This document shows, one piece after another, positions 1 through 64,000 of a stretch of 64,000 nucleotides of DNA (position 1 is the first letter of the stretch; every line of letters starts with the position of its first letter). Location of the stretch: positions 1 through 64,000 of the forward strand of contig JAKLFY010000020.1 of NCBI GenBank assembly GCA_022710935.1, read 5' to 3'. The DNA is from Verrucomicrobiota bacterium (GTDB taxonomy: Bacteria > Verrucomicrobiota > Verrucomicrobiia > Limisphaerales > J093). The position numbers were made by a program, and so were the translations under genes. Under the pieces are notes generated by a model, which saw only the letters and a program-made list of their open reading frames with translations, made no database searches and had not been told where the DNA came from.

Positions 1-172
1 AGCGCCGGGTCAGGGGACCCGGCCTACAGCGGGACGGACATCGGTGTTGTAGGCCGCGTGTCCCCACGCGGCGCGAAGACAGACATCGGTGCAAGCGCCG
101 GGTCAGGGGACCCGGCCTACAGCGGGAGTCTCGATCCGTTGTAGGCCCGGTGCCCTCACCGGGCGACAGAAC
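1..172. repeat. Cluster of GTAGGCC palindromic repeats
   Basis: Three short GC-rich palindromes lie side by side: GCCGGGTCAGGGGACCCGGC twice (near 4-23 and 98-117), a GTAGGCCGCGTG...CACGCGGCGC unit near 49-75, and a GTAGGCCCGGTG..CACCGGGC unit near 140-164. Each ends or starts with GGCCTAC/GTAGGCC. Related clusters occur near 3.6, 14.9 and 37.8 kb, so this is a dispersed family. The last unit supplies the stop codon of the neighbouring minus-strand CotH gene. Confidence 0.85.
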
Positions 173-3100
173 TCCGACGCCAACCAGATGGACCGTCCGA
201 GCCGCGGAGGCGATAGAATTGGTGTCGGGGCGCCGTTGTGACCGGTTCGGGGATGACGGCGGATCCCGCGTCATCGAGTTCGAGCGATTGGCGTGTGGAC
301 CAGGCGCTCAGGTCATCGGAGGATTCGAGCTGGAATCTGCCGCGGGGCGGGCCGGTCACCGTGAGTTCGACGCTGGTGGCTCCAGACCGCCGAATCCGGG
401 TGAAGCGCGGTTGTGCGGCAGGGTCGGGGGCGAACCGGGCTGCGAGCGCAAAATCGCCGTTCAGGAGCAGCGTCACCTCGTTGGTGCTCACACCGGGCAG
501 GCCGTCCCAGCGGTCGAATCGAAAACCCGGGCGCGGCTCGGCGCGCACGGTGACCGGATGTCTCTGGAAGTAGAGGCCGGACCAGGGCTGGTCCGCCGGC
601 TCCCGGATTTCGAGCGTGTTGAGCCGGAGTGCACCGGCCTGGGGCGGGCGGACGCCGGCAGTGAACGTGCAGGATGGGTCGAGTCGGAAGTACTGGCGCA
701 GGTGTTCGCGCATGTTCGCGGGGCGGTTGACGGCGTACATGCGGAGGTAGCGGACGTTGTTTTGCCAATCGGCCAGCGAGGCGGGCGAGCGCCACCGCCG
801 CGTGTGTTCGGCCATCTCGGGGGCCAGCACGGACGCCATCTGGTCGATGCGCCCCTGGGTGTGGGAGGGAAGGAAGAGCGTGTTCAGGAGGTCCTGGAAG
901 CGGTTGACAAAGTCGCGTCGGAACTGCGCGTTTCGCACCAGGTGGCGGAGGAGGAATGTGGTGACTTCGTTGTTGTGGCCGTGGAGGGATGCGTCGGGGG
1001 TGAGATCGGCGGCCAGCATGTTGAAGAGCCAGGCGGGCTGCTCGGCCCAGAATCCGCCCCAGCCGACGTCGTTGTCGAACTGGAGCCAGCGCCAGCGTCC
1101 GTCCGGCGTGCGTGGACGCCAGAGGCGGTGGTTCCCGATGTCCCATCGGTAAAAGAAGATCTCGCAGGCCTTGTAGTCGATGTAGTTGGGCACTTCCATC
1201 AGGGTGGCGACGCGGGCGTAGTGCGCGGGGTCGGCCAGGTCGTGAGTTGCGATGAAATCGATCATGGCCTGGTAATGCATCGTGTCCCCGGCCTTGGGCG
1301 CGGCGTACCCTTCGAGGTAGTCGATGGCGTCCTCGGCGCGGTCCGCGTAGTGCGCGACAAACTCGGCGTCTTCCTTTTCCTTCAGGTAATGGAGACCCCA
1401 GTACTCGCCGTTGATGAACAGGACGCAGGCGCGGGCGGCCTGGGATTCGGCGTCCGTCTCGGCCGCGAGGCTTTGCATGAGCTCGTCGCGCATGAATGCC
1501 GTGGGTTGGTCATGCCCGGTGGGCCGAAGAAGGACGTGCTCGAATTCCCCGCGGGCGCGATCGGGGAAGAGCCGATAGCGGAACGGTTGCCGCCCGCGTC
1601 CGCCGGTGGCGTCGAGGTCAAGTCCCTTGATTGGGAATCCCTGCGAGGTGTTGCCGTGGATCTTGACGTCGATTTCCTGGGCGAAGGCCGGCTGATTGTC
1701 GGTCTCGTAGAGCTCGACGTGGGCCGGGCGCTCCCACTCGGGGCCGCGTTGGGAGTAGTTGCCGTTGGGTGCGTCGCCGGCCACGTAAATGCCGGTGGCG
1801 CGGTCGAACAGGTTCGCGCGGTCGGTGGTCAGGGAGACCACCGGCAACGAATATCGGGCTCGTTCGCGGGGATCGACCCAGAAGGTGCGGGTGACGGTTG
1901 GGCTGGGCAGGGTGCCGGGTTTGAACGCGCGGGCCCGGACGACCCAGCCCTTGAAGACCTCGCCGGCGGGCGGCGGTCCTCCGGGCACGGTCGGAATCAT
2001 CGAGATGTCGTTGGGCGTGCCGATCCGGCTCGCGATGCGCAGGGGCTCGGTGTGGCGGGGCGACGTTTCGTCCGGATCGGATCCATCGAGCGTGTAATGG
2101 ATGCGCGCGTCCGCGTTGGTGATGCTGAGCCGGAGATCGAACCCGTTGGCATGAAAACCGCCCGGATGCGAAAACACCGGCGCGTCCAGCAGTTCCGTGG
2201 CGCCCGGCGTGCTGTTGGGTGCGCCGGGGGTCGGCTCTCGGAAGAAGACAAAGGCGTTCGAGCCGTCCGGCTGGCGTCCGTAGGAAATGTCGCGGGCGAT
2301 GGGTCCAAAGCGGACAGAATCGGCGACCGAGGCGTCGGGCCGGGTGAGTTGGAGTTCCTCGCCCTGGCTGCTGAGTTGGAAGTTGGTGTGGCGCGGTTGG
2401 GCGACAGCGATGCCGTACTTGTCGGCAAGGTATCGGGCGAGGCCGAGCCGTTCGTTTTCGGCGAGCGGGCGGTCATAGAGCAGGACCTCGGCCAGGGCGC
2501 CGTCGAATGCGCCGTACGCCCCCAGCCCGATCTCGACCGGCGCCGTCACGAGGACTCGGGGCGAGGCCATGCCAGCGCGCGCGGCAAGGCCCTGGACATC
2601 GAGGCTGAGCTGTTTGGCGTCGTAGTGGACACCCACCAAAACGTTGCCCGGTCCGAGCGGCCCGGAAAAGACAGCCAGGGCGGGCATGTAGCCGGAGCCG
2701 TGCTCGTACACCGCGACGCCGTTTGTCCCCACGGAGAGCCCGGTGCCTGCATTCGAGTCGCCGCCGTGTTGCGCGCCGAACAGGTAGCGCTGGCCCGCCA
2801 CGCCCCCCACGCCGGTCTTGCCCTCGGGATCGGTCTCGTGGGGGCGCGCGGTGCTGAAGACGGCAAGGAGCGAGAAGCTATTGGTGGCGAGGGGGCGGGG
2901 GAGCCGCAACTGGTCATCCACGCCGTCAAAGCGCAGCGCGGGCGTGCCGGTTGGCCCGGTGGCCAGCCATGTCGGTTGGCTCGCATCGGTGGTCTGGACG
3001 GCGTGGTTTCCTGACCCGCTCTGGTCGCGCCACTGCCGCACGTAGACGGTGGTGCCGTCGCGGCGGACCTGAGTCGAGGAATTGGCGCTCACGGCGTCGG

Positions 3101-3491
3101 CGCGCAGCCAGAGGCGCAAGCCGGGGATGGTCTCGGGCCCCAGAGAGTCGACGCGGGCGGGCTGTCGATCCTTGCCCGACGCAAAGAGCAGCAGATGCTC
3201 CCCGGACTCGATCACGGCATCGCGAAGCACCCACTTGAAAGGGCGCTTTGCATCGTCCGAGACGCCCCAGCCATCGAGGCTGACCGCGTCGGGCGTGGGG
3301 TTGAACAGTTCGAACCAATCCGGAAAGTCGCCGTTCTCATCGGCGGGGGTCGCGCCGTTCGAACTCATGAGTTCGTTGATGCGAATCTCCTGGGCGCGCC
3401 CGACAGCCGGACCGAGATCGAGCAGCGCCGACAACCACGCAGCGGCTGCGATGGCGATCAGCGTCACAGAACGGCAAGTCGCGCAGAACAC
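156..3491 (-). CDS. Secreted CotH-family protein with lamin-tail and LamG domains
   Basis: The 1,111-residue protein starts at a GTG, the only upstream start that keeps the signal peptide (hydrophobic LIAIAAAAWLSALL, likely cleaved near residue 33). Domains in order: lamin-tail domain about 34-125 (begins IRINELMSSNG); concanavalin/LamG-like region about 125-365; chitobiase C-terminal-type domain about 440-530 (IHYTLDGSDPDETSP); CotH domain about 545-870, with KIHGNTSQGFPIKGLDL and WLQFDNDVGWG; then a bacterial-repeat-like module near 1000-1060 and a C-terminal beta segment typical of verrucomicrobial exported proteins. CotH proteins include atypical kinases that phosphorylate spore-coat proteins, but for exported bacterial homologues the substrate is unknown. 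The last codons (S-V-A-R-stop) lie inside a palindromic repeat, so the original C-terminus may have been altered. The gene stands alone, with repeats on both sides. Confidence 0.85.
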   Translation of the reverse strand: MFCATCRSVTLIAIAAAAWLSALLDLGPAVGRAQEIRINELMSSNGATPADENGDFPDWFELFNPTPDAVSLDGWGVSDDAKRPFKWVLRDAVIESGEHLLLFASGKDRQPARVDSLGPETIPGLRLWLRADAVSANSSTQVRRDGTTVYVRQWRDQSGSGNHAVQTTDASQPTWLATGPTGTPALRFDGVDDQLRLPRPLATNSFSLLAVFSTARPHETDPEGKTGVGGVAGQRYLFGAQHGGDSNAGTGLSVGTNGVAVYEHGSGYMPALAVFSGPLGPGNVLVGVHYDAKQLSLDVQGLAARAGMASPRVLVTAPVEIGLGAYGAFDGALAEVLLYDRPLAENERLGLARYLADKYGIAVAQPRHTNFQLSSQGEELQLTRPDASVADSVRFGPIARDISYGRQPDGSNAFVFFREPTPGAPNSTPGATELLDAPVFSHPGGFHANGFDLRLSITNADARIHYTLDGSDPDETSPRHTEPLRIASRIGTPNDISMIPTVPGGPPPAGEVFKGWVVRARAFKPGTLPSPTVTRTFWVDPRERARYSLPVVSLTTDRANLFDRATGIYVAGDAPNGNYSQRGPEWERPAHVELYETDNQPAFAQEIDVKIHGNTSQGFPIKGLDLDATGGRGRQPFRYRLFPDRARGEFEHVLLRPTGHDQPTAFMRDELMQSLAAETDAESQAARACVLFINGEYWGLHYLKEKEDAEFVAHYADRAEDAIDYLEGYAAPKAGDTMHYQAMIDFIATHDLADPAHYARVATLMEVPNYIDYKACEIFFYRWDIGNHRLWRPRTPDGRWRWLQFDNDVGWGGFWAEQPAWLFNMLAADLTPDASLHGHNNEVTTFLLRHLVRNAQFRRDFVNRFQDLLNTLFLPSHTQGRIDQMASVLAPEMAEHTRRWRSPASLADWQNNVRYLRMYAVNRPANMREHLRQYFRLDPSCTFTAGVRPPQAGALRLNTLEIREPADQPWSGLYFQRHPVTVRAEPRPGFRFDRWDGLPGVSTNEVTLLLNGDFALAARFAPDPAAQPRFTRIRRSGATSVELTVTGPPRGRFQLESSDDLSAWSTRQSLELDDAGSAVIPEPVTTAPRHQFYRLRGSDGPSGWRRSSVAR

Positions 3492-3569
3492 GGGACAATC
3501 CTTGAAACCCGAAGCCTCGGGCAGTCAAGCCAAGTTTTGGAAAGCCGGAATCCAGCGGTGCATCGGATT

Positions 3570-3755
3570 GTTGTCGGTGTTCTGTCGCCCGGTGAGGGCG
3601 CCGGGCCTGCAACGGATCAAGACTCATGGTGTAGGCCGCGTGCCCCCACGCGGCGCAAGGACAGACATCGGTGCAGGCGCCGGGTCGGGGGACCCGGCCT
3701 GCTAGCCGATGATGCCCATTCTGTAGGCCGCGTGCCCCCACGCGGCGCAAACTCG
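3570..3755. repeat. GTAGGCC palindromic repeat cluster
   Basis: Units seen: CGCCCGGTGAGGGCGCCGGGC near 3586-3606, GTAGGCCGCGTGCCCCCACG near 3631 and again near 3723, and GCCGGGTCGGGGGACCCGGC near 3681. The block from about 3545 to 3660 is an inverted relative of the block at 14883-14985, sharing the spacer words TTGTTGTCGGT and CAACGGATC. A composite unit longer than a single palindrome has therefore been dispersed. Confidence 0.8.
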
Positions 3756-3909
3756 ATTCCACCGACAACGTGCAGATGCACTGGGAATCCAGGTCCGCGT
3801 CGGGCCGCATGCCGGACTTTGCGCACCGGCGCGCACGATTTGCGCATTTGAAGGGCCGGTTTCGGACCACTTCGGCCGGTTTTGGCGGGATTCGGGCACT
3901 TTTTTGGTC

Positions 3910-3924
3910 TGGCACCCTTTCTGC
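3910..3924 (+). promoter_or_regulatory. Sigma-54-like promoter (-24/-12)
   Basis: TGGCAC, then six bases (CCTTTC), then TGC. The GG and GC pairs have the exact spacing of the sigma-54 consensus TGGCACGNNNNTTGC. It lies about 109 bases upstream of the DUF4160-like ATG at 4033, on the same strand. A second DUF4160 gene, at 53.3 kb, has a comparable element upstream, which raises confidence that this is not chance. Activator binding sites were not identified. Confidence 0.5.
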
Positions 3925-4032
3925 GTGTCCCAGCCTGCGCGGACTGCCAGAGGGCTGAAATTGAAACAAACCGGAGCGTTTCAGTGTCCTTGATGAGCAG
4001 CGCACAGAGAACGAAGAACCGTTGGAACCGAT

Positions 4033-4326
4033 ATGCCAGTGCTTGCCAAATCTCGCGGGATCGTCATGCGGACATTGATCGATCGAACTTTCGGAAGGCA
4101 TTTCCACGCCATCTACGGCGATTGCGAGTTGGTCATCGCCCTCAACCCGATGCGTGTGCTTCAAGGCGACGTGCCGGCGTGGGTGCGGGCCTGGGCGCTG
4201 GATTGGGTGAAGACGCATCAGGGCGACTTTCGCCCCGTTTCGAGCGACCGGACCGGTGGGCACGTTTCATGGAGCCTCGACCGCCGCGAGGCTGCAAGTT
4301 GTCTGAGGTGGACCAACGCGATGTAG
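4033..4326 (+). CDS. DUF4160-like protein
   Basis: The 97-residue product begins MPVLAKSRGIVMR and contains RHFHAIYGDCELVIALNP, matching the DUF4160 pattern (a short start, then an H-F-H-A-x-Y-G core). Residues 1-65 align by eye with the second copy at 53204-53464 (MPVISKFYGIVIRMLF...RFHAFYGDYELVVSINPP). Both are preceded by GGAACCGAT-type sequence and a sigma-54-like promoter. The C-terminus diverges after about residue 65, where the family has an E-L-M-E-x-W-R motif, so this copy may be decaying. DUF4160 proteins often sit beside DUF2442 proteins; none is seen here. Function is unknown. Confidence 0.6.
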   Translation: MPVLAKSRGIVMRTLIDRTFGRHFHAIYGDCELVIALNPMRVLQGDVPAWVRAWALDWVKTHQGDFRPVSSDRTGGHVSWSLDRREAASCLRWTNAM

Positions 4327-4451
4327 CATCGGGGAACTGCCGGCGCGCGAGCTCAGGAAGAGGGTGGATGCTGTTGGAATTCCCTACCCTTGAGGCTCGT
4401 GCTTTGCCACACTTGCGCCGCACTTGAATCCATGATGGACGACGCAAAGCC

Positions 4452-6263
<1,812 letters not shown>

Positions 6264-6271
6264 AGGCCGAT

Positions 6272-8530
6272 ATGACCCCATCACCTTGTGCTCCCCGCTC
6301 CGCTCGGAGCCGCCTGTTGTCGCGCCAGGTCGTCCTGGCCGCCCTCCTCGCGGCCTCTGTTTGGGGCGCGTCGGCAGCCGAGCCCTCCGCGCGCCCCGAC
6401 ATCCTGATTGCGGACTTCGAGCGTGCCGACTACGGCGACTGGACGGCGACCGGGCAGGCCTTTGGGCCGGGGCCTGCGCGCGGCACTTTGTCCAACCAGA
6501 TGGCCGTGGAGGGTTACCTCGGGGAGCGCCTGGTGAATTCGTTCTTCAACGGTGACGGCACCACCGGGACGCTCACGTCGCCGCTCTTCCGGATCGAGCG
6601 GCGCTATCTCCAGTTCCTGATCGGCGGTGGCATGCATCCGGGCCAGGCGTGCATGAACCTGCTCCTGGACGGGCAGGTCGTGCGCACCGCCACGGGTCCG
6701 AACGATCGGCCGGGCGGCAGCGAGCGTCTCGACTGGCAGCAGTGGGATGTGGGCGAGTTCGGGGGGCGCCAGGCCGCGCTGCAGATCGTGGACAGTGCCA
6801 CCGGCGGTTGGGGCCATATCAACGTCGATCACATCCGTCTGAGCGACCGCGCGCTTCCCGGTCTCCTGACCAACGTCGTGCGCGAGTTCGCGGTCGAACG
6901 GCGGTACCTGAATCTGCCGGTCAAACAGCGGGCTCCGAAGCGGCGGGTCCGACTCGAGGTCGGGAGCCGGGTGGTCCGCGAATTCGAGATCGAGCTGGCC
7001 GATGCAGCGCCCGATTTCTGGGTGTTTCTGGATTTGACGCCGTTCGCGGGGCGGCGCGCGGCGCTTGGGGTGGATCGGCTGCCGGAGGATTCGAAGGCGC
7101 TCGATCTGGTCGATCAGACCGACGCCTTTCGCGGTGCTGACGGGCTCTATCGCGAGCCGCTCCGGCCCCAGTTCCACTTCTCCTCACGGCGCGGATGGAA
7201 CAACGATCCGAACGGCCTGGTGTATTACCGGGGCGAGTACCATCTGTTTTACCAGCACAATCCCTACGGTTGGGACTGGGGCAACATGCACTGGGGCCAC
7301 GCCGTCAGCACCGACCTGGTGCATTGGTGCGAGCTGCCGATCGCTCTCTACCCGGTGGCCCATGGCGACTGGGTCTTTTCGGGCAGCGCTGTCGTGGACG
7401 CCCGGAACACGGGCGGATTCAAGACCGGCAGCGAAGAGGTCCTGGTCGCCGCCTACACGAGCACGGGCCGCGGCGAGTGCATCGTCTACTCGAACGATCG
7501 CGGACGCTCCTGGACCGAGTACGCCGGGAACCCGGTCGTCAAACACGAGGGGCGCGATCCCCGGCTCTTCTGGCACGCCCCGACCGGGCGCTGGTGCATG
7601 GCGGTCTACGATGAATTCGAGGGCGGACGCTGGATTGCCTTTTACAGTTCGCCCGATCTGAAAGCGTGGACATTTCACAGCCGGATCGAGGGGTTCTTCG
7701 AGTGCCCGGACATCTTCGAGCTGCCGGTCGACGCGCAGCCGGGGGAGGGGACGGATGGCGGCGGCGCGGCCTCGAAGTGGGTTCTGACCGCGGCGAACAG
7801 CGCGTATCAGTTGGGGCGATTCGATGGCAGGGTGTTCACGGCCGAGACGCCGATGCTGCCCGGGCACCGCGGCGAGTCGTTTTATGCCGCACAGACGTAC
7901 AGTGACATGCCCGATGGACGGCGTGTGCAGATTGGCTGGGGCCAGATGGCCACGCCCGGGATGCCGTTCAACCAGATGATGACGTTTCCATGCGAATTGA
8001 GCTTGCGGACGACGGGCGACGGGGTGCGGCTTTGCTGGCAACCGGTCCGGGAACTCGATCGGCTCCGCGCGCGCAAGCACACGTTCGATCCGCAGGCGCT
8101 CGAACCCGGAGTCAACCCGCTGGCGAACCTGAGCGTCGATCTGCATGAGACGCGGATCGATGTGAATCCCGGCAGCGCGTCCGCTCTCAGGCTGTCGGTC
8201 GGCGGCGTCGATGTGATCTACGCCGCCGCCGCGCGGGAGTTGATCTGCAAAAAGCACCGCGCCCCGTTGCGCCCGCGCGATGGGCGGGTGTCGCTGCGGG
8301 TCCTGGTGGACCGCACGTCGATCGAGATCTTCGGGAACGAAGGCGAGGTGTACATGCCGGTTTACCGCCCGCCCGAGCTGAGCGGGACCAGGTCCGTCGG
8401 CCTGCTGGCCGAGGGCGGGGCGGCCCGTGTGCGATCGCTTGAAGTGAACGAACTCGAGTCGATCTGGTTTCAAGCTCAGGAGGGCACTGCGGGCTCGGCG
8501 GCCGCGGCGTCCGGTCCGACGATCAGGTAG
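6272..8530 (+). CDS. Exported glycoside hydrolase family 32 (levanase/invertase type)
   Basis: The 752-residue product hydrolyses beta-fructosides (sucrose, levan or inulin type; exact substrate not deducible). ATG 6272 is chosen because it leaves a good signal peptide (RQVVLAALLAASVWGASAAEP). Residues about 35-290 form an N-terminal beta-rich region. The GH32 five-bladed propeller begins at about 300 with WNNDPNG, whose Asp near residue 312 is the nucleophile. It continues with GRDPRLFW (transition-state Asp, about 429) and FFECPDIF (acid/base Glu, about 476). The C-terminal beta-sandwich module includes VDRTSIEIFGNEGEV, typical of GH32. The start is 8 bases after glnS. The 3' end overlaps the convergent cyclase gene by 55 bases. 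Confidence 0.93.
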   Translation: MTPSPCAPRSARSRLLSRQVVLAALLAASVWGASAAEPSARPDILIADFERADYGDWTATGQAFGPGPARGTLSNQMAVEGYLGERLVNSFFNGDGTTGTLTSPLFRIERRYLQFLIGGGMHPGQACMNLLLDGQVVRTATGPNDRPGGSERLDWQQWDVGEFGGRQAALQIVDSATGGWGHINVDHIRLSDRALPGLLTNVVREFAVERRYLNLPVKQRAPKRRVRLEVGSRVVREFEIELADAAPDFWVFLDLTPFAGRRAALGVDRLPEDSKALDLVDQTDAFRGADGLYREPLRPQFHFSSRRGWNNDPNGLVYYRGEYHLFYQHNPYGWDWGNMHWGHAVSTDLVHWCELPIALYPVAHGDWVFSGSAVVDARNTGGFKTGSEEVLVAAYTSTGRGECIVYSNDRGRSWTEYAGNPVVKHEGRDPRLFWHAPTGRWCMAVYDEFEGGRWIAFYSSPDLKAWTFHSRIEGFFECPDIFELPVDAQPGEGTDGGGAASKWVLTAANSAYQLGRFDGRVFTAETPMLPGHRGESFYAAQTYSDMPDGRRVQIGWGQMATPGMPFNQMMTFPCELSLRTTGDGVRLCWQPVRELDRLRARKHTFDPQALEPGVNPLANLSVDLHETRIDVNPGSASALRLSVGGVDVIYAAAARELICKKHRAPLRPRDGRVSLRVLVDRTSIEIFGNEGEVYMPVYRPPELSGTRSVGLLAEGGAARVRSLEVNELESIWFQAQEGTAGSAAAASGPTIR

Positions 8531-9528
8531 AGATTCAGGGGCCCCTTGCCCTTGACCTCGATCGCGCCCCGCGGCTCGCATCGGCACCAGTGCCGGATGC
8601 GGTTGAAGACAGCGTCGGTGATTTGGATCCGGCCGGCGACGCCGTGGGATTCGAGTCGGCTGGCGGTGTTGACGGTGTCGCCCCAGATGTCGTAGCTGAA
8701 CTTGCGGATGCCGATGACGCCGGCGACGACGCTTCCGGCATGCAGCCCCATGCGCAGTTGCAGGCCGCTCGACTCGGCGCTCATGGCGCCGGCGGCGGCC
8801 TGCATGGCGAGCGCCAGGCGCACCATGCGTTCGAGATGATCCGGCTGGGACCGAGGCAGGCTGCCGGCCACCATGTAGGCGTCGCCGATTGTCTTGATTT
8901 TTTCGAGACCGTGTTGATCGACCAGCTCATCGAACCGCGAGAAGACGCGGTTGAGCAGGCCGATCAGATCCCCGGGCGCAAGGCGCGCCGAGAGCGGCGT
9001 GAAGCCGGCGATGTCGGCGAACAAGACGGATACGTCGTCGAATCGCTCGGCGATGATGCCCGGCTTCTTCTTGAGCCTCTCGGCGATGGGCTCGGGCAGC
9101 ACGTTGAGCAGGAGCCGCGCGTTCTCCTTGTTGAGGCGGTCGATGGTGAGATGCATGCGCACGCGGGCCAGGAGCTCGCAGGCGTTGAAAGGCTTGGCCA
9201 CATAATCCACCGCCCCGAGTTCGAAGCCGCGCACGATGTCCGCGGTCTGCGTCCTGGCGGTGAGGAAGATGATGGGCAATCCGCTCCAGGCGGACGACGC
9301 CTTGATCTGCCGGCAGGTCTCATAGCCGTCCATCTCGGGCATCATGACGTCCATAAGCACGAGATCCGGGCGCATGGTCTCGATGACGTGCAGCGCCTGA
9401 CGCCCGTTTGTGGCGACGCAAATCTGGTATCCCTGCTCTCTGAGGATGGCGGCCAGACTCTGGATATTGGCCGGAGCGTCCTCGACAATGAGGATGCGGC
9501 CCTCGGCCGCGGCAGACGCAGTGTTCAT
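8476..9528 (-). CDS. Response regulator with adenylate cyclase output
   Basis: The 350-residue protein has an N-terminal receiver domain (about residues 12-130: ILIVEDAP, then [17 protein letters not shown] with the phospho-acceptor Asp, then PIIFLTART and the lysine in VAKPF). A class III nucleotidyl cyclase domain follows (about 165-340). The cyclase retains both metal aspartates (LFADIAGFT and TIGDAYM), the purine-selecting Lys in EKIKTIGD, the Asp in [13 protein letters not shown], and the Asn and Arg of the same helix. The Lys/Asp pair predicts ATP and cAMP rather than GTP. Its ATG overlaps the stop of the upstream hybrid kinase (ATGA), so it is probably the direct phosphorelay output. 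The 3' end overlaps the convergent GH32 gene by 55 bases. Confidence 0.92.
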
Positions 9529-12500
9529 GGGGAAAGAAGGCCCTTTGGCTCCGTCGCCTGCCGGAGCCGGGCGAGGGCCTCGGCGAACGCGAACGCGCCC
9601 ACGTCGCGCTCGAACCCGGCGAATGCCTCGCCTATGAACAGCGCCCGGAAAACGTCGCGCTCCGCTTCCAGACACTCGGTGGCGGCGGGATCGAATCGAG
9701 AGAGCAGCCCGATCATCTCCTCGACCGCCCGCCTGGCTCGCGCCGGGTCGGGCGGAGGCGCCCCGGGGCTGTCGGAGGGCGTTCGTCGATCCGGCGGCAG
9801 TGCGGCGCGCAGTCGTGCGACGAACTCCTCGAGAGTTGCCCGCAGATCCTGCAAGGCCGGCGGCAGATCGGCGCACGGTGTTCTTGCGGCGAGGGCGCGT
9901 TCGAGCGCAGCCGCCGCCCGTTGGACGCGACCGGCGCCGAGGCTGCCGGCCACCCCCTTGACCGTGTGGGCGAGGCGTTCGGCCGTGGACGCCTCGTCGC
10001 GCATCAGCGCCGCGGCGATCTGGTCCGGCGCCGCGGCGTGCTGATCGAGGAACTGGCGCAAGAGATTCAGGTACAGTCTGCGATTGCCGGCCAATCGGCG
10101 TAGGCCCTCCTCGGTGTCCAGGCCCTCGACGGACGGAAGAGTCTCCACGATCGCCGGGGCGTCGTCCGCGTCGGAGTCCGTCGTGGCGGGAGAGTGGCCA
10201 TCTGCGGGGTGTTCCGGGGCAGTGGAATAGCGTTGCAGGGTTTCGAAGAGCAATGCGGGGTCGATCGGTTTGGCGACGTGATCGTTCATGCCGGCTTCGA
10301 GGCATCGCTGGCGCTCCTCGACCGTGGCGTGGGCGGTCATGGCAATGATGGGCAGGCGCGCCAGCCGGGCGTCGGCGCGAATCCTGGCGGTCGCCTGGTA
10401 GCCGTCCATTTCGGGCATCTGGAGATCCATCAGGACGAGGTTGTAAGGAGGCGGGAATGCGCCTTCGAGGAGCATCTCGACGGCCTCGCGTCCGTGTCTG
10501 GCCACCGCCACCCGGGCGCCGGCGCTTTCGATCAGTTCGATTGCGATCTGGCGGTTGATGTCGTTGTCTTCCACCAGCAGGACGCGCAGGCCCCGCAGGC
10601 GGCCCGGCGCGTCACCGGTCTGGGCGGCGACAGCCTGGGCCTCGTCCGGCGTGGCGAAGACGCTGACCAGGCTGTCCACGATCATGGACTTGGTGACCGG
10701 CTTGACGAGAAAGCCGTCCACCGCGAGCTTCTCGGCCTCCTCGCGGACCTCTTCACGGCCGAAGGCGGTGACGATGATCACGGCCGGCTGCGCCTTCAGC
10801 GACCGATCCTGCTTGATGGCGCGCGTGGCCTCCAGGCCATCCATGCCTGGCATCCGCCAGTCCATGAAGACAACGTCGTAGGGCGCGTCCGCGTCCTTCT
10901 GGCGGATGGCCGCAAGGGCTTCGCGGGCGGAGCCGACGGCATCGACATCTTTGGCGATGTGTTCGAGGGATTCGACGAGGATGGCGCGTGCGGCGGCGTT
11001 GTCATCGACGACCAGCGCGCGCAAGTGCCGGAGCTTTTCCGGCACGATCCGCCGATCCTTGGCGGTGTGGCTGACGTCCAGCCAGACGGTGAACGCGAAG
11101 GTGCTGCCGACACCCGGCTGGCTCTCGACCCCGATCTGCCCGCCCATCAGCTCGACCAGCCGGCGGCAGATGGTCAGCCCCAGCCCCGTGCCGCCATGCT
11201 TGCGCGTGGTCGACATGTCCGCCTGCGAAAAGGGCTGGAACAGCCTGGCCGCCTGCTCGGGCGTGACGCCAATCCCGGTGTCGCGCACGGAGCATTTGAG
11301 TTGAACCCTGGCGCCCGCGGTCTGGCTGCGTTCGAGGCGGAGCCGGACCTCGCCGCGGTCGGTGAACTTGATGGCGTTGTTGACGAGGTTGGTGAGGATC
11401 TGGCCCAGGCGGAGCGGATCCCCCCGCAAGCGCTCGGGGACGTCGGACGGGATTTCGGTGAGGAACTCGAGCCCTTTGTCGTGGGCCTTTTGCGCCGTGA
11501 GGGTGATGACTGAATCGATCACGGCATCGAGCTGGAAATCCGTCGTCTCGAGTTCGAGTTTGCCCGCCTCGATCTTCGAGAAATCGAGAATGTCGTTGAT
11601 GATGCTCAGGAGCGAGGTGCCGGCGTTGTGGATCTTGGCGACGTAATCGCGCTGTTTGGGGGTGAGCGGCGTCTTGAGGGCGAGATGCGACAGGCCGATG
11701 ATCGCGTTCATCGGGGTGCGGATCTCGTGGCTCATGTTCGCCAGGAACATCGACTTCATCAAGGTGGCTTCCTCGGCCTTGTGCTTGGCGGCCTTGAGTT
11801 CCGCCTCGGTCTGTTTCTGTTCGGTGACGTCGGTGTACATCGCGAACGCGCCGCATTTGACCCCCTGCTCGTCGAGGAGAGGGGCCGCGCTCACACGGCA
11901 CGGGACGAGAGTCCCGTCCGGCCGTTGCAGCGAGATGTCGTAGGCCCCCTTTTCCCCTCTGGCCCGGCGCGCGACATTCTCGCTGAAGATGCGCTTGTTC
12001 TCCCCGTCGACGAAATCGAAGATCGGGCGTCCGACAATCTGGTCTCGAGGGCGGCCGAGGATCTGACACATCGCGTCGTTGACCTCGATGGTGGCCGCCT
12101 GGTTGTCGATGAGCCAGAAACCCTCGCTGGTGGTTTCCAGGATCCGCCGGATGCGGCGTTCGCTGGCGGCCAGGGCCTGCTCATTGCGTTTGCGTTCTGA
12201 GATGTCGTGGATGCGCGTGAGCAGGGCGGGCTTGCCACGCAATGAGATCCGGATCAGGGAGACGTCGCAGGGAAACTCGCCTCCGTCCTGCCTGCGGTGG
12301 ACCCAATCGAAGCGCAGGGGCGTGCTCATCTGCATCGCCGTCTCGATGCGTTCGAGGGCGAGGTTCCCCGAGAGGCGTCCGTCGGGCTGACGTTCCGGCG
12401 AGAGCTCGACCGGGCCGCATCGGACCAGTTCGGCCACGCTGGCGAATCCGAACATCTTTGCCGCGGCCGGGTTGGCGTGGATGAAGCCGCGCTTGGGCAG

Positions 12501-14693
12501 GAGGATCAGCAGGCCGTCGTCCGAGTTATTGAAGTAGGCGCTGACCCGTTCCTCGGTCTCCTTGCGGTCCGTGATGTCTGTGAAGCTCACCACGGCGCCG
12601 ACGACCGCGCCGTCCTTGAGAATGCTCGTGACGCCATACTCGACGGGGAGGCCGACGCCGTCCTTTGTCCAGAAGAACTCGTTGTCCACGCGGCTCGCCT
12701 CCCCCCGCGTGTAGGCGGCGTGCACTTTGCACTCGTCCTGGGGGTAGGCGCTGCCGTCCGGACGGCGGTGGTGGATCAGGCCGTGCGATGGGCGCCCGAT
12801 GATCTCCTCCGCCGTGTAGCCAAGAGTCCCGCAGGCCGCGGGGTTGACGAATTCGATGCGGCCCGTCGTGTCGACTCCGAAGATGCCCTCGGCCGTGGAC
12901 TCGAGGATGAGTCGGGTGCGTTCTTCGGCGTGCCTGCGTTGCTGGCTTTCGACGGCCAAGCGGAGCGCGTTGGCGAGCGTTTCGCATGCTTTCTCCATCC
13001 ACCGGCTGTGGGTCTCCGTTGGGGGCCTGAAGAGGCCGAGTTCGAGGACGCCGATTGGGTTTTCGTTCACCAGGAGCGGATAGGCGACCACCTGGACGGG
13101 CGCCACGGCTCCGAAACCAAAGTGCACGCGCAGTTGGGCGGCTTCGGGTTCGCTCACGACCGGGCGGCCCGAGCGGGCGGCCTGTCCAACGACGCCGGTG
13201 CCAATGGGAAAGGACCTGGGGAGATCGGCCCCGGGCGGATAGGCATGGGCGGCCACGCGGTGCAGGACGCGGTCGGCGCCGCTGACGAACACGGCGCCAA
13301 CCGGCGCTCCGAGGAACTCGACCATGGCGGCCAGACCGTGTTGAGCCACCTGGTCCACGCCAAGGTCTCCGCGCAAGGCGCTGTTCAGGGCCGACAGGCT
13401 GGATTCGCGGATGGCCGTTTCCTGCGATTGCCGTGTGAGCTTCTCGAGTTCGGCCGTGTGCGCGGTCAACTCGCGGGTCCGCTCTTCAACAGTGTGTTCG
13501 AGATTCTGGTTCCACTCGGCCAGACGCTGCTCGCGGACGCCGATTTCGCGGGCCATGCCCTGGAAACCGCGCGCCAGTTCGCCCAGCTCGTCGCGGCGCG
13601 GAACAAGGTCGGTCAGCATTCCCTCTTCGAAGCTGTCCTGTTCGAGGGCCGCGGCTGCCCGGGTGAGGCGCAGGAGGGGATGGGCCAGTCGACGGGCCAG
13701 GGTGGTGACGATGAGGACCATGAACACCAGGCCGGCTGCGCCGATGAGGGCCGAGCGCAGGGTGAGTTGATGCACCGGATCGAGAATGGCGGCTTCGGAG
13801 ACGTTCAGGACCACCTTCCATCCGGTCAGAGGCAGCTCGGCCCAGAAGAGCCGGCGCCGCTCCCCGTCGGGTGCGATCGACGCGGCCCCCTCAGGTCTCG
13901 AGGCGACGAGCGCTCCGCCCGGCTGGGTTTCGATGTCGGCCCCGGGAAAGCCCTGGCGAAGCATCAGGTGCTCGTCCGGATGCACCAGGATCTTCCCGGC
14001 ACGGCTGACAAGAAAGGCGCACGCATCGGATGATCCCGGTTTGTCGGTGTCCGTCGACGCGCGCAGGCGAATGGCGCGGACGATTTCCCGGATGCGATCG
14101 AGGGACAAGTCGGCTCCCGCGACACCCAGGAAGTTGGTGGCGGCATCGAAGACGGGCACGGTGACGCTGACCATGCTGATGTTCCCGGCGCCCTCGTCGA
14201 AATAGGGCTCGGTAACATGCAATGTCCCCGAGACCTTGGGTCCGTGATACCACTCCTGTTTGGGATCGTGGTAGTCGTACGTCACGGGTGTCAGGTCGGG
14301 CCAGCCCTTGCGATGCATCGCCACACATCCGTCGGGCTCGGTCCAGTCCTTGTCCTCGAAGGCCATGTAGACGCCGTAAACCTCTTCGGCGGGGGTCTGT
14401 CGAAGCAGTTCGCGCAGATAGGGCCCCAGGCCGGGATCGGGGGCGCGTCCCGCCAACCGCTGGCGAACGGCGAGGCTGCGGGGCAACATGGCGATCCGCG
14501 CGACGAAATCGTCCAAGCGGTATGCGGCCGCACGAATCTCGGAGACCGCCTCGGCATTGGTCTGGGCTTCGAGTTCGGCGCGGCTGCTGCGCGAGTTGAT
14601 CCACACCGTCAGCCCCAGCACAACCCCCGTCACAAGGGCCACTCCGAACTGAATCCAGCGAACGATGCTGTGAGAGGTGACGTGTTGTTTCAT
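9525..14693 (-). CDS. Membrane hybrid histidine kinase: Cache-HAMP-GAF-PASx3-HisKA-HATPase-RECx2-HPt
   Basis: The product is 1,722 residues. TM1 is at about 10-30. An extracytoplasmic double-Cache-like sensor spans about 35-300. TM2 and HAMP are at about 310-390 ([26 protein letters not shown]). A GAF domain spans about 425-560. Three PAS domains follow: starting near 585 ([13 protein letters not shown]), near 710 ([13 protein letters not shown]) and near 835 ([12 protein letters not shown]). HisKA has its His near 985 ([15 protein letters not shown]). The HATPase spans about 1030-1190 ([19 protein letters not shown]). Two receiver domains are at about 1220-1340 ([13 protein letters not shown]) and 1364-1488 ([13 protein letters not shown]). 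The HPt domain is at about 1527-1605, phospho-His near 1573 ([13 protein letters not shown]). A further 110 residues follow. It is the first gene of a two-gene unit with the REC-cyclase; the input ligand is unknown. Confidence 0.95.
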
Positions 14694-15102
14694 GCCGGCC
14701 TGGCGCGCCTAAGCAGTCCCGAATCATGACCCTGCGGCAGGCAAAGCCGCGGAGGGCAATCCGATCCAGAGACGTCTGCCATGTGTGCGCGCAGGGAGCT
14801 TGCCCGCGCGCTGTGGGCATTTCAATGCGATTCAGGGGCGGCGGGCGGTCAGTGTCTCTGGAGGTTGTCGGTCGGTGGGAATCGTGTTTGCGCCGCGTGG
14901 GGGCACGCGGCCTACAGCGGGAGTCTCGATCCGTTGTAGGCCCGGTGTCCTCACCGGGCGACAGAAGACCGACAACAACCCGATGCACGGAGGGGCGGTT
15001 CTGCCGTGAAAACCGCCGTTGCCCAAACGCCCATCGGGGCGAGACAGGCTGGCAGGAAGTCGCCTGGTTACGGTTCCTCGCGAAGCGTGCGAAATAACCG
15101 GG
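14694..15102. other. Intergenic region with GTAGGCC repeats, no gene seen
   Basis: About 400 bases lie between the hybrid kinase and the DUF4340 gene. Only the repeat cluster at 14883-14985 is recognisable. The flanking sequence carries no reading frame with coding character. Confidence 0.55.
14883..14985. repeat. GTAGGCC palindromic repeat cluster (inverted copy)
   Basis: GCGCCGCGTGGGGGCACGCG (reverse form of the CGCGTGCCCCCACGCG unit) is followed by GGCCTACAGCGGGAGTCTCGATCC and a GTAGGCCCGGTGTCCTCACC unit. The order of elements repeats, inverted, what is seen near 3545-3660; the spacer matches that at 120-140. Confidence 0.8.
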
Positions 15103-16566
15103 CTAGGGAGGTGTCTCAGCCGGTGGCGGTGTCTCGGGCGCCGGTGGCGCGGGAGTGGGCGGCACGGGCGGTGCCGGCGGCGTCTCGGGCGCAGGCGGCG
15201 TTTGAGGAGCCGGTGGTGCGGGAGTGGGCGGCACGGGCGGTGCCGGCGGTGTCTCCGGCTTGGATGTTGGAGCTGGCGCGGGCGGCGCGGGCGGGGGAAC
15301 GGGCGGTGTGGGCAGATTCGGCTTGATGACGTCCGTCGAGGATGGGGCAGGGGAGGGTGGCACGGGTGCGATGTCTGGCACCAGCGGGGCGGGAGTTGGC
15401 TCGGCCGGCTCGGCAGTTTCCTCGGGCTCCGCATCCTTCTTCTCCGCCATCAGGGTGTGTCGCTCCTTGAGGAGGGAGTCGAGAGACCATTTCGAGACGA
15501 GGAACGTCCAACTTTCGAGGGCTTTTTCCTTCTTGAGCTTCTCGTTGAGCTTGTCGGTCTTCTCTTTGAACTCTTTGTCGAGTCTTTCCTTGTCCTCGTC
15601 TTTCTCATCCTGTCCGGGCGTGCGTGTCTGGGGGATCTCGGCGGTCACAGCCACGGTCATGTAGTAGGCGTCCTCCCCGCTCTTCTTGCCCGCCTTCACG
15701 GTGTAGGTGAAGTTGTCGAACGTCTCGAGGACGGCGACGGTGGGTGTGTCCAGCCCCGTCACGTCGGGTTGCGGATCGAGCACGACGTCGTTGAAGCTGG
15801 GCCAGGAGAGGGCGTTGGCCAGGCTCGACGTCTTCGAGCTGTCGAGTTGTTCGCCCGGCTGGGTGTCCGCGAGGGTCCACTGGCCGGTTTCGGTCTCCCG
15901 GCTCAGGGACCACGAGTTGGTGGGGACCGGGTAGGTGACGGCGATCGACCTGACCTTCTCGACCTTGAAGAAGTCCTTGTTGATCCACTGCTCGGGCTTG
16001 GGTTCGAGGTTGTTGAACGTCTCGGACACGAGGCTGGCGCTCTCGGGCTTGTCGTCGAGCATGACGTAGCGCCCATCGGGCCAGCCGTCGTCGCCGCCGA
16101 AGGGCGAGGGGCTCGAAGATTGGCGCATGTGTTTCTTGCCCAGGAGAACCTTGCGCAGCGGCTTGCCCTCCTTGTCGGCCAGCGTGACGAGCGTGGCGCT
16201 GTTGGTCTCCTCGGACGTTGTCAATTCGAGGCGTCCGAGCTGGGACGGGCCGATCCGGATGGGCTGGACGACCTTGAGTTCCCAGAGTTTGCGGAGGGTC
16301 TCGCTGACCTCGCTGAAGTTGGCCGGATAGCCGCCGCGCTGCGGAACGGTCCACAGGTCGTTTGTTTGGACGAGATGCAGCTCGTTGGTGGCGTGTTTGA
16401 TGGTGATGCCAGCCACGGCGTTGAGGTCGAACTCGCCGAGGACTTTCTGGCCCATCTGGCCCTGACTGGTCTTGTAGGACGATCTGTCGCGGTTGCGCAG
16501 CCACAGTCCGAGGCCGCCCAGCACCACCACCGCGAGCAGGACGAGGGTGAGTTGTTTGCGATTCAT
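15103..16566 (-). CDS. DUF4340 domain protein with proline-rich tail
   Basis: ATG 16566 is used because it overlaps the stop of the upstream GldG-like gene (ATGA) and gives an N-terminal membrane anchor (LTLVLLAVVVLGGLGLWL). The 487-residue product has a DUF4340-type periplasmic region (about 30-350; includes WTVPQRGGYPANFSEV) and a Lys/Glu-rich segment near 310-340. It ends in a tail of about 100 residues made largely of Pro, Ala and Thr. The tail includes a near-duplicate of about 23 residues (APPVPPTPAPPAP repeated 69 bases apart). DUF4340 proteins commonly close GldA/F/G-like ABC operons. The role is unknown; surface or cell-wall spanning is plausible for the tail. Confidence 0.85.
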   Translation of the reverse strand: MNRKQLTLVLLAVVVLGGLGLWLRNRDRSSYKTSQGQMGQKVLGEFDLNAVAGITIKHATNELHLVQTNDLWTVPQRGGYPANFSEVSETLRKLWELKVVQPIRIGPSQLGRLELTTSEETNSATLVTLADKEGKPLRKVLLGKKHMRQSSSPSPFGGDDGWPDGRYVMLDDKPESASLVSETFNNLEPKPEQWINKDFFKVEKVRSIAVTYPVPTNSWSLSRETETGQWTLADTQPGEQLDSSKTSSLANALSWPSFNDVVLDPQPDVTGLDTPTVAVLETFDNFTYTVKAGKKSGEDAYYMTVAVTAEIPQTRTPGQDEKDEDKERLDKEFKEKTDKLNEKLKKEKALESWTFLVSKWSLDSLLKERHTLMAEKKDAEPEETAEPAEPTPAPLVPDIAPVPPSPAPSSTDVIKPNLPTPPVPPPAPPAPAPTSKPETPPAPPVPPTPAPPAPQTPPAPETPPAPPVPPTPAPPAPETPPPAETPP

Positions 16567-18515
16567 TTGGCAGCGGTTTTCTTGCGTTTCACCACGGCGA
16601 AGCCGACCCATGCCACCGTCACGAGCATCGGCACCGCGGCAATGTTGAACCATTTCAACCGGGTCTCGAGCGCGTCAATGTCCTTGCGCAACTGCTTGCG
16701 CACTTCCTTCAAGTCGCGCTTGGTTTGGACTTCCTTCTCCCGGAACCGTTTGATCTCCGCCTGCACTTCGGGCGGCAAGATGAACCGTTGGTTCTGGTCC
16801 TTGTTGCGCTGGAGTTCGTTGATCTTCTGTTGCGCCTCTTCGAGGTCGCTCTGGAGATTCTTGATCTTCTCGGTGTAGCGCTCTTCGGCTTCCGCCTGAA
16901 TCGTGCGCACCCGCGTGAAGGGCCGGGTCTGCACCGCCCGGCTGCGGACCTGGATCAGATTCTCATCGCCCATGAACTGTTCGATCACGTTCTGGAGCAA
17001 ACCCAGATTCCCGTTGAAGGGGGAGACGAGCTTCTGTCCGAAGAAATTCTGAACCTGCACGCAGAACTGGTCGTAGACGAAATCGGTGTCGCCCACGAGC
17101 AGCACCGCGCCCTCCTTCTGCGATTCCTTGAGAGAATCGGCTTTGGCCGCTGTGTCGCCGCCCTCGGCTTTCTCCTTGTCATCGCCCGCGGCGTCCGCGG
17201 ACGGGCCGCCGGGCGGGCCGTCGGGAAAGGCCGTCTTGAATTTGCCGGTGAGCATGAGGGCCAGCGGGGATTCCTTCCCGGACGGTTTGAAATCCTTGGA
17301 CGTGTCGGCGCCGAACTGGGCCATCATTTTATCGACGCCATCCGAGTTCGGGGACGTCCTGACGAGGATCTTTTGGCTGAGGCCTTCCAACGGCGTGCCG
17401 CTGAAGATGCCGGCTCCGGCGAACAGGAGGCTGTCGATCTGGCTTGTGACGATCTCGTTCTGATCGATCGCGTCGGCGGTGAGGGAGAGCCAGGTCAGTT
17501 CGGGCGCAGGCGCTCCGCCGGCGCCGCGCCGCACCATGGTGACGTAGTTCTTGTCCGCGATGACCTTGTCGCCCTCGAACTTGATGCCCCAGGCGGCGAG
17601 GAGCTTGGGAAGGTCCGAACCGCCCGCAGCCGCGCGCTGCATCATGTTCTGGGGATTCATCGAGTTGCGCGAGTCGAACACCGACAGCGGATCGAGCAGT
17701 GCAATGAGCTTGCCGCCGCGCAACACGAACTGATCCAGGGCGTACTGGGCTTTGTCGGAGATGTTGGACGGGTGGACCACGAGGAGAACGTTGATGTCGT
17801 CGTCGATCTTCTCCACGGTCATGTCGATCTGTTTGACGTTGAAGTCGCGTTTCAGTTCGTTGAGGACAATCCACGGCTCCTGTTGGCCTCCGCCCATCTG
17901 GGCCATCATCGGGTTCATCATCTGGCCGAAGATGGGGAGACCGCTCATGACGCCGAGGTTCTGCTTCTGAGGGTTGACGACCTGCGCGACGGCTCGAGTG
18001 AGGTCATATTCGAGGAGGCGTTCGCGGGAGGGATCCAGGAAGGGCAGGGCCACCTTTTGATCGAGACAGGTGACCGAGAGGCCGAGGTAGACCTTCTCGC
18101 CGAGCCCGATGATGCCCCCTTCGCCGACGCTCTGGCCCTCGACGCCGTCGAGTCGCGCCGAGTCTTCGGCGTCGGAATCGGGCTGGGGATCGAACTTCTT
18201 GATTTCGATCTTGCCATTCGAGCGCTGGCGGTACTCGTCCAGCAGGTCTTCCACCCGCTTGGCGTAGGTCTTCAACGGAACAGGCATCCGGTTCTCGGAC
18301 TGGGTGCAGTAGAAGTTGATCGTGACGGGCGTGTCGAGCTTGGCCAGGGTCTTCTTGGTGCCGTCCGAAAGCGTGTACACGCGGTCCGCGGTCAGATCGA
18401 GGCGGACCTTGGCGGCTCCGGCGATGATGCCGATGGCCACCAGGATGAGGAACATGGCGCCCACGCCCAAGCCGGAGTAGAGGAGCGGCTCCCATTTGTG
18501 TTTGTTGGTGTTCAT
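16563..18515 (-). CDS. GldG-like ABC-associated periplasmic subunit
   Basis: The 650-residue membrane protein has TM1 near 14-34, then RLDLTADRVYTLSDGTKK, the hallmark start of the GldG/Gtr family (DUF4350-type fold), and a long extracytoplasmic part with a second conserved region (LLVVHPSNISDKAQYALDQFVLRGGKLI, in pieces about 255-285). A coiled coil spans about 560-625, followed by a C-terminal TM (WFNIAAVPMLVTVAWVGFAVV). In Bacteroidetes GldG works with GldA and GldF in gliding motility; in Verrucomicrobia and Planctomycetes such operons occur without gliding and the substrate is unknown. It overlaps the DUF4340 gene by 4 bases and follows the permease gene after 43 bases. Confidence 0.87.
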   Translation of the reverse strand: MNTNKHKWEPLLYSGLGVGAMFLILVAIGIIAGAAKVRLDLTADRVYTLSDGTKKTLAKLDTPVTINFYCTQSENRMPVPLKTYAKRVEDLLDEYRQRSNGKIEIKKFDPQPDSDAEDSARLDGVEGQSVGEGGIIGLGEKVYLGLSVTCLDQKVALPFLDPSRERLLEYDLTRAVAQVVNPQKQNLGVMSGLPIFGQMMNPMMAQMGGGQQEPWIVLNELKRDFNVKQIDMTVEKIDDDINVLLVVHPSNISDKAQYALDQFVLRGGKLIALLDPLSVFDSRNSMNPQNMMQRAAAGGSDLPKLLAAWGIKFEGDKVIADKNYVTMVRRGAGGAPAPELTWLSLTADAIDQNEIVTSQIDSLLFAGAGIFSGTPLEGLSQKILVRTSPNSDGVDKMMAQFGADTSKDFKPSGKESPLALMLTGKFKTAFPDGPPGGPSADAAGDDKEKAEGGDTAAKADSLKESQKEGAVLLVGDTDFVYDQFCVQVQNFFGQKLVSPFNGNLGLLQNVIEQFMGDENLIQVRSRAVQTRPFTRVRTIQAEAEERYTEKIKNLQSDLEEAQQKINELQRNKDQNQRFILPPEVQAEIKRFREKEVQTKRDLKEVRKQLRKDIDALETRLKWFNIAAVPMLVTVAWVGFAVVKRKKTAAK

Positions 18516-18558
18516 GATGCGAGTACGGCGTTTGCCAATGGTAAAGACGGGCGCCGGG

Positions 18559-19362
18559 TCAGCCGGCCCGATGACTGCGGATGATGACGCCGGTCGTAAA
18601 CAAGCTGAACGCGATCACCGACAGGAAGTACACCAGGTCGCGCGAGTCGATCACGCCCCGCTGGAAACTCTCGAAGTGGGGCATCACGCTGAAGGCGGCG
18701 ACTCCCTCGACCAGCCAGTTGGGGGCCCATTGCACGAGCATGTCGGTCACGGGCGGCCAGCCGGCCAGGATGAGAAAGAGGCAGGCCACAACCGAGAGGA
18801 TGAAGCTGATGACCTGGTTGCGCGTGAGCGCCGAGGTCATGCAACTGATGGCCAGGTAGGCGCCCGCCATGAGTGCGCTGCCGAGATAGCCGCAGAAGAT
18901 GACGCCGTAGTCGGGGCTGCCCAGGTACCCGACGGTCAGCACCAGCGGGAAGGTCAGGGCCAACGCGATGGCCAGGAAGAGCCAGGAGGCGACGAATTTG
19001 CCCACAATGGCCTGCCAGGGCGTGATCGGCATGGTCAGGAGCAGCTCGATCGTCCCCAGGCGCCGTTCCTCGGACCAGGTGCGCATCCCCACGGCGGGCA
19101 CCAGGAACAGGTAGAGCCACGGATGCCAGATGAAGAAGGCGATCAGCGAGGCCTCGCCGCGCTGGAAGAACCGTCCAACCATGAAGGTGAAAAACCCGCA
19201 AAGAAGCAGGAAGAACACGATGAAGACGTACGCCACGGGGGAGGCGAAGTACGACGTCAGTTCGCGTTTGGCGATGGTGGTGATGTGCCGCACGGCGCTG
19301 CTGTGCGCGCGGGCGTCCGACAGGCCGGCGGCCGAATGGGCCGTGATTGCGTCTGTGCTCAT
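18559..19362 (-). CDS. ABC-2 type permease, GldF-like
   Basis: ATG 19362 overlaps the stop of the upstream ATPase gene (ATGA). The 267-residue protein has six hydrophobic segments (first: PVAYVFIVFFLLLCGFFTFMV) and the W-S-E-E-R-R-x-G-T-I-E-L-L-L-T-x-P motif typical of ABC-2/GldF permeases at about residues 95-112. It should be the membrane partner of the adjacent ATPase, with the GldG-like and DUF4340 proteins as extracytoplasmic partners. Confidence 0.9.
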   Translation of the reverse strand: MSTDAITAHSAAGLSDARAHSSAVRHITTIAKRELTSYFASPVAYVFIVFFLLLCGFFTFMVGRFFQRGEASLIAFFIWHPWLYLFLVPAVGMRTWSEERRLGTIELLLTMPITPWQAIVGKFVASWLFLAIALALTFPLVLTVGYLGSPDYGVIFCGYLGSALMAGAYLAISCMTSALTRNQVISFILSVVACLFLILAGWPPVTDMLVQWAPNWLVEGVAAFSVMPHFESFQRGVIDSRDLVYFLSVIAFSLFTTGVIIRSHRAG

Positions 19363-20333
19363 TGGGCTTGTTCCTTGCTGGTGGCGGGCGTGTCCGGAAG
19401 GGTGATGGCCCGGAAGACCTCGTCGAGCCGTCCTTCCTCGGCTTTCAACTCGATCAGCTTCCACTGCTCCCGCACCGCCAGTTCATAAAGGCTCTGGTTG
19501 AGTTCGTTGTCGCGGGCCCCTTTGGCCCCGTAGGCGCGTGCCCACGCGGCGCCCGGCTCCTCCCGGACGATGGCGCAGCGCTTGACCCCGGGCAGTTGCT
19601 GCAGGCGCTCGCGCAGGACCGCGCCGGTGACCCCGGCCACGCGGAGGGACACCGCGCCGGCGAGATCGGACTTCTGCCGCAGCTCGCGCGGGGTGCCATT
19701 GGCGACGATCTTGCCGCGGTCGATGACGATGGCCCGTGTGCACGCGGCGTCGACCTCCTCGAGAATGTGTGTCGAGAAAACGATCGCCTTCTTCTCGCCC
19801 ATGCGCCGGATCAGGGTGCGCACCTCGTGCTTCTGGTTCGGATCCAGGCCGTCGGTCGGCTCGTCCATGATGAGAATGTCCGGGTCATGGATGATGGATT
19901 GGGCGAAGCAGGTCCGGTGACGGTACCCTTTCGAGAGCGTGTCCACGCTCTGGTAGAGCACGGAGTCGAGGAAGCACATCTCGACGGCGCGGTGGACGGC
20001 CTTCTTGCGGGACTCGCCACTGAGCCCGCGCAGTTCCGCCGTGAAATTGAGAAACCCGTAGACCGTCATGTCCGTGTATGCGGGGGCGTTCTCCGGCAGA
20101 TAGCCGATCAGCCGCTTGGCGGGGATCGGGTCGCTGACCATGTCGAACCCGCCGACGCTGATGCGGCCCGCGGTGGGGGGGATGAAGCCCGTCACCATGC
20201 GCATGGTGGTCGACTTGCCCGCGCCGTTGGGACCGAGGAATCCGAGCACTTCGCCCCGTTCGACGGTAAACGACACGTCGTTGACCGCCAGCTTCGAGCC
20301 GAAGGCCTTGACCAGGTTGTGTACTTTAATCAT
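19359..20333 (-). CDS. ABC transporter ATP-binding protein, GldA-like
   Basis: The 324-residue cytoplasmic ATPase has Walker A GPNGAGKSTT (about 34-43), a Q-loop region with IGYLPENAP, a degenerate signature LSKGYRHR, Walker B ILIMDEPTDGLDP and the H-loop STH. The C-terminal 110 residues form the accessory domain common in GldA-type ATPases. First gene of the operon ATPase-permease-GldG-DUF4340. A shortened GTAGGCC-type palindrome (19530-19553) is read through in frame inside the C-terminal domain, encoding part of GAAWARAYG. Confidence 0.93.
   Translation of the reverse strand: MIKVHNLVKAFGSKLAVNDVSFTVERGEVLGFLGPNGAGKSTTMRMVTGFIPPTAGRISVGGFDMVSDPIPAKRLIGYLPENAPAYTDMTVYGFLNFTAELRGLSGESRKKAVHRAVEMCFLDSVLYQSVDTLSKGYRHRTCFAQSIIHDPDILIMDEPTDGLDPNQKHEVRTLIRRMGEKKAIVFSTHILEEVDAACTRAIVIDRGKIVANGTPRELRQKSDLAGAVSLRVAGVTGAVLRERLQQLPGVKRCAIVREEPGAAWARAYGAKGARDNELNQSLYELAVREQWKLIELKAEEGRLDEVFRAITLPDTPATSKEQAQ
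19530..19553. repeat. GTAGGCC-type palindrome inside the GldA-like coding sequence
   Basis: The sequence GTAGGCGCGTGCCCACGCGG followed by CGC matches the intergenic unit GTAGGCCGCGTGCCCCCACG + CGGCGC with three bases missing, which leaves the reading frame open. This is the only member of the family seen inside a gene body. Confidence 0.65.
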
Positions 20334-20407
20334 GCATCACTCTCCACATCACAGGTTCGCGCCACGCGCGCGCTGAAGCCGGGCGGACCCGCACCAACAC
20401 CCCCGCC

Positions 20408-20428
20408 CGCGCAATTCCCGATTGCGCG
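20408..20428. promoter_or_regulatory. Perfect inverted repeat upstream of the Gld-like operon
   Basis: CGCGCAAT, a five-base loop (TCCCG), then ATTGCGCG. On the plus strand it is followed by AGACAGTTTTTT, giving a terminator-like look, but no plus-strand gene precedes it. On the minus strand a TTGACA (-35-like, 20449-20454) lies just upstream, so the repeat would cover the -10/start region of the ATPase operon and could be an operator. The choice between the two is open. Confidence 0.4.
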
Positions 20429-20575
20429 AGACAGTTTTTTACACCCCGTGTCAAGTGCCAAGCCTCATTTCTGGCGTTTTAGACCATCCCGACCGAAAAT
20501 GTTCAAACCCGGTATCCGATGCCCGTGCATGCCCGAGGCCGGTCGGCGCGCGTCCTGGACTCGAGGCCGGCCCCA

Positions 20576-22351
20576 TCACGGTTCGGCTCCGAGTTTGGAC
20601 CGGACGCTGTCGTTGGGCTCGACGTCGAGGGACTTGCGCCAGGCCTCCCGGGCCTCCGTGACTCGGCCCAGGGCGTTGTAGATGTCTCCCAGATGATCGA
20701 ACAGCGTGGCATCGGGTTTGGGCGAAAGCTGGATGGCCTTGAGCATCGGCTCGAGGGCGGCCTGGGGCTGTTTGAGCTGAAAGAGAACCCAGGCCAGACT
20801 GTCGAGAATGGCGGCGCTCTCCGGTTCGAGCGCCACGGCCTTCTCGATCATCCGGCGCGCCTCCTCGAGATTCATGCCCCGTTCGGCCCACATGTACCCG
20901 AGGTAGTTGAGCACCTCGGCATTGTCCGCCGACAACTCGAGCGAACGCCGCAGGTTCTTCTCGGCTTCGGCAAAGTGGCGCTCGCCTTCCTCGTTCCGGC
21001 TCTGGGCGAAGGCCGCGTTGGCCATGCGCTCGTAGACCGACCCGAGCTGGAAGTAAAAGATGTGATTGAGGCGCGAAGGCTCCGACGCCCGGGCCTGGAT
21101 TTCCGCCGAGGTGTAGTGCTTGAGCGCCTCGGTGTATTCCTTCCGGCCCGCCAGCGCCAACCCCGAGTAGAAGTCGACCAGGAAGTTTGCGCCGAACCTG
21201 GTCCGGGCCTGCGTGAGGGTGGCCAGGGCTTCGTCCGGTTCGCCCAGCACCAGCCGCATGGCCGCCAACTCGTAGTAGGCCGGCTCCAGATCCGCATCGA
21301 GCAGAATGGCCTTTGCGTAGGCATCCGCGGCTTCCGCATACCGCTTGTCCTCCGCGGCGATCGCCCCCAGGAGCAGGTGGGCTTTGGGCGCCGTCGGGGT
21401 GTCGTGCAGGATCGCTTTGAGCTGCACCGCCGCTTTCTCCTTGTTGCCTTCGGCCAGATAAAGCCGCACCAACTGCTCGCGAAGCAGTTGTCCGAAGGCC
21501 GGATTGCTGCCGGAGTGGCGTTCGAGCAGTTCCTCGTAGAGGGCGGCGGCGCGGGAGAGTTCGCCGACAGCCTTGTAGGTCTCCGCCATCCGTTGGAGCA
21601 CCAGGGCCTGCGCCGGAGCCGATCGGGCCGCCTGCTCGAGCCACTTCAACACGCGCGTCCGCGCCTCATCGGACGGGATCGACTTGGATCGCCCGGCAAG
21701 CGCGACGAATTCGGCCAGACCGACGAGCAGAGCCGGCGACGCGTTGGTGCGTCGGGCGGCTTCGTCGAGAACCTTGAGCGCCTCGGGGACCTGACGGGCG
21801 TTGAGATGAGCCTGGGCGAGTCCCTGGTAACCCATCAGCGATTCGGGGTCTTTTCTGACGGCGGATCGGAAGGCGGAGAGAGCGCTGTTGGTCTTGCCCT
21901 CCTGGGCCAGGGCCATCCCCAGCCAGCCATAGACCAAACCGGACGCCTCGGGCCGGGCTGCGCTGCGCGAGAGCAACTCGACCGCGCGGGCGGCCTGCTG
22001 CTGCTGGAGCCAGCGGTGCGCCAGCTCCATCACCAATTGTTCATTGGACGGATCGGCCGTCGCCGCGAGCGCGAATTGATCCAGCGCCTGGGCCGTTTCC
22101 CCGCGCACATCGTGCACGATCCCGGCCGCGAAATGCGCGTGGGCGTCAACGCGCTTCTTGAACTCCTCGGGCTCCGCCGGCGTCGACGCGGGCGGGATCG
22201 CCTCGGTTCCCCGGGCCGGATGCGGGCGGGGTGTTTTGGACGAGCGCCACCCTCGGGCGCAGCCGCCGGCGACGACACCCAGGGCGAGGGCGAGCAGAAG
22301 GAGCAGGGGCGGGGCCCCTTTGAGGCGCTTCGAGTGGTCTGGCCCGGGCAT
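20576..22351 (-). CDS. TPR-repeat lipoprotein
   Basis: The 591-residue product has an N-terminal lipoprotein signal (LLLLLALALGVVAGGC, lipid-attachment Cys near residue 31). About twelve tetratricopeptide repeats follow from about residue 50 to the end; clear examples are LVYGWLGMALAQEGKTNSAL, LMGYQGLAQAHLNARQVPEA, LEPAYYELAAMRLVLGEPDEA and ATLFDHLGDIYNALGRVTEA. TPR lipoproteins usually scaffold envelope complexes; no enzymatic domain is present. It is the last gene of the run purN-hisG-bS22-like-TPR; the gap to the bS22-like gene is 80 bases. Confidence 0.88.
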   Translation of the reverse strand: MPGPDHSKRLKGAPPLLLLLALALGVVAGGCARGWRSSKTPRPHPARGTEAIPPASTPAEPEEFKKRVDAHAHFAAGIVHDVRGETAQALDQFALAATADPSNEQLVMELAHRWLQQQQAARAVELLSRSAARPEASGLVYGWLGMALAQEGKTNSALSAFRSAVRKDPESLMGYQGLAQAHLNARQVPEALKVLDEAARRTNASPALLVGLAEFVALAGRSKSIPSDEARTRVLKWLEQAARSAPAQALVLQRMAETYKAVGELSRAAALYEELLERHSGSNPAFGQLLREQLVRLYLAEGNKEKAAVQLKAILHDTPTAPKAHLLLGAIAAEDKRYAEAADAYAKAILLDADLEPAYYELAAMRLVLGEPDEALATLTQARTRFGANFLVDFYSGLALAGRKEYTEALKHYTSAEIQARASEPSRLNHIFYFQLGSVYERMANAAFAQSRNEEGERHFAEAEKNLRRSLELSADNAEVLNYLGYMWAERGMNLEEARRMIEKAVALEPESAAILDSLAWVLFQLKQPQAALEPMLKAIQLSPKPDATLFDHLGDIYNALGRVTEAREAWRKSLDVEPNDSVRSKLGAEP

Positions 22352-22431
22352 GAGCAGCGAGAGCGCAACGCACCCGTGAGGGGGGTGGCTGCGCCCTGTG
22401 ATAGGAATGCGATCCGACGGCGCCAGGCAGC

Positions 22432-22533
22432 TTATTTCTGCCAGGTGCGCTTCTTGTGACGATGCGCGCGCAGCTTCTTGCGCCGTTTGTGTTTATTGAT
22501 CTTTGCTTTCCGCCGTTTCTTCAGTGAACCCAT
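22432..22533 (-). CDS. bS22-like / AURKAIP1-COX24 domain small ribosomal protein (33 aa)
   Basis: This short gene encodes 33 residues beginning [20 protein letters not shown] and ending with RTWQK and TAA. About half the residues are Lys, Arg or His. The start (MGS plus a Lys/Arg stretch), the motif K-x-x-K-H-K-R-R-K and the length match the AURKAIP1/COX24 (mS38-like) family, whose actinobacterial member is the 30S protein bS22. By family knowledge it would bind 16S rRNA in the small subunit. It lies 22 bases downstream of hisG and likely shares its transcript. The start ATG is the only one in frame; a weak GGAA lies upstream. Confidence 0.75.
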
Positions 22534-22555
22534 AACAGTCGTTTGTTTCCGTTGC

Positions 22556-23458
22556 TCAGTATACCACCTTGTTCAATGGATATTCAATAATCCCTTCCGC
22601 ACCCCCCGCCTTCAATCGGGGGATCAACTCGCGCACCACCCGCTCTTCGATCACGGTCTCGACGGCCACCCACCCTTCGTGGCTCAGGGCCGAGACGGTC
22701 GGATTGCGCAGGGCGGGCAGGGTGCGCAGCAATGAATCGAGGTTCTGGCGGGTGACGTTCATTTTCAGGCCCACCATCGCCTCGGCTTCGAGGGCCCCCC
22801 GGAGCAGCAAGGCCAGCGTCTCGATCTTGCTCCGCTTCCAGGTGTCCCGCCATGCGGCGTGATTGGCGATCAACCGCGGCGTCGACACCAACAGCGTGTC
22901 CACGATGCGCAGCTTGTTGGCCCGCAGCGACGCCCCCGTCTCCGTGATGTCCACGATCGCGTCGACCATCTCGTGCGCCTTGACCTCGGTCGCGCCCCAC
23001 GAGAACTCGACCTGGGCCTTGACGCCGTGCCGGCGCAGATAGCGCTTGGTGAGATTGACGACCTCGGTCGCGATGCGGCGCCCTTCGAGATCCTTGACCG
23101 ACCGGATCGGGGAAGCTTCCGGCACGGCCAGGACCCAGCGGGCCGACTGGCGGGTCGCCTTGCTGAACAGGAACTCCCCCACCTCGTGCACGCTCGACCC
23201 GTTCTCCTGGATCCAATCGTATCCCGTCAGGCCGGCATCCAAATGCCCATGCTCGACGTAACGGCTGACCTCCTGCGCACGGATAAACCGGATTTCGAGT
23301 TCGTCGTCGTCCACATAAGGAATGTACGAGCGGCTGCTCAGGGTGATGTTGTACCCCGCCTTGCCCATCTTCTCGATCGTGGCCGCTTGCAGGCTGCCCT
23401 TGGGCAGTCCCAATCGCAGTATCGGTTTCTTTGGCTGTCGCTTTTTGTCGCTCTTCAT
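22556..23458 (-). CDS. hisG: ATP phosphoribosyltransferase, long form
   Basis: The protein catalyses the first step of histidine biosynthesis, joining ATP and PRPP. The 300-residue product starts at ATG 23458, which removes a low-complexity upstream extension and leaves the usual family start ([11 protein letters not shown]). It contains [25 protein letters not shown] and the PRPP-binding stretch [15 protein letters not shown]. The last ~75 residues ([24 protein letters not shown]...) form the C-terminal regulatory domain of the long HisG form, which allows histidine feedback inhibition and does not need HisZ. No other his genes are nearby. Confidence 0.95.
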
Positions 23459-23546
23459 GAATACACAAACCACAAACGCCGGTCGGGACCGTTCTCCCCA
23501 CGCCGGGGGTGCCCCGCCGCGTCCCGCGGTCCGGGCGCGCGGCCCG

Positions 23547-24173
23547 CTATTCCTCCAAGTTCGGCGCGCGGGCGCAAGCACCGAATGTGTCGGTGAGCCA
23601 CCCGGCAATGGCGGCGGGGTAGAGCCGATGCTCCACTTCCTGAATGCGCGCGTGCAGCCTCTCCGGCGTGTCGTCGCCCCGCACCAGGACCGGCGCCTGA
23701 GCCAGAATCGGGCCCGTGTCGACGCCCGCGTCCACAAGGTGAACCGTGACTCCTGTCACCTTCACCCCGTGTTCGAGCGCCTGCTTCCAGGCTTCGAGAC
23801 CGGGAAAGGCCGGCAGCAGAGACGGATGAATGTTGACAACCCGACCCGGAAAAGCGCCGAGAAAATCGCCTTTGAGAATGCGCATGAAACCGGCCAGCAC
23901 AACCAGGTCCACGCCGGCTTCGTGCAGCGCCGCCACGTAGGCCCGCTCAGCCGCTTCATCCAGGCGCGTCCGGTAGCGCCCCGCTGCCAGGTGCTCGGCG
24001 CGAATGCCCCGCTCGCGCGCCCGATCGAGAATGCCCGCGCCCGGCACGTCGCTGAGCACAAGCTCGATCGTGGCCGGGACGCGCCCCGCGGCACAGGCGT
24101 CGGCAATCGCCACGAAGTTCGAGCCCTTGCCCGAACCCAAAACGCCCAATTTGAATCGCGTCGCCCGTGTCAT
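23547..24173 (-). CDS. purN: Phosphoribosylglycinamide formyltransferase
   Basis: This folate-dependent GAR transformylase of purine biosynthesis has 208 residues, close to the family's usual length. It shows LGSGKGSNF (phosphate-binding loop, about 11-19), [11 protein letters not shown] and the catalytic set [14 protein letters not shown] (Asn and His, about 112-118) with [12 protein letters not shown] (Asp, about 147). It precedes hisG by 88 bases on the same strand; both enzymes act in linked nucleotide/histidine pathways (AICAR recycling). Confidence 0.96.
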
Positions 24174-24275
24174 GCGGACGCCTTGGTATCAAAGCCCCGC
24201 CCTAAAACAAGCCCGAAACCGCCGTCGGGCCCGCGCCGGACGCCTGACGGAATGACGCCAACCCGCATGTTACTG

Positions 24276-24429
24276 GCGAGGCTTCGCCTCAGACCTGCGA
24301 GGCTTGTGAACGACTCGTGGCCGCTGGGTGGCAACCACGATCACCGGCGCCCGACGCCTCGCTAAGTGGCCCCGCTGCACGGCTCAAAAACTTGACTCAT
24401 TCAGTACGAATTCTGAAAAGGAAGTCACT
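24276..24429. repeat. 154-bp dispersed repeat, copy A
   Basis: From GCGAGGCTTCGCCTCAGACC to GAAAAGGAAGTCACT the sequence matches 41311-41464 at about 88 percent by eye with no gaps. It contains GAGGCTTCGCCTC, a small palindrome, near its left end. It occupies the gap between purN and the Zur-type regulator gene and carries no gene. Confidence 0.85.
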
Positions 24430-24557
24430 TCAGTCCGGATTTCCCACCACTTGAAGGAGTCATCTGAGATCCGGTTGTGAGACTCCGCGCAGCTTTGCGA
24501 CACATCCGGGCTAAAGCCTTGGATCGCTGCCTCCGCTCTGCTAGTGTCGGGCGTTCG

Positions 24558-25061
24558 ATGAAAACACAACGACACGGCTGCTCCGTTCACCAAACGCTTC
24601 CTTCGCAATGGAAAGAGCGGATCCGAGGACAGGCGGGTCGCGTGACCCGGTCGCGTCAAGTCATCCTGGATGCTCTGGTGCGGCTGCGGTGCCCCTCGAC
24701 ACCCAAAGAAATCGCCGAGGCCGTCGGCACCCGCGCGTGCGACCTGGCCACCGTCTACCGTTGCATGACACTCTTCGAGGAGATGGGCCTGGTCCACCGC
24801 ATCGACTTCGGAGACGGCCTGGCGCGATTCGAAATCGCCGATGATGACCCCACGGGCCATCAGCACCACCACCTGCTCTGCCGCCAATGCAATCGCATCG
24901 TCAAGCTCGACGGCTGCGTGCTCGGCGAAGTCGAATCCGCCCTGGCCCGCCGCTATGGCTTCGTCGAGATCAAACACCGCCTCGAATTCTTCGGGGTCTG
25001 TCCGGATTGTCAGCACGCGGGCAGGGGGGCGGCTTCGCAGGCCCGGAAGCGAGCGTCCTGA
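24558..25061 (+). CDS. Fur-family regulator, probable zinc-responsive Zur
   Basis: The start ATG 24558 gives a 167-residue protein of usual Fur length. The winged helix is at about 25-90 (TRSRQVILDALVRLRCPSTP, then ATVYRCMTLFEEMGLVHRI). The dimerisation domain has the metal cluster GHQHHHLLCRQCNRIV (about 104-119) and a second CPDC near residue 153, so the structural Zn(Cys)4 site is complete. A Zur role is inferred from the neighbours: a small His/Asp/Cys membrane protein, a ZIP transporter and a choice_anchor_M-like protein on the same strand. Fur or PerR functions cannot be excluded from sequence alone. Confidence 0.85.
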   Translation: MKTQRHGCSVHQTLPSQWKERIRGQAGRVTRSRQVILDALVRLRCPSTPKEIAEAVGTRACDLATVYRCMTLFEEMGLVHRIDFGDGLARFEIADDDPTGHQHHHLLCRQCNRIVKLDGCVLGEVESALARRYGFVEIKHRLEFFGVCPDCQHAGRGAASQARKRAS

Positions 25062-25101
25062 ACCGCCGGAACCGCCGAGAGAATTCGCCGAGAGAATTCG
25101 C

Positions 25102-25145
25102 TTGCGCCCGGCCCGGTTTGGTGGGATTAATGCAATCGTTTTGCA
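25102..25145 (+). promoter_or_regulatory. Candidate promoter with 7-1-7 Fur/Zur-type operator
   Basis: TGCAATC-G-TTTTGCA at 25131-25145 is an inverted repeat with the 7-1-7 geometry used by Fur-family repressors (TGCAA/TTGCA arms perfect). It overlaps a plausible promoter: TTGCGC at 25102-25107 and ATTAAT at 25126-25131, 18 bases apart. It lies between the Fur-family gene and the small membrane protein gene. Sites of this type are normally bound by the linked regulator; this is inference. Confidence 0.5.
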
Positions 25146-25149
25146 ACAA

Positions 25150-25536
25150 GTGCGAACAGATTTTGGCGGCGCAACCGCCCGGCGCTCGGGGCGGAAACCG
25201 CGGAGGCCGCGGACGCCCGCCCTCGGCTCCCTCGGGTCGCCGCGGGCGCAGAGATGGACCGCCGTTGCCGCGCTTGCGGCTTTCCTCTTCGTCACGCTCC
25301 TGACCTGCTGGCCCGCGCTGCACGCGGTTTACCACGGCGATGATGCGGGCTCGGAGAGCTACCCGTGCGTCGTGACCCTGCTGGCGAAAGGCCAGGTCCT
25401 GGCCGGCGATTTTTCCCCCGTGGTGCTTCCTCCCCCCGCGGTGTCCTTCGGGGAACCGGTCGCACCGCCTGCGGTTTGTTGCGCGGGTGACGTCCGGCTG
25501 TCGCCCACCCGCGCCCCGCCCGCCTGCTCCGCATAA
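25150..25536 (+). CDS. Small membrane/periplasmic protein with His-Asp-Cys motif
   Basis: The predicted 128-residue protein starts at GTG 25150 (TTG 25141 is an alternative; there is no ATG in frame). It has an Arg-rich N-terminus, a single TM segment ([19 protein letters not shown], about 40-58) and then [27 protein letters not shown], whose His, Asp and Cys could bind metal. The C-terminus is Pro-rich with a CC pair. From memory, short proteins with an L-H-x3-H-x-D-A...C-x-V-T core accompany Fur/ZIP/choice_anchor_M loci in Verrucomicrobia; this needs a search. A competing frame from ATG 25130 lacks coding character. Confidence 0.5.
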
Positions 25537-25697
25537 GTCCGATACGGCCTCGACGTGCTCTCCTGCCGGCGGTGTGCCCTGAAGGGGGCGCTGTCCTGAT
25601 GTGCTCCGAGGATCTCCCCGATCGAAGTTCCTGGTGGGGCTCGCCTGTTGCCCTGCGCCGCGTGTCGGCGGCGCGCAAAAACAGGCGCTGGAAATCC

Positions 25698-26381
<684 letters not shown>

Positions 26382-26438
26382 ACGGGAAACACGAGCCGGC
26401 GGACCATGATTTCGCTGACCCATCACCTTAAGGATACC

Positions 26439-27422
26439 ATGCATGATTCTTCCCTCCTGATGCTCGGGCTTTACGCCGGCATCGCGTTCCTCGTCTCGCT
26501 GGCGGGCGGCAGCCTGCCGTCGTTGGTCCGTCTCACGCACACTCGCCTGCAAACCGCCCTCGGCTTCATCGCGGGCCTTATGCTCGGCATGGCGTTGCTT
26601 CACCTCATCCCGCACGCCGCCGAGGGGACGCATTCGGTTGAACGCGCCGGGGCCTGGGCGCTGGGCGGCTTTCTGGTGATGTTCTTTCTTCAGCGTGTCT
26701 TCCACCATCATCAGCATGGAGTGCCCGGCGATCCTGCATCCGGTCCGACGCCTGCGGACTGCTGCGGCCAGGCCCACTCGGCCAACACGACATCCGACAT
26801 CCCGCGCGTCCCGGCGCGGCGGGTTTCATGGATCGCCGTCGCGCTGGGCATGACATTCCACTCGATCATCGACGGACTCGCGTTGGCGGCAGCGGTTATG
26901 GCCGAGTCGCACGCCTTGGTGGGACTGGTGGGATTGGGAACCGCTCTGGCCGTCGTTCTGCACAAGCCCTTCGACGCCCTGTCGGTTTTGACCCTCATGA
27001 AGGCGGGCGGCTGCGGGTCCAGGTCACGCTGGGTCATGAACGTGGGGATCGCCCTGGTGACGCCGCTGGGGGCGGCCCTGGGTTTCATGGGCCTCGGGTC
27101 GGTGGCGGAGGCCAACCAGGAAGTCCTGGGCTGCGCCCTGGGCTTCTGCGCCGGCGGCTTCCTGTGCATCGCTTCGAGCGATCTGCTGCCCGAACTGCAC
27201 TTCCATTCGCATGATCGCCTGCGTCTTTCCCTGGCGCTGCTGGCGGGCGTGGCCGTGACGGTGCTTGCCGGCGCTTTCCATGGGCACGATCACGATCACG
27301 GCCATGACCAAGGGCCTGCCCACAGTCAGGGCCACAGTCACGACCACGGGGATGGCCACAGTCACGACCACGGCGAAGACCATCAGCACTCGCATTCAGA
27401 CACCCACTCGACCACACCATGA
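26439..27422 (+). CDS. ZIP-family metal transporter with His-rich tail
   Basis: ATG 26439 is preceded by AAGGA. The 327-residue inner-membrane protein has about eight TM segments. The core has GMALLHLIPHA in TM2 and GMTFHSIIDGLALAAA followed by LVGLGTALAVVLHKPFDAL in TM4-5; these His, Asp and Glu-type positions form the binuclear metal site of ZIP proteins, which import zinc or other divalent metals. A cytoplasmic/periplasmic loop near 95-110 has HHHQHG, and the last 40 residues are a His/Asp/Gly-rich tail (HGHDHDHGHDQG), a probable metal sensor or buffer. The ATG of the next gene overlaps its stop. Confidence 0.9.
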   Translation: MHDSSLLMLGLYAGIAFLVSLAGGSLPSLVRLTHTRLQTALGFIAGLMLGMALLHLIPHAAEGTHSVERAGAWALGGFLVMFFLQRVFHHHQHGVPGDPASGPTPADCCGQAHSANTTSDIPRVPARRVSWIAVALGMTFHSIIDGLALAAAVMAESHALVGLVGLGTALAVVLHKPFDALSVLTLMKAGGCGSRSRWVMNVGIALVTPLGAALGFMGLGSVAEANQEVLGCALGFCAGGFLCIASSDLLPELHFHSHDRLRLSLALLAGVAVTVLAGAFHGHDHDHGHDQGPAHSQGHSHDHGDGHSHDHGEDHQHSHSDTHSTTP

Positions 27423-28459
27423 AAACGCATCGCCTCTCCGTTTCGTTGTTCCTGGCTCTGGCCCTGGCCGGGGCGCCCCGCCTGCGGGCCCAATGTCACG
27501 TCTTTACCCACGAACACGTGGATCTGCTGTCCGTTCGATGGAATGCAGGCGGCGCCGCGCTGAGTTTGATGGCATCCGACGATCACCACGGCGCGCTCTA
27601 CGCCAGCAACCAGTGCGTCGTGGTCTGTCCCGAGTCGATGAGATTTACCCTGCCGGCCGGCACGCCGCTGGGCAACGAGGGCGAGCCGCTCTGGATCCTG
27701 CCCCAGAATCCCTATGCCGGCGCGCCCCACCTGGGCGTTTCCGCGGAAGGCGTCCCCCCCGGCACCTTCAATGATCCGCTCAGCATCGAGCTCAAGCGTC
27801 TCGAGGGCCCGGGCCATCTTCTCGTCTGGCAGGCCAGCGGCACTGGCGACATCGCCATCAGGATGGACACGCGCGACGGCATCGGCGCCACCGACACGCT
27901 GACGCCGTTTGTGGGCGGGCATGAGCATTACAACTGGGGGTTCACGACCAGCGGCGTGTACCGCGCCTATTTCCAGGCCAGTGCACGCCGCCTCGACCAG
28001 AGCACGAACATCGTCTCGCCCGAGACGCCCTTCACGTTCCACGTCCTGCCGCTGAAACCCTTCGAGCACTGGACGGCGACCAACTGGCCGTGCGAATGCG
28101 ATCTGGCCATTATCGCGCCCGGCGCGGACCCTGACACCGACTCCGGTGTCAACGCGGTCGAATACGTCCTTGGCACCGATCCTCGGGTCGCGACCTTGAG
28201 TGCCTGGCCCACGGGGGGCCTCGTGACTGCCGACGGCCTGACGTACGGCGCGCTGACCTACACGCGCGACAAGGCGGCGACAGATGTCTCGTATGACGTG
28301 GTGGCTGCATCGAGCCTGACCTGGGCCGATTGGCAGACGCTCACCACCGTGCACGAGAGGGTGGACCTTGGCTCGACCGAGCGTGTCACCGTGCGGGACA
28401 GCGTGCCCATCGGCAGCGGATTTCAGCGGTTCTACAGGCTCTGTGTGCGGTTGAACTAG
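27419..28459 (+). CDS. choice_anchor_M-like exported protein
   Basis: The 346-residue protein is translationally coupled to the ZIP gene (ATGA overlap). It has a signal peptide (LSVSLFLALALAGAPRLRA) and a domain starting HVFTHEHVDLLSVRWNAG. The choice_anchor_M / actinobacterial surface-anchored pattern is recognisable: PLWILPQ, then LKRLEGPGHLLVWQ, then GGHEHYNWGFTTSGVYRAYF (about 155-185). In Actinobacteria these domains accompany metal ABC transporters and bind or present metal at the surface. The C-terminal DPDTDSGVNAVEYVLGTDP resembles the calcium-loop module common in verrucomicrobial exported proteins. A role in zinc capture with the ZIP transporter is inferred. Confidence 0.75.
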   Translation: MKTHRLSVSLFLALALAGAPRLRAQCHVFTHEHVDLLSVRWNAGGAALSLMASDDHHGALYASNQCVVVCPESMRFTLPAGTPLGNEGEPLWILPQNPYAGAPHLGVSAEGVPPGTFNDPLSIELKRLEGPGHLLVWQASGTGDIAIRMDTRDGIGATDTLTPFVGGHEHYNWGFTTSGVYRAYFQASARRLDQSTNIVSPETPFTFHVLPLKPFEHWTATNWPCECDLAIIAPGADPDTDSGVNAVEYVLGTDPRVATLSAWPTGGLVTADGLTYGALTYTRDKAATDVSYDVVAASSLTWADWQTLTTVHERVDLGSTERVTVRDSVPIGSGFQRFYRLCVRLN

Positions 28460-28525
28460 GCGCGCGCGACGCGCTCGCGCGAGGTCTCGACCGACGTTGT
28501 CCATCGAGCGCGCGCGGGTATTTCG

Positions 28526-28553
28526 TTGACGCCCCTCCGGCGCGCCCTACTGT
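28526..28553 (+). promoter_or_regulatory. Candidate sigma-70 promoter for the LamG/Ig gene
   Basis: TTGACG, a 16-base spacer and TACTGT lie 62 bases upstream of the ATG at 28615, in the gap after the choice_anchor_M gene. The match is moderate and untested. Confidence 0.35.
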
Positions 28554-28614
28554 GTCTTCAGAAGACATGCCCATGATCGGCAGAGCCGCAACAACAACAC
28601 ACCACACGGATCCC

Positions 28615-30816
28615 ATGAAAACTCACTGTCCTTCCCACGTTCAGCTCGGCGTGCTGGCGTTGGCCGCCGCCGCGGCGCTGATGCACAGTCCCACCGCACA
28701 GGCCGCCTCGTACGCCGAGACCGTCCTGGCCGACAACCCCGTCGTCTACTATCGGCTCGAAGATCCGGCCGACACGTACACCATCACCAATGCCGTCCAC
28801 CCCGATGCCTATCAGGGAGACGTGATCTACGATGATTTCGCCGCTTTCCCGAAGTTCGAGCAGGCTGGCATCGACACCCGTTCGGCTGGCTTTCACGTCT
28901 ACACCCCCGATGGCGGAACGCCCCAGAAATCGCATATCCAGGTGCCCTACGCGCCGGAGCTCAATCCGGACGGCCCATTCACGGTGGAGCTTTGGGCGCG
29001 CGCGACCAGTTGGGCCACGGGGGTGCGGTGCATCGCCGGCAATATCAGCAGCTTCTCCGAGGGCTGGTGGTTCCGCCAGGAGGCCGGGACAACGCCTCGC
29101 TGGATTTACGTGCAGAACGGAGGCGGCATTTACATGGCCGGCGGCAACATCGCCAAGAACGAATGGGCGCACCTGGTGGTCACCTACGACGGCACAACGG
29201 TTCGATTCTATGGCAATGGGGAGCAGCAATGGACCTCGACTGGGACTGTCCCGTCGATCAACCTGGGCGGGCCCTTGTGCCTGGGCGGCAACCCCGCCAT
29301 CAGCGAGGAGTTCTTCGACGGCAACGTTGATGAGGTTGCCATCTACGCGAGCGCCCTCACGGCGGACCAGGTCAGGCTGCACCACGAGGTGGGCCGCGCC
29401 AACATCGCCCTGCCCCCAGTCCCGGCGTCCGTTGTTCAAGATCCCGCGTCCGCCTCCGCCTATGCCGGACGCATCGCCGCCTTTGCCGTCAATGCCGATG
29501 GGGCCTCGCCTCTGGCCTATCAATGGTACAGGAACGACACGCCGATCGACGGCGCGACCAGCGACATCCTCTCCTTCACATGCGCGTATGCCGACAACGG
29601 CGCGACTTACAAGGTGGTGGTTACCAACCCCTACGGCTCAGCCACAAGCGCGCCGGCCACACTCACGGTCATGACGGATCTGAGCGTCGAGTCGCAACCC
29701 GCCTCGATCACCCGCACGGCCGGGAGCAAGGCGGCTTTCATCGCCGTGTCCGGCGGCGCGCTGCCCGTCACTTACCAGTGGTACAAGGCGGCAGACCCGA
29801 TTCCGGGCGCGACGGACCAGGTCCTGTGGCTGTCGAACATCCAGCTCGCCGATGACCAGACGACCTACTCCGCCAAGATCACCAACCCCTGGATGAGCGT
29901 CGAGACGGACCCGGCCGTCCTCACCGTTGTTCCGCGGGCTGTGCCGGTTCCCGTGGACGGCTATGCCCGAGTGGTGATGGCGGATGACCCGGTCGCCTTC
30001 TGGCGCCTGGACGAGGCCGATGCGAGTGTCACGGCGGTGGACGCCGCGGGCAGCTTCGATGGGCAGTACACGCTCGGGTCAGGGGCGATCACCTACGGGG
30101 TTGCCTCGGGCATCCCGCAGGAGACCAACCCGGCCGTCGCCGTCACCGGCAAGGCCCATGTCCAGATTCCCTGGGCGCTCGAACTCAACCCGCACGGGCC
30201 GTTCACCGTCGAGTTCTGGTTCCAACCCGCGTCGCCCAACCCGGGCCCCGATTTCCGCAACGTCATTTCGTCCGAGGGCGCCGGCCCCAGTTGGAGCGGT
30301 CCGAACGGCTGGCTGCTCTATCACATGCCCGACAACACGCTCTCCTGGGTTCTGTTCAGTCGGGGGTGGAACGGGGCGTGGCTGGGCGGCGGCGCGGTCG
30401 AGGCCGGCACCTGGTACCATGCCGCCTTGACTTACGACGGCGCCCTCTTTCACACGTATCTGAACGGAGATTCCATCGCGACGCAGGCCTACCCCGCTTT
30501 CGTTCCGAATGGGGATGGATTCACCAGCCTCGGCTTCCGCTTCGACGGCAACGGCGCCGGTTTTGAAGGTGCGATCGACGAGGTGGCCTTCTACCGTGAG
30601 GCGCTCACGCCCGACCAGATCCGGGCCCACTCGAGCGCCAGCGTGAAGCTCAGCATCGAGAGATCCGGAGACAGCATCGTCCTTGCCTGGCCCTTTGGCG
30701 CGCTGCAACAGGCCGACCGCATCGACGGTGCATTCGCTGATCTGACAACGGCGACGTCCCCCTGGACGGTCGCCATCAGCGGGGCCGCCCGATACTATCG
30801 CGTGCGAATCGAGTAG
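28615..30816 (+). CDS. Exported LamG / Ig-like repeat protein
   Basis: The 733-residue protein starts at ATG 28615, followed by a signal peptide (LGVLALAAAAALMHSPTAQA). It has two concanavalin-like LamG domains (about 35-260 and 445-660), each with the pattern YAETVLADNPVVYYRLEDP / YARVVMADDPVAFWRLDEA at the start and FDGNVDEVAIYASAL / FEGAIDEVAFYREAL at the end. Between them are two Ig-like domains (about 270-355 and 358-440; AYQWYRNDTPIDGA and TYQWYKAADPIPGA). It is probably a surface or secreted carbohydrate-binding protein; no catalytic domain is visible. The stop codon directly abuts broken minus-strand genes. Confidence 0.88.
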   Translation: MKTHCPSHVQLGVLALAAAAALMHSPTAQAASYAETVLADNPVVYYRLEDPADTYTITNAVHPDAYQGDVIYDDFAAFPKFEQAGIDTRSAGFHVYTPDGGTPQKSHIQVPYAPELNPDGPFTVELWARATSWATGVRCIAGNISSFSEGWWFRQEAGTTPRWIYVQNGGGIYMAGGNIAKNEWAHLVVTYDGTTVRFYGNGEQQWTSTGTVPSINLGGPLCLGGNPAISEEFFDGNVDEVAIYASALTADQVRLHHEVGRANIALPPVPASVVQDPASASAYAGRIAAFAVNADGASPLAYQWYRNDTPIDGATSDILSFTCAYADNGATYKVVVTNPYGSATSAPATLTVMTDLSVESQPASITRTAGSKAAFIAVSGGALPVTYQWYKAADPIPGATDQVLWLSNIQLADDQTTYSAKITNPWMSVETDPAVLTVVPRAVPVPVDGYARVVMADDPVAFWRLDEADASVTAVDAAGSFDGQYTLGSGAITYGVASGIPQETNPAVAVTGKAHVQIPWALELNPHGPFTVEFWFQPASPNPGPDFRNVISSEGAGPSWSGPNGWLLYHMPDNTLSWVLFSRGWNGAWLGGGAVEAGTWYHAALTYDGALFHTYLNGDSIATQAYPAFVPNGDGFTSLGFRFDGNGAGFEGAIDEVAFYREALTPDQIRAHSSASVKLSIERSGDSIVLAWPFGALQQADRIDGAFADLTTATSPWTVAISGAARYYRVRIE

Positions 30817-30819
30817 TCA

Positions 30820-31200
30820 GGTTTTGGTATTCGGACTGCGTGACCTCGTGGCGGCTGATCCAAAAGCCGCGTGTGAAGCCCGCCCGAAACTGGCCCAACT
30901 CGCCCGCTGTGCGATTCGTGTCTCCCGCGGGTGTGCCCATGACGAACTCCCCGGGCGGCACCCAGCGCATGGAATCGGCCATATCCAGACGCGACAATCG
31001 CTGCACTCGGTAGAAACGGGTTCGGTGGAGCGCGGGAGAGGTGTCCACCAGGAAGGCGCCGGTCTCATCCGTCGTGATCGCCGCATCGACCGGCGTTCAC
31101 ACACCGAGAAGATCGGTCATGGACTGCAGTTGAAACCGATCCCCGGCGTTTCCCCCCCAGCTTAGCGTCAACTGCTCGCCGCGGAGGCGGGCGCCGATTG
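30820..31200 (-). pseudogene. Truncated formylglycine-generating-enzyme (sulfatase-modifying) domain
   Basis: Reading the minus strand from about 31195, the frame gives LTLSWGGNAGDRFQLQ, then an in-frame TGA where family logic expects Trp, then TPVDAAITTDETGAFLVD, then MRWVPPGEFVMGTP and FWISRHEVTQSEYQ. The last two are the start of an FGE-sulfatase (SUMF1-like) domain. Only the first ~45 residues of a domain that normally spans about 250 remain before the sequence runs into the 3' end of the LamG/Ig gene. Nonsense mutation plus truncation make this a clear remnant. Confidence 0.75.
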
Positions 31201-32243
31201 CCGGAGACGCCCAAGGGATCGTAGTCCGCACTCACAAAGGCGGCCTGGTAATCCGCGTACAACTTCTGCATGCCCTCGCGCCTCGCCTGGTTCCAGTGGC
31301 TGAGAAAAGCAACCGGGTTCATGTAGTGCAGGAAGTCAAACGTCACGAAGCGCTCGACGTAAGGGGCGGTGGCGTCGAATTGCCTTCGGAGGCGGGGCGC
31401 ATCGCATGGCATGTACACGCCGTCCGAGATTCGGAAGGATTCGAGATTGGCCCAGAACCGGACGCCGGCGTCGTCGCAGGCGTTCTTGAAGGCCTGGGCG
31501 TAGGGCGCCACGCGCTGCACAATGTCGGTCTCCCATTGCTGGGCACCCACGCTGTCCTGCAACAGGAGGAGGTCGATGCCGGTTTGGTCGAGCAGCTCCC
31601 GGTAGATCTCCTCGACCCGGCAGGGAGACGGGCGCTGGCTGCTGATGAATGGCGAGATCGCCAGCGCCGCGTCCCCCGAAATGACCGCGCAGGCGGCGGC
31701 GATACCGCGGAAAAACGACTTCAGCCGCGCGATTTCGGCCGGTTGGTAGTCCCCCGTCCACGGTTCATAAGGAATGTACCAGCCGGCAAACGAGCGGTGC
31801 GGGATGCCGGCCTGGTAGCGGGCCCAGGCGCGTTGTGCGGTCGACGCCATTCTCCCCTGGGTTTCGGCCAGAAACTCGCCCCCCGTCATGTCGTGGTTCC
31901 AATTCGGCAGGTACAGCCCGAGGTAGACCTCGAAATCATGGGCGTCGGCGTAGTCGAGAATGATCTCGGTCGCGTCACGCAGGCCGGAGGAGCCAATGAA
32001 CGAATGCGTCGTGCCATCATGATTCTCCCGCTCGAGCATCTGGATTATGATGGTGTTCATCCGGAGATCCCGCATCCGGTCAAGAACGGCGTGCCACGTC
32101 TCCGGCGCCCAGGTTTGAAGCTCATTCTGATACTGCACGAAACTCCCAGCCAGGCGAAGGGGCGTCGGCGCCGCTGCGGAAACCGGCCAGCGCCCGGATA
32201 CCAGGGCCACCCCGGCAAGCATCATGGATAGGGTGCAACGCAT
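31065..32243 (-). CDS. DUF4434-like exported glycosidase-type protein, 3' end disrupted
   Basis: The 392-residue frame has a signal peptide (LSMMLAGVALVSGRWPVSAAAP) and a TIM-barrel-like body similar to DUF4434 proteins: LAGSFVQYQNELQTW, YLGLYLPNWNHDM, FAGWYIPYEPWTGDYQ and FWANLESFRISDGVYMP. DUF4434 proteins are predicted glycoside hydrolases. After YDPLGVSG (about residue 345) the frame degenerates into Arg-rich sequence, while another frame continues into the FGE remnant. The body is probably intact but has been fused to or frameshifted into a broken neighbour, so activity is uncertain. Confidence 0.6.
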   Translation of the reverse strand: MRCTLSMMLAGVALVSGRWPVSAAAPTPLRLAGSFVQYQNELQTWAPETWHAVLDRMRDLRMNTIIIQMLERENHDGTTHSFIGSSGLRDATEIILDYADAHDFEVYLGLYLPNWNHDMTGGEFLAETQGRMASTAQRAWARYQAGIPHRSFAGWYIPYEPWTGDYQPAEIARLKSFFRGIAAACAVISGDAALAISPFISSQRPSPCRVEEIYRELLDQTGIDLLLLQDSVGAQQWETDIVQRVAPYAQAFKNACDDAGVRFWANLESFRISDGVYMPCDAPRLRRQFDATAPYVERFVTFDFLHYMNPVAFLSHWNQARREGMQKLYADYQAAFVSADYDPLGVSGNRRPPPRRAVDAKLGGKRRGSVSTAVHDRSSRCVNAGRCGDHDG

Positions 32244-32245
32244 GT

Positions 32246-32520
32246 TTGGTCTGTCGAAGCCGATGCGAGCACCATCATGCGCCGCCAGTGCCGCAGTGGC
32301 AACATCGCGTCGAGGTGATCAACACCGTCGACAAGGCGCGCGTTCGTGCCAAGGAAGGCGTCCATTGCGGATTCGGCTTCAACGTGCCGGACGGCGTGAT
32401 GCACTTGGATGTCCCGTGGGGCGTCGTTCGGCCCGAGCTGGACCAGATCCCGGGCGCGTGCAGGAACTGGTTCACCGTTCAGCGCTGGGTGGATGTGTCG
32501 AATGCGCCCTGCATCTTCGA
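32246..32520 (+). pseudogene. 3' fragment of a GH38 alpha-mannosidase gene
   Basis: The plus-strand frame reads VEVINTVDKARVRAKEGVHC, then FNVPDGVMHLDVPWGVVRPE, then LDQIPGACRNWFTVQRWVDV and SNA. This is the characteristic beta-domain segment of family 38 alpha-mannosidases, where FNVP and NWFTVQRWVD are highly conserved. Only about 75 residues survive of a gene that is normally over 2.4 kb; the similarity stops where the oppositely oriented gene at 32479-33549 begins. There is no start signal, so it is a remnant. Confidence 0.7.
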
Positions 32521-33549
32521 CTTTGTCGTGAAGTGCTTGGACAGCGCCCGGTCGAGTTCCGCAGGAAAGGCCTTCTCGATTTCCGCCAGCGGTTTCAGCC
32601 CGAATAGCACCGCAAGCGCAATCGGATCCACGCGGTATTCCGTGTGCCCCTCGTAGAAGCCGTACCGCATGATGTAGTAAGGCTCCATTTCGCCCGTCCG
32701 CAGTCGGGTCAACCGCCGCAGCATCGCTTCGCGTTCGGCCGCGCTCAGATGCGCATACGCCGCATCCAGGAACTTGCGCTCGTCGGCGTCGAGATCCCGC
32801 CAGAGTTCGATGTCGAACGCGCCCTGAATCTCGTCGTTGAAAATCGATTCCTGGAAACCCTTGGTGCGCTGCGATCGCAGGTGAACCTCCCGTCCGTGAT
32901 ACCGGAAACTGCCCACGTCGTCCTTGAATCGCCCCAGCTTTCCCAGTTCGTACTGCCGGAGCAGGAGGTTCCAGACATGAAAGAGGGGCCGGGCCAGATC
33001 CGGATGCTTGAGACCCAGCCGCCTGACCAGCTCGTTGTCGCCCTGCAACACCGACAGGATGTCCTCGTCTTCAGCCAGAAAGCCGATCCCGGACGCCATC
33101 CCAGGCCGCCCCAAACGGGTGATGTCCGCGACCGGTTTGCCCGTGATCGACGTCGTGCGCTCCAGTTCCGTCGTAGAGTGCAGCCCGCTGGCCGCCAGCG
33201 TTGGGAAACCGGCGGCATTCACCTTCAACTGCTCGCCTTTGCCGATCTTCTCGACGCCGTAGCGCAGGTTCAAAGGTCCGTTTTCCACGGTCACAAGCAC
33301 AACGGCGCGGGCCCCCGCCGCAGTGCGGACCACCAGGTATTCATGCCCCTCGATGGTCGTTCCCGGTGACGGCAGATCGAGCCCGGAAAGCAGGGTGCCG
33401 GGATAGACCGGAACCCGTTTCTCTCGAATTGTCACGGGCGCTGGGGCAGGGGGAGTGGCATCCGACGGTGCTGCCGCCGCGCCAATAGCCGCTGTGGCCG
33501 CAAAGAGCAGTCCCCACCGGCCTCGCAGTCGAAGGTTGTAATGACTCAT
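32479..33549 (-). CDS. Hypothetical exported protein
   Basis: The 356-residue protein starts at ATG 33549, giving a signal peptide (GLLFAATAAIGAAAAPSDA). An upstream start at 33609 would add 20 residues before it and is less likely. I do not recognise a family. Visible features are a beta-rich first half (GTTIEGHEYLVVRTAAGARAV) and an Arg/Glu-rich helical second half with HLSAAEREAMLRRLTRLRTGEMEPYYIMRYGFYEGHT in pieces. The last ~20 residues overlap the junction with the GH38 remnant, so the C-terminus may not be original. Confidence 0.65.
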   Translation of the reverse strand: MSHYNLRLRGRWGLLFAATAAIGAAAAPSDATPPAPAPVTIREKRVPVYPGTLLSGLDLPSPGTTIEGHEYLVVRTAAGARAVVLVTVENGPLNLRYGVEKIGKGEQLKVNAAGFPTLAASGLHSTTELERTTSITGKPVADITRLGRPGMASGIGFLAEDEDILSVLQGDNELVRRLGLKHPDLARPLFHVWNLLLRQYELGKLGRFKDDVGSFRYHGREVHLRSQRTKGFQESIFNDEIQGAFDIELWRDLDADERKFLDAAYAHLSAAEREAMLRRLTRLRTGEMEPYYIMRYGFYEGHTEYRVDPIALAVLFGLKPLAEIEKAFPAELDRALSKHFTTKSKMQGAFDTSTQR

Positions 33550-33750
33550 CGCTTGAATAGACACCCGACAGCCTGATTTCTTGGACGATTCGAGAACCTT
33601 CTTGCACATGGCTGCAGCGAGCGGCGGTTCGTGCGGCTGATGCCATGCGTGGCATGAACAACCGTCCCTTGTCTGGCCGCTTGCTCCGGGTGCCCGTCGC
33701 CCGGACGCACGACAAAGGCGCGGAACGCGCCGCAGAACGACGCCGCCGTT

Positions 33751-34215
33751 TCAGATCCCTTCTCCCTCACTGAATCCCCTGGCGAAAACCTCCGGCTTGG
33801 TGACCGGCGCGCCCTTGGAAACGTCCCCAAGAGTGGCGCGGTCCATGAGGCCGGCGGTATAGTTGCGAGCGTCCAGGAAGACGCGACGAAACCGGCAGAG
33901 CGGTTCCTGGGAGCAGCGCTTATAGCCAGTTGCCGAAACGCATTCGATGGGGGCGGTCAGGCCATCGAAGTGGCGGATCACTTCCCCCATGCTGATCGTG
34001 TCGGGAGCCTTGGCGAGTTCGTAGCCGCCCCGCAATCCCGGCAGACTGCGCACCCAACCGCGCTCCTTGAGGGAAAGCATGATGTGCTCAAGGAACTTCT
34101 TGGGGACGTCGTTTCGGCGAGCCAGTTCCCGGATTGGAATTGGTCCGCTACCAAAGTGGTCGACAAGGGTGAAGAGCGCTCGAAGGGCGTAATCGGTCTT
34201 CTTTGAGACACGCAT
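33751..34215 (-). CDS. Rrf2-family transcriptional regulator
   Basis: The 154-residue protein has the Rrf2 winged helix: VSKKTDYALRALFTLVDH at the start, IRELARRNDVPKKFLEHIML (recognition region, about 27-46), and GLRGGYELAKAP (wing). Three cysteines, C-x8-C-x5-C (residues about 92-107: ECVSATGYKRCSQEPLC), correspond to the Fe-S or redox-sensing cluster of IscR/NsrR-type members. A TTGACA -35-like element lies on the minus strand at 34252-34247, directly upstream. No obvious Fe-S or cysteine biosynthesis genes are adjacent, so its targets are unknown. Confidence 0.87.
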   Translation of the reverse strand: MRVSKKTDYALRALFTLVDHFGSGPIPIRELARRNDVPKKFLEHIMLSLKERGWVRSLPGLRGGYELAKAPDTISMGEVIRHFDGLTAPIECVSATGYKRCSQEPLCRFRRVFLDARNYTAGLMDRATLGDVSKGAPVTKPEVFARGFSEGEGI

Positions 34216-34260
34216 GGTGCAATGACGATCCAGAAAGTCGTTATCGTGTCAAACGATTCA

Positions 34261-34309
34261 TCGGCCCGATGGGGCGGCTGATTCAGTTCCGTCAGCCCCA
34301 AAGGGCCGA
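34261..34309. other. Bulged hairpin between Rrf2 and BrnA genes
   Basis: TCGGCCC / GGGCCGA form the outer stem, a 3-base internal mismatch follows, then GGGG / CCCC and CTGA / TCAG with two or three unpaired bases (GG) on one side and a ten-base loop. It is too far from either stop codon, and lacks a T-run, to be a simple terminator. Confidence 0.55.
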
Positions 34310-34426
34310 AAGACGACAGCCCAGGGCGACGCTCGCCTGGAGGCTCGTTATCCCAGAAGAAGTTAACCTCGATTTGGCAGGTCGTGCCACTCCCGCCACG
34401 CACCTCGTTGGAGGGGTCGGTAACCC

Positions 34427-34714
34427 TTACCGCCGAAAGCGAGACGCATGGCGGCTGTTCTCTCCACCCGATTCGGCTAATCTCTTCTGTCTTGTTAGGG
34501 TAAGCCGCTCGGCAATCCAGACCTTGATCAGCGACTGCCTGGGCACTCCTAGGCGGTCCGCCTCAATGTCGAGCCTTGCCAACATCCATTGGGGGAAATC
34601 AACATTGACACGCTTGGCCTCGTGACCAGGACGCACAGCCTTGGCAAGGTCGAGATAGGGCAGGATATCCTCCTCCCCCTTCTCAAACAGCCTATCCAGC
34701 TCTTCCGCTTTCAT
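34427..34714 (-). CDS. BrnA-like antitoxin
   Basis: The 95-residue protein has KRVNVDFPQWMLARLDIEADRLGVPRQSLIKVWIAERL (quoted only as landmarks: VNVDFPQWML and GVPRQSLIKVWIAERL), the ribbon-helix-helix core of BrnA/CopG antitoxins. It overlaps the toxin gene upstream by 23 bases, as usual for brnTA, where the antitoxin binds both the toxin and the operon promoter. Confidence 0.82.
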   Translation of the reverse strand: MKAEELDRLFEKGEEDILPYLDLAKAVRPGHEAKRVNVDFPQWMLARLDIEADRLGVPRQSLIKVWIAERLTLTRQKRLAESGGENSRHASRFRR

Positions 34715-34964
34715 ACATCGCCGTTTCGTTGGGGCGCGCCCGCCTTACCGAAATGAGGCGCACCCGGCGTCCCCGAAGGGTGTAAAACGCAGCCCACACC
34801 TTCGCCCCGTGCTGTGCAAGCATGGCCCAGCGGGGCTCGCTCTCGCTCCGCGCGGGAATGACCAGCCGGTCATCGTCCGACCAAAGTCCCTTGGCCTGCT
34901 CGAAGTCGATCCCGTGCTTGACCTCGTTGGCCTGGCTCTTCTCTGGATCATACTCGAACTCCAT
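34692..34964 (-). CDS. BrnT-like ribonuclease toxin
   Basis: ATG 34964 gives a 90-residue protein starting MEFEYDPEKSQANEVKHGIDF, the canonical BrnT N-terminus (family pattern D-P-x-K-A-x-x-N-x-x-K-H-G-V-x-F). It continues RWAMLAQHGAKVWAAFYT and VRLISVRRARPNETAMYE, with the conserved Arg pair and C-terminal R-x-A-x-x-x-E. BrnT is a type II RNase toxin. The order toxin then antitoxin and the overlap match the family. Confidence 0.87.
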   Translation of the reverse strand: MEFEYDPEKSQANEVKHGIDFEQAKGLWSDDDRLVIPARSESEPRWAMLAQHGAKVWAAFYTLRGRRVRLISVRRARPNETAMYESGRAG

Positions 34965-35025
34965 CGCGGTATGCTTTTTATACCGCCACCAAGCCCAGCG
35001 CGCAAGCGATTTCTTGCCGAACGAC

Positions 35026-35112
35026 GCGGGTCGAGCCATGACGAGGAGCGCGCCTGTGGCCTCCGATTTCAACCACAATGTGAGCGCGCTCCTCGTTATT
35101 GGCTCGACCCGC
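35026..35112. other. Long three-segment hairpin downstream of a small membrane protein gene
   Basis: GCGGGTCGAGCCA (35026-35038) pairs perfectly with TGGCTCGACCCGC (35100-35112). After a small internal mismatch ACGAGGAGCGCGC pairs with GCGCGCTCCTCGT, then TGTGG with CCACA around a 13-base loop. The stop codon of the minus-strand membrane-protein gene lies in the right arm. No T-run follows, so it is not a standard terminator. Confidence 0.75.
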
Positions 35113-35494
35113 TTGTGCTTTCCGGCTTCCTGCTCTCAATCATGCGCAGCCACAACCGATCAGACAAATCGGAGAGCAGCGGAATCCGCAGCCCCTTCTT
35201 GTGTGTGAAGTATTCGATATCTGCCCACGGGAGAATGCGCGACATGATAAACATCCATGGGATGCCCGCAATATAGATAGCCAACACCATCACGGGGATC
35301 ATGGGCAGCACCAACAACAGGACCAGCACTCGATCCGCGATGCTCTCCGGCTGCGCTGCCGTATCGATCTTGAGGCCATGCTCCACAAGCCACATGTATC
35401 CCATAGCCGAAAGCCATATGGCTGGAAGTACAATGGCGAAGAACGTCGCCAGAACGGCGATGAGCGTCTTCAAGCATGGCCTGTAGTCACTCAT
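35096..35494 (-). CDS. Hypothetical two-TM membrane protein
   Basis: ATG 35494 gives 132 residues with two TM segments: LIAVLATFFAIVLPAIWLSAMGYMW (about 10-34) and VLVLLLVLPMIPVMVLAIYIAGIPWMF (about 55-81), followed by a charged C-terminus (DLSDRLWLRMIESRKPES). No family is recognised. Its stop codon is inside the strong hairpin at 35026-35112. It lies immediately upstream of the BrnTA pair on the same strand. Confidence 0.6.
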   Translation of the reverse strand: MSDYRPCLKTLIAVLATFFAIVLPAIWLSAMGYMWLVEHGLKIDTAAQPESIADRVLVLLLVLPMIPVMVLAIYIAGIPWMFIMSRILPWADIEYFTHKKGLRIPLLSDLSDRLWLRMIESRKPESTSGSSQ

Positions 35495-36211
35495 GCGCGC
35501 AAATAAGCCCAACGCCAATATAGGAGACCGGCGACCACAGACACCACAAAAGTCACCGGGTCCAGTCGTCAAGACCGGTGAACCGGTCGCCGTGGCCTCA
35601 ACCGTCTGGTTCGCCGAATTCCCGTCACCCGTCGGCCATCCGCGCATTCATGTGGTAAACCATTGACGGTCGGAAATCAGGCCGGGAGCCGAGGAGGAGC
35701 AAGCATGAAGATGGGAGTAGGCGGGGAGAGTGGGCCGGAGGCGGAGAGCGTGCAGGCGCGAGAGGATCGGTTTTGGGAGCGCTATGAGGCAGTGGTGTTG
35801 GCCGAGGTGGCGGAGTCGGTGCCGTCGGCCGGCGTGGGGCGGGAGCCGGTGTTTGCGCGGTGGGGGGAGTGGGCTGGATCGCTGGAGCGCATGGTACAGG
35901 CGCTGAGGTACTTGCACTATGGCCGGCCATGTCCGGGCGTTTGACGGGCGAGCCGGGCAGGTTCTGCCAACCCGCGCCGTCGGCGCTGGTGCGAAACCAG
36001 AAGAACGGACCGCATCGGATGATTTGCAGGTGCCGGTGGGCATTCCAGTACGAGAATGCCGGAGCGACCGATGCGAGGTGTGCCCAGGGAGTGGCGAGGC
36101 GCCAATTCTGCGTTGCATGGGGGCGGGGATTCGTTAGGGTTTGGCCATGCCCAGCACGTGTTGCCTTGCCGGATTGGAGTCTGGCGTGGAGGTGGTGTGG
36201 CGGCTTGCGCC
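35495..36211. other. Mostly non-coding stretch with one short frame
   Basis: Apart from the short plus-strand frame at 35705-35944, I see no frame with coding character and no repeat family member in these 717 bases. They separate the minus-strand block (33.7-35.5 kb) from the plus-strand kinase and cyclase genes. Confidence 0.45.
35705..35944 (+). pseudogene. Short frame, possible 5' remnant of a tyrosine recombinase gene
   Basis: ATG 35705 follows a strong ribosome-binding site (GAGGAGGAG, spacing about 6). The 79 residues include REDRFWERYEAVVLAE and RWGEWAGSLERMVQALRYLHY, faintly resembling the N-terminal SAM-like domain of integron/phage-type tyrosine recombinases (F-W-x-x-Y...R-W-...A-L-x-x-L-Y). 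Nothing of the catalytic domain follows in any frame. The good SD and absent body suggest a truncated gene. The family assignment is weak; it may equally be an unrelated small protein. Confidence 0.3.
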
Positions 36212-37726
36212 ATGAGCAGTCCCGTTGCACCCCAGGCCAAGCATATCGGGCTGATCGTGAATGTCTCGGGGTTGGGCGCGGTGCATCTGTTGCAGGCGCT
36301 CGCGCACAATCCCGAGACGACCCTCTACCAGACCGATCATTCCGGCATTGTGGTGAAGGTGTTCGATCTGAGCTGCGGGCGACCGGACGAGATCGGCTAT
36401 GGGCCGTACCTGAACTTTCAGGCGGAGCTGGCGAATTTCGAGGAGGTGCATCGTCTCGAGGGTTTGCGCGCGTACGTGCCGGCCTACTACGGGGCGAACA
36501 CCGACTACGATGCGAAGTACGCGTTCATCGCGATGGAGTATCTGCAGGGACAGAATCTCCGGTCGTGGGCGGAAGAGGCCGCCGAGCGCGGGTACGGTCC
36601 GGAGGCGCTCGACGATCTTCGTCGCGCGACGCACGAAGTGTTCGCGATCCTGGATTTGTTTCATCAGCACAATCTGCTGATGATCGACTTCAAGCCGGAC
36701 AACGTGATCCGGCTCGATGACGGCAGCGTGAAGCTGGTGGACTTGGGCGCCTTCTTCACCACGCGGCATCGGAGCGAAGTGAGCAAATTCGTCTACGCCG
36801 CGACGCCCGACCACGCCGAGGTGCTCATCGATGCCTCGAACCTTCAGGCTGGCGTCCCGCTCACGGTGGCGTCGGACATCTTCTCGTCCGGCGTGGCGCT
36901 GTTCGAGATGGCGACGGGCGACTCGAGGCTCGCCCTGGATCCGGGCACCGCGGACGAGATGCTGGGGATGCCGTCCATTTTTCTGTTTCGCGATTCGCAG
37001 ATCAAGGACGTGTGGCGCGCGTTTCCCCACTTGCACGATGCCCTGCCGCTGGTGCGAACCCAGCTCGAACAGAGGCGCCTGCTCTTCTCCGAGGTTTGGC
37101 ACCTTCTCAAGGCGTATGTCGCCGCCCGGGTCTCGGATTGGGAAACGCTCCCGCCCGACCAGCAGGACCAGATCCTGCTCTCGACCGGCACGACGTTCAT
37201 CATGGAACAGCTTCCGACCCCTTTGACCTGGATGGCCGCGGCCATCTCACGTGCCACGATCCTCCGGAGTCTCCGGGTGCGCGACCTGCGGGCGCTGGTG
37301 CAACTCCTCGGCAATCCCGCGCCCGACCACGTGCTCGCGGACGTCGTCGAACACAATTGTCTGGTCCGCCACCTGCGCGAACTCGGGCTCGAGACCGAGT
37401 TCGCCGCGCGCCTCAACACGTGGGAAGTCCGCCGCGACCTCCAGTCCGGCCACTTCGCCATTGCCGCGCCGCTGGCGGCGCGCGAGGTCGCGGACAATGC
37501 CCGTTTCGTCCACCTGCGCCAGACGCACAGCGACGGGGAAGGCCACACCTTCTGGCACGCCGTGGACGAACTCGATGCGGACGCGGCGGGCAAGGGGAAG
37601 GCGAATCTCGCCCTTCTCCGGAACGATCATCACGCCTGGATCGGCTCCGCGACCGATCGGCGCTCGCCTTCTGGAGCCCATCCGGGCGCGGTTGTGCCAA
37701 GGGGTGCTTCGACTCGCAAGCAATGA
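36212..37726 (+). CDS. Divergent protein kinase-like protein
   Basis: The 504-residue protein starts at ATG 36212. A Ser/Thr-kinase-like fold spans about 25-290: the VAIK-type lysine is in IVVKVFDL (about 48), the hinge in FIAMEYLQGQNL, the catalytic loop reads MIDFKPDNV (about 150-158) instead of HRDxKxxN, and the metal loop is VDLGAF instead of DFG. Asp, Lys and Asn of the catalytic loop are kept, so activity is possible despite loss of HR and of a clear glycine-rich loop. A later helix carries SDIFSSGVALFEMATG (APE-to-DxWSxG region). Residues 300-504 are helical and unassigned. It lies 144 bases upstream of an adenylate cyclase gene on the same strand. Confidence 0.75.
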   Translation: MSSPVAPQAKHIGLIVNVSGLGAVHLLQALAHNPETTLYQTDHSGIVVKVFDLSCGRPDEIGYGPYLNFQAELANFEEVHRLEGLRAYVPAYYGANTDYDAKYAFIAMEYLQGQNLRSWAEEAAERGYGPEALDDLRRATHEVFAILDLFHQHNLLMIDFKPDNVIRLDDGSVKLVDLGAFFTTRHRSEVSKFVYAATPDHAEVLIDASNLQAGVPLTVASDIFSSGVALFEMATGDSRLALDPGTADEMLGMPSIFLFRDSQIKDVWRAFPHLHDALPLVRTQLEQRRLLFSEVWHLLKAYVAARVSDWETLPPDQQDQILLSTGTTFIMEQLPTPLTWMAAAISRATILRSLRVRDLRALVQLLGNPAPDHVLADVVEHNCLVRHLRELGLETEFAARLNTWEVRRDLQSGHFAIAAPLAAREVADNARFVHLRQTHSDGEGHTFWHAVDELDADAAGKGKANLALLRNDHHAWIGSATDRRSPSGAHPGAVVPRGASTRKQ

Positions 37727-37739
37727 ACCATATAGAGCG

Positions 37740-37822
37740 TCAGAAGTTCCGCCGCGTGAGGGCACGCGGCCTACAGGCTTGTCGGCCGGGTCCCCTGACC
37801 CGGCGCCCCTGACCCGGCGCTG
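37740..37822. repeat. GTAGGCC palindromic repeats between kinase and cyclase genes
   Basis: CCGCGTGAGGGCACGCGGCC-TACA near 37752-37775 and GCCGGGTCCCCTGACCCGGC near 37786-37805, followed by a partial second CCCCTGACCCGGCGC. These are the same families as at 1-172 and 3570-3755. Confidence 0.8.
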
Positions 37823-37870
37823 CATCATTGATGTCGCCCTGTAGAGCAACGACCAAACCGTGGCCCACTC

Positions 37871-39985
37871 ATGCAATTGCGCAGTTTCCGGACGGTGATG
37901 GCGACGCTGATGGTCGTGCTGGTGACGGCGACCGTCGGCCTGCTGGTGTTTGTCCAGGCCCAGCTCTTTCGGCGCAGCGTGATGACGCTGGCGGACAAGA
38001 TCATGGAGCAGACGCTCGGGCGCGTCGAGTTGCGCGTGCAGCAGTTGTTCAACCAGGCCACGGCGATCGGTCAGCAAACGCTGCGGCTGATTCAGGACGC
38101 GGATTCCGCCCAAGGCGACTTCACCCTACTCGAGAACTTCTTGGCCAAGTCGCTCGAGGTGCATCACGCGTTGACCTCGGTCGGAGTCGCCATTGCGGAC
38201 ACAGGCGAGTACATCGTTGCCGAGCGCCTTGCGGAGGGCGCCATTCGGGTGCGCGAAGTGCTGCAGGATGCGCGAAAGCAGGTTCGTGTGGCGGACTGGC
38301 AATGGCAGGGATCGCAACGGCTGTTCCTTGGCGCCCCTTCCTGGGATGGCTACGATCCGCGGGAGCGCCCGTTTTACCGGCTGGCGCGGGAACGGAAGGC
38401 GGCGGTCTGGACCGAGGCGTACCCGTTCTGGCGGGATCCGAACCAACCGCCGACCCTGGGGTTTTCCTATGTGGCGCCCTGGTACGATGCCAAGGGGGAC
38501 CTGGTGGGCGTAGTCAACGCCGATTTCGAACTGGAATCGGTCTGTGCCTTCCTTGCATCTTTGCAGGAGGAGCTGGCCGGATTCGCCATTGTGATCGAAC
38601 GAACGTCGGACAACCATTTTCGACTGATCGCCCATCCGCGTCCGGAGTTCCTGTTCGATGCCAGCAGGACCAACCTGGTCTCGAACCGGGCGGAGGTTGA
38701 GGATCCGGTGGTGCGGACGTATGTGAGTGCCCTGGCCGAGGACCTCGAACACTTGGGATCCGCGGAATACGGGCGCCGATTCCGGGTGGATGGCGATTGG
38801 TATTTGGGCGGGTTCCGCAGCCTCGAAGACCCGCGCAAGCCGCCCTGGGTGATTGCCATGATGGTGCCTCGCAAGGCGATCACCGGCGACATCGTGCGCA
38901 ACGCGATCTGGAGTCTTGCGGCCTCGCTGGGCTGCCTGGGTCTTGCCCTGACGGCGTCCTTCTGGTTTGCGCGGCGGATGGCGCGTCCGCTTCAGGAGCT
39001 CAGCGGGGAAGCCGAGAGGATGGGGCGTCTCCATTTCGAGTCGGGCAGCTCGGTTCCCAGCTCGATTCGCGAGGTCCGCCAATTGCAGCAGTCCATGTCC
39101 GAAATGAAGGCCAGCCTCCGGTCCTTCCGTAAATACGTTCCGGCCGATCTCGTCCACGAACTCATCGCGACCGGACGCGAAGCGCGGCTGGGCGGCCAGC
39201 ACGAGGTGCTCACCATCCTGTTCTCGGACATTAGCGAATTCACGGCCATTTCCGAGGCTCTGACGCCCCAGGCCCTGGTCGAGCAGATGGGCCAGTATCT
39301 CCTGGTCGTCAACGAGGTTTTTCATGCCCATCGCGGCACGGTGGACAAATACATCGGGGACGGCGTCATGGCCTTCTGGGGCGCGCCGCGGCCCAATCCA
39401 CACCACGCGGCCGACGCCTGCCGGGCGGCCTGGCGTCTCCAGGAACGACTCGATGGGTTGGCGCGGCAATGGCAGGCTGAGGGCAAACCCCAGTGGCGCA
39501 CCCGCATGGGCTTGCACACAGGCGGGGTCGTCGTCGGCAATATCGGCAGCGAAAACCGGATGAACTACACGCTCATCGGCGATGCGGTGAATCTTGCCAG
39601 CCGCATCGAGGGCCTGAACAAGTATTTCGGCACGCGCATCCTCATCAGCGAGGGTACCCTCGAGTCGGCCGCCCCCGCCATCCTGGCGCGTCCGGTCAGC
39701 CGAGTGGTGGTCAAGGGCAAGATGCGCGGGGTGCTGGTCCATGAGTTGACGGGGTTGGCGGGGGAAGTGGGCCCGGAGCAACGGGAACTGGCGGACGGGA
39801 CCGCGTCGGCTTTTGCGCTATTCGAGGCGCGAGACTTCGCCCGGGCGCGTGAGGCTTACCAGGCGATTCTCGGGTCGCATCCGGGCGATCCGGTGGCGCG
39901 TTGGATGGCCGCCCGGTGCGCGGAACTCGAGCGCTCGATCGAGGGCGAGGGTGTCGACACCATGTTGAGGGTGAGCGGGAAATGA
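37871..39985 (+). CDS. Membrane adenylate cyclase with Cache and HAMP domains
   Basis: The 704-residue protein has TM1 (LMVVLVTATVGLLVFVQAQ, about 13-31) and an extracytoplasmic Cache-type sensor about 35-330, with YDPRERPFYRLARERKAAVWTEAY-type landmarks (PRERPFY). TM2 is near 340-362 (SLAASLGCLGLALTASFWF), with HAMP about 363-415. A class III cyclase domain spans about 430-620: LFSDISEFT and YIGDGVMAF hold the metal aspartates, VDKYIGD the purine-selecting Lys, and YTLIGDAVNLASRIEG Thr in place of Asp (class IIIb), with Asn and Arg. A C-terminal TPR-like helix pair (FEARDFARAREAYQAIL) follows. It produces cAMP in response to an unknown periplasmic ligand. Confidence 0.93.
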   Translation: MQLRSFRTVMATLMVVLVTATVGLLVFVQAQLFRRSVMTLADKIMEQTLGRVELRVQQLFNQATAIGQQTLRLIQDADSAQGDFTLLENFLAKSLEVHHALTSVGVAIADTGEYIVAERLAEGAIRVREVLQDARKQVRVADWQWQGSQRLFLGAPSWDGYDPRERPFYRLARERKAAVWTEAYPFWRDPNQPPTLGFSYVAPWYDAKGDLVGVVNADFELESVCAFLASLQEELAGFAIVIERTSDNHFRLIAHPRPEFLFDASRTNLVSNRAEVEDPVVRTYVSALAEDLEHLGSAEYGRRFRVDGDWYLGGFRSLEDPRKPPWVIAMMVPRKAITGDIVRNAIWSLAASLGCLGLALTASFWFARRMARPLQELSGEAERMGRLHFESGSSVPSSIREVRQLQQSMSEMKASLRSFRKYVPADLVHELIATGREARLGGQHEVLTILFSDISEFTAISEALTPQALVEQMGQYLLVVNEVFHAHRGTVDKYIGDGVMAFWGAPRPNPHHAADACRAAWRLQERLDGLARQWQAEGKPQWRTRMGLHTGGVVVGNIGSENRMNYTLIGDAVNLASRIEGLNKYFGTRILISEGTLESAAPAILARPVSRVVVKGKMRGVLVHELTGLAGEVGPEQRELADGTASAFALFEARDFARAREAYQAILGSHPGDPVARWMAARCAELERSIEGEGVDTMLRVSGK

Positions 39986-40135
39986 GCCGAGGCCCGGGGC
40001 GGGGAGCCACGGACGGAACATGGATGGAACAGGGACTCAACATGGGGGGTGCTCAATCCGTGATCAATCCGTGGTTCTCGGATGCCGGCGCTTTGGGCTG
40101 TTTACGCGGGGGGGCCGACCTGCTTGAATTGGCGC

Positions 40136-40642
40136 ATGGGATTGCCGTACAGGATTTCGACGCTCCTCTACTGTTTCGATGTCGAGGATCGCGTGTTGTT
40201 GATCGAGCGGGCGCAGGAACCGAACTGCGGCCAGTGGAGCCCGTGCGGCGGCAAGCTCGAGACCGGCACGGGCGAGTCTCCGTATGCGTGCGCCTGCCGG
40301 GAGGCGTTCGAGGAATTGGGCCTGTCGATCGAGCCCGCGGATCTGCACCTGACGGGTCTGGTCAGCGAGTGCGGGTACCAGGGGCAGGCGCATTGGTTGA
40401 TGTTCCTGTTCGAGGTGAAACCCCGGTTGCGGGCGCTGCCGGCGCCAATTCGGGAGGGCCGGTTTCAGTTCTTCCCCCGGTCCGAGCTGGGCTGCCTGGA
40501 ACTGCCGCGAACGGATCGCGAGCGAATCTGGTCGTTGTTCTGGGAGCACCGGGGCGGGTTCTTTGCCGCGCATTGCCGCACGAGCGCCGAGGATCGCGAC
40601 GCCTGGACCGTCGAGGAATCGCTGCCTGGCCAGAATCCTTGA
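40136..40642 (+). CDS. Nudix hydrolase
   Basis: ATG 40136 gives 168 residues starting MGLPYRISTLLYCFD; upstream in-frame starts add unconserved sequence. The Nudix box is recognisable as GGKLETGTGESPYACACREA followed by FEELGL (about 38-63), with REAFEELGL intact and two extra residues between the first Gly and Glu. The surrounding fold (WSPCGGKLE, LMFLFEV) resembles MutT/NUDT1-type nucleotide diphosphate hydrolases. Substrate unknown. The stop codon lies in the left arm of a long inverted repeat. Confidence 0.85.
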   Translation: MGLPYRISTLLYCFDVEDRVLLIERAQEPNCGQWSPCGGKLETGTGESPYACACREAFEELGLSIEPADLHLTGLVSECGYQGQAHWLMFLFEVKPRLRALPAPIREGRFQFFPRSELGCLELPRTDRERIWSLFWEHRGGFFAAHCRTSAEDRDAWTVEESLPGQNP

Positions 40643-40704
40643 CCCATGAGACCTCTTGCCGACAAGTCCGGTGCGTCTGCTGCGTTCAAGGGGTCAAGGA
40701 TTCT
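40632..40704. repeat. 14-bp perfect inverted repeat spanning the Nudix stop codon
   Basis: AGAATCCTTGACCC (40632-40645) and GGGTCAAGGATTCT (40691-40704) are exact complements separated by 45 bases. The left arm contains the Nudix TGA. It could form a hairpin in the mRNA 3' end, but the long loop and lack of a T-run argue against a simple terminator. Confidence 0.6.
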
Positions 40705-40828
40705 CCGGGGCGAGGACTTCGGCGCGCTCAGCCACGACGCGCGGGAGAGGGGGGCGGGGAAACATGCGGTGCGTTCATGGTGCCGATGATGGGGATTGGT
40801 CTGAGGCGGAGCTTCGTCCAAGCTGAAC

Positions 40829-41311
40829 ATGCCACCGGATCCGCTCATTGATCTGCAAAGCGACGCGCATTTCATGGGAGAGGCATTGCGTCAGGCCCGG
40901 CGCGCCTACGCGCAGGGGGAGGTGCCCGTGGGCGCGGTCGTGGTGCGGGGAGGTCGGATGATTGCGCGGGCTTTCAACCAGGTCGAGCTGCTCAAAGACG
41001 CGACGGCTCATGCGGAGATGCTGGCGGTCACTCAGGCGCAGGCGGCGGTGAGTGACTGGCGATTGACGGACTGCACGCTCTACGTCACCAAGGAACCATG
41101 TCCGATGTGTGCCGGGGCGCTGGTGCACGCGCGGGTGCAGCGGGTTGTCTACGGTGCGGGCGATCCGAAGGCCGGCGCGGCAGGCGGTGTGATGAACATC
41201 CTTCAGTTCCCTTCGCTCAATCACCGGTGCGAAATCACCGGCGGGGTGCGGGCCGACGAGTGCCGGCGGCTCTTGCAGAGCTTCTTCGCCGAACGGCGCG
41301 CCGAGCGTTAG
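40829..41311 (+). CDS. tadA: tRNA-specific adenosine deaminase
   Basis: It deaminates A34 of tRNA-Arg(ACG) to inosine. The 160-residue product has the zinc-deaminase motifs HAEMLAV (His and catalytic Glu, about 69-72) and KEPCPMCAGALVHARV (two Cys ligands, about 90-95), plus DPKAGAAGGVMNIL, which distinguishes TadA from cytidine deaminases. Start ATG 40829 gives the usual length. Its stop codon is the first base triplet of the 154-bp dispersed repeat copy B. Confidence 0.95.
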   Translation: MPPDPLIDLQSDAHFMGEALRQARRAYAQGEVPVGAVVVRGGRMIARAFNQVELLKDATAHAEMLAVTQAQAAVSDWRLTDCTLYVTKEPCPMCAGALVHARVQRVVYGAGDPKAGAAGGVMNILQFPSLNHRCEITGGVRADECRRLLQSFFAERRAER

Positions 41312-41464
41312 CGAGGCTGCGCCTCAGACCTGCGAGGCTTGTGAACGACTCGTGGCCGCGGGGTGGCAACCACGATCACCGGGACCCGACGCATCGCCAA
41401 GTGGCGCCGCCGCGCGGCGCAAAAACGTGACTCATTCAGCACGGATTCTGGAAAGGAAGTCACT
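41311..41464. repeat. 154-bp dispersed repeat, copy B
   Basis: Ungapped counterpart of 24276-24429, same orientation; identical blocks include CAGACCTGCGAGGCTTGTGA, ACGACTCGTGGCCGC and GGTGGCAACCACGATCACC. It starts at the last base of the tadA stop codon. No gene is seen in it or in the rest of the gap to 41577. Confidence 0.85.
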
Positions 41465-41577
41465 CTAGCCTGGATCGATCGGAGGCTGGGCGCTGAACCG
41501 GATCCGGCCTGGCCCGCATAGCAGTCCTCTTGCGAACTCTGACCGCCTTTTGCACCGTCGGGATGTGAGATATGCGG

Positions 41578-42240
41578 CTAGGCGGGCTTGAAACGAAGCT
41601 TGTGGATACGGGTGTACCAGGCGGCGAGGCGGTCGTGTTTCGTGGGCAGGCGGTAATGACCGGAATAGAGGAAATTCGCCAGCATGCCGTAGAGGTCGAA
41701 ATCGGCGAACAGCGGGCGCTCGCCGAGCAGGTAAGGGCGATGATAGAGCATTTGCTCGCACGGGCAGAGCCGCTTTTCGAGCTGCGCGAGGAGGTCCTGC
41801 TGCTGGGCCCGCCATTGGCTAAGGCAGCCCCGCCCGAACTTCCGCTCCTTGTGCCGGATGAAATCGAGCCATTCGCCCTTGGCCAGGTTTTCCCGGTAAT
41901 AGATGTCGTTGAGTTTGAAGCCGATTGCCTCGATGTCGTTTTCGAAGTAGCGCCAGAGCACACTTTGTGTGCCGTCCCATTCGGGCGGGAACAGCCCCAG
42001 CCCCAGCTTGGCATCGAGATATTTCGCAATGACTTGCGAATCGGCATCCGTCTCGAACACCACCGAGCGCCCGTCCCGGACGATCGGAACCTGGTAATAG
42101 CGATGCTTGGTCAGACGCCAGACCAGCGATCGGTCGCCGTTGGGGATGTTGACAACCCGATAGGGCGCGCGTGCGTAGTCGAGGATGCGGCGTTGGACCA
42201 GGCAGAACGGGCTGTAGGGGAGTTGTATGAGTTCGATCAT
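41578..42240 (-). CDS. Glutathione S-transferase family protein
   Basis: The 220-residue cytosolic protein has an N-terminal thioredoxin fold (about 1-80: LIQLPYSPFCLVQRRILDYA, then YYQVPIVRDG with the cis-Pro, then VFETDADSQVIAKYLD) and an all-helical C-terminal domain (YLLGERPLFADFDLYGMLANF). SPFC matches the Ser/Cys-type active-site start seen in bacterial GSTs. Substrate unknown. Stands alone on the minus strand. Confidence 0.85.
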   Translation of the reverse strand: MIELIQLPYSPFCLVQRRILDYARAPYRVVNIPNGDRSLVWRLTKHRYYQVPIVRDGRSVVFETDADSQVIAKYLDAKLGLGLFPPEWDGTQSVLWRYFENDIEAIGFKLNDIYYRENLAKGEWLDFIRHKERKFGRGCLSQWRAQQQDLLAQLEKRLCPCEQMLYHRPYLLGERPLFADFDLYGMLANFLYSGHYRLPTKHDRLAAWYTRIHKLRFKPA

Positions 42241-42472
42241 GGAGAGCCTTGACGTTCAACAGTTAAATGCGCCCGAGGACCGTGAACCGGCTTGCAGCCG
42301 TCCCAAAGACGGGTTGTTGCGTGCGGAAAATCGGGTGCGGCATTCGGCTGTGCGCGACCATCCACTGTGGGGAAATGCGAATGCCAACAACACGCTCCAA
42401 AACTACGTCCGGTCCACAGGCGCTGACAAGCCGAATTACCTCTCACCGACCCGCGTTGCCGGTCGGAACTCA

Positions 42473-44878
42473 TCACTCGCACCGAAGCGCCACCATCGGA
42501 TCGACTCGGGCCGCCCGGCGGGCGGGAAGGGAGCATGCCACCGACGCCACGACCAGGAGGAGCAAGGCGGCTGCTGCATACGTGGGGAGATTGAAGGGGC
42601 CGACCTCATACAATTGGCCTGCCAGCAAACGCAGCAGAGCGAGGTTCGCCGCGAGTCCCAGGATCATGCCGAGAACCACGGCACCCATGCCATGGCGCAC
42701 CACCAGCTTCAGGACATCAGAGCGTCGGGCGCCCAAAGCCATGCGGACGCCGATCTCGTGCGTGCGCTGCAGGACGCTGCAGGCCATGACGGCATAGATC
42801 CCTACGGCAGCCAGGGCGATCCCCAGCACTGAGAAGAGGGCGAAGAGCTGGCTGAGCAGACGCTGCGCCCAGCAGGAGCGGTTCACCACGTCCGGCATCG
42901 TGCGGAGGTTGGCCACCGGCAGGTCTGGATCCAGTTGATGGACCTCGTGACGCAGGGCGGCCGTGACGCTCGCCGGGTCGGCCACCGCCGTGCGCACGGT
43001 CATGGTGAGGTCGCCGAAGGGAACCTGCGCGTGCGGTAGGTAGAAGCCGGGCTCTTGCTTCTGACTGAATCCGTATTGTCTCGCCTCGCCCGCCACACCG
43101 ACGATTGTCATCCACCTCCCGGGATCGCTCGGATAGGCCAGCTTGATCCGGTGGCCGCGCGGGTCGTTGGTCGGAAAATAGCGCCGGGCAAAGGCGGCGT
43201 CGATGATGGTGGAGCCCGGAGCCTCGCCCGTGTCGATGTCGCTGAAGTCGCGTCCCTTGAGCAACGGGATTTCGAGGGTTCGGAAGTACGCGGGGGTGAC
43301 GACTCGCACCGGCCCATACGGCACTTCGGAGGGCCGGAGAGCCTCCTGGCCCTCGACGGTATAGATGTTGGCCCAATGGTTGTCTCCGAACGGCAGATGG
43401 GAGATGCCGGCGGCGGCCTGGACGCCCGGCACGTGGCTCAGGCGCTCGCACAAGCTGCGATAAAAAGCCGTCCGGTGGCTCGCGTCGGCGTACTTCTCCG
43501 GCGGCAACGACACGTCGAACACGACGACCCGCTCGGGATTGAAACCCGGATCGACCTGGAGGAGCCGGAGGAAACTCACGGTCATCAGACCCGCCCCGCT
43601 CAAGAGCACTACGGCCAGGGCGACTTCGGCCACCACCAACGCCCTGCGCAGGCGAGACGGAGCGTGGCCGCCAGTCGCGCTGCGGGCGTTGTCCTTGAGG
43701 GTCTCGGTCAGGTCCGCTCGCGCCGCACCCCAGGCCGGTGCCAGTCCGAAGAGCACGCTGGTGACCGTGGCGACGGCGAGCGTGAACGCCAGCACGCGTC
43801 CGTCGACGCTGAACTGCATCCAGAACGGAACATCGACGGGGATGACGGCCAGAAACGCGTCCACACCCCAGCGCGCCAGCGCCAGGCCGATCAGGGCGCC
43901 TGCCCCGCTCAACAGGAAGCTCTCGATGAGCAGTTGCCGGATGGTCCGCCAGCGCGTGGCGCCCAGAGCTGCACGGATGGCGAATTCCTTTCGGCGCGAC
44001 AGGGCGCGTGCGAGAAGAAGGTTGGCCACGTTGGCACACGCGATGGCCAGGACGAAGCTCACCGCCCCCAGGAGCAGCCAGACCCTCACCGACCACTCGT
44101 CCACCCAGTAATCCCGCAGCGGGCCGAGCGTCGCGCCGACATGCGTGTGGGTCTTGGGATGCGCCCCAGCGATGCGTCGGGCAATCGTGTTCAGCTCGGC
44201 GCCCGCCTGATCGAGGGTGACCCCGGGTTTGAGGCGCGCCAGGCCTTTATAGAGATGGCTCGGTCGCTGCGATTCCGGGGCGTCGACGACCAGCGGTGTC
44301 CACAACTGCGCCGCCTCGGGGAACGCGAACCCGGGGGGCATGATGCCGACAACCGTGTGGCTGCGCCCGTCGAGGGTGAGCGTCAGACCGGCTAGGTCCG
44401 CATCACCACCGAAACGCTGTTGCCACAGACCGTGGCTGAGGATCGCGACCGGTGCCGCTCCCGGTTGGTCTTCGTCGCTCGTGAACTGACGTCCCAGCAT
44501 CGGTTGAACCCCCAAGAGGGAGAACAGGCTCGCCGTGACCACCGCGCCTTCCACCCGCACGGGTTCCGCCCGCCCGGTGAGGGTGAACACCCTTTCCCCC
44601 TGAAGCCCGAGGTCCGCGAAGACCGTGTTCTGCGCCTTCCAGTCCAGGTAATCCGGATAGGAGAGGGACATGCGTTTGACCCCTTTCGGCAGATTGTTTT
44701 CAAAGAGGAACACCAACCGTTCAGGGTCATGGAACGGCAGCGGGCGCAACACCACGCCATTGGCTATGCTGAAGATCATCGTGTTGACGCCGATGCCCAG
44801 GGCGAGCATGAGCACGGCCACGGCGGTGAAACCGGGGTTCCGACGGAGTTGGCGGAGAGCGAAGCGAAGATCGTGCAT
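42473..44878 (-). CDS. MacB/FtsX-type ABC permease (ADOP-like), permease 1
   Basis: ATG 44878 gives the family start [20 protein letters not shown]; the 801-residue product has TM1 (AVAVLMLALGIGVNTMIFSI), a MacB periplasmic core domain about 50-260, an FtsX segment with three TMs about 280-410, a second core about 425-640 and a final three-TM FtsX block about 675-790. This duplicated-permease layout fits the acidobacterial 'ADOP' family. The landmark LGVQPMLGRQFTSDED is typical. It is the last of three related permeases downstream of an adaptor and an ATPase. Substrate unknown; macrolide, peptide or lipid export are all possible in the family. Confidence 0.9.
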   Translation of the reverse strand: MHDLRFALRQLRRNPGFTAVAVLMLALGIGVNTMIFSIANGVVLRPLPFHDPERLVFLFENNLPKGVKRMSLSYPDYLDWKAQNTVFADLGLQGERVFTLTGRAEPVRVEGAVVTASLFSLLGVQPMLGRQFTSDEDQPGAAPVAILSHGLWQQRFGGDADLAGLTLTLDGRSHTVVGIMPPGFAFPEAAQLWTPLVVDAPESQRPSHLYKGLARLKPGVTLDQAGAELNTIARRIAGAHPKTHTHVGATLGPLRDYWVDEWSVRVWLLLGAVSFVLAIACANVANLLLARALSRRKEFAIRAALGATRWRTIRQLLIESFLLSGAGALIGLALARWGVDAFLAVIPVDVPFWMQFSVDGRVLAFTLAVATVTSVLFGLAPAWGAARADLTETLKDNARSATGGHAPSRLRRALVVAEVALAVVLLSGAGLMTVSFLRLLQVDPGFNPERVVVFDVSLPPEKYADASHRTAFYRSLCERLSHVPGVQAAAGISHLPFGDNHWANIYTVEGQEALRPSEVPYGPVRVVTPAYFRTLEIPLLKGRDFSDIDTGEAPGSTIIDAAFARRYFPTNDPRGHRIKLAYPSDPGRWMTIVGVAGEARQYGFSQKQEPGFYLPHAQVPFGDLTMTVRTAVADPASVTAALRHEVHQLDPDLPVANLRTMPDVVNRSCWAQRLLSQLFALFSVLGIALAAVGIYAVMACSVLQRTHEIGVRMALGARRSDVLKLVVRHGMGAVVLGMILGLAANLALLRLLAGQLYEVGPFNLPTYAAAALLLLVVASVACSLPARRAARVDPMVALRCE

Positions 44879-44934
44879 GGATTTGCGATTGGAGCGGAAC
44901 GTTGGCGCCGCCTGTATTGAGAAAGGGAGGTTAT

Positions 44935-45312
44935 ATGACCGAATCAGAGTTGAAGCAGCGGACTCGGCAATTCGCCTTGCGGGTGTTGAAACTCGTCCGC
45001 GCGTTGCCCAACACCCTCGAACCCCGTGCCATTGGCGGACAGTTGGTACGAAGCGGGACATCCGTGGGGGCGGACTATCGCGCGGCCTGCCGTGGGCGCT
45101 CGAAAGCCGAGTTCATCGCGAAGTTGGGCACTGTCGAAGGAGAGGCCGACGAGTCGGCCTACTGGATGGAGTTGATTGTTGACGGTGGCTTGCTGACAAC
45201 AGAGCGCATCGAGTCCCTGCATCAAGAGGCCAACGAACTCACTGCCGTCATGGCCGCCTCCCGGATTACGGCCGCGGGCGGCCCAATCGCAAATCGCAAA
45301 TCGCAAATCTGA
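44935..45312 (+). CDS. Four-helix bundle protein (S23-type)
   Basis: ATG 44935 is preceded by GGGAGG. The 125-residue product shows LVRSGTSVGADYRAACRGRSKAEFIAKL (landmark GTSVGADYRAACRGRS, about 42-57) and EADESAYWMELIVDGG, the hallmarks of the four-helix bundle family first seen in 23S rRNA intervening sequences. Function unknown. It is on the plus strand, opposite to the two permease genes that flank it. Its 3' end ends 8 bases before permease 2, and a broken duplicate of its last ~35 codons lies at the same position before permease 3. Confidence 0.9.
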   Translation: MTESELKQRTRQFALRVLKLVRALPNTLEPRAIGGQLVRSGTSVGADYRAACRGRSKAEFIAKLGTVEGEADESAYWMELIVDGGLLTTERIESLHQEANELTAVMAASRITAAGGPIANRKSQI

Positions 45313-45319
45313 AATCCCC

Positions 45320-47725
45320 TCATTCATACCGCAGCGCCACGAGGGGATCGACCTTCGCCGCCCGACGGGCCGGCAGGTAGCAGGCGGTCAAGACCACGAT
45401 CCCCAGCACCAACGCTAGGAGCAGGTACTGGCCGGGATTGGCCGCGCTGACGCCATAGAGTTCACTTTGGAATGCACGCAGGAGTCCCCAAGTGGCCAGC
45501 AGGCCAATTCCAGTGCCCGCGAGAGCCAGTCGGAATCCATCCTTCAGCACCAGGCGAACGACCTCGCGCTTGGTGGCACCCAATGCCAGGCGCACGCCGA
45601 TCTCGTGGGTGCGTTGCGAGACGGTGTAGCTGGCCACCGCGCCGATGCCCACGGCGGCCAGCACCAGCGCGAGCGCCGCGAAGCCGGCGAGCAGCTTTCC
45701 GAGCAATGAGATCTGCCAATAGGCGCGGGCCATCACGTCCTGCATGAGCCGGGGCGACTCCACCAGCACGTCCCGATTGAGTCGGCGCACCTCGTTTTGG
45801 GCGGCAGTCAGCAACCCCGGCGTGCCCGACTTCTCGGCCTTCAACACGATGGTCATGGCGAAACTTGGTTGCTGGATGTAAGGGAAGTAGAAGCCGGACT
45901 GGGTCCGCTCGCTGAGGAGTCCGTAGTGGTTGGCGTCACGCGCCACGCCCACAATCTCCCACCACACATCAGGGCGATTGCTTACTTTGACCCGCCGGCC
46001 CAGCGGATTCTCGTCCGGAAAGTAGCGTCGGGCAAAACTCTCATCAATGATGACCACCGGTTGACTCGTCCGTTGGTCGGTTGGGTTGAAATCGCGCCCC
46101 AGCAGCACGGGGATTTCCATGGCGCGGAAGTAGCCTGGGGTGACAATCCGCATGGTGCCGGCCGGCCTCTGAGTGGACAGCTCCTCCGGCTCGTTTTCGA
46201 GGTAGAAAGCCTGGCTCCACCAATCGCCGCGCAGGGGCAGATTGTAAATCGCGGCGGCGGTTTTCACGCCGGGAAGCGCGGCTAGGCGTTGCTGCAAGTC
46301 CTCAAAGAACGCGATCCGCCGGGCTGGTTCTCTGAATTCTCCCTGCCACAGCGTCACGGAAAAGGTCAGGACGCCCCGCGGATTGAAGCCGGCATCGGCG
46401 CGCTGGAGATTCCAGAGCGATTGGATCATGACCAGCGTTCCGCCCAGCAAGAGAAGCGCGAGCGCCACTTCCGACGCCACGAGGATTCCACGCAATCGCC
46501 GCTGTCGGGGTTGGTCTCCGGCGGCCGGGCTCCCGGAGCGAAGATTCTCGACCGGATTGATGCGGGAGGCGTGCCAGGCGGGGGCCAAGCCGAATAGCAG
46601 GCAGCTCCCGACCACCACGCCCGCGGTGAAAAGCAGGACCCGATAATCCACGCTGAAATCGAGCCAAAACGGGGCGTCGGCGGGCACCAGGGTCTGCGCG
46701 AGGGCCAAGCCCCATTGGGCGAGAAGCAGTCCGAGCACCGCGCCCGTGGCCGCCAAGAGAAGGCTCTCGGTCAGGAGCAGACGGATCAAACGCCAGCGAG
46801 ACGAACCCAGCGACAGGCGGATCGCCCATTCTCTTTGCCGATCCAACGCGCGGGAGAGCGACATGTTCGCCACGTTTGCGCAAGCCACCGCCAGGACAAA
46901 AGCCACGGCGCCGAGCAGCACCCACGAGGTAAGGGCGAAGTCCTCCACCGCTTCCTCCCGTAGCAGCCGAACCACCGCCGACCTGCCGGTGTTTGATGCA
47001 GGATACTGCGCCTCCAGGTCCCGGCTAATCCGGAGCAAGTCCGCCTTGGCCTGTTCGAACGTGACGCCCGGTTTCAAACGCGCAATCCCCTCGATGCGGT
47101 CATGAAGGCCCCGCTTTTCTTCCGGAGCCTCGATCACCACGGGCGTCCAGACAGCAGCCGCTTCAGGGAACCGGAATCCCGGCGGCATCACGCCCACGAT
47201 GGTGTGGCTGACGGCATTCAGGCTCAGGATTTGGCCGACGACGTTCGTGTCTCCGCCGAACCGTCGCTGCCAATAGTCGTAAGCCAGCAAGACGACCGGC
47301 TCGGCGCCCGGCCGGTCTTCCTCCTTCCGAAAGTCCCGCCCCAGCCTGGGGGCCACGCCCAGCACCGAAAACAACGTGGCGGAAATCCGGGCGCCCCGGA
47401 TTCGCTCTGGATCGCCGCGACCGGTGACCGTCCACGAATCCCCGTGAAACACGCCCACATCGTCGAAGACCCGGTTTTGCGCCCGCCAGTCCAGATAGTC
47501 GGGATAGGCGATGGGAAGACGGGACTCCTTTAGGACGGAATTCATCTCGTAGAGAAACACCAGACGATCCGGATCCCGGACGGGCAACGGCCGAAACAAA
47601 ACCGGATTCACCAAACTGAAAATCGTCGTGTTCAGCCCGATGGCCAGCGCCAGCGTCACCACCGCCGCCAGCGTGAACCCGGGGCTTTTCACCAACATCC
47701 GAAATGCAATGCGCAGGTCATTCAT
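45320..47725 (-). CDS. MacB/FtsX-type ABC permease (ADOP-like), permease 2
   Basis: The 801-residue product begins MNDLRIAFRMLVKSPGFTLA and has the same layout as permease 1: TM1, core domain with LGVAPRLGRDFRKEED, FtsX block (WVLLGAVAFVLAVACANVANM), second core, final FtsX block (FAALALVLAAVGIGAVASYTV). The start overlaps the stop of the STN-domain gene (ATGA), so the two are translationally coupled. Confidence 0.9.
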   Translation of the reverse strand: MNDLRIAFRMLVKSPGFTLAAVVTLALAIGLNTTIFSLVNPVLFRPLPVRDPDRLVFLYEMNSVLKESRLPIAYPDYLDWRAQNRVFDDVGVFHGDSWTVTGRGDPERIRGARISATLFSVLGVAPRLGRDFRKEEDRPGAEPVVLLAYDYWQRRFGGDTNVVGQILSLNAVSHTIVGVMPPGFRFPEAAAVWTPVVIEAPEEKRGLHDRIEGIARLKPGVTFEQAKADLLRISRDLEAQYPASNTGRSAVVRLLREEAVEDFALTSWVLLGAVAFVLAVACANVANMSLSRALDRQREWAIRLSLGSSRWRLIRLLLTESLLLAATGAVLGLLLAQWGLALAQTLVPADAPFWLDFSVDYRVLLFTAGVVVGSCLLFGLAPAWHASRINPVENLRSGSPAAGDQPRQRRLRGILVASEVALALLLLGGTLVMIQSLWNLQRADAGFNPRGVLTFSVTLWQGEFREPARRIAFFEDLQQRLAALPGVKTAAAIYNLPLRGDWWSQAFYLENEPEELSTQRPAGTMRIVTPGYFRAMEIPVLLGRDFNPTDQRTSQPVVIIDESFARRYFPDENPLGRRVKVSNRPDVWWEIVGVARDANHYGLLSERTQSGFYFPYIQQPSFAMTIVLKAEKSGTPGLLTAAQNEVRRLNRDVLVESPRLMQDVMARAYWQISLLGKLLAGFAALALVLAAVGIGAVASYTVSQRTHEIGVRLALGATKREVVRLVLKDGFRLALAGTGIGLLATWGLLRAFQSELYGVSAANPGQYLLLALVLGIVVLTACYLPARRAAKVDPLVALRYE

Positions 47726-48390
47726 GATTCGTTTGAGCGCTTCTGCTCAGGGCTGGCGAAGTAGCGTCGCTGGGCCATTCCGAAGTTCGGGTGCCGGATC
47801 ATCACCACGCCCTCGGCGCTCGGAATCTGAGCGATCAGGTCCTTCAGGGCCTCGTCCACCGTCTTGCCGCCGACATCCAGCGTCACCTGGTGGTCGCCCT
47901 CGTCCCTCCAGGGTTGGAGTTCGAGACGCGCCGCTTTCCCGACGGCGTTGAGGGCGCTCTTCAGCGGCACACTCTCGAACCGCAGGCCGGCCGGTAGCGG
48001 CGACGCCAGCTTCTTGTCGAAAGCGTCCTGCGCACGCTGCATGTGCTTTCGGCTCGCCGGCATTGGCCGGATGTAGAGGTTCTTCCCATCGAACCTCCAC
48101 TCGCAGTCGATGAGTTGGCTGAGCGTGGCGAGGATGTCCGCGACACGAGCGTCCGCGCGGCGCAGCGTGATCGGCGTCTTCAACTTGGGACGAACCTTGA
48201 TTTGGCACTCGAGGACCTCGGCCAACAGCCTGAAGACGGATTGCGGCGACGCGTTGGTTACGTCGATGCTGATCCGCTGCCCGAGGTCGGTCAGTTCGCC
48301 TGACGCTGCCTGACAAAAAGGGCTGAGGTTGAGGCAAACAAGGGCCAGAGCCGTCAATAGGGGAGTCTTCGTGATCTGTTTCCATTTCAT
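47722..48390 (-). CDS. Exported protein with STN-like domains
   Basis: The 222-residue protein has a signal peptide (LLTALALVCLNLSPFCQAAS) and two copies of a small alpha/beta module like the secretin/TonB N-terminal (STN) domain. The first, about 40-110, has ISIDVTNASPQSVFRLLAEV, ITLRRADARVADIL and WRFDGKNLYIRP. The second, about 130-205, has FESVPLKSALNAV and VTLDVGGKTVDEALKDLI. STN domains sit in periplasmic gates of secretins and TonB receptors; a free two-domain protein coupled to an ABC permease is unusual. It may contact an outer-membrane partner of the efflux system (inference). Confidence 0.7.
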   Translation of the reverse strand: MKWKQITKTPLLTALALVCLNLSPFCQAASGELTDLGQRISIDVTNASPQSVFRLLAEVLECQIKVRPKLKTPITLRRADARVADILATLSQLIDCEWRFDGKNLYIRPMPASRKHMQRAQDAFDKKLASPLPAGLRFESVPLKSALNAVGKAARLELQPWRDEGDHQVTLDVGGKTVDEALKDLIAQIPSAEGVVMIRHPNFGMAQRRYFASPEQKRSNES

Positions 48391-48422
48391 AGATTCTCTT
48401 TTCCAGGCTCTGTTCGGCGTTG

Positions 48423-48542
48423 CTGGCCAAGGAGCCCGCCGAGTCCTTGCAGCAAGAAGCCGGCGATCTCATCGCCATGATTGCCGCTTCTCGATTGACG
48501 GCCGCGGGCCGCCCAATCGCAAATCGCAACGCCCAAATCTGA
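48423..48542 (+). pseudogene. 3' remnant of a four-helix bundle gene
   Basis: The plus-strand frame reads ESLQQEAGDLIAMIAASRLT and AAGRPIANRNAQI then TGA, matching the last ~35 residues of the intact gene at 44935-45312 (ESLHQEANELTAVMAASRIT, AAGGPIANRKSQI). The flanking bases up to the permease 3 end (AAATCCCCTCATTCATA) are also shared. The first two thirds of the gene are missing. Confidence 0.8.
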
Positions 48543-48549
48543 AATCCCC

Positions 48550-50976
48550 TCATTCATATCGCAGTGCGTTGATCGGATCGACACGTCCCACCCGCCACGC
48601 GGGGACGGAACCTGCCACCAGCGTGGCGACGACCACCAGGACAACAGCCAGGGCGAGGGCAAAAACGTCGAGCCGGTCGATACCATAGAGCAAGTGGCGC
48701 AGGACAAAGGCGAGGTTGAGGGTGGCCCCCAGACCGAAGAGTGTTCCCCAGCCAGCAATCCACAGGGCCTGGCGGAGCACCAAACGATGGATCTGGCGCC
48801 GCGAAGCGCCAAATGCCAAGCGCAGGCCGAATTCCCGCGTCCGATGGGTCGCCTGATAGGAGATGACCCCGTAGACACCGACCAGCGCGAGGAGGAGGGC
48901 CGTGGCCATGAACAGCTCGATCAGCCGCGTAACGAACTTGCGATGCGCGGTGGAGGCGGTGATGACGTGCCGCATGGTGCGGACATCGGACAATGGCATG
49001 TCCGGGTCGAGCCGGGCGATTTCCCGTTGCAGTGCCGGCACCAGGAGCACCGGTTCAGCGGCGGAGTGAACGATTAACTTGGCCCCCACGGCTGGCTCGG
49101 CATCGTAGCGAAAATAGATTTCCGGCAGCGGCTTGGATTCGGCACCCCATTGCCGGACGTTCTCGACAACACCCACGATCACTGCCGTCCACGTCGGCTC
49201 GGGGCTGTTGGGTCGCAGGGAATGCCCCAGCCCGTCCTGCCCAGGCCAGTACCGCTCGGCCAACGCACGATTCACGACCGCCTCATGCACTCCGCCAATC
49301 CCTGTGCCCGGCGGCATCGTCCGTCCCCTGACGAGAGCAATGCCCATAGCCTTGAAGTAACTGGGTGAAACCCACGACATTTCCACCAACGGGTGCTTGG
49401 CCTGCATATCGAAGACTTCGCCCTCGACGAGAATCTCGCCGTTGCGCCCCCCCTCCAGAGGCAGTTTGGTTGTCACCGCTGCGGCTTCGACCCCGGGTAG
49501 GGCTTCAGCCTGTTCGAGCAGTTGACGCCAGAAATGAGTCTTCTGCTCGGGCTCCCTGTAACGGTCTCCCCAGAGCCAGACGTCCGCGGTCAACACTCGC
49601 TGTTCCTCGAATCCCTGCGGGGTAGCCAACACCCTCCCGTAGCTGACCAGCATGAGGATCGCAAGGTTGGCCACGCACAGAGCGATGGCAAGCTGGGCAA
49701 CCGCGAGCCTGGGAAGGAGCCGACGACGCGCCTGGCGGCTGGATCCGCCGCTCGAACCACCCCCCTTGATGATTTCCATGGGCCGCGTCTGGGAGACGGT
49801 CAGGGCCGGGATCAGGCCACAGATGACGGCGGTGACGCCCGACAGACCTAAGCTGAAGAGCAAGACCCACTGATCGATCCGAATGCCCTCCGCCCTTTGC
49901 AGATCGCCGGGAAGCAATCCATGCAGCAGTCCCAGTCCGGCGGCGGCGAGGCCCGCGCCCGCCAGGCCGCCGATGAGCGCCAAGAGCAGGCTCTCGGTGA
50001 GCCATTGCCGGATTATTCGCCCTCGGGCGGCGCCCAAGGCGAATCGGACCGCGACTTCCGCCTGTCGCTCCGCCCCTTTCGTCAGAAGCAGGCTGGCGAC
50101 ATTGGCGCAGGCAACCAGCAACACCAAACCGGCGATCCAGAACAACAAAATGAGCCGGCCGAGAACGCTCCCACCGACGCACTGAAACACGAGCGGATAG
50201 GCCCAAAACACCTTGCGATAGTGCGTCGCCGGGTGAGCCTCGGCGACGCGCTGACCAATGGCTCGTAGTTCCGTCTGCGCTCCTTCGAGCGCCGCCCGGA
50301 TCGGCCGATCGGCTTTCAATCGCCCCAACCCCAGATAGTAGCACCCATTGCGCTCCTTCTCGTCGCGGGAGAGCACCAGCGGCGTCCACACTTCGAATGG
50401 ACTCCCGCGATACCATGGGGACAGAAACTGAAAACCAGGCGGCGTGATCCCGACGACCTCGTGCCCCTCGCCGTTGACCACGATGCTGCGTCCCACCAAG
50501 CCGCAGTCCCCCGCGTAGCGTTCCCGCCAGAGCCGATGGCTCAGCACCACGACTCGCCGCGTGCCTTCTGTCTCTTCGGCCTCGGTGAACCAACGTCCCA
50601 AGGCAGGTTGAACACCAAAGGCCCGGAGAATGGCAGCCGTGCAAAGGATGCCTTGGACCCGAACCGGCGGATCGCCCCCGAGGTTATGCCGCGCGGTCGC
50701 GTAAGCCCCGAGCTCCTCGAAGCAGCGGTTCTGAGCACGCAGATCGAAGTAGTCCGGCCCGGAGAGCGGCATGAAATCGTGGATGGCGATGTCCGACTTC
50801 CAGACGTGGACGAGCCGCAACGGGTCGCGGTACGGCAGCGGTTCCAGAACCAACGCCTTGAACACGCTGAAGATCGCGGTGTTCGCCCCGATGCCAAGCG
50901 CGAGCGTGAGCACGGCCACGGCGGTGAAACCCGGGTTGCGGCGCAGTTGGCGAAGGGCGAAGCGCAGGTCGTTCAT
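48550..50976 (-). CDS. MacB/FtsX-type ABC permease (ADOP-like), permease 3
   Basis: ATG 50976 gives 808 residues starting [20 protein letters not shown], nearly identical to the start of permease 1. Landmarks: [62 protein letters not shown] and the final [19 protein letters not shown]-type block. It is closest to the ATPase gene and so the likeliest primary partner. The ribosome-binding region is embedded in TGAGTGA repeats. Confidence 0.9.
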
Positions 50977-50997
50977 GAGGGATGAGTGACGAGTGAT

Positions 50998-51039
50998 AAG
51001 TGATGAGTGATGAGTGACATCACTCCTCACTCATCACTT
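50998..51039. repeat. 13-bp inverted repeat and TGAGTGA tandem repeats between ATPase and permease 3
   Basis: AAGTGATGAGTGA (50998-51010) pairs perfectly with TCACTCATCACTT (51027-51039), loop 16 bases. Directly beside it TGAGTGA-type heptamers repeat (50983-51017). The hairpin covers the last codons of the ATPase gene and ends 22 bases before the permease 3 ATG, so it could attenuate or process the operon mRNA. Confidence 0.65.
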
Positions 51040-51718
51040 CCTCCACAATTCGGCCGTCGAAGAGATGCACCGTTCGCTCCGCGTGCCGGGCGAAGCGGGG
51101 GTCATGGGTCACCATGCAGATGGTGGCGCCTTCGCGGTGCAGAGCGCGCAGCAACTCCATCACCGCTTCGCCGTTCTTCGAGTCAAGATTTCCGGTCGGT
51201 TCGTCGGCCAGCAGGATCGAGGGTTTCCCGGCCAAGGCGCGGGCCACGGCCACGCGCTGCTGCTGGCCGCCTGAAAGCTGCGAGGGGTAATGTTTCATCC
51301 GGTGCGACATGCCAACCTTCTCGAGCGCCTCATGGGCCCGCTGTTTTCGCACGGTGGCGTTGAGGCCACGATAGGTCAGAGGCAACTCGACGTTCTCGTA
51401 GACAGTCAGGTCGCCGATCAGGTTGAAGCTCTGGAAGATGAACCCTACTTCGCGGTTGCGGATGCGGGCGCGCGCCGCGTGGCCAAGAGAGGCAACCGGT
51501 TGTCCGTTGAGCATGTAGCGGCCTTCCGTGGGCGTGTCGAGCAGACCGAGAATCGACAGGAGAGTCGATTTGCCGCAGCCGGACGGACCGGCAATGCAGA
51601 CGTACTCGGCTCGTTTGACTTGCAGGTGCACGCCCGCGAGGGCGTGGGTTTCAACCTCGTCGGTGTAGAAGACCTTGGTGATGCCTTCCAGGGTGATCAG
51701 GGTGTTGTTGGTGTTCAT
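51020..51718 (-). CDS. ABC transporter ATPase, MacB/LolD type
   Basis: ATG 51718 gives a 232-residue ATPase. Walker A is GPSGCGKST (about 43-51), Q-loop [14 protein letters not shown], signature [15 protein letters not shown], Walker [15 protein letters not shown]-loop VTHD. The IFQSFNLI and GNLDS sequences are typical of MacB/LolD/FtsE-type ATPases driving mechanotransmission permeases. Lies 77 bases after the adaptor gene and 43 bases before permease 3. Confidence 0.95.
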
Positions 51719-51795
51719 AGCATTCGAACGAATCGTCCGTTGAACGTCTGAGGTTGAGCGTTGGATGTTGCACGTTCGCTCTGGTTCCTGGAGCT

Positions 51796-53061
51796 TCAAT
51801 CGATGACAACGCGATCATGGGCATCCCACGGCGACATGTCCGAGAGTATCACCGTGTCCCCGACTTCCAGCCCGCTGACGATCTCCACGGTGCTGACGGA
51901 ACTGCGGCCCAGTTGGACCGGGATGCGCACCGCCTCTTTGCCGTCCGGGGAGAGCCGAAACAGGCCCAACGTGCCAGCGGAGTCGGCGTGGACGGGGCGT
52001 CCGACATACAGAACATCGTCGAGACGCTCCAGTTCGATGGTGCCTTCAATACTGAGGTCCGGACGGGCGCCTCTCGGCAAGGGGCCGTCCAACGCCACGT
52101 CGACCGTGACTGTGCCGTTGATAACCGCAGGGTCGATGCGGACCACGTGCCCCAACACCGTGCCGTTGCGGGTGTCGATTTCGGCCTTCTGCCCATGCTG
52201 GATGTCTTTGGCCTGGGTCTCCACCACCTTGATCTCGGCCTTGAGTCGAGCCGGGTTCGCCACGCGTGCGAGGTTGGCGCCGGCGGCAACCTGCTGGCCG
52301 ACTTGGAGCGATTCGCGGTCGCCAAGCCGCTGCAGCACGCCATCGATCCCCGCGCGGACATTCAGGGCAGCCCGCTGTTCTTGCCGCAGTTCGAGTGTCG
52401 CCCGCAGGCGCGCCAAGTCGGCTTCCTGCGCGGCGATCTGCGCCTTGTGCGCCCCCTCCAGAATCACCAGCCGACGCGATTCCAGGTCGCAGCGCGTCGA
52501 CAGGAGGTCGGCCCGGGTCCGCGACCGCATCGCCGTGATCCGATCGATCAGCTTTTCAGCAACGAGTTTCTCGTCTGCCTCGGCGTCGAGCTTGGCCACG
52601 CGGCAGTCCGCGTCCAAGGCGGCCGCGGTGGCCTCCTGCGCGAGCCGCTCGCTCTCGAGTTGGACCTCGAGCCGGGCGAGGTGGGCCTCGGCGCCTTTGA
52701 CTTGCCATTCGGCCTCGAAGACATCGTGCTCGATCTCGGGGTTGCTCAGCTCCACCAGCACGGTGTCCGCCGCTACCCGGGCGCCCGGCAGCACGAGAAT
52801 CGCCCGCACCCGTCCCGCCGTGGTCACGGGAATCCAATGGATTTCCTCTGGCACGAGCGCGCCACTGCCTCGCACCTGGCGCAGCATCTCGCCGCGCTTG
52901 ACGGTGTCGGTGTAGATTGCCGCCTTCTCCACGCGGGGAGCCGCCGGCTTGAGTTGCGCCAGGCCCACAGTCAGCGCCACCACCGCCAGGCCGCTGCCGC
53001 TGAGGAGAACAAAACGGCGGCGCCCGCGCGCACGGGCAAGATCGGGTCGGTCGATGTCCAT
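51796..53061 (-). CDS. Periplasmic adaptor (membrane fusion) protein
   Basis: The 421-residue HlyD/MacA-like protein has an N-terminal anchor (FVLLSGSGLAVVALTVGLAQL, about 17-37), a first biotinyl-lipoyl half (GSGALVPEEIHWIPVTTAGRV), a long coiled-coil hairpin about 120-240 (Ala/Glu/Arg-rich), a second lipoyl half (LNVRAGIDGVLQRL) and a beta barrel / membrane-proximal domain to the end (VSTVEIVSGLEVGDTVILSD). It should bridge the permeases to an outer-membrane channel, which is not encoded in this window. Confidence 0.92.
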   Translation of the reverse strand: MDIDRPDLARARGRRRFVLLSGSGLAVVALTVGLAQLKPAAPRVEKAAIYTDTVKRGEMLRQVRGSGALVPEEIHWIPVTTAGRVRAILVLPGARVAADTVLVELSNPEIEHDVFEAEWQVKGAEAHLARLEVQLESERLAQEATAAALDADCRVAKLDAEADEKLVAEKLIDRITAMRSRTRADLLSTRCDLESRRLVILEGAHKAQIAAQEADLARLRATLELRQEQRAALNVRAGIDGVLQRLGDRESLQVGQQVAAGANLARVANPARLKAEIKVVETQAKDIQHGQKAEIDTRNGTVLGHVVRIDPAVINGTVTVDVALDGPLPRGARPDLSIEGTIELERLDDVLYVGRPVHADSAGTLGLFRLSPDGKEAVRIPVQLGRSSVSTVEIVSGLEVGDTVILSDMSPWDAHDRVVID

Positions 53062-53203
53062 GGTCAGGAAAAAGGGAATCTCCGTGGTCGAGGATTCGGC
53101 TCGCAGGAAGGAACTCCGCGAGTCCCTGGCTCGAGACGGTCAGTGTCCCCATTCCGGGCCTGGCGGGGCTCGGCCTTCCGAGGGGAGAGGTGGGGAAGCG
53201 GGT

Positions 53204-53464
53204 TCATGCGAGTGGCGCGATCGGCACCGGCGGCTGCGCTGCACTGCAACGGCGCCAGTCCTCCATCAACTCTGATTGATGGGCGCTTGCCCATTCCAGC
53301 ACCAGCTCACAGGCTCGAGCCGGCGCGCAGCCTTCCAGCACGCGAGGCGGATTGATGCTCACGACGAGTTCATAGTCTCCGTAGAAGGCATGGAAACGGG
53401 CCGCCAGACACCGAACGAACAGCATGCGGATGACGATTCCGTAGAATTTGGAGATCACTGGCAT
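53204..53464 (-). CDS. DUF4160 protein
   Basis: ATG 53464 gives 86 residues: MPVISKFYGIVIRMLF, then RFHAFYGDYELVVSINPPRV, then LVLEWASAHQSELMEDWRRC. This is the full DUF4160 pattern (start M-P-x-I-x-x-F-Y-G-I-x-I-x-M, H-A-x-Y-G, E-L-x-x-x-W). Family members are small proteins linked to DUF2442 and toxin-antitoxin-like loci; function unknown. It lies between a sigma-54-like promoter and the adaptor gene, so it may be the first gene of the efflux transcript. Confidence 0.85.
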   Translation of the reverse strand: MPVISKFYGIVIRMLFVRCLAARFHAFYGDYELVVSINPPRVLEGCAPARACELVLEWASAHQSELMEDWRRCSAAQPPVPIAPLA

Positions 53465-53538
53465 AATTCGATCTTGGTCAATTGCTCTCAAAATCGGTTC
53501 CATCTTGCATCGGTCGATTCGCGTCGGACCACCTCGCT

Positions 53539-53554
53539 CGCATTCGACGTGCCA
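53539..53554 (-). promoter_or_regulatory. Sigma-54-like promoter for the DUF4160-adaptor efflux transcript
   Basis: On the minus strand: TGGCACG-TCGA-ATGCG, which matches TGGCACGNNNNTTGC at all but one base with correct GG-GC spacing. It is 74 bases upstream of the DUF4160 ATG and points to the adaptor, ATPase and permeases. Just upstream (53558-53583) lies an imperfect palindrome, GGGAAC...GTTCTCCC on the minus strand. The NtrC-like regulator encoded at 55390-56760 is the natural activator candidate. Confidence 0.6.
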
Positions 53555-53875
53555 AGCGGGAGAACATTGCGTAAAACGTTCCCAGACAGTCACTTGGACG
53601 AAGGCTGTTCGGCGGTCGAGTACAGCGCGCTTTCCCGCAAATGGGAAGTCGAATCCCAAAAGCGGGACGCCGCCGCTGGCCTGAGTCCAAATCGCTTCTC
53701 GCTCGTGTGATCCTGCTCCTTGCACTGCGTTCTTTGTGGTTGATTTCCTCTGGGTCAGGGGCGAACAAGGCGGCTGCATCTGAATGCCGGGATCGCGTCT
53801 CGGCTGGCAATCGGGCACGATTGGCCCGGTGTCGGTGAGCCGGAGCGTTCGGGGATTCACGTTGTTTGTTCTTCA

Positions 53876-54020
53876 ATGCCTATGTCTCGCAGCCACGTTC
53901 TCGCCACCATCGCCGTCTGCTTGGCGGTCGGTCCCGCCGCGGCCGACCCAGGAGAGTACCTCAAGAAACCCGACGCTTGGTTTGCCGGAAACGAGGCCAG
54001 GCGCGTCGCGGCGAACATCC
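53876..54020 (+). pseudogene. 5' fragment of a pectate-lyase-like gene
   Basis: The plus-strand frame from ATG 53876 (or 53882) has a signal peptide (HVLATIAVCLAVGPAAA) and then DPGEYLKKPDAWFAGNEARR and VAANI, which resembles the mature N-terminus of exported PelA-type pectate lyases (x-W-F-x-x-x-E-A-R-R-V-A-x-N-I-L). Similarity stops near 54010, where frame quality is lost, just before the end of the histidine kinase gene on the other strand. The catalytic region is absent. Confidence 0.55.
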
Positions 54021-54066
54021 CCCACCCTTGGACAATAAGGAACAGGCCGCCTCCCTTGGCCTTGAC

Positions 54067-55386
54067 TCATCCCAGCGGCAACCTCAGCCGCGCGATGCAG
54101 CCTTGCCGATCCTTGCGGTTCTCGATCTGCAGGCTGCCCCCGTGCGCCTCGGCAATCTGACGGCTGATCACCAAGCCGATGCCCGAGCCGCCGGGCTTGG
54201 TGGTGAAGAACGGCACAAAGAGGTTCGCCGTGTTGCTCAGCCCCGGGCCTTCGTCCTCGATGCACACCTCGACCTGCGCCCCGGCCTTCGCCCACCGCAG
54301 CGTGACAGCGCCTTTGGTCTCGAGGGCCGCATCGGCGGCATTACACACCAGGTTGATCAGCAATTGTTCGATCTGATCGCTGTCGGCCTGGACCACCAAG
54401 TCGGGGCCCGGCCTGACGCTGACGGCCAGCCGCGTCTCCAAGCCCGCCACCCGGCGGATCGTGGTCCCCAAATCGACCGGTCCCTTCCTTGGGTGCGGCA
54501 GGCGGGCGAGCCGCGAGTAGGACTCCATGAACCGGCTGAGCGCTTCGGCCCGCCCGCTGAGAACCTCCATGCCGCGACGGCTGTCCTCGCGCCAGTCCTC
54601 GGGCAACGGGTCCTGTTCGAGCAGCCGGGCGAGACTGTCGGCGATCGACTTGATTGGCGCGAGCGAGTTGTTCAATTCATGTCCGAGCACGCGCAGCAGC
54701 CGTTGCCAAGCCAGTCGCTCTTCCTCCCTCAAGGCCTGGCTCAGGTCAGCCAGGACCAGCAATTGGTGCGGTCGGCCGCCTTGGCGGAAGGTGCTGCGTC
54801 GGATGTTCCAGCGCCCCAGGCCACCGGCAAAGGCCGCCTGCAAGGTGCGGACCGGTTCCCCTTCCAGACACTCCGCCAATCCCAATTCGGCCGCGGTGCG
54901 TCCGGTCAATCGTTCGACGGGCTGGGCCAACAACCGTTCCCCCGCCCGGTTGGCCAAGCGCAGGCGCTGGGTGTCATCGAATGCGAACACCGCGAGGTCG
55001 ATTTCCTCCATCACAGTGCGCAAGAGGGCGGTCGCTTCGAGGGCGCCGAGGCGCTGTTGCCGGAGGAGGTCGACCAGGCCATTAAGTTCCAGGATCACTT
55101 CGCCCAGCGGGTCGCCGGCCCGGGCGCCGCGAGCTTGAATGGAGAAATCGCCTTGGCGCAGGGCGGCGAGCAGACCCGATAAGGTGCGCAGCGGTCGCAC
55201 CACGCGGGCTCGGACCATGAGCGCGAAGCCGATCCAGGCCATGCTGACGAGGAGCAACAATGTCCACCGCAGCCAGGGCGGCGGCGTCGGGCGCCAAAGC
55301 AGATAGACTGTGGCGCTCACCGCCGGCATCGCCGTCACCAGGGCCAGCACCAACACCTGCCAGTTGTGTGGAAGTCGCCTGAACAC
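54067..55386 (-). CDS. NtrY-like sensor histidine kinase
   Basis: The 439-residue inner-membrane kinase has two TM segments (LVLALVTAMPAVSATVYLLW and WTLLLLVSMAWIGFALMV), HAMP about 60-110, PAS about 115-210 (VMEEIDLAVFAFDDTQRLRLANRAG, landmark FAFDDTQRLRLANRAG), dimerisation domain with the phospho-His in RVLGHELNNSLAPIKSIA (about 236), and a HATPase domain about 310-437 (NLVCNAADAA, DEGPGL, FFTTKPGGSGIGL). This H-E-L-N-N type is typical of NtrY/NtrB-like kinases paired with sigma-54 activators. It starts 3 bases after the partner regulator's stop codon. Confidence 0.94.
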   Translation of the reverse strand: MFRRLPHNWQVLVLALVTAMPAVSATVYLLWRPTPPPWLRWTLLLLVSMAWIGFALMVRARVVRPLRTLSGLLAALRQGDFSIQARGARAGDPLGEVILELNGLVDLLRQQRLGALEATALLRTVMEEIDLAVFAFDDTQRLRLANRAGERLLAQPVERLTGRTAAELGLAECLEGEPVRTLQAAFAGGLGRWNIRRSTFRQGGRPHQLLVLADLSQALREEERLAWQRLLRVLGHELNNSLAPIKSIADSLARLLEQDPLPEDWREDSRRGMEVLSGRAEALSRFMESYSRLARLPHPRKGPVDLGTTIRRVAGLETRLAVSVRPGPDLVVQADSDQIEQLLINLVCNAADAALETKGAVTLRWAKAGAQVEVCIEDEGPGLSNTANLFVPFFTTKPGGSGIGLVISRQIAEAHGGSLQIENRKDRQGCIARLRLPLG

Positions 55387-55389
55387 GGA

Positions 55390-56760
55390 TCACAGACCAT
55401 ACTTCTCGAGCCGGCGATAGAACGCACTCCGGCTGAGGCCCAAAAACTCGGCGGCCTTGAGCGCATTGCCGTCACACCGGGCCAGCGCCTTTCGGATCAG
55501 AAACCGTTCCATGTCCTCGAGGCTCATGTCTTCAAGCCGCGACGCACCCTCACTCGCCGGGCGCAGGCCAAAGTCGTCCGGTTGAAGAACAGGTCCCTGC
55601 GCCAGGAGCGCCGCGCGCTCGAGGGCGTGGTCCAGTTCCCGCACGTTGCCCGGCCACGAGTGATGTTCGAGGAGGGCCAGTGCGGCCGGTTCGATGCCCG
55701 TCAGCGCCTTCCGATAGCGTCGCGCGTGCTGTCCCAGAAAATGAGCTGCGAGCGGCGCAATGTCTTCCCGCCGTTCGCGCAGCGGCGGCAGACAAATCTC
55801 GACCGTGTTGAGCCGAAACAACAGGTCTTGGCGGAAGCGACCGGCCTGCACCTGCGCCGCAAGGTCAGCGTTGGTTGCCGAAAGCAGGCGCACATTGGCC
55901 CGCAAGGTGCGGGAGGACCCCACCCGCTCGAACTCGCCGCTTTCCAACACCCGCAGCAGCTTGGCCTGCTCGTTCAGCGGGATGTTGGCGATTTCGTCCA
56001 GGAACAGCGTGCCACCGTCGGCGAGTTCAAAGCGTCCGACCCGATCGCTCTTCGCATCGGTGAACGCGCCCTTCACGTGGCCGAACAACTCGCTCTCGAA
56101 CACGCCTTGCGCGAGCCCGCCCATGTTCACCACCACCAACGGCTTGGCCGCGCGGGGCGAACCTGCATGGACCGCGCGGGCGACGACTCCTTTCCCCGTA
56201 CCGTTCTCGCCGCTGATCAGCACGTTGGCCTCGGAGGGGCCGACGCGCGCAATGAGTGCCACTACCTGCCGCATGGCGGGCGATTCGGCGATGAGCGTCG
56301 GACCACCCTCGCCGCGCAGCAGCGCATTCTCGGCCTCGAGCCGACGCCCGTGTCGCAAAGCGCGGGACAATTCGACCTGCGTGCGCAGGATGGTCAGCAG
56401 ACGTGTGTTGTCCCAGGGTTTCTGGACGAAGTCCCGCGCCCCACGCCGCATCGCTTCCACTGCCAGGCCAATGGTCGCCCAGGCGGTCATGACCACGACG
56501 GGCATGGCGCTGTCCAAGGCCTGCAGTCTGCCCAGCAGATCGAGCCCCTCCTGCCCAGACGTCGTGTCGCGCGCATAGTTGAGGTCGATCAAGGCGGCAT
56601 CGAACTCGGCGCCGTTCAGGGCCGCAAGAACTTCCGCCGGCGAACAGGCGGTCTCGATCTTGAACCCCTCTTGCTTGAGCAGCAACCGGAGCGCCTCGCG
56701 CACGTGTTCCTGGTCATCGGCCACCAAAACGCGAGGCGCGCTGGAAGACGCGGCTTTCAT
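55390..56760 (-). CDS. NtrC-like sigma-54-dependent response regulator
   Basis: ATG 56760 gives 456 residues: receiver about 10-130 (VLVADDQEHVREAL, phospho-Asp in AALIDLNYA, VQKPWDN), AAA+ domain about 150-375 (Walker A GENGTGKGVVA, GAFTDA in place of the usual GAFTGA, Walker B GGTLFLDEIANIPL, R-finger FRQDLLFRLNTVEI) and a Fis-type HTH at the C-terminus (NALKAAEFLGLSRSAFYRRLEKYG). It should activate sigma-54 promoters when phosphorylated by the adjacent kinase; the efflux promoter at 53539-53554 is the best candidate. Confidence 0.94.
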   Translation of the reverse strand: MKAASSSAPRVLVADDQEHVREALRLLLKQEGFKIETACSPAEVLAALNGAEFDAALIDLNYARDTTSGQEGLDLLGRLQALDSAMPVVVMTAWATIGLAVEAMRRGARDFVQKPWDNTRLLTILRTQVELSRALRHGRRLEAENALLRGEGGPTLIAESPAMRQVVALIARVGPSEANVLISGENGTGKGVVARAVHAGSPRAAKPLVVVNMGGLAQGVFESELFGHVKGAFTDAKSDRVGRFELADGGTLFLDEIANIPLNEQAKLLRVLESGEFERVGSSRTLRANVRLLSATNADLAAQVQAGRFRQDLLFRLNTVEICLPPLRERREDIAPLAAHFLGQHARRYRKALTGIEPAALALLEHHSWPGNVRELDHALERAALLAQGPVLQPDDFGLRPASEGASRLEDMSLEDMERFLIRKALARCDGNALKAAEFLGLSRSAFYRRLEKYGL

Positions 56761-57119
56761 TGGCAATCGGCGTGAACCCGCTGAGCCGTTTTCCCGCCCT
56801 CCTTTCCCGCGCGGCTGGGCCGAGCCAGCCGAAGTCCTCGCTCCGCGAGGTCTCGCGAAATGGACGGGACAGACATGCGGGCCGTGCTTGACATGATCGC
56901 ACCAAGTTCTGGGATTGGAGAACTCTAATCGACTACTGAGTCCACGTCGAGCTTTTGGTTGTGCCCCCGAAGTGCAGAAGTGCATCGCGGGAATGGGCTT
57001 GCTGACTGTCGGCTGCGAGACAACACTGGCGCGCACAAACGCGACGCAGGGGGCCGATGGCCGATGGCTGTCAGGGCCGGAGCGTCCAAACTGAATTCTG
57101 AATTCAAATCCAATCGACT
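56761..57119. other. Intergenic region between divergent genes, nothing recognised
   Basis: 359 bases lie between the starts of the NtrC-like gene (minus) and the TIM-barrel gene (plus). No clear sigma-54 or sigma-70 promoter, repeat family member or small gene was recognised; GAATTCTGAATTC near 57093 is a short direct repeat just before the plus-strand gene. Confidence 0.5.
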
Positions 57120-58073
57120 ATGCAGACTGTGACGCGCAGAGGGTTTCTTGGTTCGGCCGCCGGCGCCATTGGGGTGGTGCTGGGCGAGACGGCGGGCAAG
57201 ACGGTCGTGGCCGCAACCGCATCGGCCGCAACGCCGCAGGGGTTGCGGGTCGGGATGTTGACCGCTCCGTTTGGCGAGAAACCGCTTGTCGAGGTCCTGG
57301 ATTTTGCGCGGGACGCTGGGATTCGGTGTCTCGAGGTGGTTGCCGATCCCGGCAGCAAGCACATCGATCCCGTGACCTTCGATGCCGCCAAGGCGGACGA
57401 CGTCAAGCGGATGCTCATCGAGCGCAAGCTCGAGATCAGCGGTCTGGCCAGTTTCGGCAATGCGTGCGAGCCGGGAGGCAGCGAGGCGTTTGAGCGCCAT
57501 GCCCGCAGGATGGTTGACGCGGCGGTGTTGTTGGGTGTGCCGACGCTTTGCATGCAGACGGGCATGCCGCTGCCGAACATGGGGCGAATCGAGCAGATCA
57601 GGCAGGTCGTCGCGAAGGTGTACGCTCCGATCATTGCCTATGCGAAGGAGAAAGGCATTCGGATCGCCATCGAGAACTGGTACGAGACCTGTCTCCAGGG
57701 CATTGACACCTTCGAGTGTCTGCTCGAAACCATTCGAGACGACCATTTTGGCCTGAACTACGATCCGTCGCACCTGGTGCACCAGGAGTGCAACCACCTC
57801 CTGCCGGTGCGCATGTTCGGCCCGCGCATCTTCCACACGCACGCCAAAGACACGCTTGTCGACGCCGAAGCGCGGGCGCGCGTCGGCATTTACGGACGCG
57901 GCTGGTGGCGCTACGTGATCCCCGGATCGGGCAGCATCCATTGGGGTGAGTACATCAATCACCTGCGCATGGCCGGCTACAAGGGCGTCCTGAGCATCGA
58001 GCACGAGGACAGCGCTCTGGGTCGCGAACAGGGCTTCATCCTCGCTGCGCGGCACCTCGAACAGTTTTGCTGA
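57120..58073 (+). CDS. Exported sugar phosphate isomerase/epimerase-like TIM barrel
   Basis: The 317-residue protein starts with a twin-arginine-like leader (TRRGFLGSAAGAIGVVLGETA). The body is an AP-endonuclease-2-type TIM barrel: FARDAGIRCLEVVADPGSKH, MVDAAVLLGVPTLCMQTG, IRIAIENWYE (catalytic Glu, about 180), FGLNYDPSHLV (Asp and His), IFHTHAKD, and LSIEHED (Glu) near the C-terminus. These are the metal ligands and catalytic acids of the xylose-isomerase-like family. Such proteins often act in inositol or keto-sugar catabolism; substrate unknown. Confidence 0.9.
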   Translation: MQTVTRRGFLGSAAGAIGVVLGETAGKTVVAATASAATPQGLRVGMLTAPFGEKPLVEVLDFARDAGIRCLEVVADPGSKHIDPVTFDAAKADDVKRMLIERKLEISGLASFGNACEPGGSEAFERHARRMVDAAVLLGVPTLCMQTGMPLPNMGRIEQIRQVVAKVYAPIIAYAKEKGIRIAIENWYETCLQGIDTFECLLETIRDDHFGLNYDPSHLVHQECNHLLPVRMFGPRIFHTHAKDTLVDAEARARVGIYGRGWWRYVIPGSGSIHWGEYINHLRMAGYKGVLSIEHEDSALGREQGFILAARHLEQFC

Positions 58074-58215
58074 GGCGGGTCGGGGGCAGTGTGCCATTGC
58101 ATGGAGTCTCCCTTTCCGAGGGCCTCTCAGAGCTCGGCCCTCCGAATCGGGTCCCTCCGAATCCGGTGCCTCCGAGAATGGTTGACGGTCTCGGTGCGTT
58201 CTGAAAGAAGAGCCT

Positions 58216-60495
58216 ATGATCTCCATGCGCCAAGACCTCGAAAATCGCCCTTGGGCGAGCGACACAACACTGCCGGGCCGAATCGCGTCCATTGAGGATG
58301 GCGGCCCGGCGATGGCAGTGCTATCGCCTGCAATCTGCGCGGCCCGCGAGGAGTTTTGGTTGCGGCTCTGCCGCGCTGTGGCTCTCCTGGTTGTTGTCCT
58401 GGCCTCGTGCGGTGGGTTCTGCGTTCGGGCGCAAGTGCCCGATCGGCTGGTGGCTGACGGGATTCCGGCACTGCCCGCCGCCCTGCGGCAGGACGCGAGC
58501 CGGTACCTCGAATCCCGCGCGGCGTCTTTTCAGAGCTGGCATCCGGAGCGCGTCGAGATGCTGGTTGCGACGCGGTTTGCCGAGGCCGTCCAGTTGCACC
58601 TGGTGCGTGCGCCCGGCGGCGCGCGGCGGCAGATCACGTTTTTCGACGAGCCGGTGGCTGGAGGCTGGTTCCAGCCCAAGGGCGGCCAGTTCATCGTCTT
58701 TCAGCAGGATGTGGGCGGCGGGGAGTTCTACCAGCTCTATCGGTATGATCTATCCGACGGCAAAGTGACGCTGCTGACCGACGGCACGTCGCGCAACTCG
58801 GGTCCGTGCTGGTCGGACTCGGGCAAATGGCTGGCGTACACATCGACGCGGCGCAACGGCAAGGACACGGATTTGTATGTGATCGACCCGTCGGATCCGA
58901 AGAGCGACCGGCGCCTGATCGAATTGTCGGGCGGGGGGTGGAGCGCGATGGATTGGTCCGCGGACGACACCCGGCTGCTTGTGGGCGAGTCCATCTCGAT
59001 CAACGAGAGTTATCTTCACGTGGTCGATGTCCAGAGCGGCGCCCTGCGCCTGTTGACGCCCAAGACGGGCGAGCAAGTGGCCTGGCAGGCCGCGCAGTTC
59101 GACAAAGACGGGCGGAGCGTGCTGGTTGCATCGGACAAGGACTCCGAGTTTCGGCGCCTGTGCCGTTTGGATTTGGCCACGGGCGAGGTGACGCCGTTGA
59201 CGGCGGCGATCGATTGGGATGTCGAGGAATTCGACGTCACAGACGACAGCCAGACGGTCGCCTTCGTCATCAACGAAGACGGCGTGAGCGTGCTGCATCT
59301 GATGGACGCCCGATCCGGCCAGGCGTTGCCCAGACCCAAGCTGCCGGCCGGTGTGATTCGCGGTCTGGCCTGGCACGCGGATGGCCGGCACCTGGCTTGC
59401 ACCATCAGCTCGGCCCGATCGCCGAGCGATGCGTATGCGCTCGACATCGCGACCGGGCAGGTGGCGCGCTGGACCGAGAGCGAGACGGGCGGCCTCGACC
59501 CCAACTCGTTCGTCGAGCCCGAGTTGGTCCGCATCGGGAGCTTCGACGGGCTCAAGATCTCGGCCTTTGTCTTCCGTCCGGATCCGGCGGAGTTTCCCGG
59601 TCCGCGCCCGGTGCTGATCAACATCCACGGCGGCCCGGAAAGCCAATCGCGTCCGGTCTTCCAGGCGCGAAACAACTATTACCTAAACGAATTGGGCATC
59701 GCGGTTGTGTACCCGAACGTGCGCGGCTCGGCGGGCTACGGGAAGACGTTCCTCACATTGGACAACGGCTTCAAGCGCGAGGATTCGGTGCGAGACATCG
59801 GCGCGATCATCGAGTGGATCCGGCAGGACAGGCGGTGCGATGGGGAGCGGATCGCGGTGATGGGGGGGAGCTACGGCGGCTACATGGTTTTGGCGTCGAT
59901 GATTCATTTCGGCGACCTGCTCCGATGCGGCGTCGATGTGGTGGGCATCTCGAATTTCCTCACCTTTCTCGAAAACACGCAGGACTACCGGCGCGATCTC
60001 CGACGCGTGGAATACGGGGACGAGCGGGATCCGAAGATGGCGGAATTCCTCGGCCGGATTTCGCCGACCGCCCACGCCACGAAGATACGGAAACCGTTGT
60101 TTGTGGCGCAGGGCCAGAACGATCCGCGCGTGCCTGTGTCAGAATCGGAACAAATGGTGAAGGCCATCCGCGGGCATGGGGGCCGGGTCTGGTATCTCAA
60201 GGCCGAGGACGAAGGACACGGCTTCCGCAAGAAGAAGAACGCCGACTTCCAGTTCCTGGCCACGGTTCTCTTCCTCAAGGAACATCTGGTCGGCGGCACG
60301 GCGCTTTCCGCGTTGGGGAATGCGCGCGCCGCGGCGCCAGGGCAAGCCCAGCGACTCAGTCCAGCGGACGCGCATCTGTTCTTCGGATACTACGATCTGC
60401 ATCCGCGGTGGCTGCCGGACGGACGGATCAGTTTCGACTCGACGCATGAAGGGTTTCGCGGCCTGTACGTCATCGATCCAGCCCTGGATCGCTGA
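58216..60495 (+). CDS. S9 family (prolyl oligopeptidase-type) peptidase with extra C-terminal segment
   Basis: The 759-residue frame begins at ATG 58216 (SD-like GAAAGAAGAG upstream); ATG 58312 would start just before the signal peptide (LCRAVALLVVVLASCGGF) and is a good alternative. A beta-propeller spans about 100-420. The alpha/beta-hydrolase domain spans about 440-690, with the nucleophile in GGSYGGYM (about 551), the Asp in GQNDPRVP (about 635) and the His in DEGHGF (about 668). The family normally ends near LATVLFLKEHL; here ~65 more residues follow, including AHLFFGYYDLHPRWLPDGRI and SFDSTHEGFRG, which looks like a fragment of a different propeller-type protein. Confidence 0.9.
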   Translation: MISMRQDLENRPWASDTTLPGRIASIEDGGPAMAVLSPAICAAREEFWLRLCRAVALLVVVLASCGGFCVRAQVPDRLVADGIPALPAALRQDASRYLESRAASFQSWHPERVEMLVATRFAEAVQLHLVRAPGGARRQITFFDEPVAGGWFQPKGGQFIVFQQDVGGGEFYQLYRYDLSDGKVTLLTDGTSRNSGPCWSDSGKWLAYTSTRRNGKDTDLYVIDPSDPKSDRRLIELSGGGWSAMDWSADDTRLLVGESISINESYLHVVDVQSGALRLLTPKTGEQVAWQAAQFDKDGRSVLVASDKDSEFRRLCRLDLATGEVTPLTAAIDWDVEEFDVTDDSQTVAFVINEDGVSVLHLMDARSGQALPRPKLPAGVIRGLAWHADGRHLACTISSARSPSDAYALDIATGQVARWTESETGGLDPNSFVEPELVRIGSFDGLKISAFVFRPDPAEFPGPRPVLINIHGGPESQSRPVFQARNNYYLNELGIAVVYPNVRGSAGYGKTFLTLDNGFKREDSVRDIGAIIEWIRQDRRCDGERIAVMGGSYGGYMVLASMIHFGDLLRCGVDVVGISNFLTFLENTQDYRRDLRRVEYGDERDPKMAEFLGRISPTAHATKIRKPLFVAQGQNDPRVPVSESEQMVKAIRGHGGRVWYLKAEDEGHGFRKKKNADFQFLATVLFLKEHLVGGTALSALGNARAAAPGQAQRLSPADAHLFFGYYDLHPRWLPDGRISFDSTHEGFRGLYVIDPALDR

Positions 60496-60999
60496 CATCA
60501 GGGCGAGGGAAGCGTTGCTTTGATGTGGCCGGGATCCTGGCGCGCACTTCGGTGGTTGTGTGGCGGGTTAGACCAGAGCGCGAGTGCGCCGGCGCCGGCA
60601 TCGGCAGACTCGATTGGCGGCTCGCGCGCCATGATGCCGGAGATGCGTGTTCGTCGTTGCGATATGCCAATATCGAGAACTGACCCGTTTGCGACCCCTC
60701 GATCTTGTTGACCTCCATAAAGTGAGGACCCGTTTCCGGAGGATTTGGCGCGGCTGCAGAAGGTTGCCGGGATGGTGAAGGCGACCCGCCAGGTGTTGCT
60801 CTGTCGGGTGAAGGACTCGGTGACGACGGGAGACCGGTGGGTGACGACGCTCGCCGACTACCTGAGGGTGTGCGCTGGCCCGGGACGCGTCGGACTTGCC
60901 GCGACCATGGTTTGACTCCGGCCTGGTGAGGCCGCGCCAAGCGACAAGCGCCGCCCGGGAAGGCGGCGCTTGCATCGACGGAACCGAAGCGGATGCCCT
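60496..60999. other. Intergenic region with a terminator-like hairpin
   Basis: No supported gene lies in these 504 bases. A short plus-strand frame ending at 60915 (with LARLQKVAGMVKATRQVLLC) has some coding look but no start or family. The words GACCCGTTT occur twice, 49 bases apart (60679 and 60729). The right end holds a hairpin just after the metallophosphoesterase stop codon. Confidence 0.45.
60946..60971 (-). terminator. Hairpin after the metallophosphoesterase gene
   Basis: AAGCGCCGCC and GGCGGCGCTT are perfect complements with a six-base loop. On the minus strand it starts 29 bases after the stop codon of the gene ending at 61000. No U-tract follows, so it may be a Rho-assisted or 3'-protective hairpin rather than a classic intrinsic terminator. 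Confidence 0.5.
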
Positions 61000-63900
61000 C
61001 TACGGATCGAGTTGGAGCTGATAAAACCGACAACCGTGCCGGGGAGGACTGGTGTCCGTGACGGAGGTCAGGCTGCCCGTCGCCGTGACGCGGCGGCAAA
61101 GGGTGGTCCACGCTAAACTGTGCGGTGCGTCCGTGTAATAGATCGTATAGCGCTTCCCGTCAACCGACCGCCAGGAGAGGAGCAGACCTTTTCCGTCGGA
61201 CGCCCGGGCCACCGAATCGAACTTGAGCACGGACCCGGCGTCGCGCGGATCCGTGCCGCACTCATACTCGCTGGCGTTGGTGACCGAGTCACCGTCGGCG
61301 TCGCCTCCGCCATCGTCGAGCTTCGGGTCGAGTTGGTGGGCTACCTCCCACCCGTCCGGCACGCCATCCCCGTCCGTATCGGCCTGCTGGGGATGGGTGC
61401 CCTGTAGGTACTCCTCGGTGTTGGTGAGCCCGTCGCGGTCCGGGTCTCCGTACGGGTTGGAGCGATCCGCATCCAGTCCCATGTCGACCTCCCACCGATC
61501 CGGCAGGCCATCGTCGTCCGTATCGCTCTTTAGGGGATTGGTCCCTTCCTGGTACTCGCGCAGCGCGCTCAGTCCGTCATGGTCAAGGTCCCCTTGCTGA
61601 TCTCCGGACACGGCCGGCTTCATGCCGTACCGGATCTCCCATCCGTCCGGGATCCCGTCGCCGTCCGTATCGTTCCCGCACTCCTCCAGACGGGTCACCA
61701 AGACGCCAAAGTCGCCAAAGCCGACAATCTCCTTCACCCCGTCCTTGTTGACGTCGGCCAGGGCGCGCGGATGCTTGCCCACCTGCCAGCCCTGGGACAG
61801 CGAGCCATACGCGTTAATGATCTGCACCGGAGTGTCGAAAACCGGGTCGCTCGCCGGAGCTCCGGCCCGCTTGGCCGTGGCCACCACAACCCCGGCGCCC
61901 GCAAAACCGACAAGGTCCGCACGACCATCGCCGTTGATATCGGTAACGAGACGAAGGTGCTCTCCGACACGCCAGCCGCCGGCATCGTAGCCGAAGGTTC
62001 CCAGCACGAGTCCGCGATCCTCGAAGGGTGCGTTCCGGTTCCCGGTCGCCAGGGCAACGGCAACCCCGCCATCCCCGAAGCCGACGATATCCGCGCACTT
62101 GTCTCCGTTCACATCCGCGAGGACCCGAGGATGAGACCCAACTCGCCAACCGTCCTTGAAGGCATACATCCGGATTGGGGCTGTCCACGTAACAGCGTTC
62201 GCATCCCGTTTACCAGTGGATAGACATACCTCCACGCCGTCGTATCCAAACCCCACGATGTCTTTGCCAAGTTTACCGTCCACGTTTGCCAAAACGACGG
62301 GGTATTCGGCTTGGTTCCAGTTCCTGTAATGCGCCCATGAAACAGGATCACTGAAAGGAAAGTCCGCTCCAGGGTTCACTTTGGCGAAGGCGACACGGAG
62401 TCCACTATTGTCCCCACTGGCACCGATCCCGACAATGTCATCCCGACCATCGCCATCTACGTCTGCCAGGGTGCGAAGATGAACTCCCGCCCTCCATCCA
62501 GCGCCATAGGTATAAAACCTAAAAGCCGGGACTTTGGCGACCGGATCCCTGAATGGCTGGTCTTTGCTGAAGTCCCCCGCGCCCTTCGCCAAGGCGACCA
62601 CCACGCTTGCATAGCCAAATCCTACGATGTCAGTGCGCCCATTCGCGTCAACATCACCCAACAAGACGGGACATTCAGGATCAAGCCATTGTCCGTCGAA
62701 CTGACGCAGGACCAGCCGCGGCGGCTCAAAGGGTTCACCCTCGTCCTCTGTCTCCCTGGCAAATGCGACGTAGCAACCGTCGTCTTTGAAGCCGATGACA
62801 TCGTCGCGGCCATCGCCGTTGACGTCGGCCAGGTGTCGGGCCATCGCAGCGGTCCAGTTGCTACTGGCGCAGAACTCGCGCAGGACCGGTGGCGCGGGGC
62901 TGTAGATGGTGTGATTCGTCACCGCAACGTCCAGCAGGGATTGGCCATCGGCAGTGTACTGGACGATCAGCCGCTCGTCTGTGCAGCGGGCGACCGTGAA
63001 TCTCGGATCGTAGTAATACTTGTCGGCATGGGTTTTCGTGCCACCGAAGCCCCGTCGCGGGTAGCAAGCTGTAACAAGCGGCACGCCCGGCAGGTTGGGT
63101 TTCCTTGCCAACATCAGTGGGTAAGCGTCTTCGAGCAACCGGCGGTTCAGATGCTTGAGCGCGACTGCGGCGAGACCCTGCGACAGCAGCGTGCTTGTTT
63201 CTGGGCTCAGGGCAATGCCCTCAAATCGGGCGCTATCGTAGATCAGAGGACCACTTAGGACCTGATTCAAATCCGGCACCAGATTGGTTACCAGACCGTC
63301 GCGTTCTTCGTCGGTGGGGGTCTTGCCTGGCCTGCAGGTTTCCAGCATGTTCGTCTTCGTGTGGGACAACTCCGCGAAGAGCCATCGGTCAACCGCTCGT
63401 CGGCGCTGGAGCAGCTTCTCAGCCAGAGTTGGGAGCTCGACGAGATCACTCGCGGAGAATTCCCAGGAAACCAGACGGGTCGCAGCTGGGTGTTGATGCC
63501 CGGCGAAGAAACCCACAACGTTGTACGGAGACAGCGTGTTGATGAGGTCCGTCCTCCGTTCGGTGGTGAACCCGAGCCAGTCCTCGACGTCGAGGGGGAG
63601 ATGCTGAAACACCAGAACGGGCCTTCGGACCTCGGCGTACTTGCGAGCGGCCTTTTCGAGGTCCGTCTCGAGCCAGGGCAGACTCGAGGGCCAGTCCCAG
63701 TCAACCCAATTCGTACCGACCATCACCCCACCTTGGTCCCCACCGTAGCGGTGCAGTTGGACACAGTGGAAAATGCCCCAGTCCCATGAGTAGGCCTTGC
63801 TGCCGTCGTCGAAGCTCGAAACCGGCACTGGTGCGCTGTCACCGCGATGCCGTTTCTCGATGTACTCCCAGGCTCGTTTTCGGCCCGTCTTATAGAGCAT

Positions 63901-64000
63901 TTCCCAATACGGATCGGGAGAGGCTGGGAGATCGTGGTTTCCCAGTCCCACATACACCGGGTATTTCACCTTCACCGGCCACGGGAGTAGGCCGTCGTGT
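61000..64000 (-). CDS. Secreted metallophosphoesterase with FG-GAP and TSP3-like repeats (partial)
   Basis: The frame is open to the right edge of the window, so the 5' end is missing; the visible part is about 1,000 residues. The first ~190 residues are a calcineurin-like phosphoesterase: YVGLGNHDL near the edge and FFAGHQHPAA (metal-binding motifs). A middle domain of unknown type follows. About seven FG-GAP/VCBS-type repeats with the pattern ADVNGDGRDDVIGF cover about 385-755. Four Asp-rich thrombospondin-3-like repeats come next (DTDGDGIPDGWEIRYGM, DTDDDGLPDRWEVDMGL, DTDGDGVPDGWEVAHQL), which bind calcium. The C-terminal beta segment (LLLSWRSVDGKRYTIYYTD) is typical of verrucomicrobial exported proteins. 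Likely surface-bound or secreted. Confidence 0.88.
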   Translation of the reverse strand, partial: HDGLLPWPVKVKYPVYVGLGNHDLPASPDPYWEMLYKTGRKRAWEYIEKRHRGDSAPVPVSSFDDGSKAYSWDWGIFHCVQLHRYGGDQGGVMVGTNWVDWDWPSSLPWLETDLEKAARKYAEVRRPVLVFQHLPLDVEDWLGFTTERRTDLINTLSPYNVVGFFAGHQHPAATRLVSWEFSASDLVELPTLAEKLLQRRRAVDRWLFAELSHTKTNMLETCRPGKTPTDEERDGLVTNLVPDLNQVLSGPLIYDSARFEGIALSPETSTLLSQGLAAVALKHLNRRLLEDAYPLMLARKPNLPGVPLVTACYPRRGFGGTKTHADKYYYDPRFTVARCTDERLIVQYTADGQSLLDVAVTNHTIYSPAPPVLREFCASSNWTAAMARHLADVNGDGRDDVIGFKDDGCYVAFARETEDEGEPFEPPRLVLRQFDGQWLDPECPVLLGDVDANGRTDIVGFGYASVVVALAKGAGDFSKDQPFRDPVAKVPAFRFYTYGAGWRAGVHLRTLADVDGDGRDDIVGIGASGDNSGLRVAFAKVNPGADFPFSDPVSWAHYRNWNQAEYPVVLANVDGKLGKDIVGFGYDGVEVCLSTGKRDANAVTWTAPIRMYAFKDGWRVGSHPRVLADVNGDKCADIVGFGDGGVAVALATGNRNAPFEDRGLVLGTFGYDAGGWRVGEHLRLVTDINGDGRADLVGFAGAGVVVATAKRAGAPASDPVFDTPVQIINAYGSLSQGWQVGKHPRALADVNKDGVKEIVGFGDFGVLVTRLEECGNDTDGDGIPDGWEIRYGMKPAVSGDQQGDLDHDGLSALREYQEGTNPLKSDTDDDGLPDRWEVDMGLDADRSNPYGDPDRDGLTNTEEYLQGTHPQQADTDGDGVPDGWEVAHQLDPKLDDGGGDADGDSVTNASEYECGTDPRDAGSVLKFDSVARASDGKGLLLSWRSVDGKRYTIYYTDAPHSLAWTTLCRRVTATGSLTSVTDTSPPRHGCRFYQLQLDP

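Follow-up and report, generated by a model that had tools for sequence, protein, structure and literature searches.

The palindrome TGCAATCGTTTTGCA, which lies between a Fur-family regulator gene and a small operon in the 64 kb stretch of DNA analysed here (the window), is very probably, as judged by comparative genomics, the Zur operator of the downstream orfA-prepilin-ZIP-choice_anchor_M operon, with the upstream Fur-family protein acting as the Zur of this lineage. A preliminary description of the same DNA had proposed the site as a candidate Zur box, and the proposal is supported by exact copies of its strict form, TGCAA-N5-TTGCA, at 50 of 80 zur loci and upstream of 55 of 85 prepilin orthologues, with controls of 0. 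What this assignment adds is a new class of operator in a large uncultured group, together with the operon marked by the box. A bacterial order that is large and mostly uncultured thereby gains an operator for its zinc regulon, which makes its zinc-starvation genes predictable from sequence, and the box also points to a zinc-regulated pseudopilin family. The features of the region are collected in Table 1.

Table 1. Features of the regulator-operon region, in coordinates of the window
Feature	Position	Strand	Remarks
Gene of a Fur-family regulator (167 aa), taken as Zur from its context	24558..25061	+	Pfam FUR, orthologue neighbourhoods
-35-like element TTGCGC	25102..25107	+	18 bp ahead of the -10-like element
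-10-like element ATTAAT	25126..25131	+	one-base overlap with the box
Zur-type operator (predicted) TGCAATCGTTTTGCA, strict form TGCAA-N5-TTGCA	25131..25145	.	position kept in relatives
orfA, small one-helix Cys/His protein ending RAPP	25150..25536	+	start GTG 25150 or TTG 25141
Prepilin-like protein, conserved DHTHSR..W and ADIQPDRH motifs	25698..26381	+	ORF open from 25572; start 25698 probable
ZIP-family metal transporter	26439..27422	+	ORF open from 26406; Pfam Zip 8.5e-31
Choice-of-anchor M protein	27419..28459	+	NF038134 102 bits, cut-off 55

Sequence and symmetry of the box

The letters TGCAATCGTTTTGCA are confirmed at 25131-25145 on the + strand of the window sequence. The 15-mer starts 69 bases past the stop codon of the Fur-family gene at 24558-25061 and is followed by the next gene, which agrees with its earlier placement between a Zur-type gene and the first gene downstream. 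The site had been read as a 7-1-7 palindrome; its letters and coordinates hold, and its symmetry extends to five of the seven pairs. Specifically, T6/T10 and C7/T9 are mismatched and only the outer five pairs match, so a full 7-1-7 palindrome is rejected for the window copy, and the strict form is the 5-5-5 arrangement TGCAA-N5-TTGCA. Across 105 sites, whose arms are fixed by the search pattern itself, the inner pair 6-10 is matched in 60 against 57.9 predicted from column composition, and the inner pair 7-9 in 45 against 42.2. The inner pairs thus match about as often as composition predicts, which leaves the arms as the conserved part.

The exact form occurs once in the window against 0.02 expected, and 2 of 100 shuffles contained one. 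The whole genome from which the window comes (7.5 Mb, 259 contigs) carries it at five places, against three for a control in which the pattern is read backwards. Moreover, the window copy is weak in its inner bases, with three mismatches to TGCAAATNATTTGCA, and a search of the same genome for TGCAAATNATTTGCA with up to three mismatches returns 55 sites against 28 for the control. Genome-wide pattern counts (5 vs 3; 55 vs 28) were therefore rejected as evidence in this genome: the letters by themselves are no proof, the pattern has no clear genome-wide enrichment, and its significance derives from its conserved position in relatives, at zur loci and before prepilin orthologues. A search for Rfam elements at 24300-26500 found none.

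Three of the four other exact sites in the genome do not lie at zinc genes, as judged by eye from ORF translations. These exact-arm sites, on C23, C183 and C201, were rejected on account of their neighbours, the fourth exact site being on C249, and the two-mismatch sites on C18, C62 and C205 were rejected by eye on the same ground. Likewise rejected was a znu locus of this genome under the box, as the sole ABC-3 permease found lies on C194 and none of the five exact boxes is there. This permease, the only ABC-3 (ZnuB-like) one found in the genome, is encoded at C194:125988-126755, on a contig without an exact box.

The regulator and its orthologues

The regulator matches Pfam FUR at 9.9e-22 (77.8 bits, cut-off 23.1). 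Against the NCBI curated Zur model PRK11639, which we take to represent E. coli-type Zur, it scores 29.5 bits and fails the cut-off of 167, and it stays below the cut-off of all six NCBIfam families listed for it, so that the metal is not named by sequence alone. Its PDB sequence matches are Fur, PerR and zinc-uptake regulator chains, and the PDB matches of its profile include 3eyy, presumably the Streptomyces Nur structure. The protein carries RFE ahead of the His cluster, which is a Fur-like feature. Two further Fur-family matches are present in the same genome. Among 58 related genomes, a Fur-family match of some kind occurs in 53, and by hand count 31 have a match of orthologue grade, with E below 1e-26.

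The box at regulator loci of relatives

The 80 regulator loci compared are the best 80 of 366 relatives and all come from metagenome-assembled genomes, the titles of whose records are mostly Verrucomicrobiota, including Limisphaerales and Pedosphaera. The exact box is present, one each, in 50 of these loci, against 0 for the reversed control over 824,183 bases and 2, 1, 1, 4 and 0 boxes in five first-order Markov simulations of the same 80 loci. The next matched gene after the 50 boxes is znuA in 25 loci, a ZIP transporter in 22, and zur, orfA and a prepilin in one each, the latter two representing the operon type of the window itself; the next gene is here a match to a reference set without models for nickel, superoxide-dismutase or iron genes. 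A lack of enrichment before zinc-related genes had been named beforehand as what would refute the box, and the check, once run, came out in its favour, 48 of the 50 boxes leading to znuA, ZIP or zur. The distance from the box to the start of the matched gene is at most 157 bases in 49 of the 50 loci and 222 in one; at L283 the box sits 36 bases within the ZnuA match. A defined sequence in a conserved place is thereby linked to zinc-uptake genes at orthologous regulator loci. The remaining 30 of the 80 loci are without an exact box, although for several the contig breaks off close to the gene, and two genomes that have none beside zur (G010, G013) each have one before a prepilin elsewhere.

Regulator orthologues in the relatives close znuA-znuC-znuB-zur or ZIP-zur runs. 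Within a set of 30 loci (L035-L064), the znuA-znuC-znuB-zur run is complete in 12 and interrupted by a contig end in three more, and it is preceded by genes for S18, a DksA relative and often FolE2, the neighbour gene families having been verified on single representatives. Since FolE2, DksA and S18 lie upstream of the box, the box alone does not put these genes under control. ZnuA-family proteins can carry manganese; the protein of L048 is under every NCBIfam equivalog cut-off, and its best match is the zinc protein AztC. After the same S18 gene, box-ZIP-zur replaces box-znuACB-zur in L254, L260, L262, L267, L268, L281 and others; one transporter has thus been exchanged for another while the operator in front stayed conserved. 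Such zur loci also occur in MAG records titled Akkermansia muciniphila or Klebsiella pneumoniae (L249, L252, L264), titles that are probably wrong.

The zur gene itself lies 3' of the box in many relatives, whereas in the window it lies 5' of it; where it stands behind the box, zur is probably autoregulated. The box also follows the regulator between genomes: of the relatives that have the regulator, 20 of 31 carry a box with intact arms, compared with 4 of the 27 that lack it (Fisher p 0.00016), in a hand count of one-mismatch hits with intact arms that places the window's genome among the 11 regulator-bearing genomes without such a box. As the genomes are related to each other, the locus and genome counts are not independent. 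Conceivably the box is bound by a different transcription factor that co-occurs with the regulator, given that we infer the pairing of regulator and box and that two more Fur-family matches exist in the genome; the tracking of regulator by box, together with the position of zur behind the box in many relatives, as in an autoregulated operon, makes this very unlikely.

Distribution of the box and sites away from zur

Allowing one mismatch to TGCAAATNATTTGCA, 51 sites (summed by hand) are found in 35 of the 58 relatives, against six in four for the control. The exact TGCAAATNATTTGCA is present in 56 of 320 genomes of the order, with one control site, and across the phylum at 17 sites in 12 of 387 genomes, again with one control site. 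The box is thus commonest in this order and not confined to it.

Near-consensus sites away from zur in relatives stand without a reference gene nearby in 10 of 17 cases. Inspection covered the five whose arms are intact; the sites L111, L112, L120, L121, L123 and L124 have broken arms. Two lie inside long ORFs (L110, L113), one precedes a TauE-type permease at a contig end (L114), one is ambiguous (L115), and one stands before a ZnuD-like gene (L116). At the last of these (G019, L116:2156-4637), the box is followed first by a His-rich, DUF2946-like protein that ends in RGPP and scores 23.1 bits (cut-off 23.7), and next by a TonB-dependent receptor. The best NCBIfam match of this receptor is ZnuD at 8.6e-77, below the high cut-off of that model. 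The arrangement is consistent with zinc uptake, and the regulon may thus include a zinc receptor of the outer membrane.

Promoter-like elements and predicted mode of control

The box had been described as overlapping a plausible -10 element. A strict sigma-70 scan does not bear this out, as it reports no promoter at the site on the + strand, with neither the -35-like nor the -10-like element, but a recurrent A+T-rich, -10-like stretch adjoins the box. Among 54 prepilin-type loci, A+T makes up 74% of the six bases directly 5' of the box, compared with 32% at -20 to -15, and a TTG is present at -33 to -25 before the box in 41 loci, compared with 14 in a control stretch. A -35-like TTG about 28 bp 5' of the box and an A+T-rich stretch next to it thus recur across loci. 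In a three-way alignment of the gap that holds the box, taken from the window, L238 and L035, both arms, the upstream GCTTGC and the downstream CGAACA are all invariant.

These features bear on whether the site is a chance palindrome in a GC-rich gap, functionless in its own genome. Its weak inner bases, the five genomic sites against three for the control and the negative strict promoter scan would fit such an accident; its recurrence with conserved arms at the corresponding place in L238 and G004, the presence of the box at 55 of 85 distinct prepilin orthologues and the expectation of 0.02 in the window render it highly improbable.

Taken as a Zur operator, the site suggests a mode of control. 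A protein bound at the box would mask the probable start site and some of the -10 element, a position that makes repression by the zinc-bound regulator, relieved in shortage, the likely mechanism. The zinc-bound Zur dimer would sit on TGCAA-N5-TTGCA, adjoining the -10 element, and block RNA polymerase; zinc shortage would take the dimer off, and the operon would be transcribed. We infer in this scheme that the regulator binds the box, that zinc acts as the co-repressor, that the regulator represses and does not activate, and that the genes are co-transcribed.

Comparison with known operators

The comparison with published systems draws on excerpts of the papers cited. Zur boxes vary among phyla and are commonly drawn as palindromes in promoters, such as 7-1-7 or 9-1-9, and those of Actinobacteria, Bacillales, enterobacteria and cyanobacteria are Fur-family palindromic operators, as the box here very probably is; Zur regulons include znuABC, zinc-free ribosomal paralogues and folE2 (PMC6103462). 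The conserved half-site here is TGCAA, whereas the E. coli Zur motif is TRWNAYRWTATAWYRTNWCA (PMC6103462) and the proteobacterial Zur box is GTTA-N5-TAAC (PMC4176598). The Zur profiles in the excerpt of PMC3087516 are actinobacterial, Bacillus and proteobacterial only. Our literature searches (Zur in Verrucomicrobia; Mur/Nur/TGCAA boxes; choice-of-anchor and DUF2946 proteins; prepilin and Zur) found no report of TGCAA-N5-TTGCA as a Zur box. The actinobacterial Zur box is of the TGAAAATGATTTTCA type.

The TGCAA half-site had been put forward as distinct; it is so against the E. coli TRWNAYRWTATAWYRTNWCA, but it is not new to the Fur superfamily, where the Streptomyces Nur box and a Magnetospirillum Fur operator contain it. 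The Nur box is tTGCaa-N5-ttGCAA, with which the extended site ATGCAA-TCGTT-TTGCAA agrees at 11 of 12 positions; Nur is nickel-responsive and represses sodF (PMC3919588), whereas here the box stands in front of genes for transporters of the zinc type. The Magnetospirillum feoAB1 operator DNA of the Fur co-crystal, three bases of which were altered by its authors, contains TGCAAATCATTTGCA, identical to many boxes found here; that Fur was crystallised with manganese (PMC4506495), whereas the box here stands at zinc-type genes. The DNA class is therefore known, and its use at zinc genes looks new. The findings suggest that Fur regulators of the zinc, nickel and iron/manganese types use a single half-site, TGCAA, in different phyla; this offers a case on which to test how members of the family keep separate regulons.

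The same likeness raises the question of whether the regulator that uses the box is a member of the superfamily responding to nickel (Nur-type) or to iron or manganese (Fur/Mur-type). The agreement with the Nur box at 11 of 12 positions (PMC3919588), the presence of TTGCAAATCATTTGCAA in the Magnetospirillum co-crystal operator (PMC4506495), and a regulator that fails the Zur model and has RFE ahead of its His cluster all lean that way; yet znuA or ZIP is the next matched gene in 47 of 50 loci, near FolE2, the DksA relative and S18, and a ZnuD-like receptor stands behind another box, so that a metal other than zinc is unlikely. Among known systems, the zepA loci of the PVC superphylum, where a Zur-linked zinc exoprotein adjoins a FUR gene, resemble the window in that adjacency and in an upstream palindrome in Luteolibacter yonseiensis, which is likened to a clostridial site (PMC10957091).

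The operon behind the box

Downstream of the box, a small Cys/His membrane protein and then a prepilin come first, and the ZIP and choice_anchor_M genes stand further on. The product of orfA has no NCBIfam or Pfam match at 0.001; three relatives of it are DUF2946-like, below the Pfam cut-off, and among the matches listed orfA-like proteins ending RAPP, RGPP or CGPP lie directly behind the box in many loci. The prepilin-like protein has N_methyl and H-X9-DG matches. Across 85 orthologues, and numbered from the F of FTLIEL, its conserved residues are D155 (84), H156 (85), H158 (84), R160 (84), W162 (85), W166 (85), H178 (81) and H190 (82). The choice-of-anchor M protein carries HVD at 33-35 and HEH at 168-170, forming an HxD/HxH pair, and its gene is followed by that of a LamG/Ig protein.

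The conserved prepilin residues, orfA and the HxD/HxH proteins together lead to the hypothesis of a surface zinc trap. Tentatively, and from the protein sequences, the small Cys/His membrane protein, the pseudopilin (DHTHSR..W / ADIQPDRH) and the HxD/HxH choice-of-anchor-M proteins could form, in Verrucomicrobiota of the Limisphaerales type, a second surface system under Zur control that has not been described before, in which a pilus-like or surface-displayed zinc trap would feed ZIP or ZnuABC importers. A parallel is found in Corynebacterium diphtheriae, in which the znuA and znuF promoters are Zur-repressed and the zinc-regulated ZnuE, ZnuF and ZnuG bear the HxD/HxH motif, so that these secreted or surface znu proteins share it with the choice_anchor_M protein of the window (PMC12445094). 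The excerpt of that work describes a Gram-positive cell-wall localisation, with no prepilin or DUF2946-like protein in the znu cluster (PMC12445094). Our literature search on prepilin and Zur found no zinc-starvation role for pseudopilins.

The box before prepilin operons elsewhere

The prepilin family, searched with the five first prepilins (A1) as query, is present in 98 of 320 genomes of the order, with 124 matches at E 1e-25 or better. The best 89 of the 124 matches (down to 8.5e-67) were examined as 90 loci, L131 being the same as L237, and 85 distinct places have at least 500 bases upstream. Within 1.3 kb upstream, the exact box occurs in 55 of these 85 orthologues, against 0 for the reversed control, and a box with one arm mismatch occurs in seven of the 30 loci without an exact one, the control again being 0. 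Among the matches listed, the distance from box to FTLIEL is 46-117 bases, or 501-720 with orfA-like frames between; the exceptions are 318, 918 and 990, and the loci of the last two contain N runs. The box-positive loci come from 14 families (hand count), so close relatedness alone is unlikely as the cause, though the counts are not independent. Other prepilins in the loci examined served as a further control and have a box in 5 of 20 cases; three of these five carry DHAHSR/DHAHAR motif variants and one is the same operon with an N run, and after removal of same-family or same-operon cases the box remains in 1 of 16. The prepilin family with DHTHSR..W and ADIQPDRH motifs, preceded by the box in most examined loci, is accordingly a candidate zinc-starvation pseudopilin family.

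The closest relative of the window, L238 (JAKLHY010000072.1), has a regulator 79% identical and the same order, namely zur, TGCAATTGCTTTGCA, orfA, prepilin and choice_anchor_M. G004 (L239) has zur, TGCAAATGTTTTGCA, prepilin and choice_anchor_M, without orfA and ZIP. Away from zur, the box precedes the same prepilin with choice_anchor_M genes in three genomes (G032, G007, G039), and in G042 it precedes a homologue of orfA (35% identity), beyond which lie weak matches of ZnuA-like and ZnuB-like type.

The sequence compared around the box is identical in JAKLHY010000072.1 and in G251 (L132), a genome of another family of the order, and the L238 regulator is 79% identical to that of the window against 66-70% for three genomes placed in its own family; transfer or misplacement is possible. 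In G032, G063 and G064 (L127, L137, L143), the prepilin is preceded by two boxes or near-boxes at a spacing of about 30 bp, an arrangement that suggests double operators.
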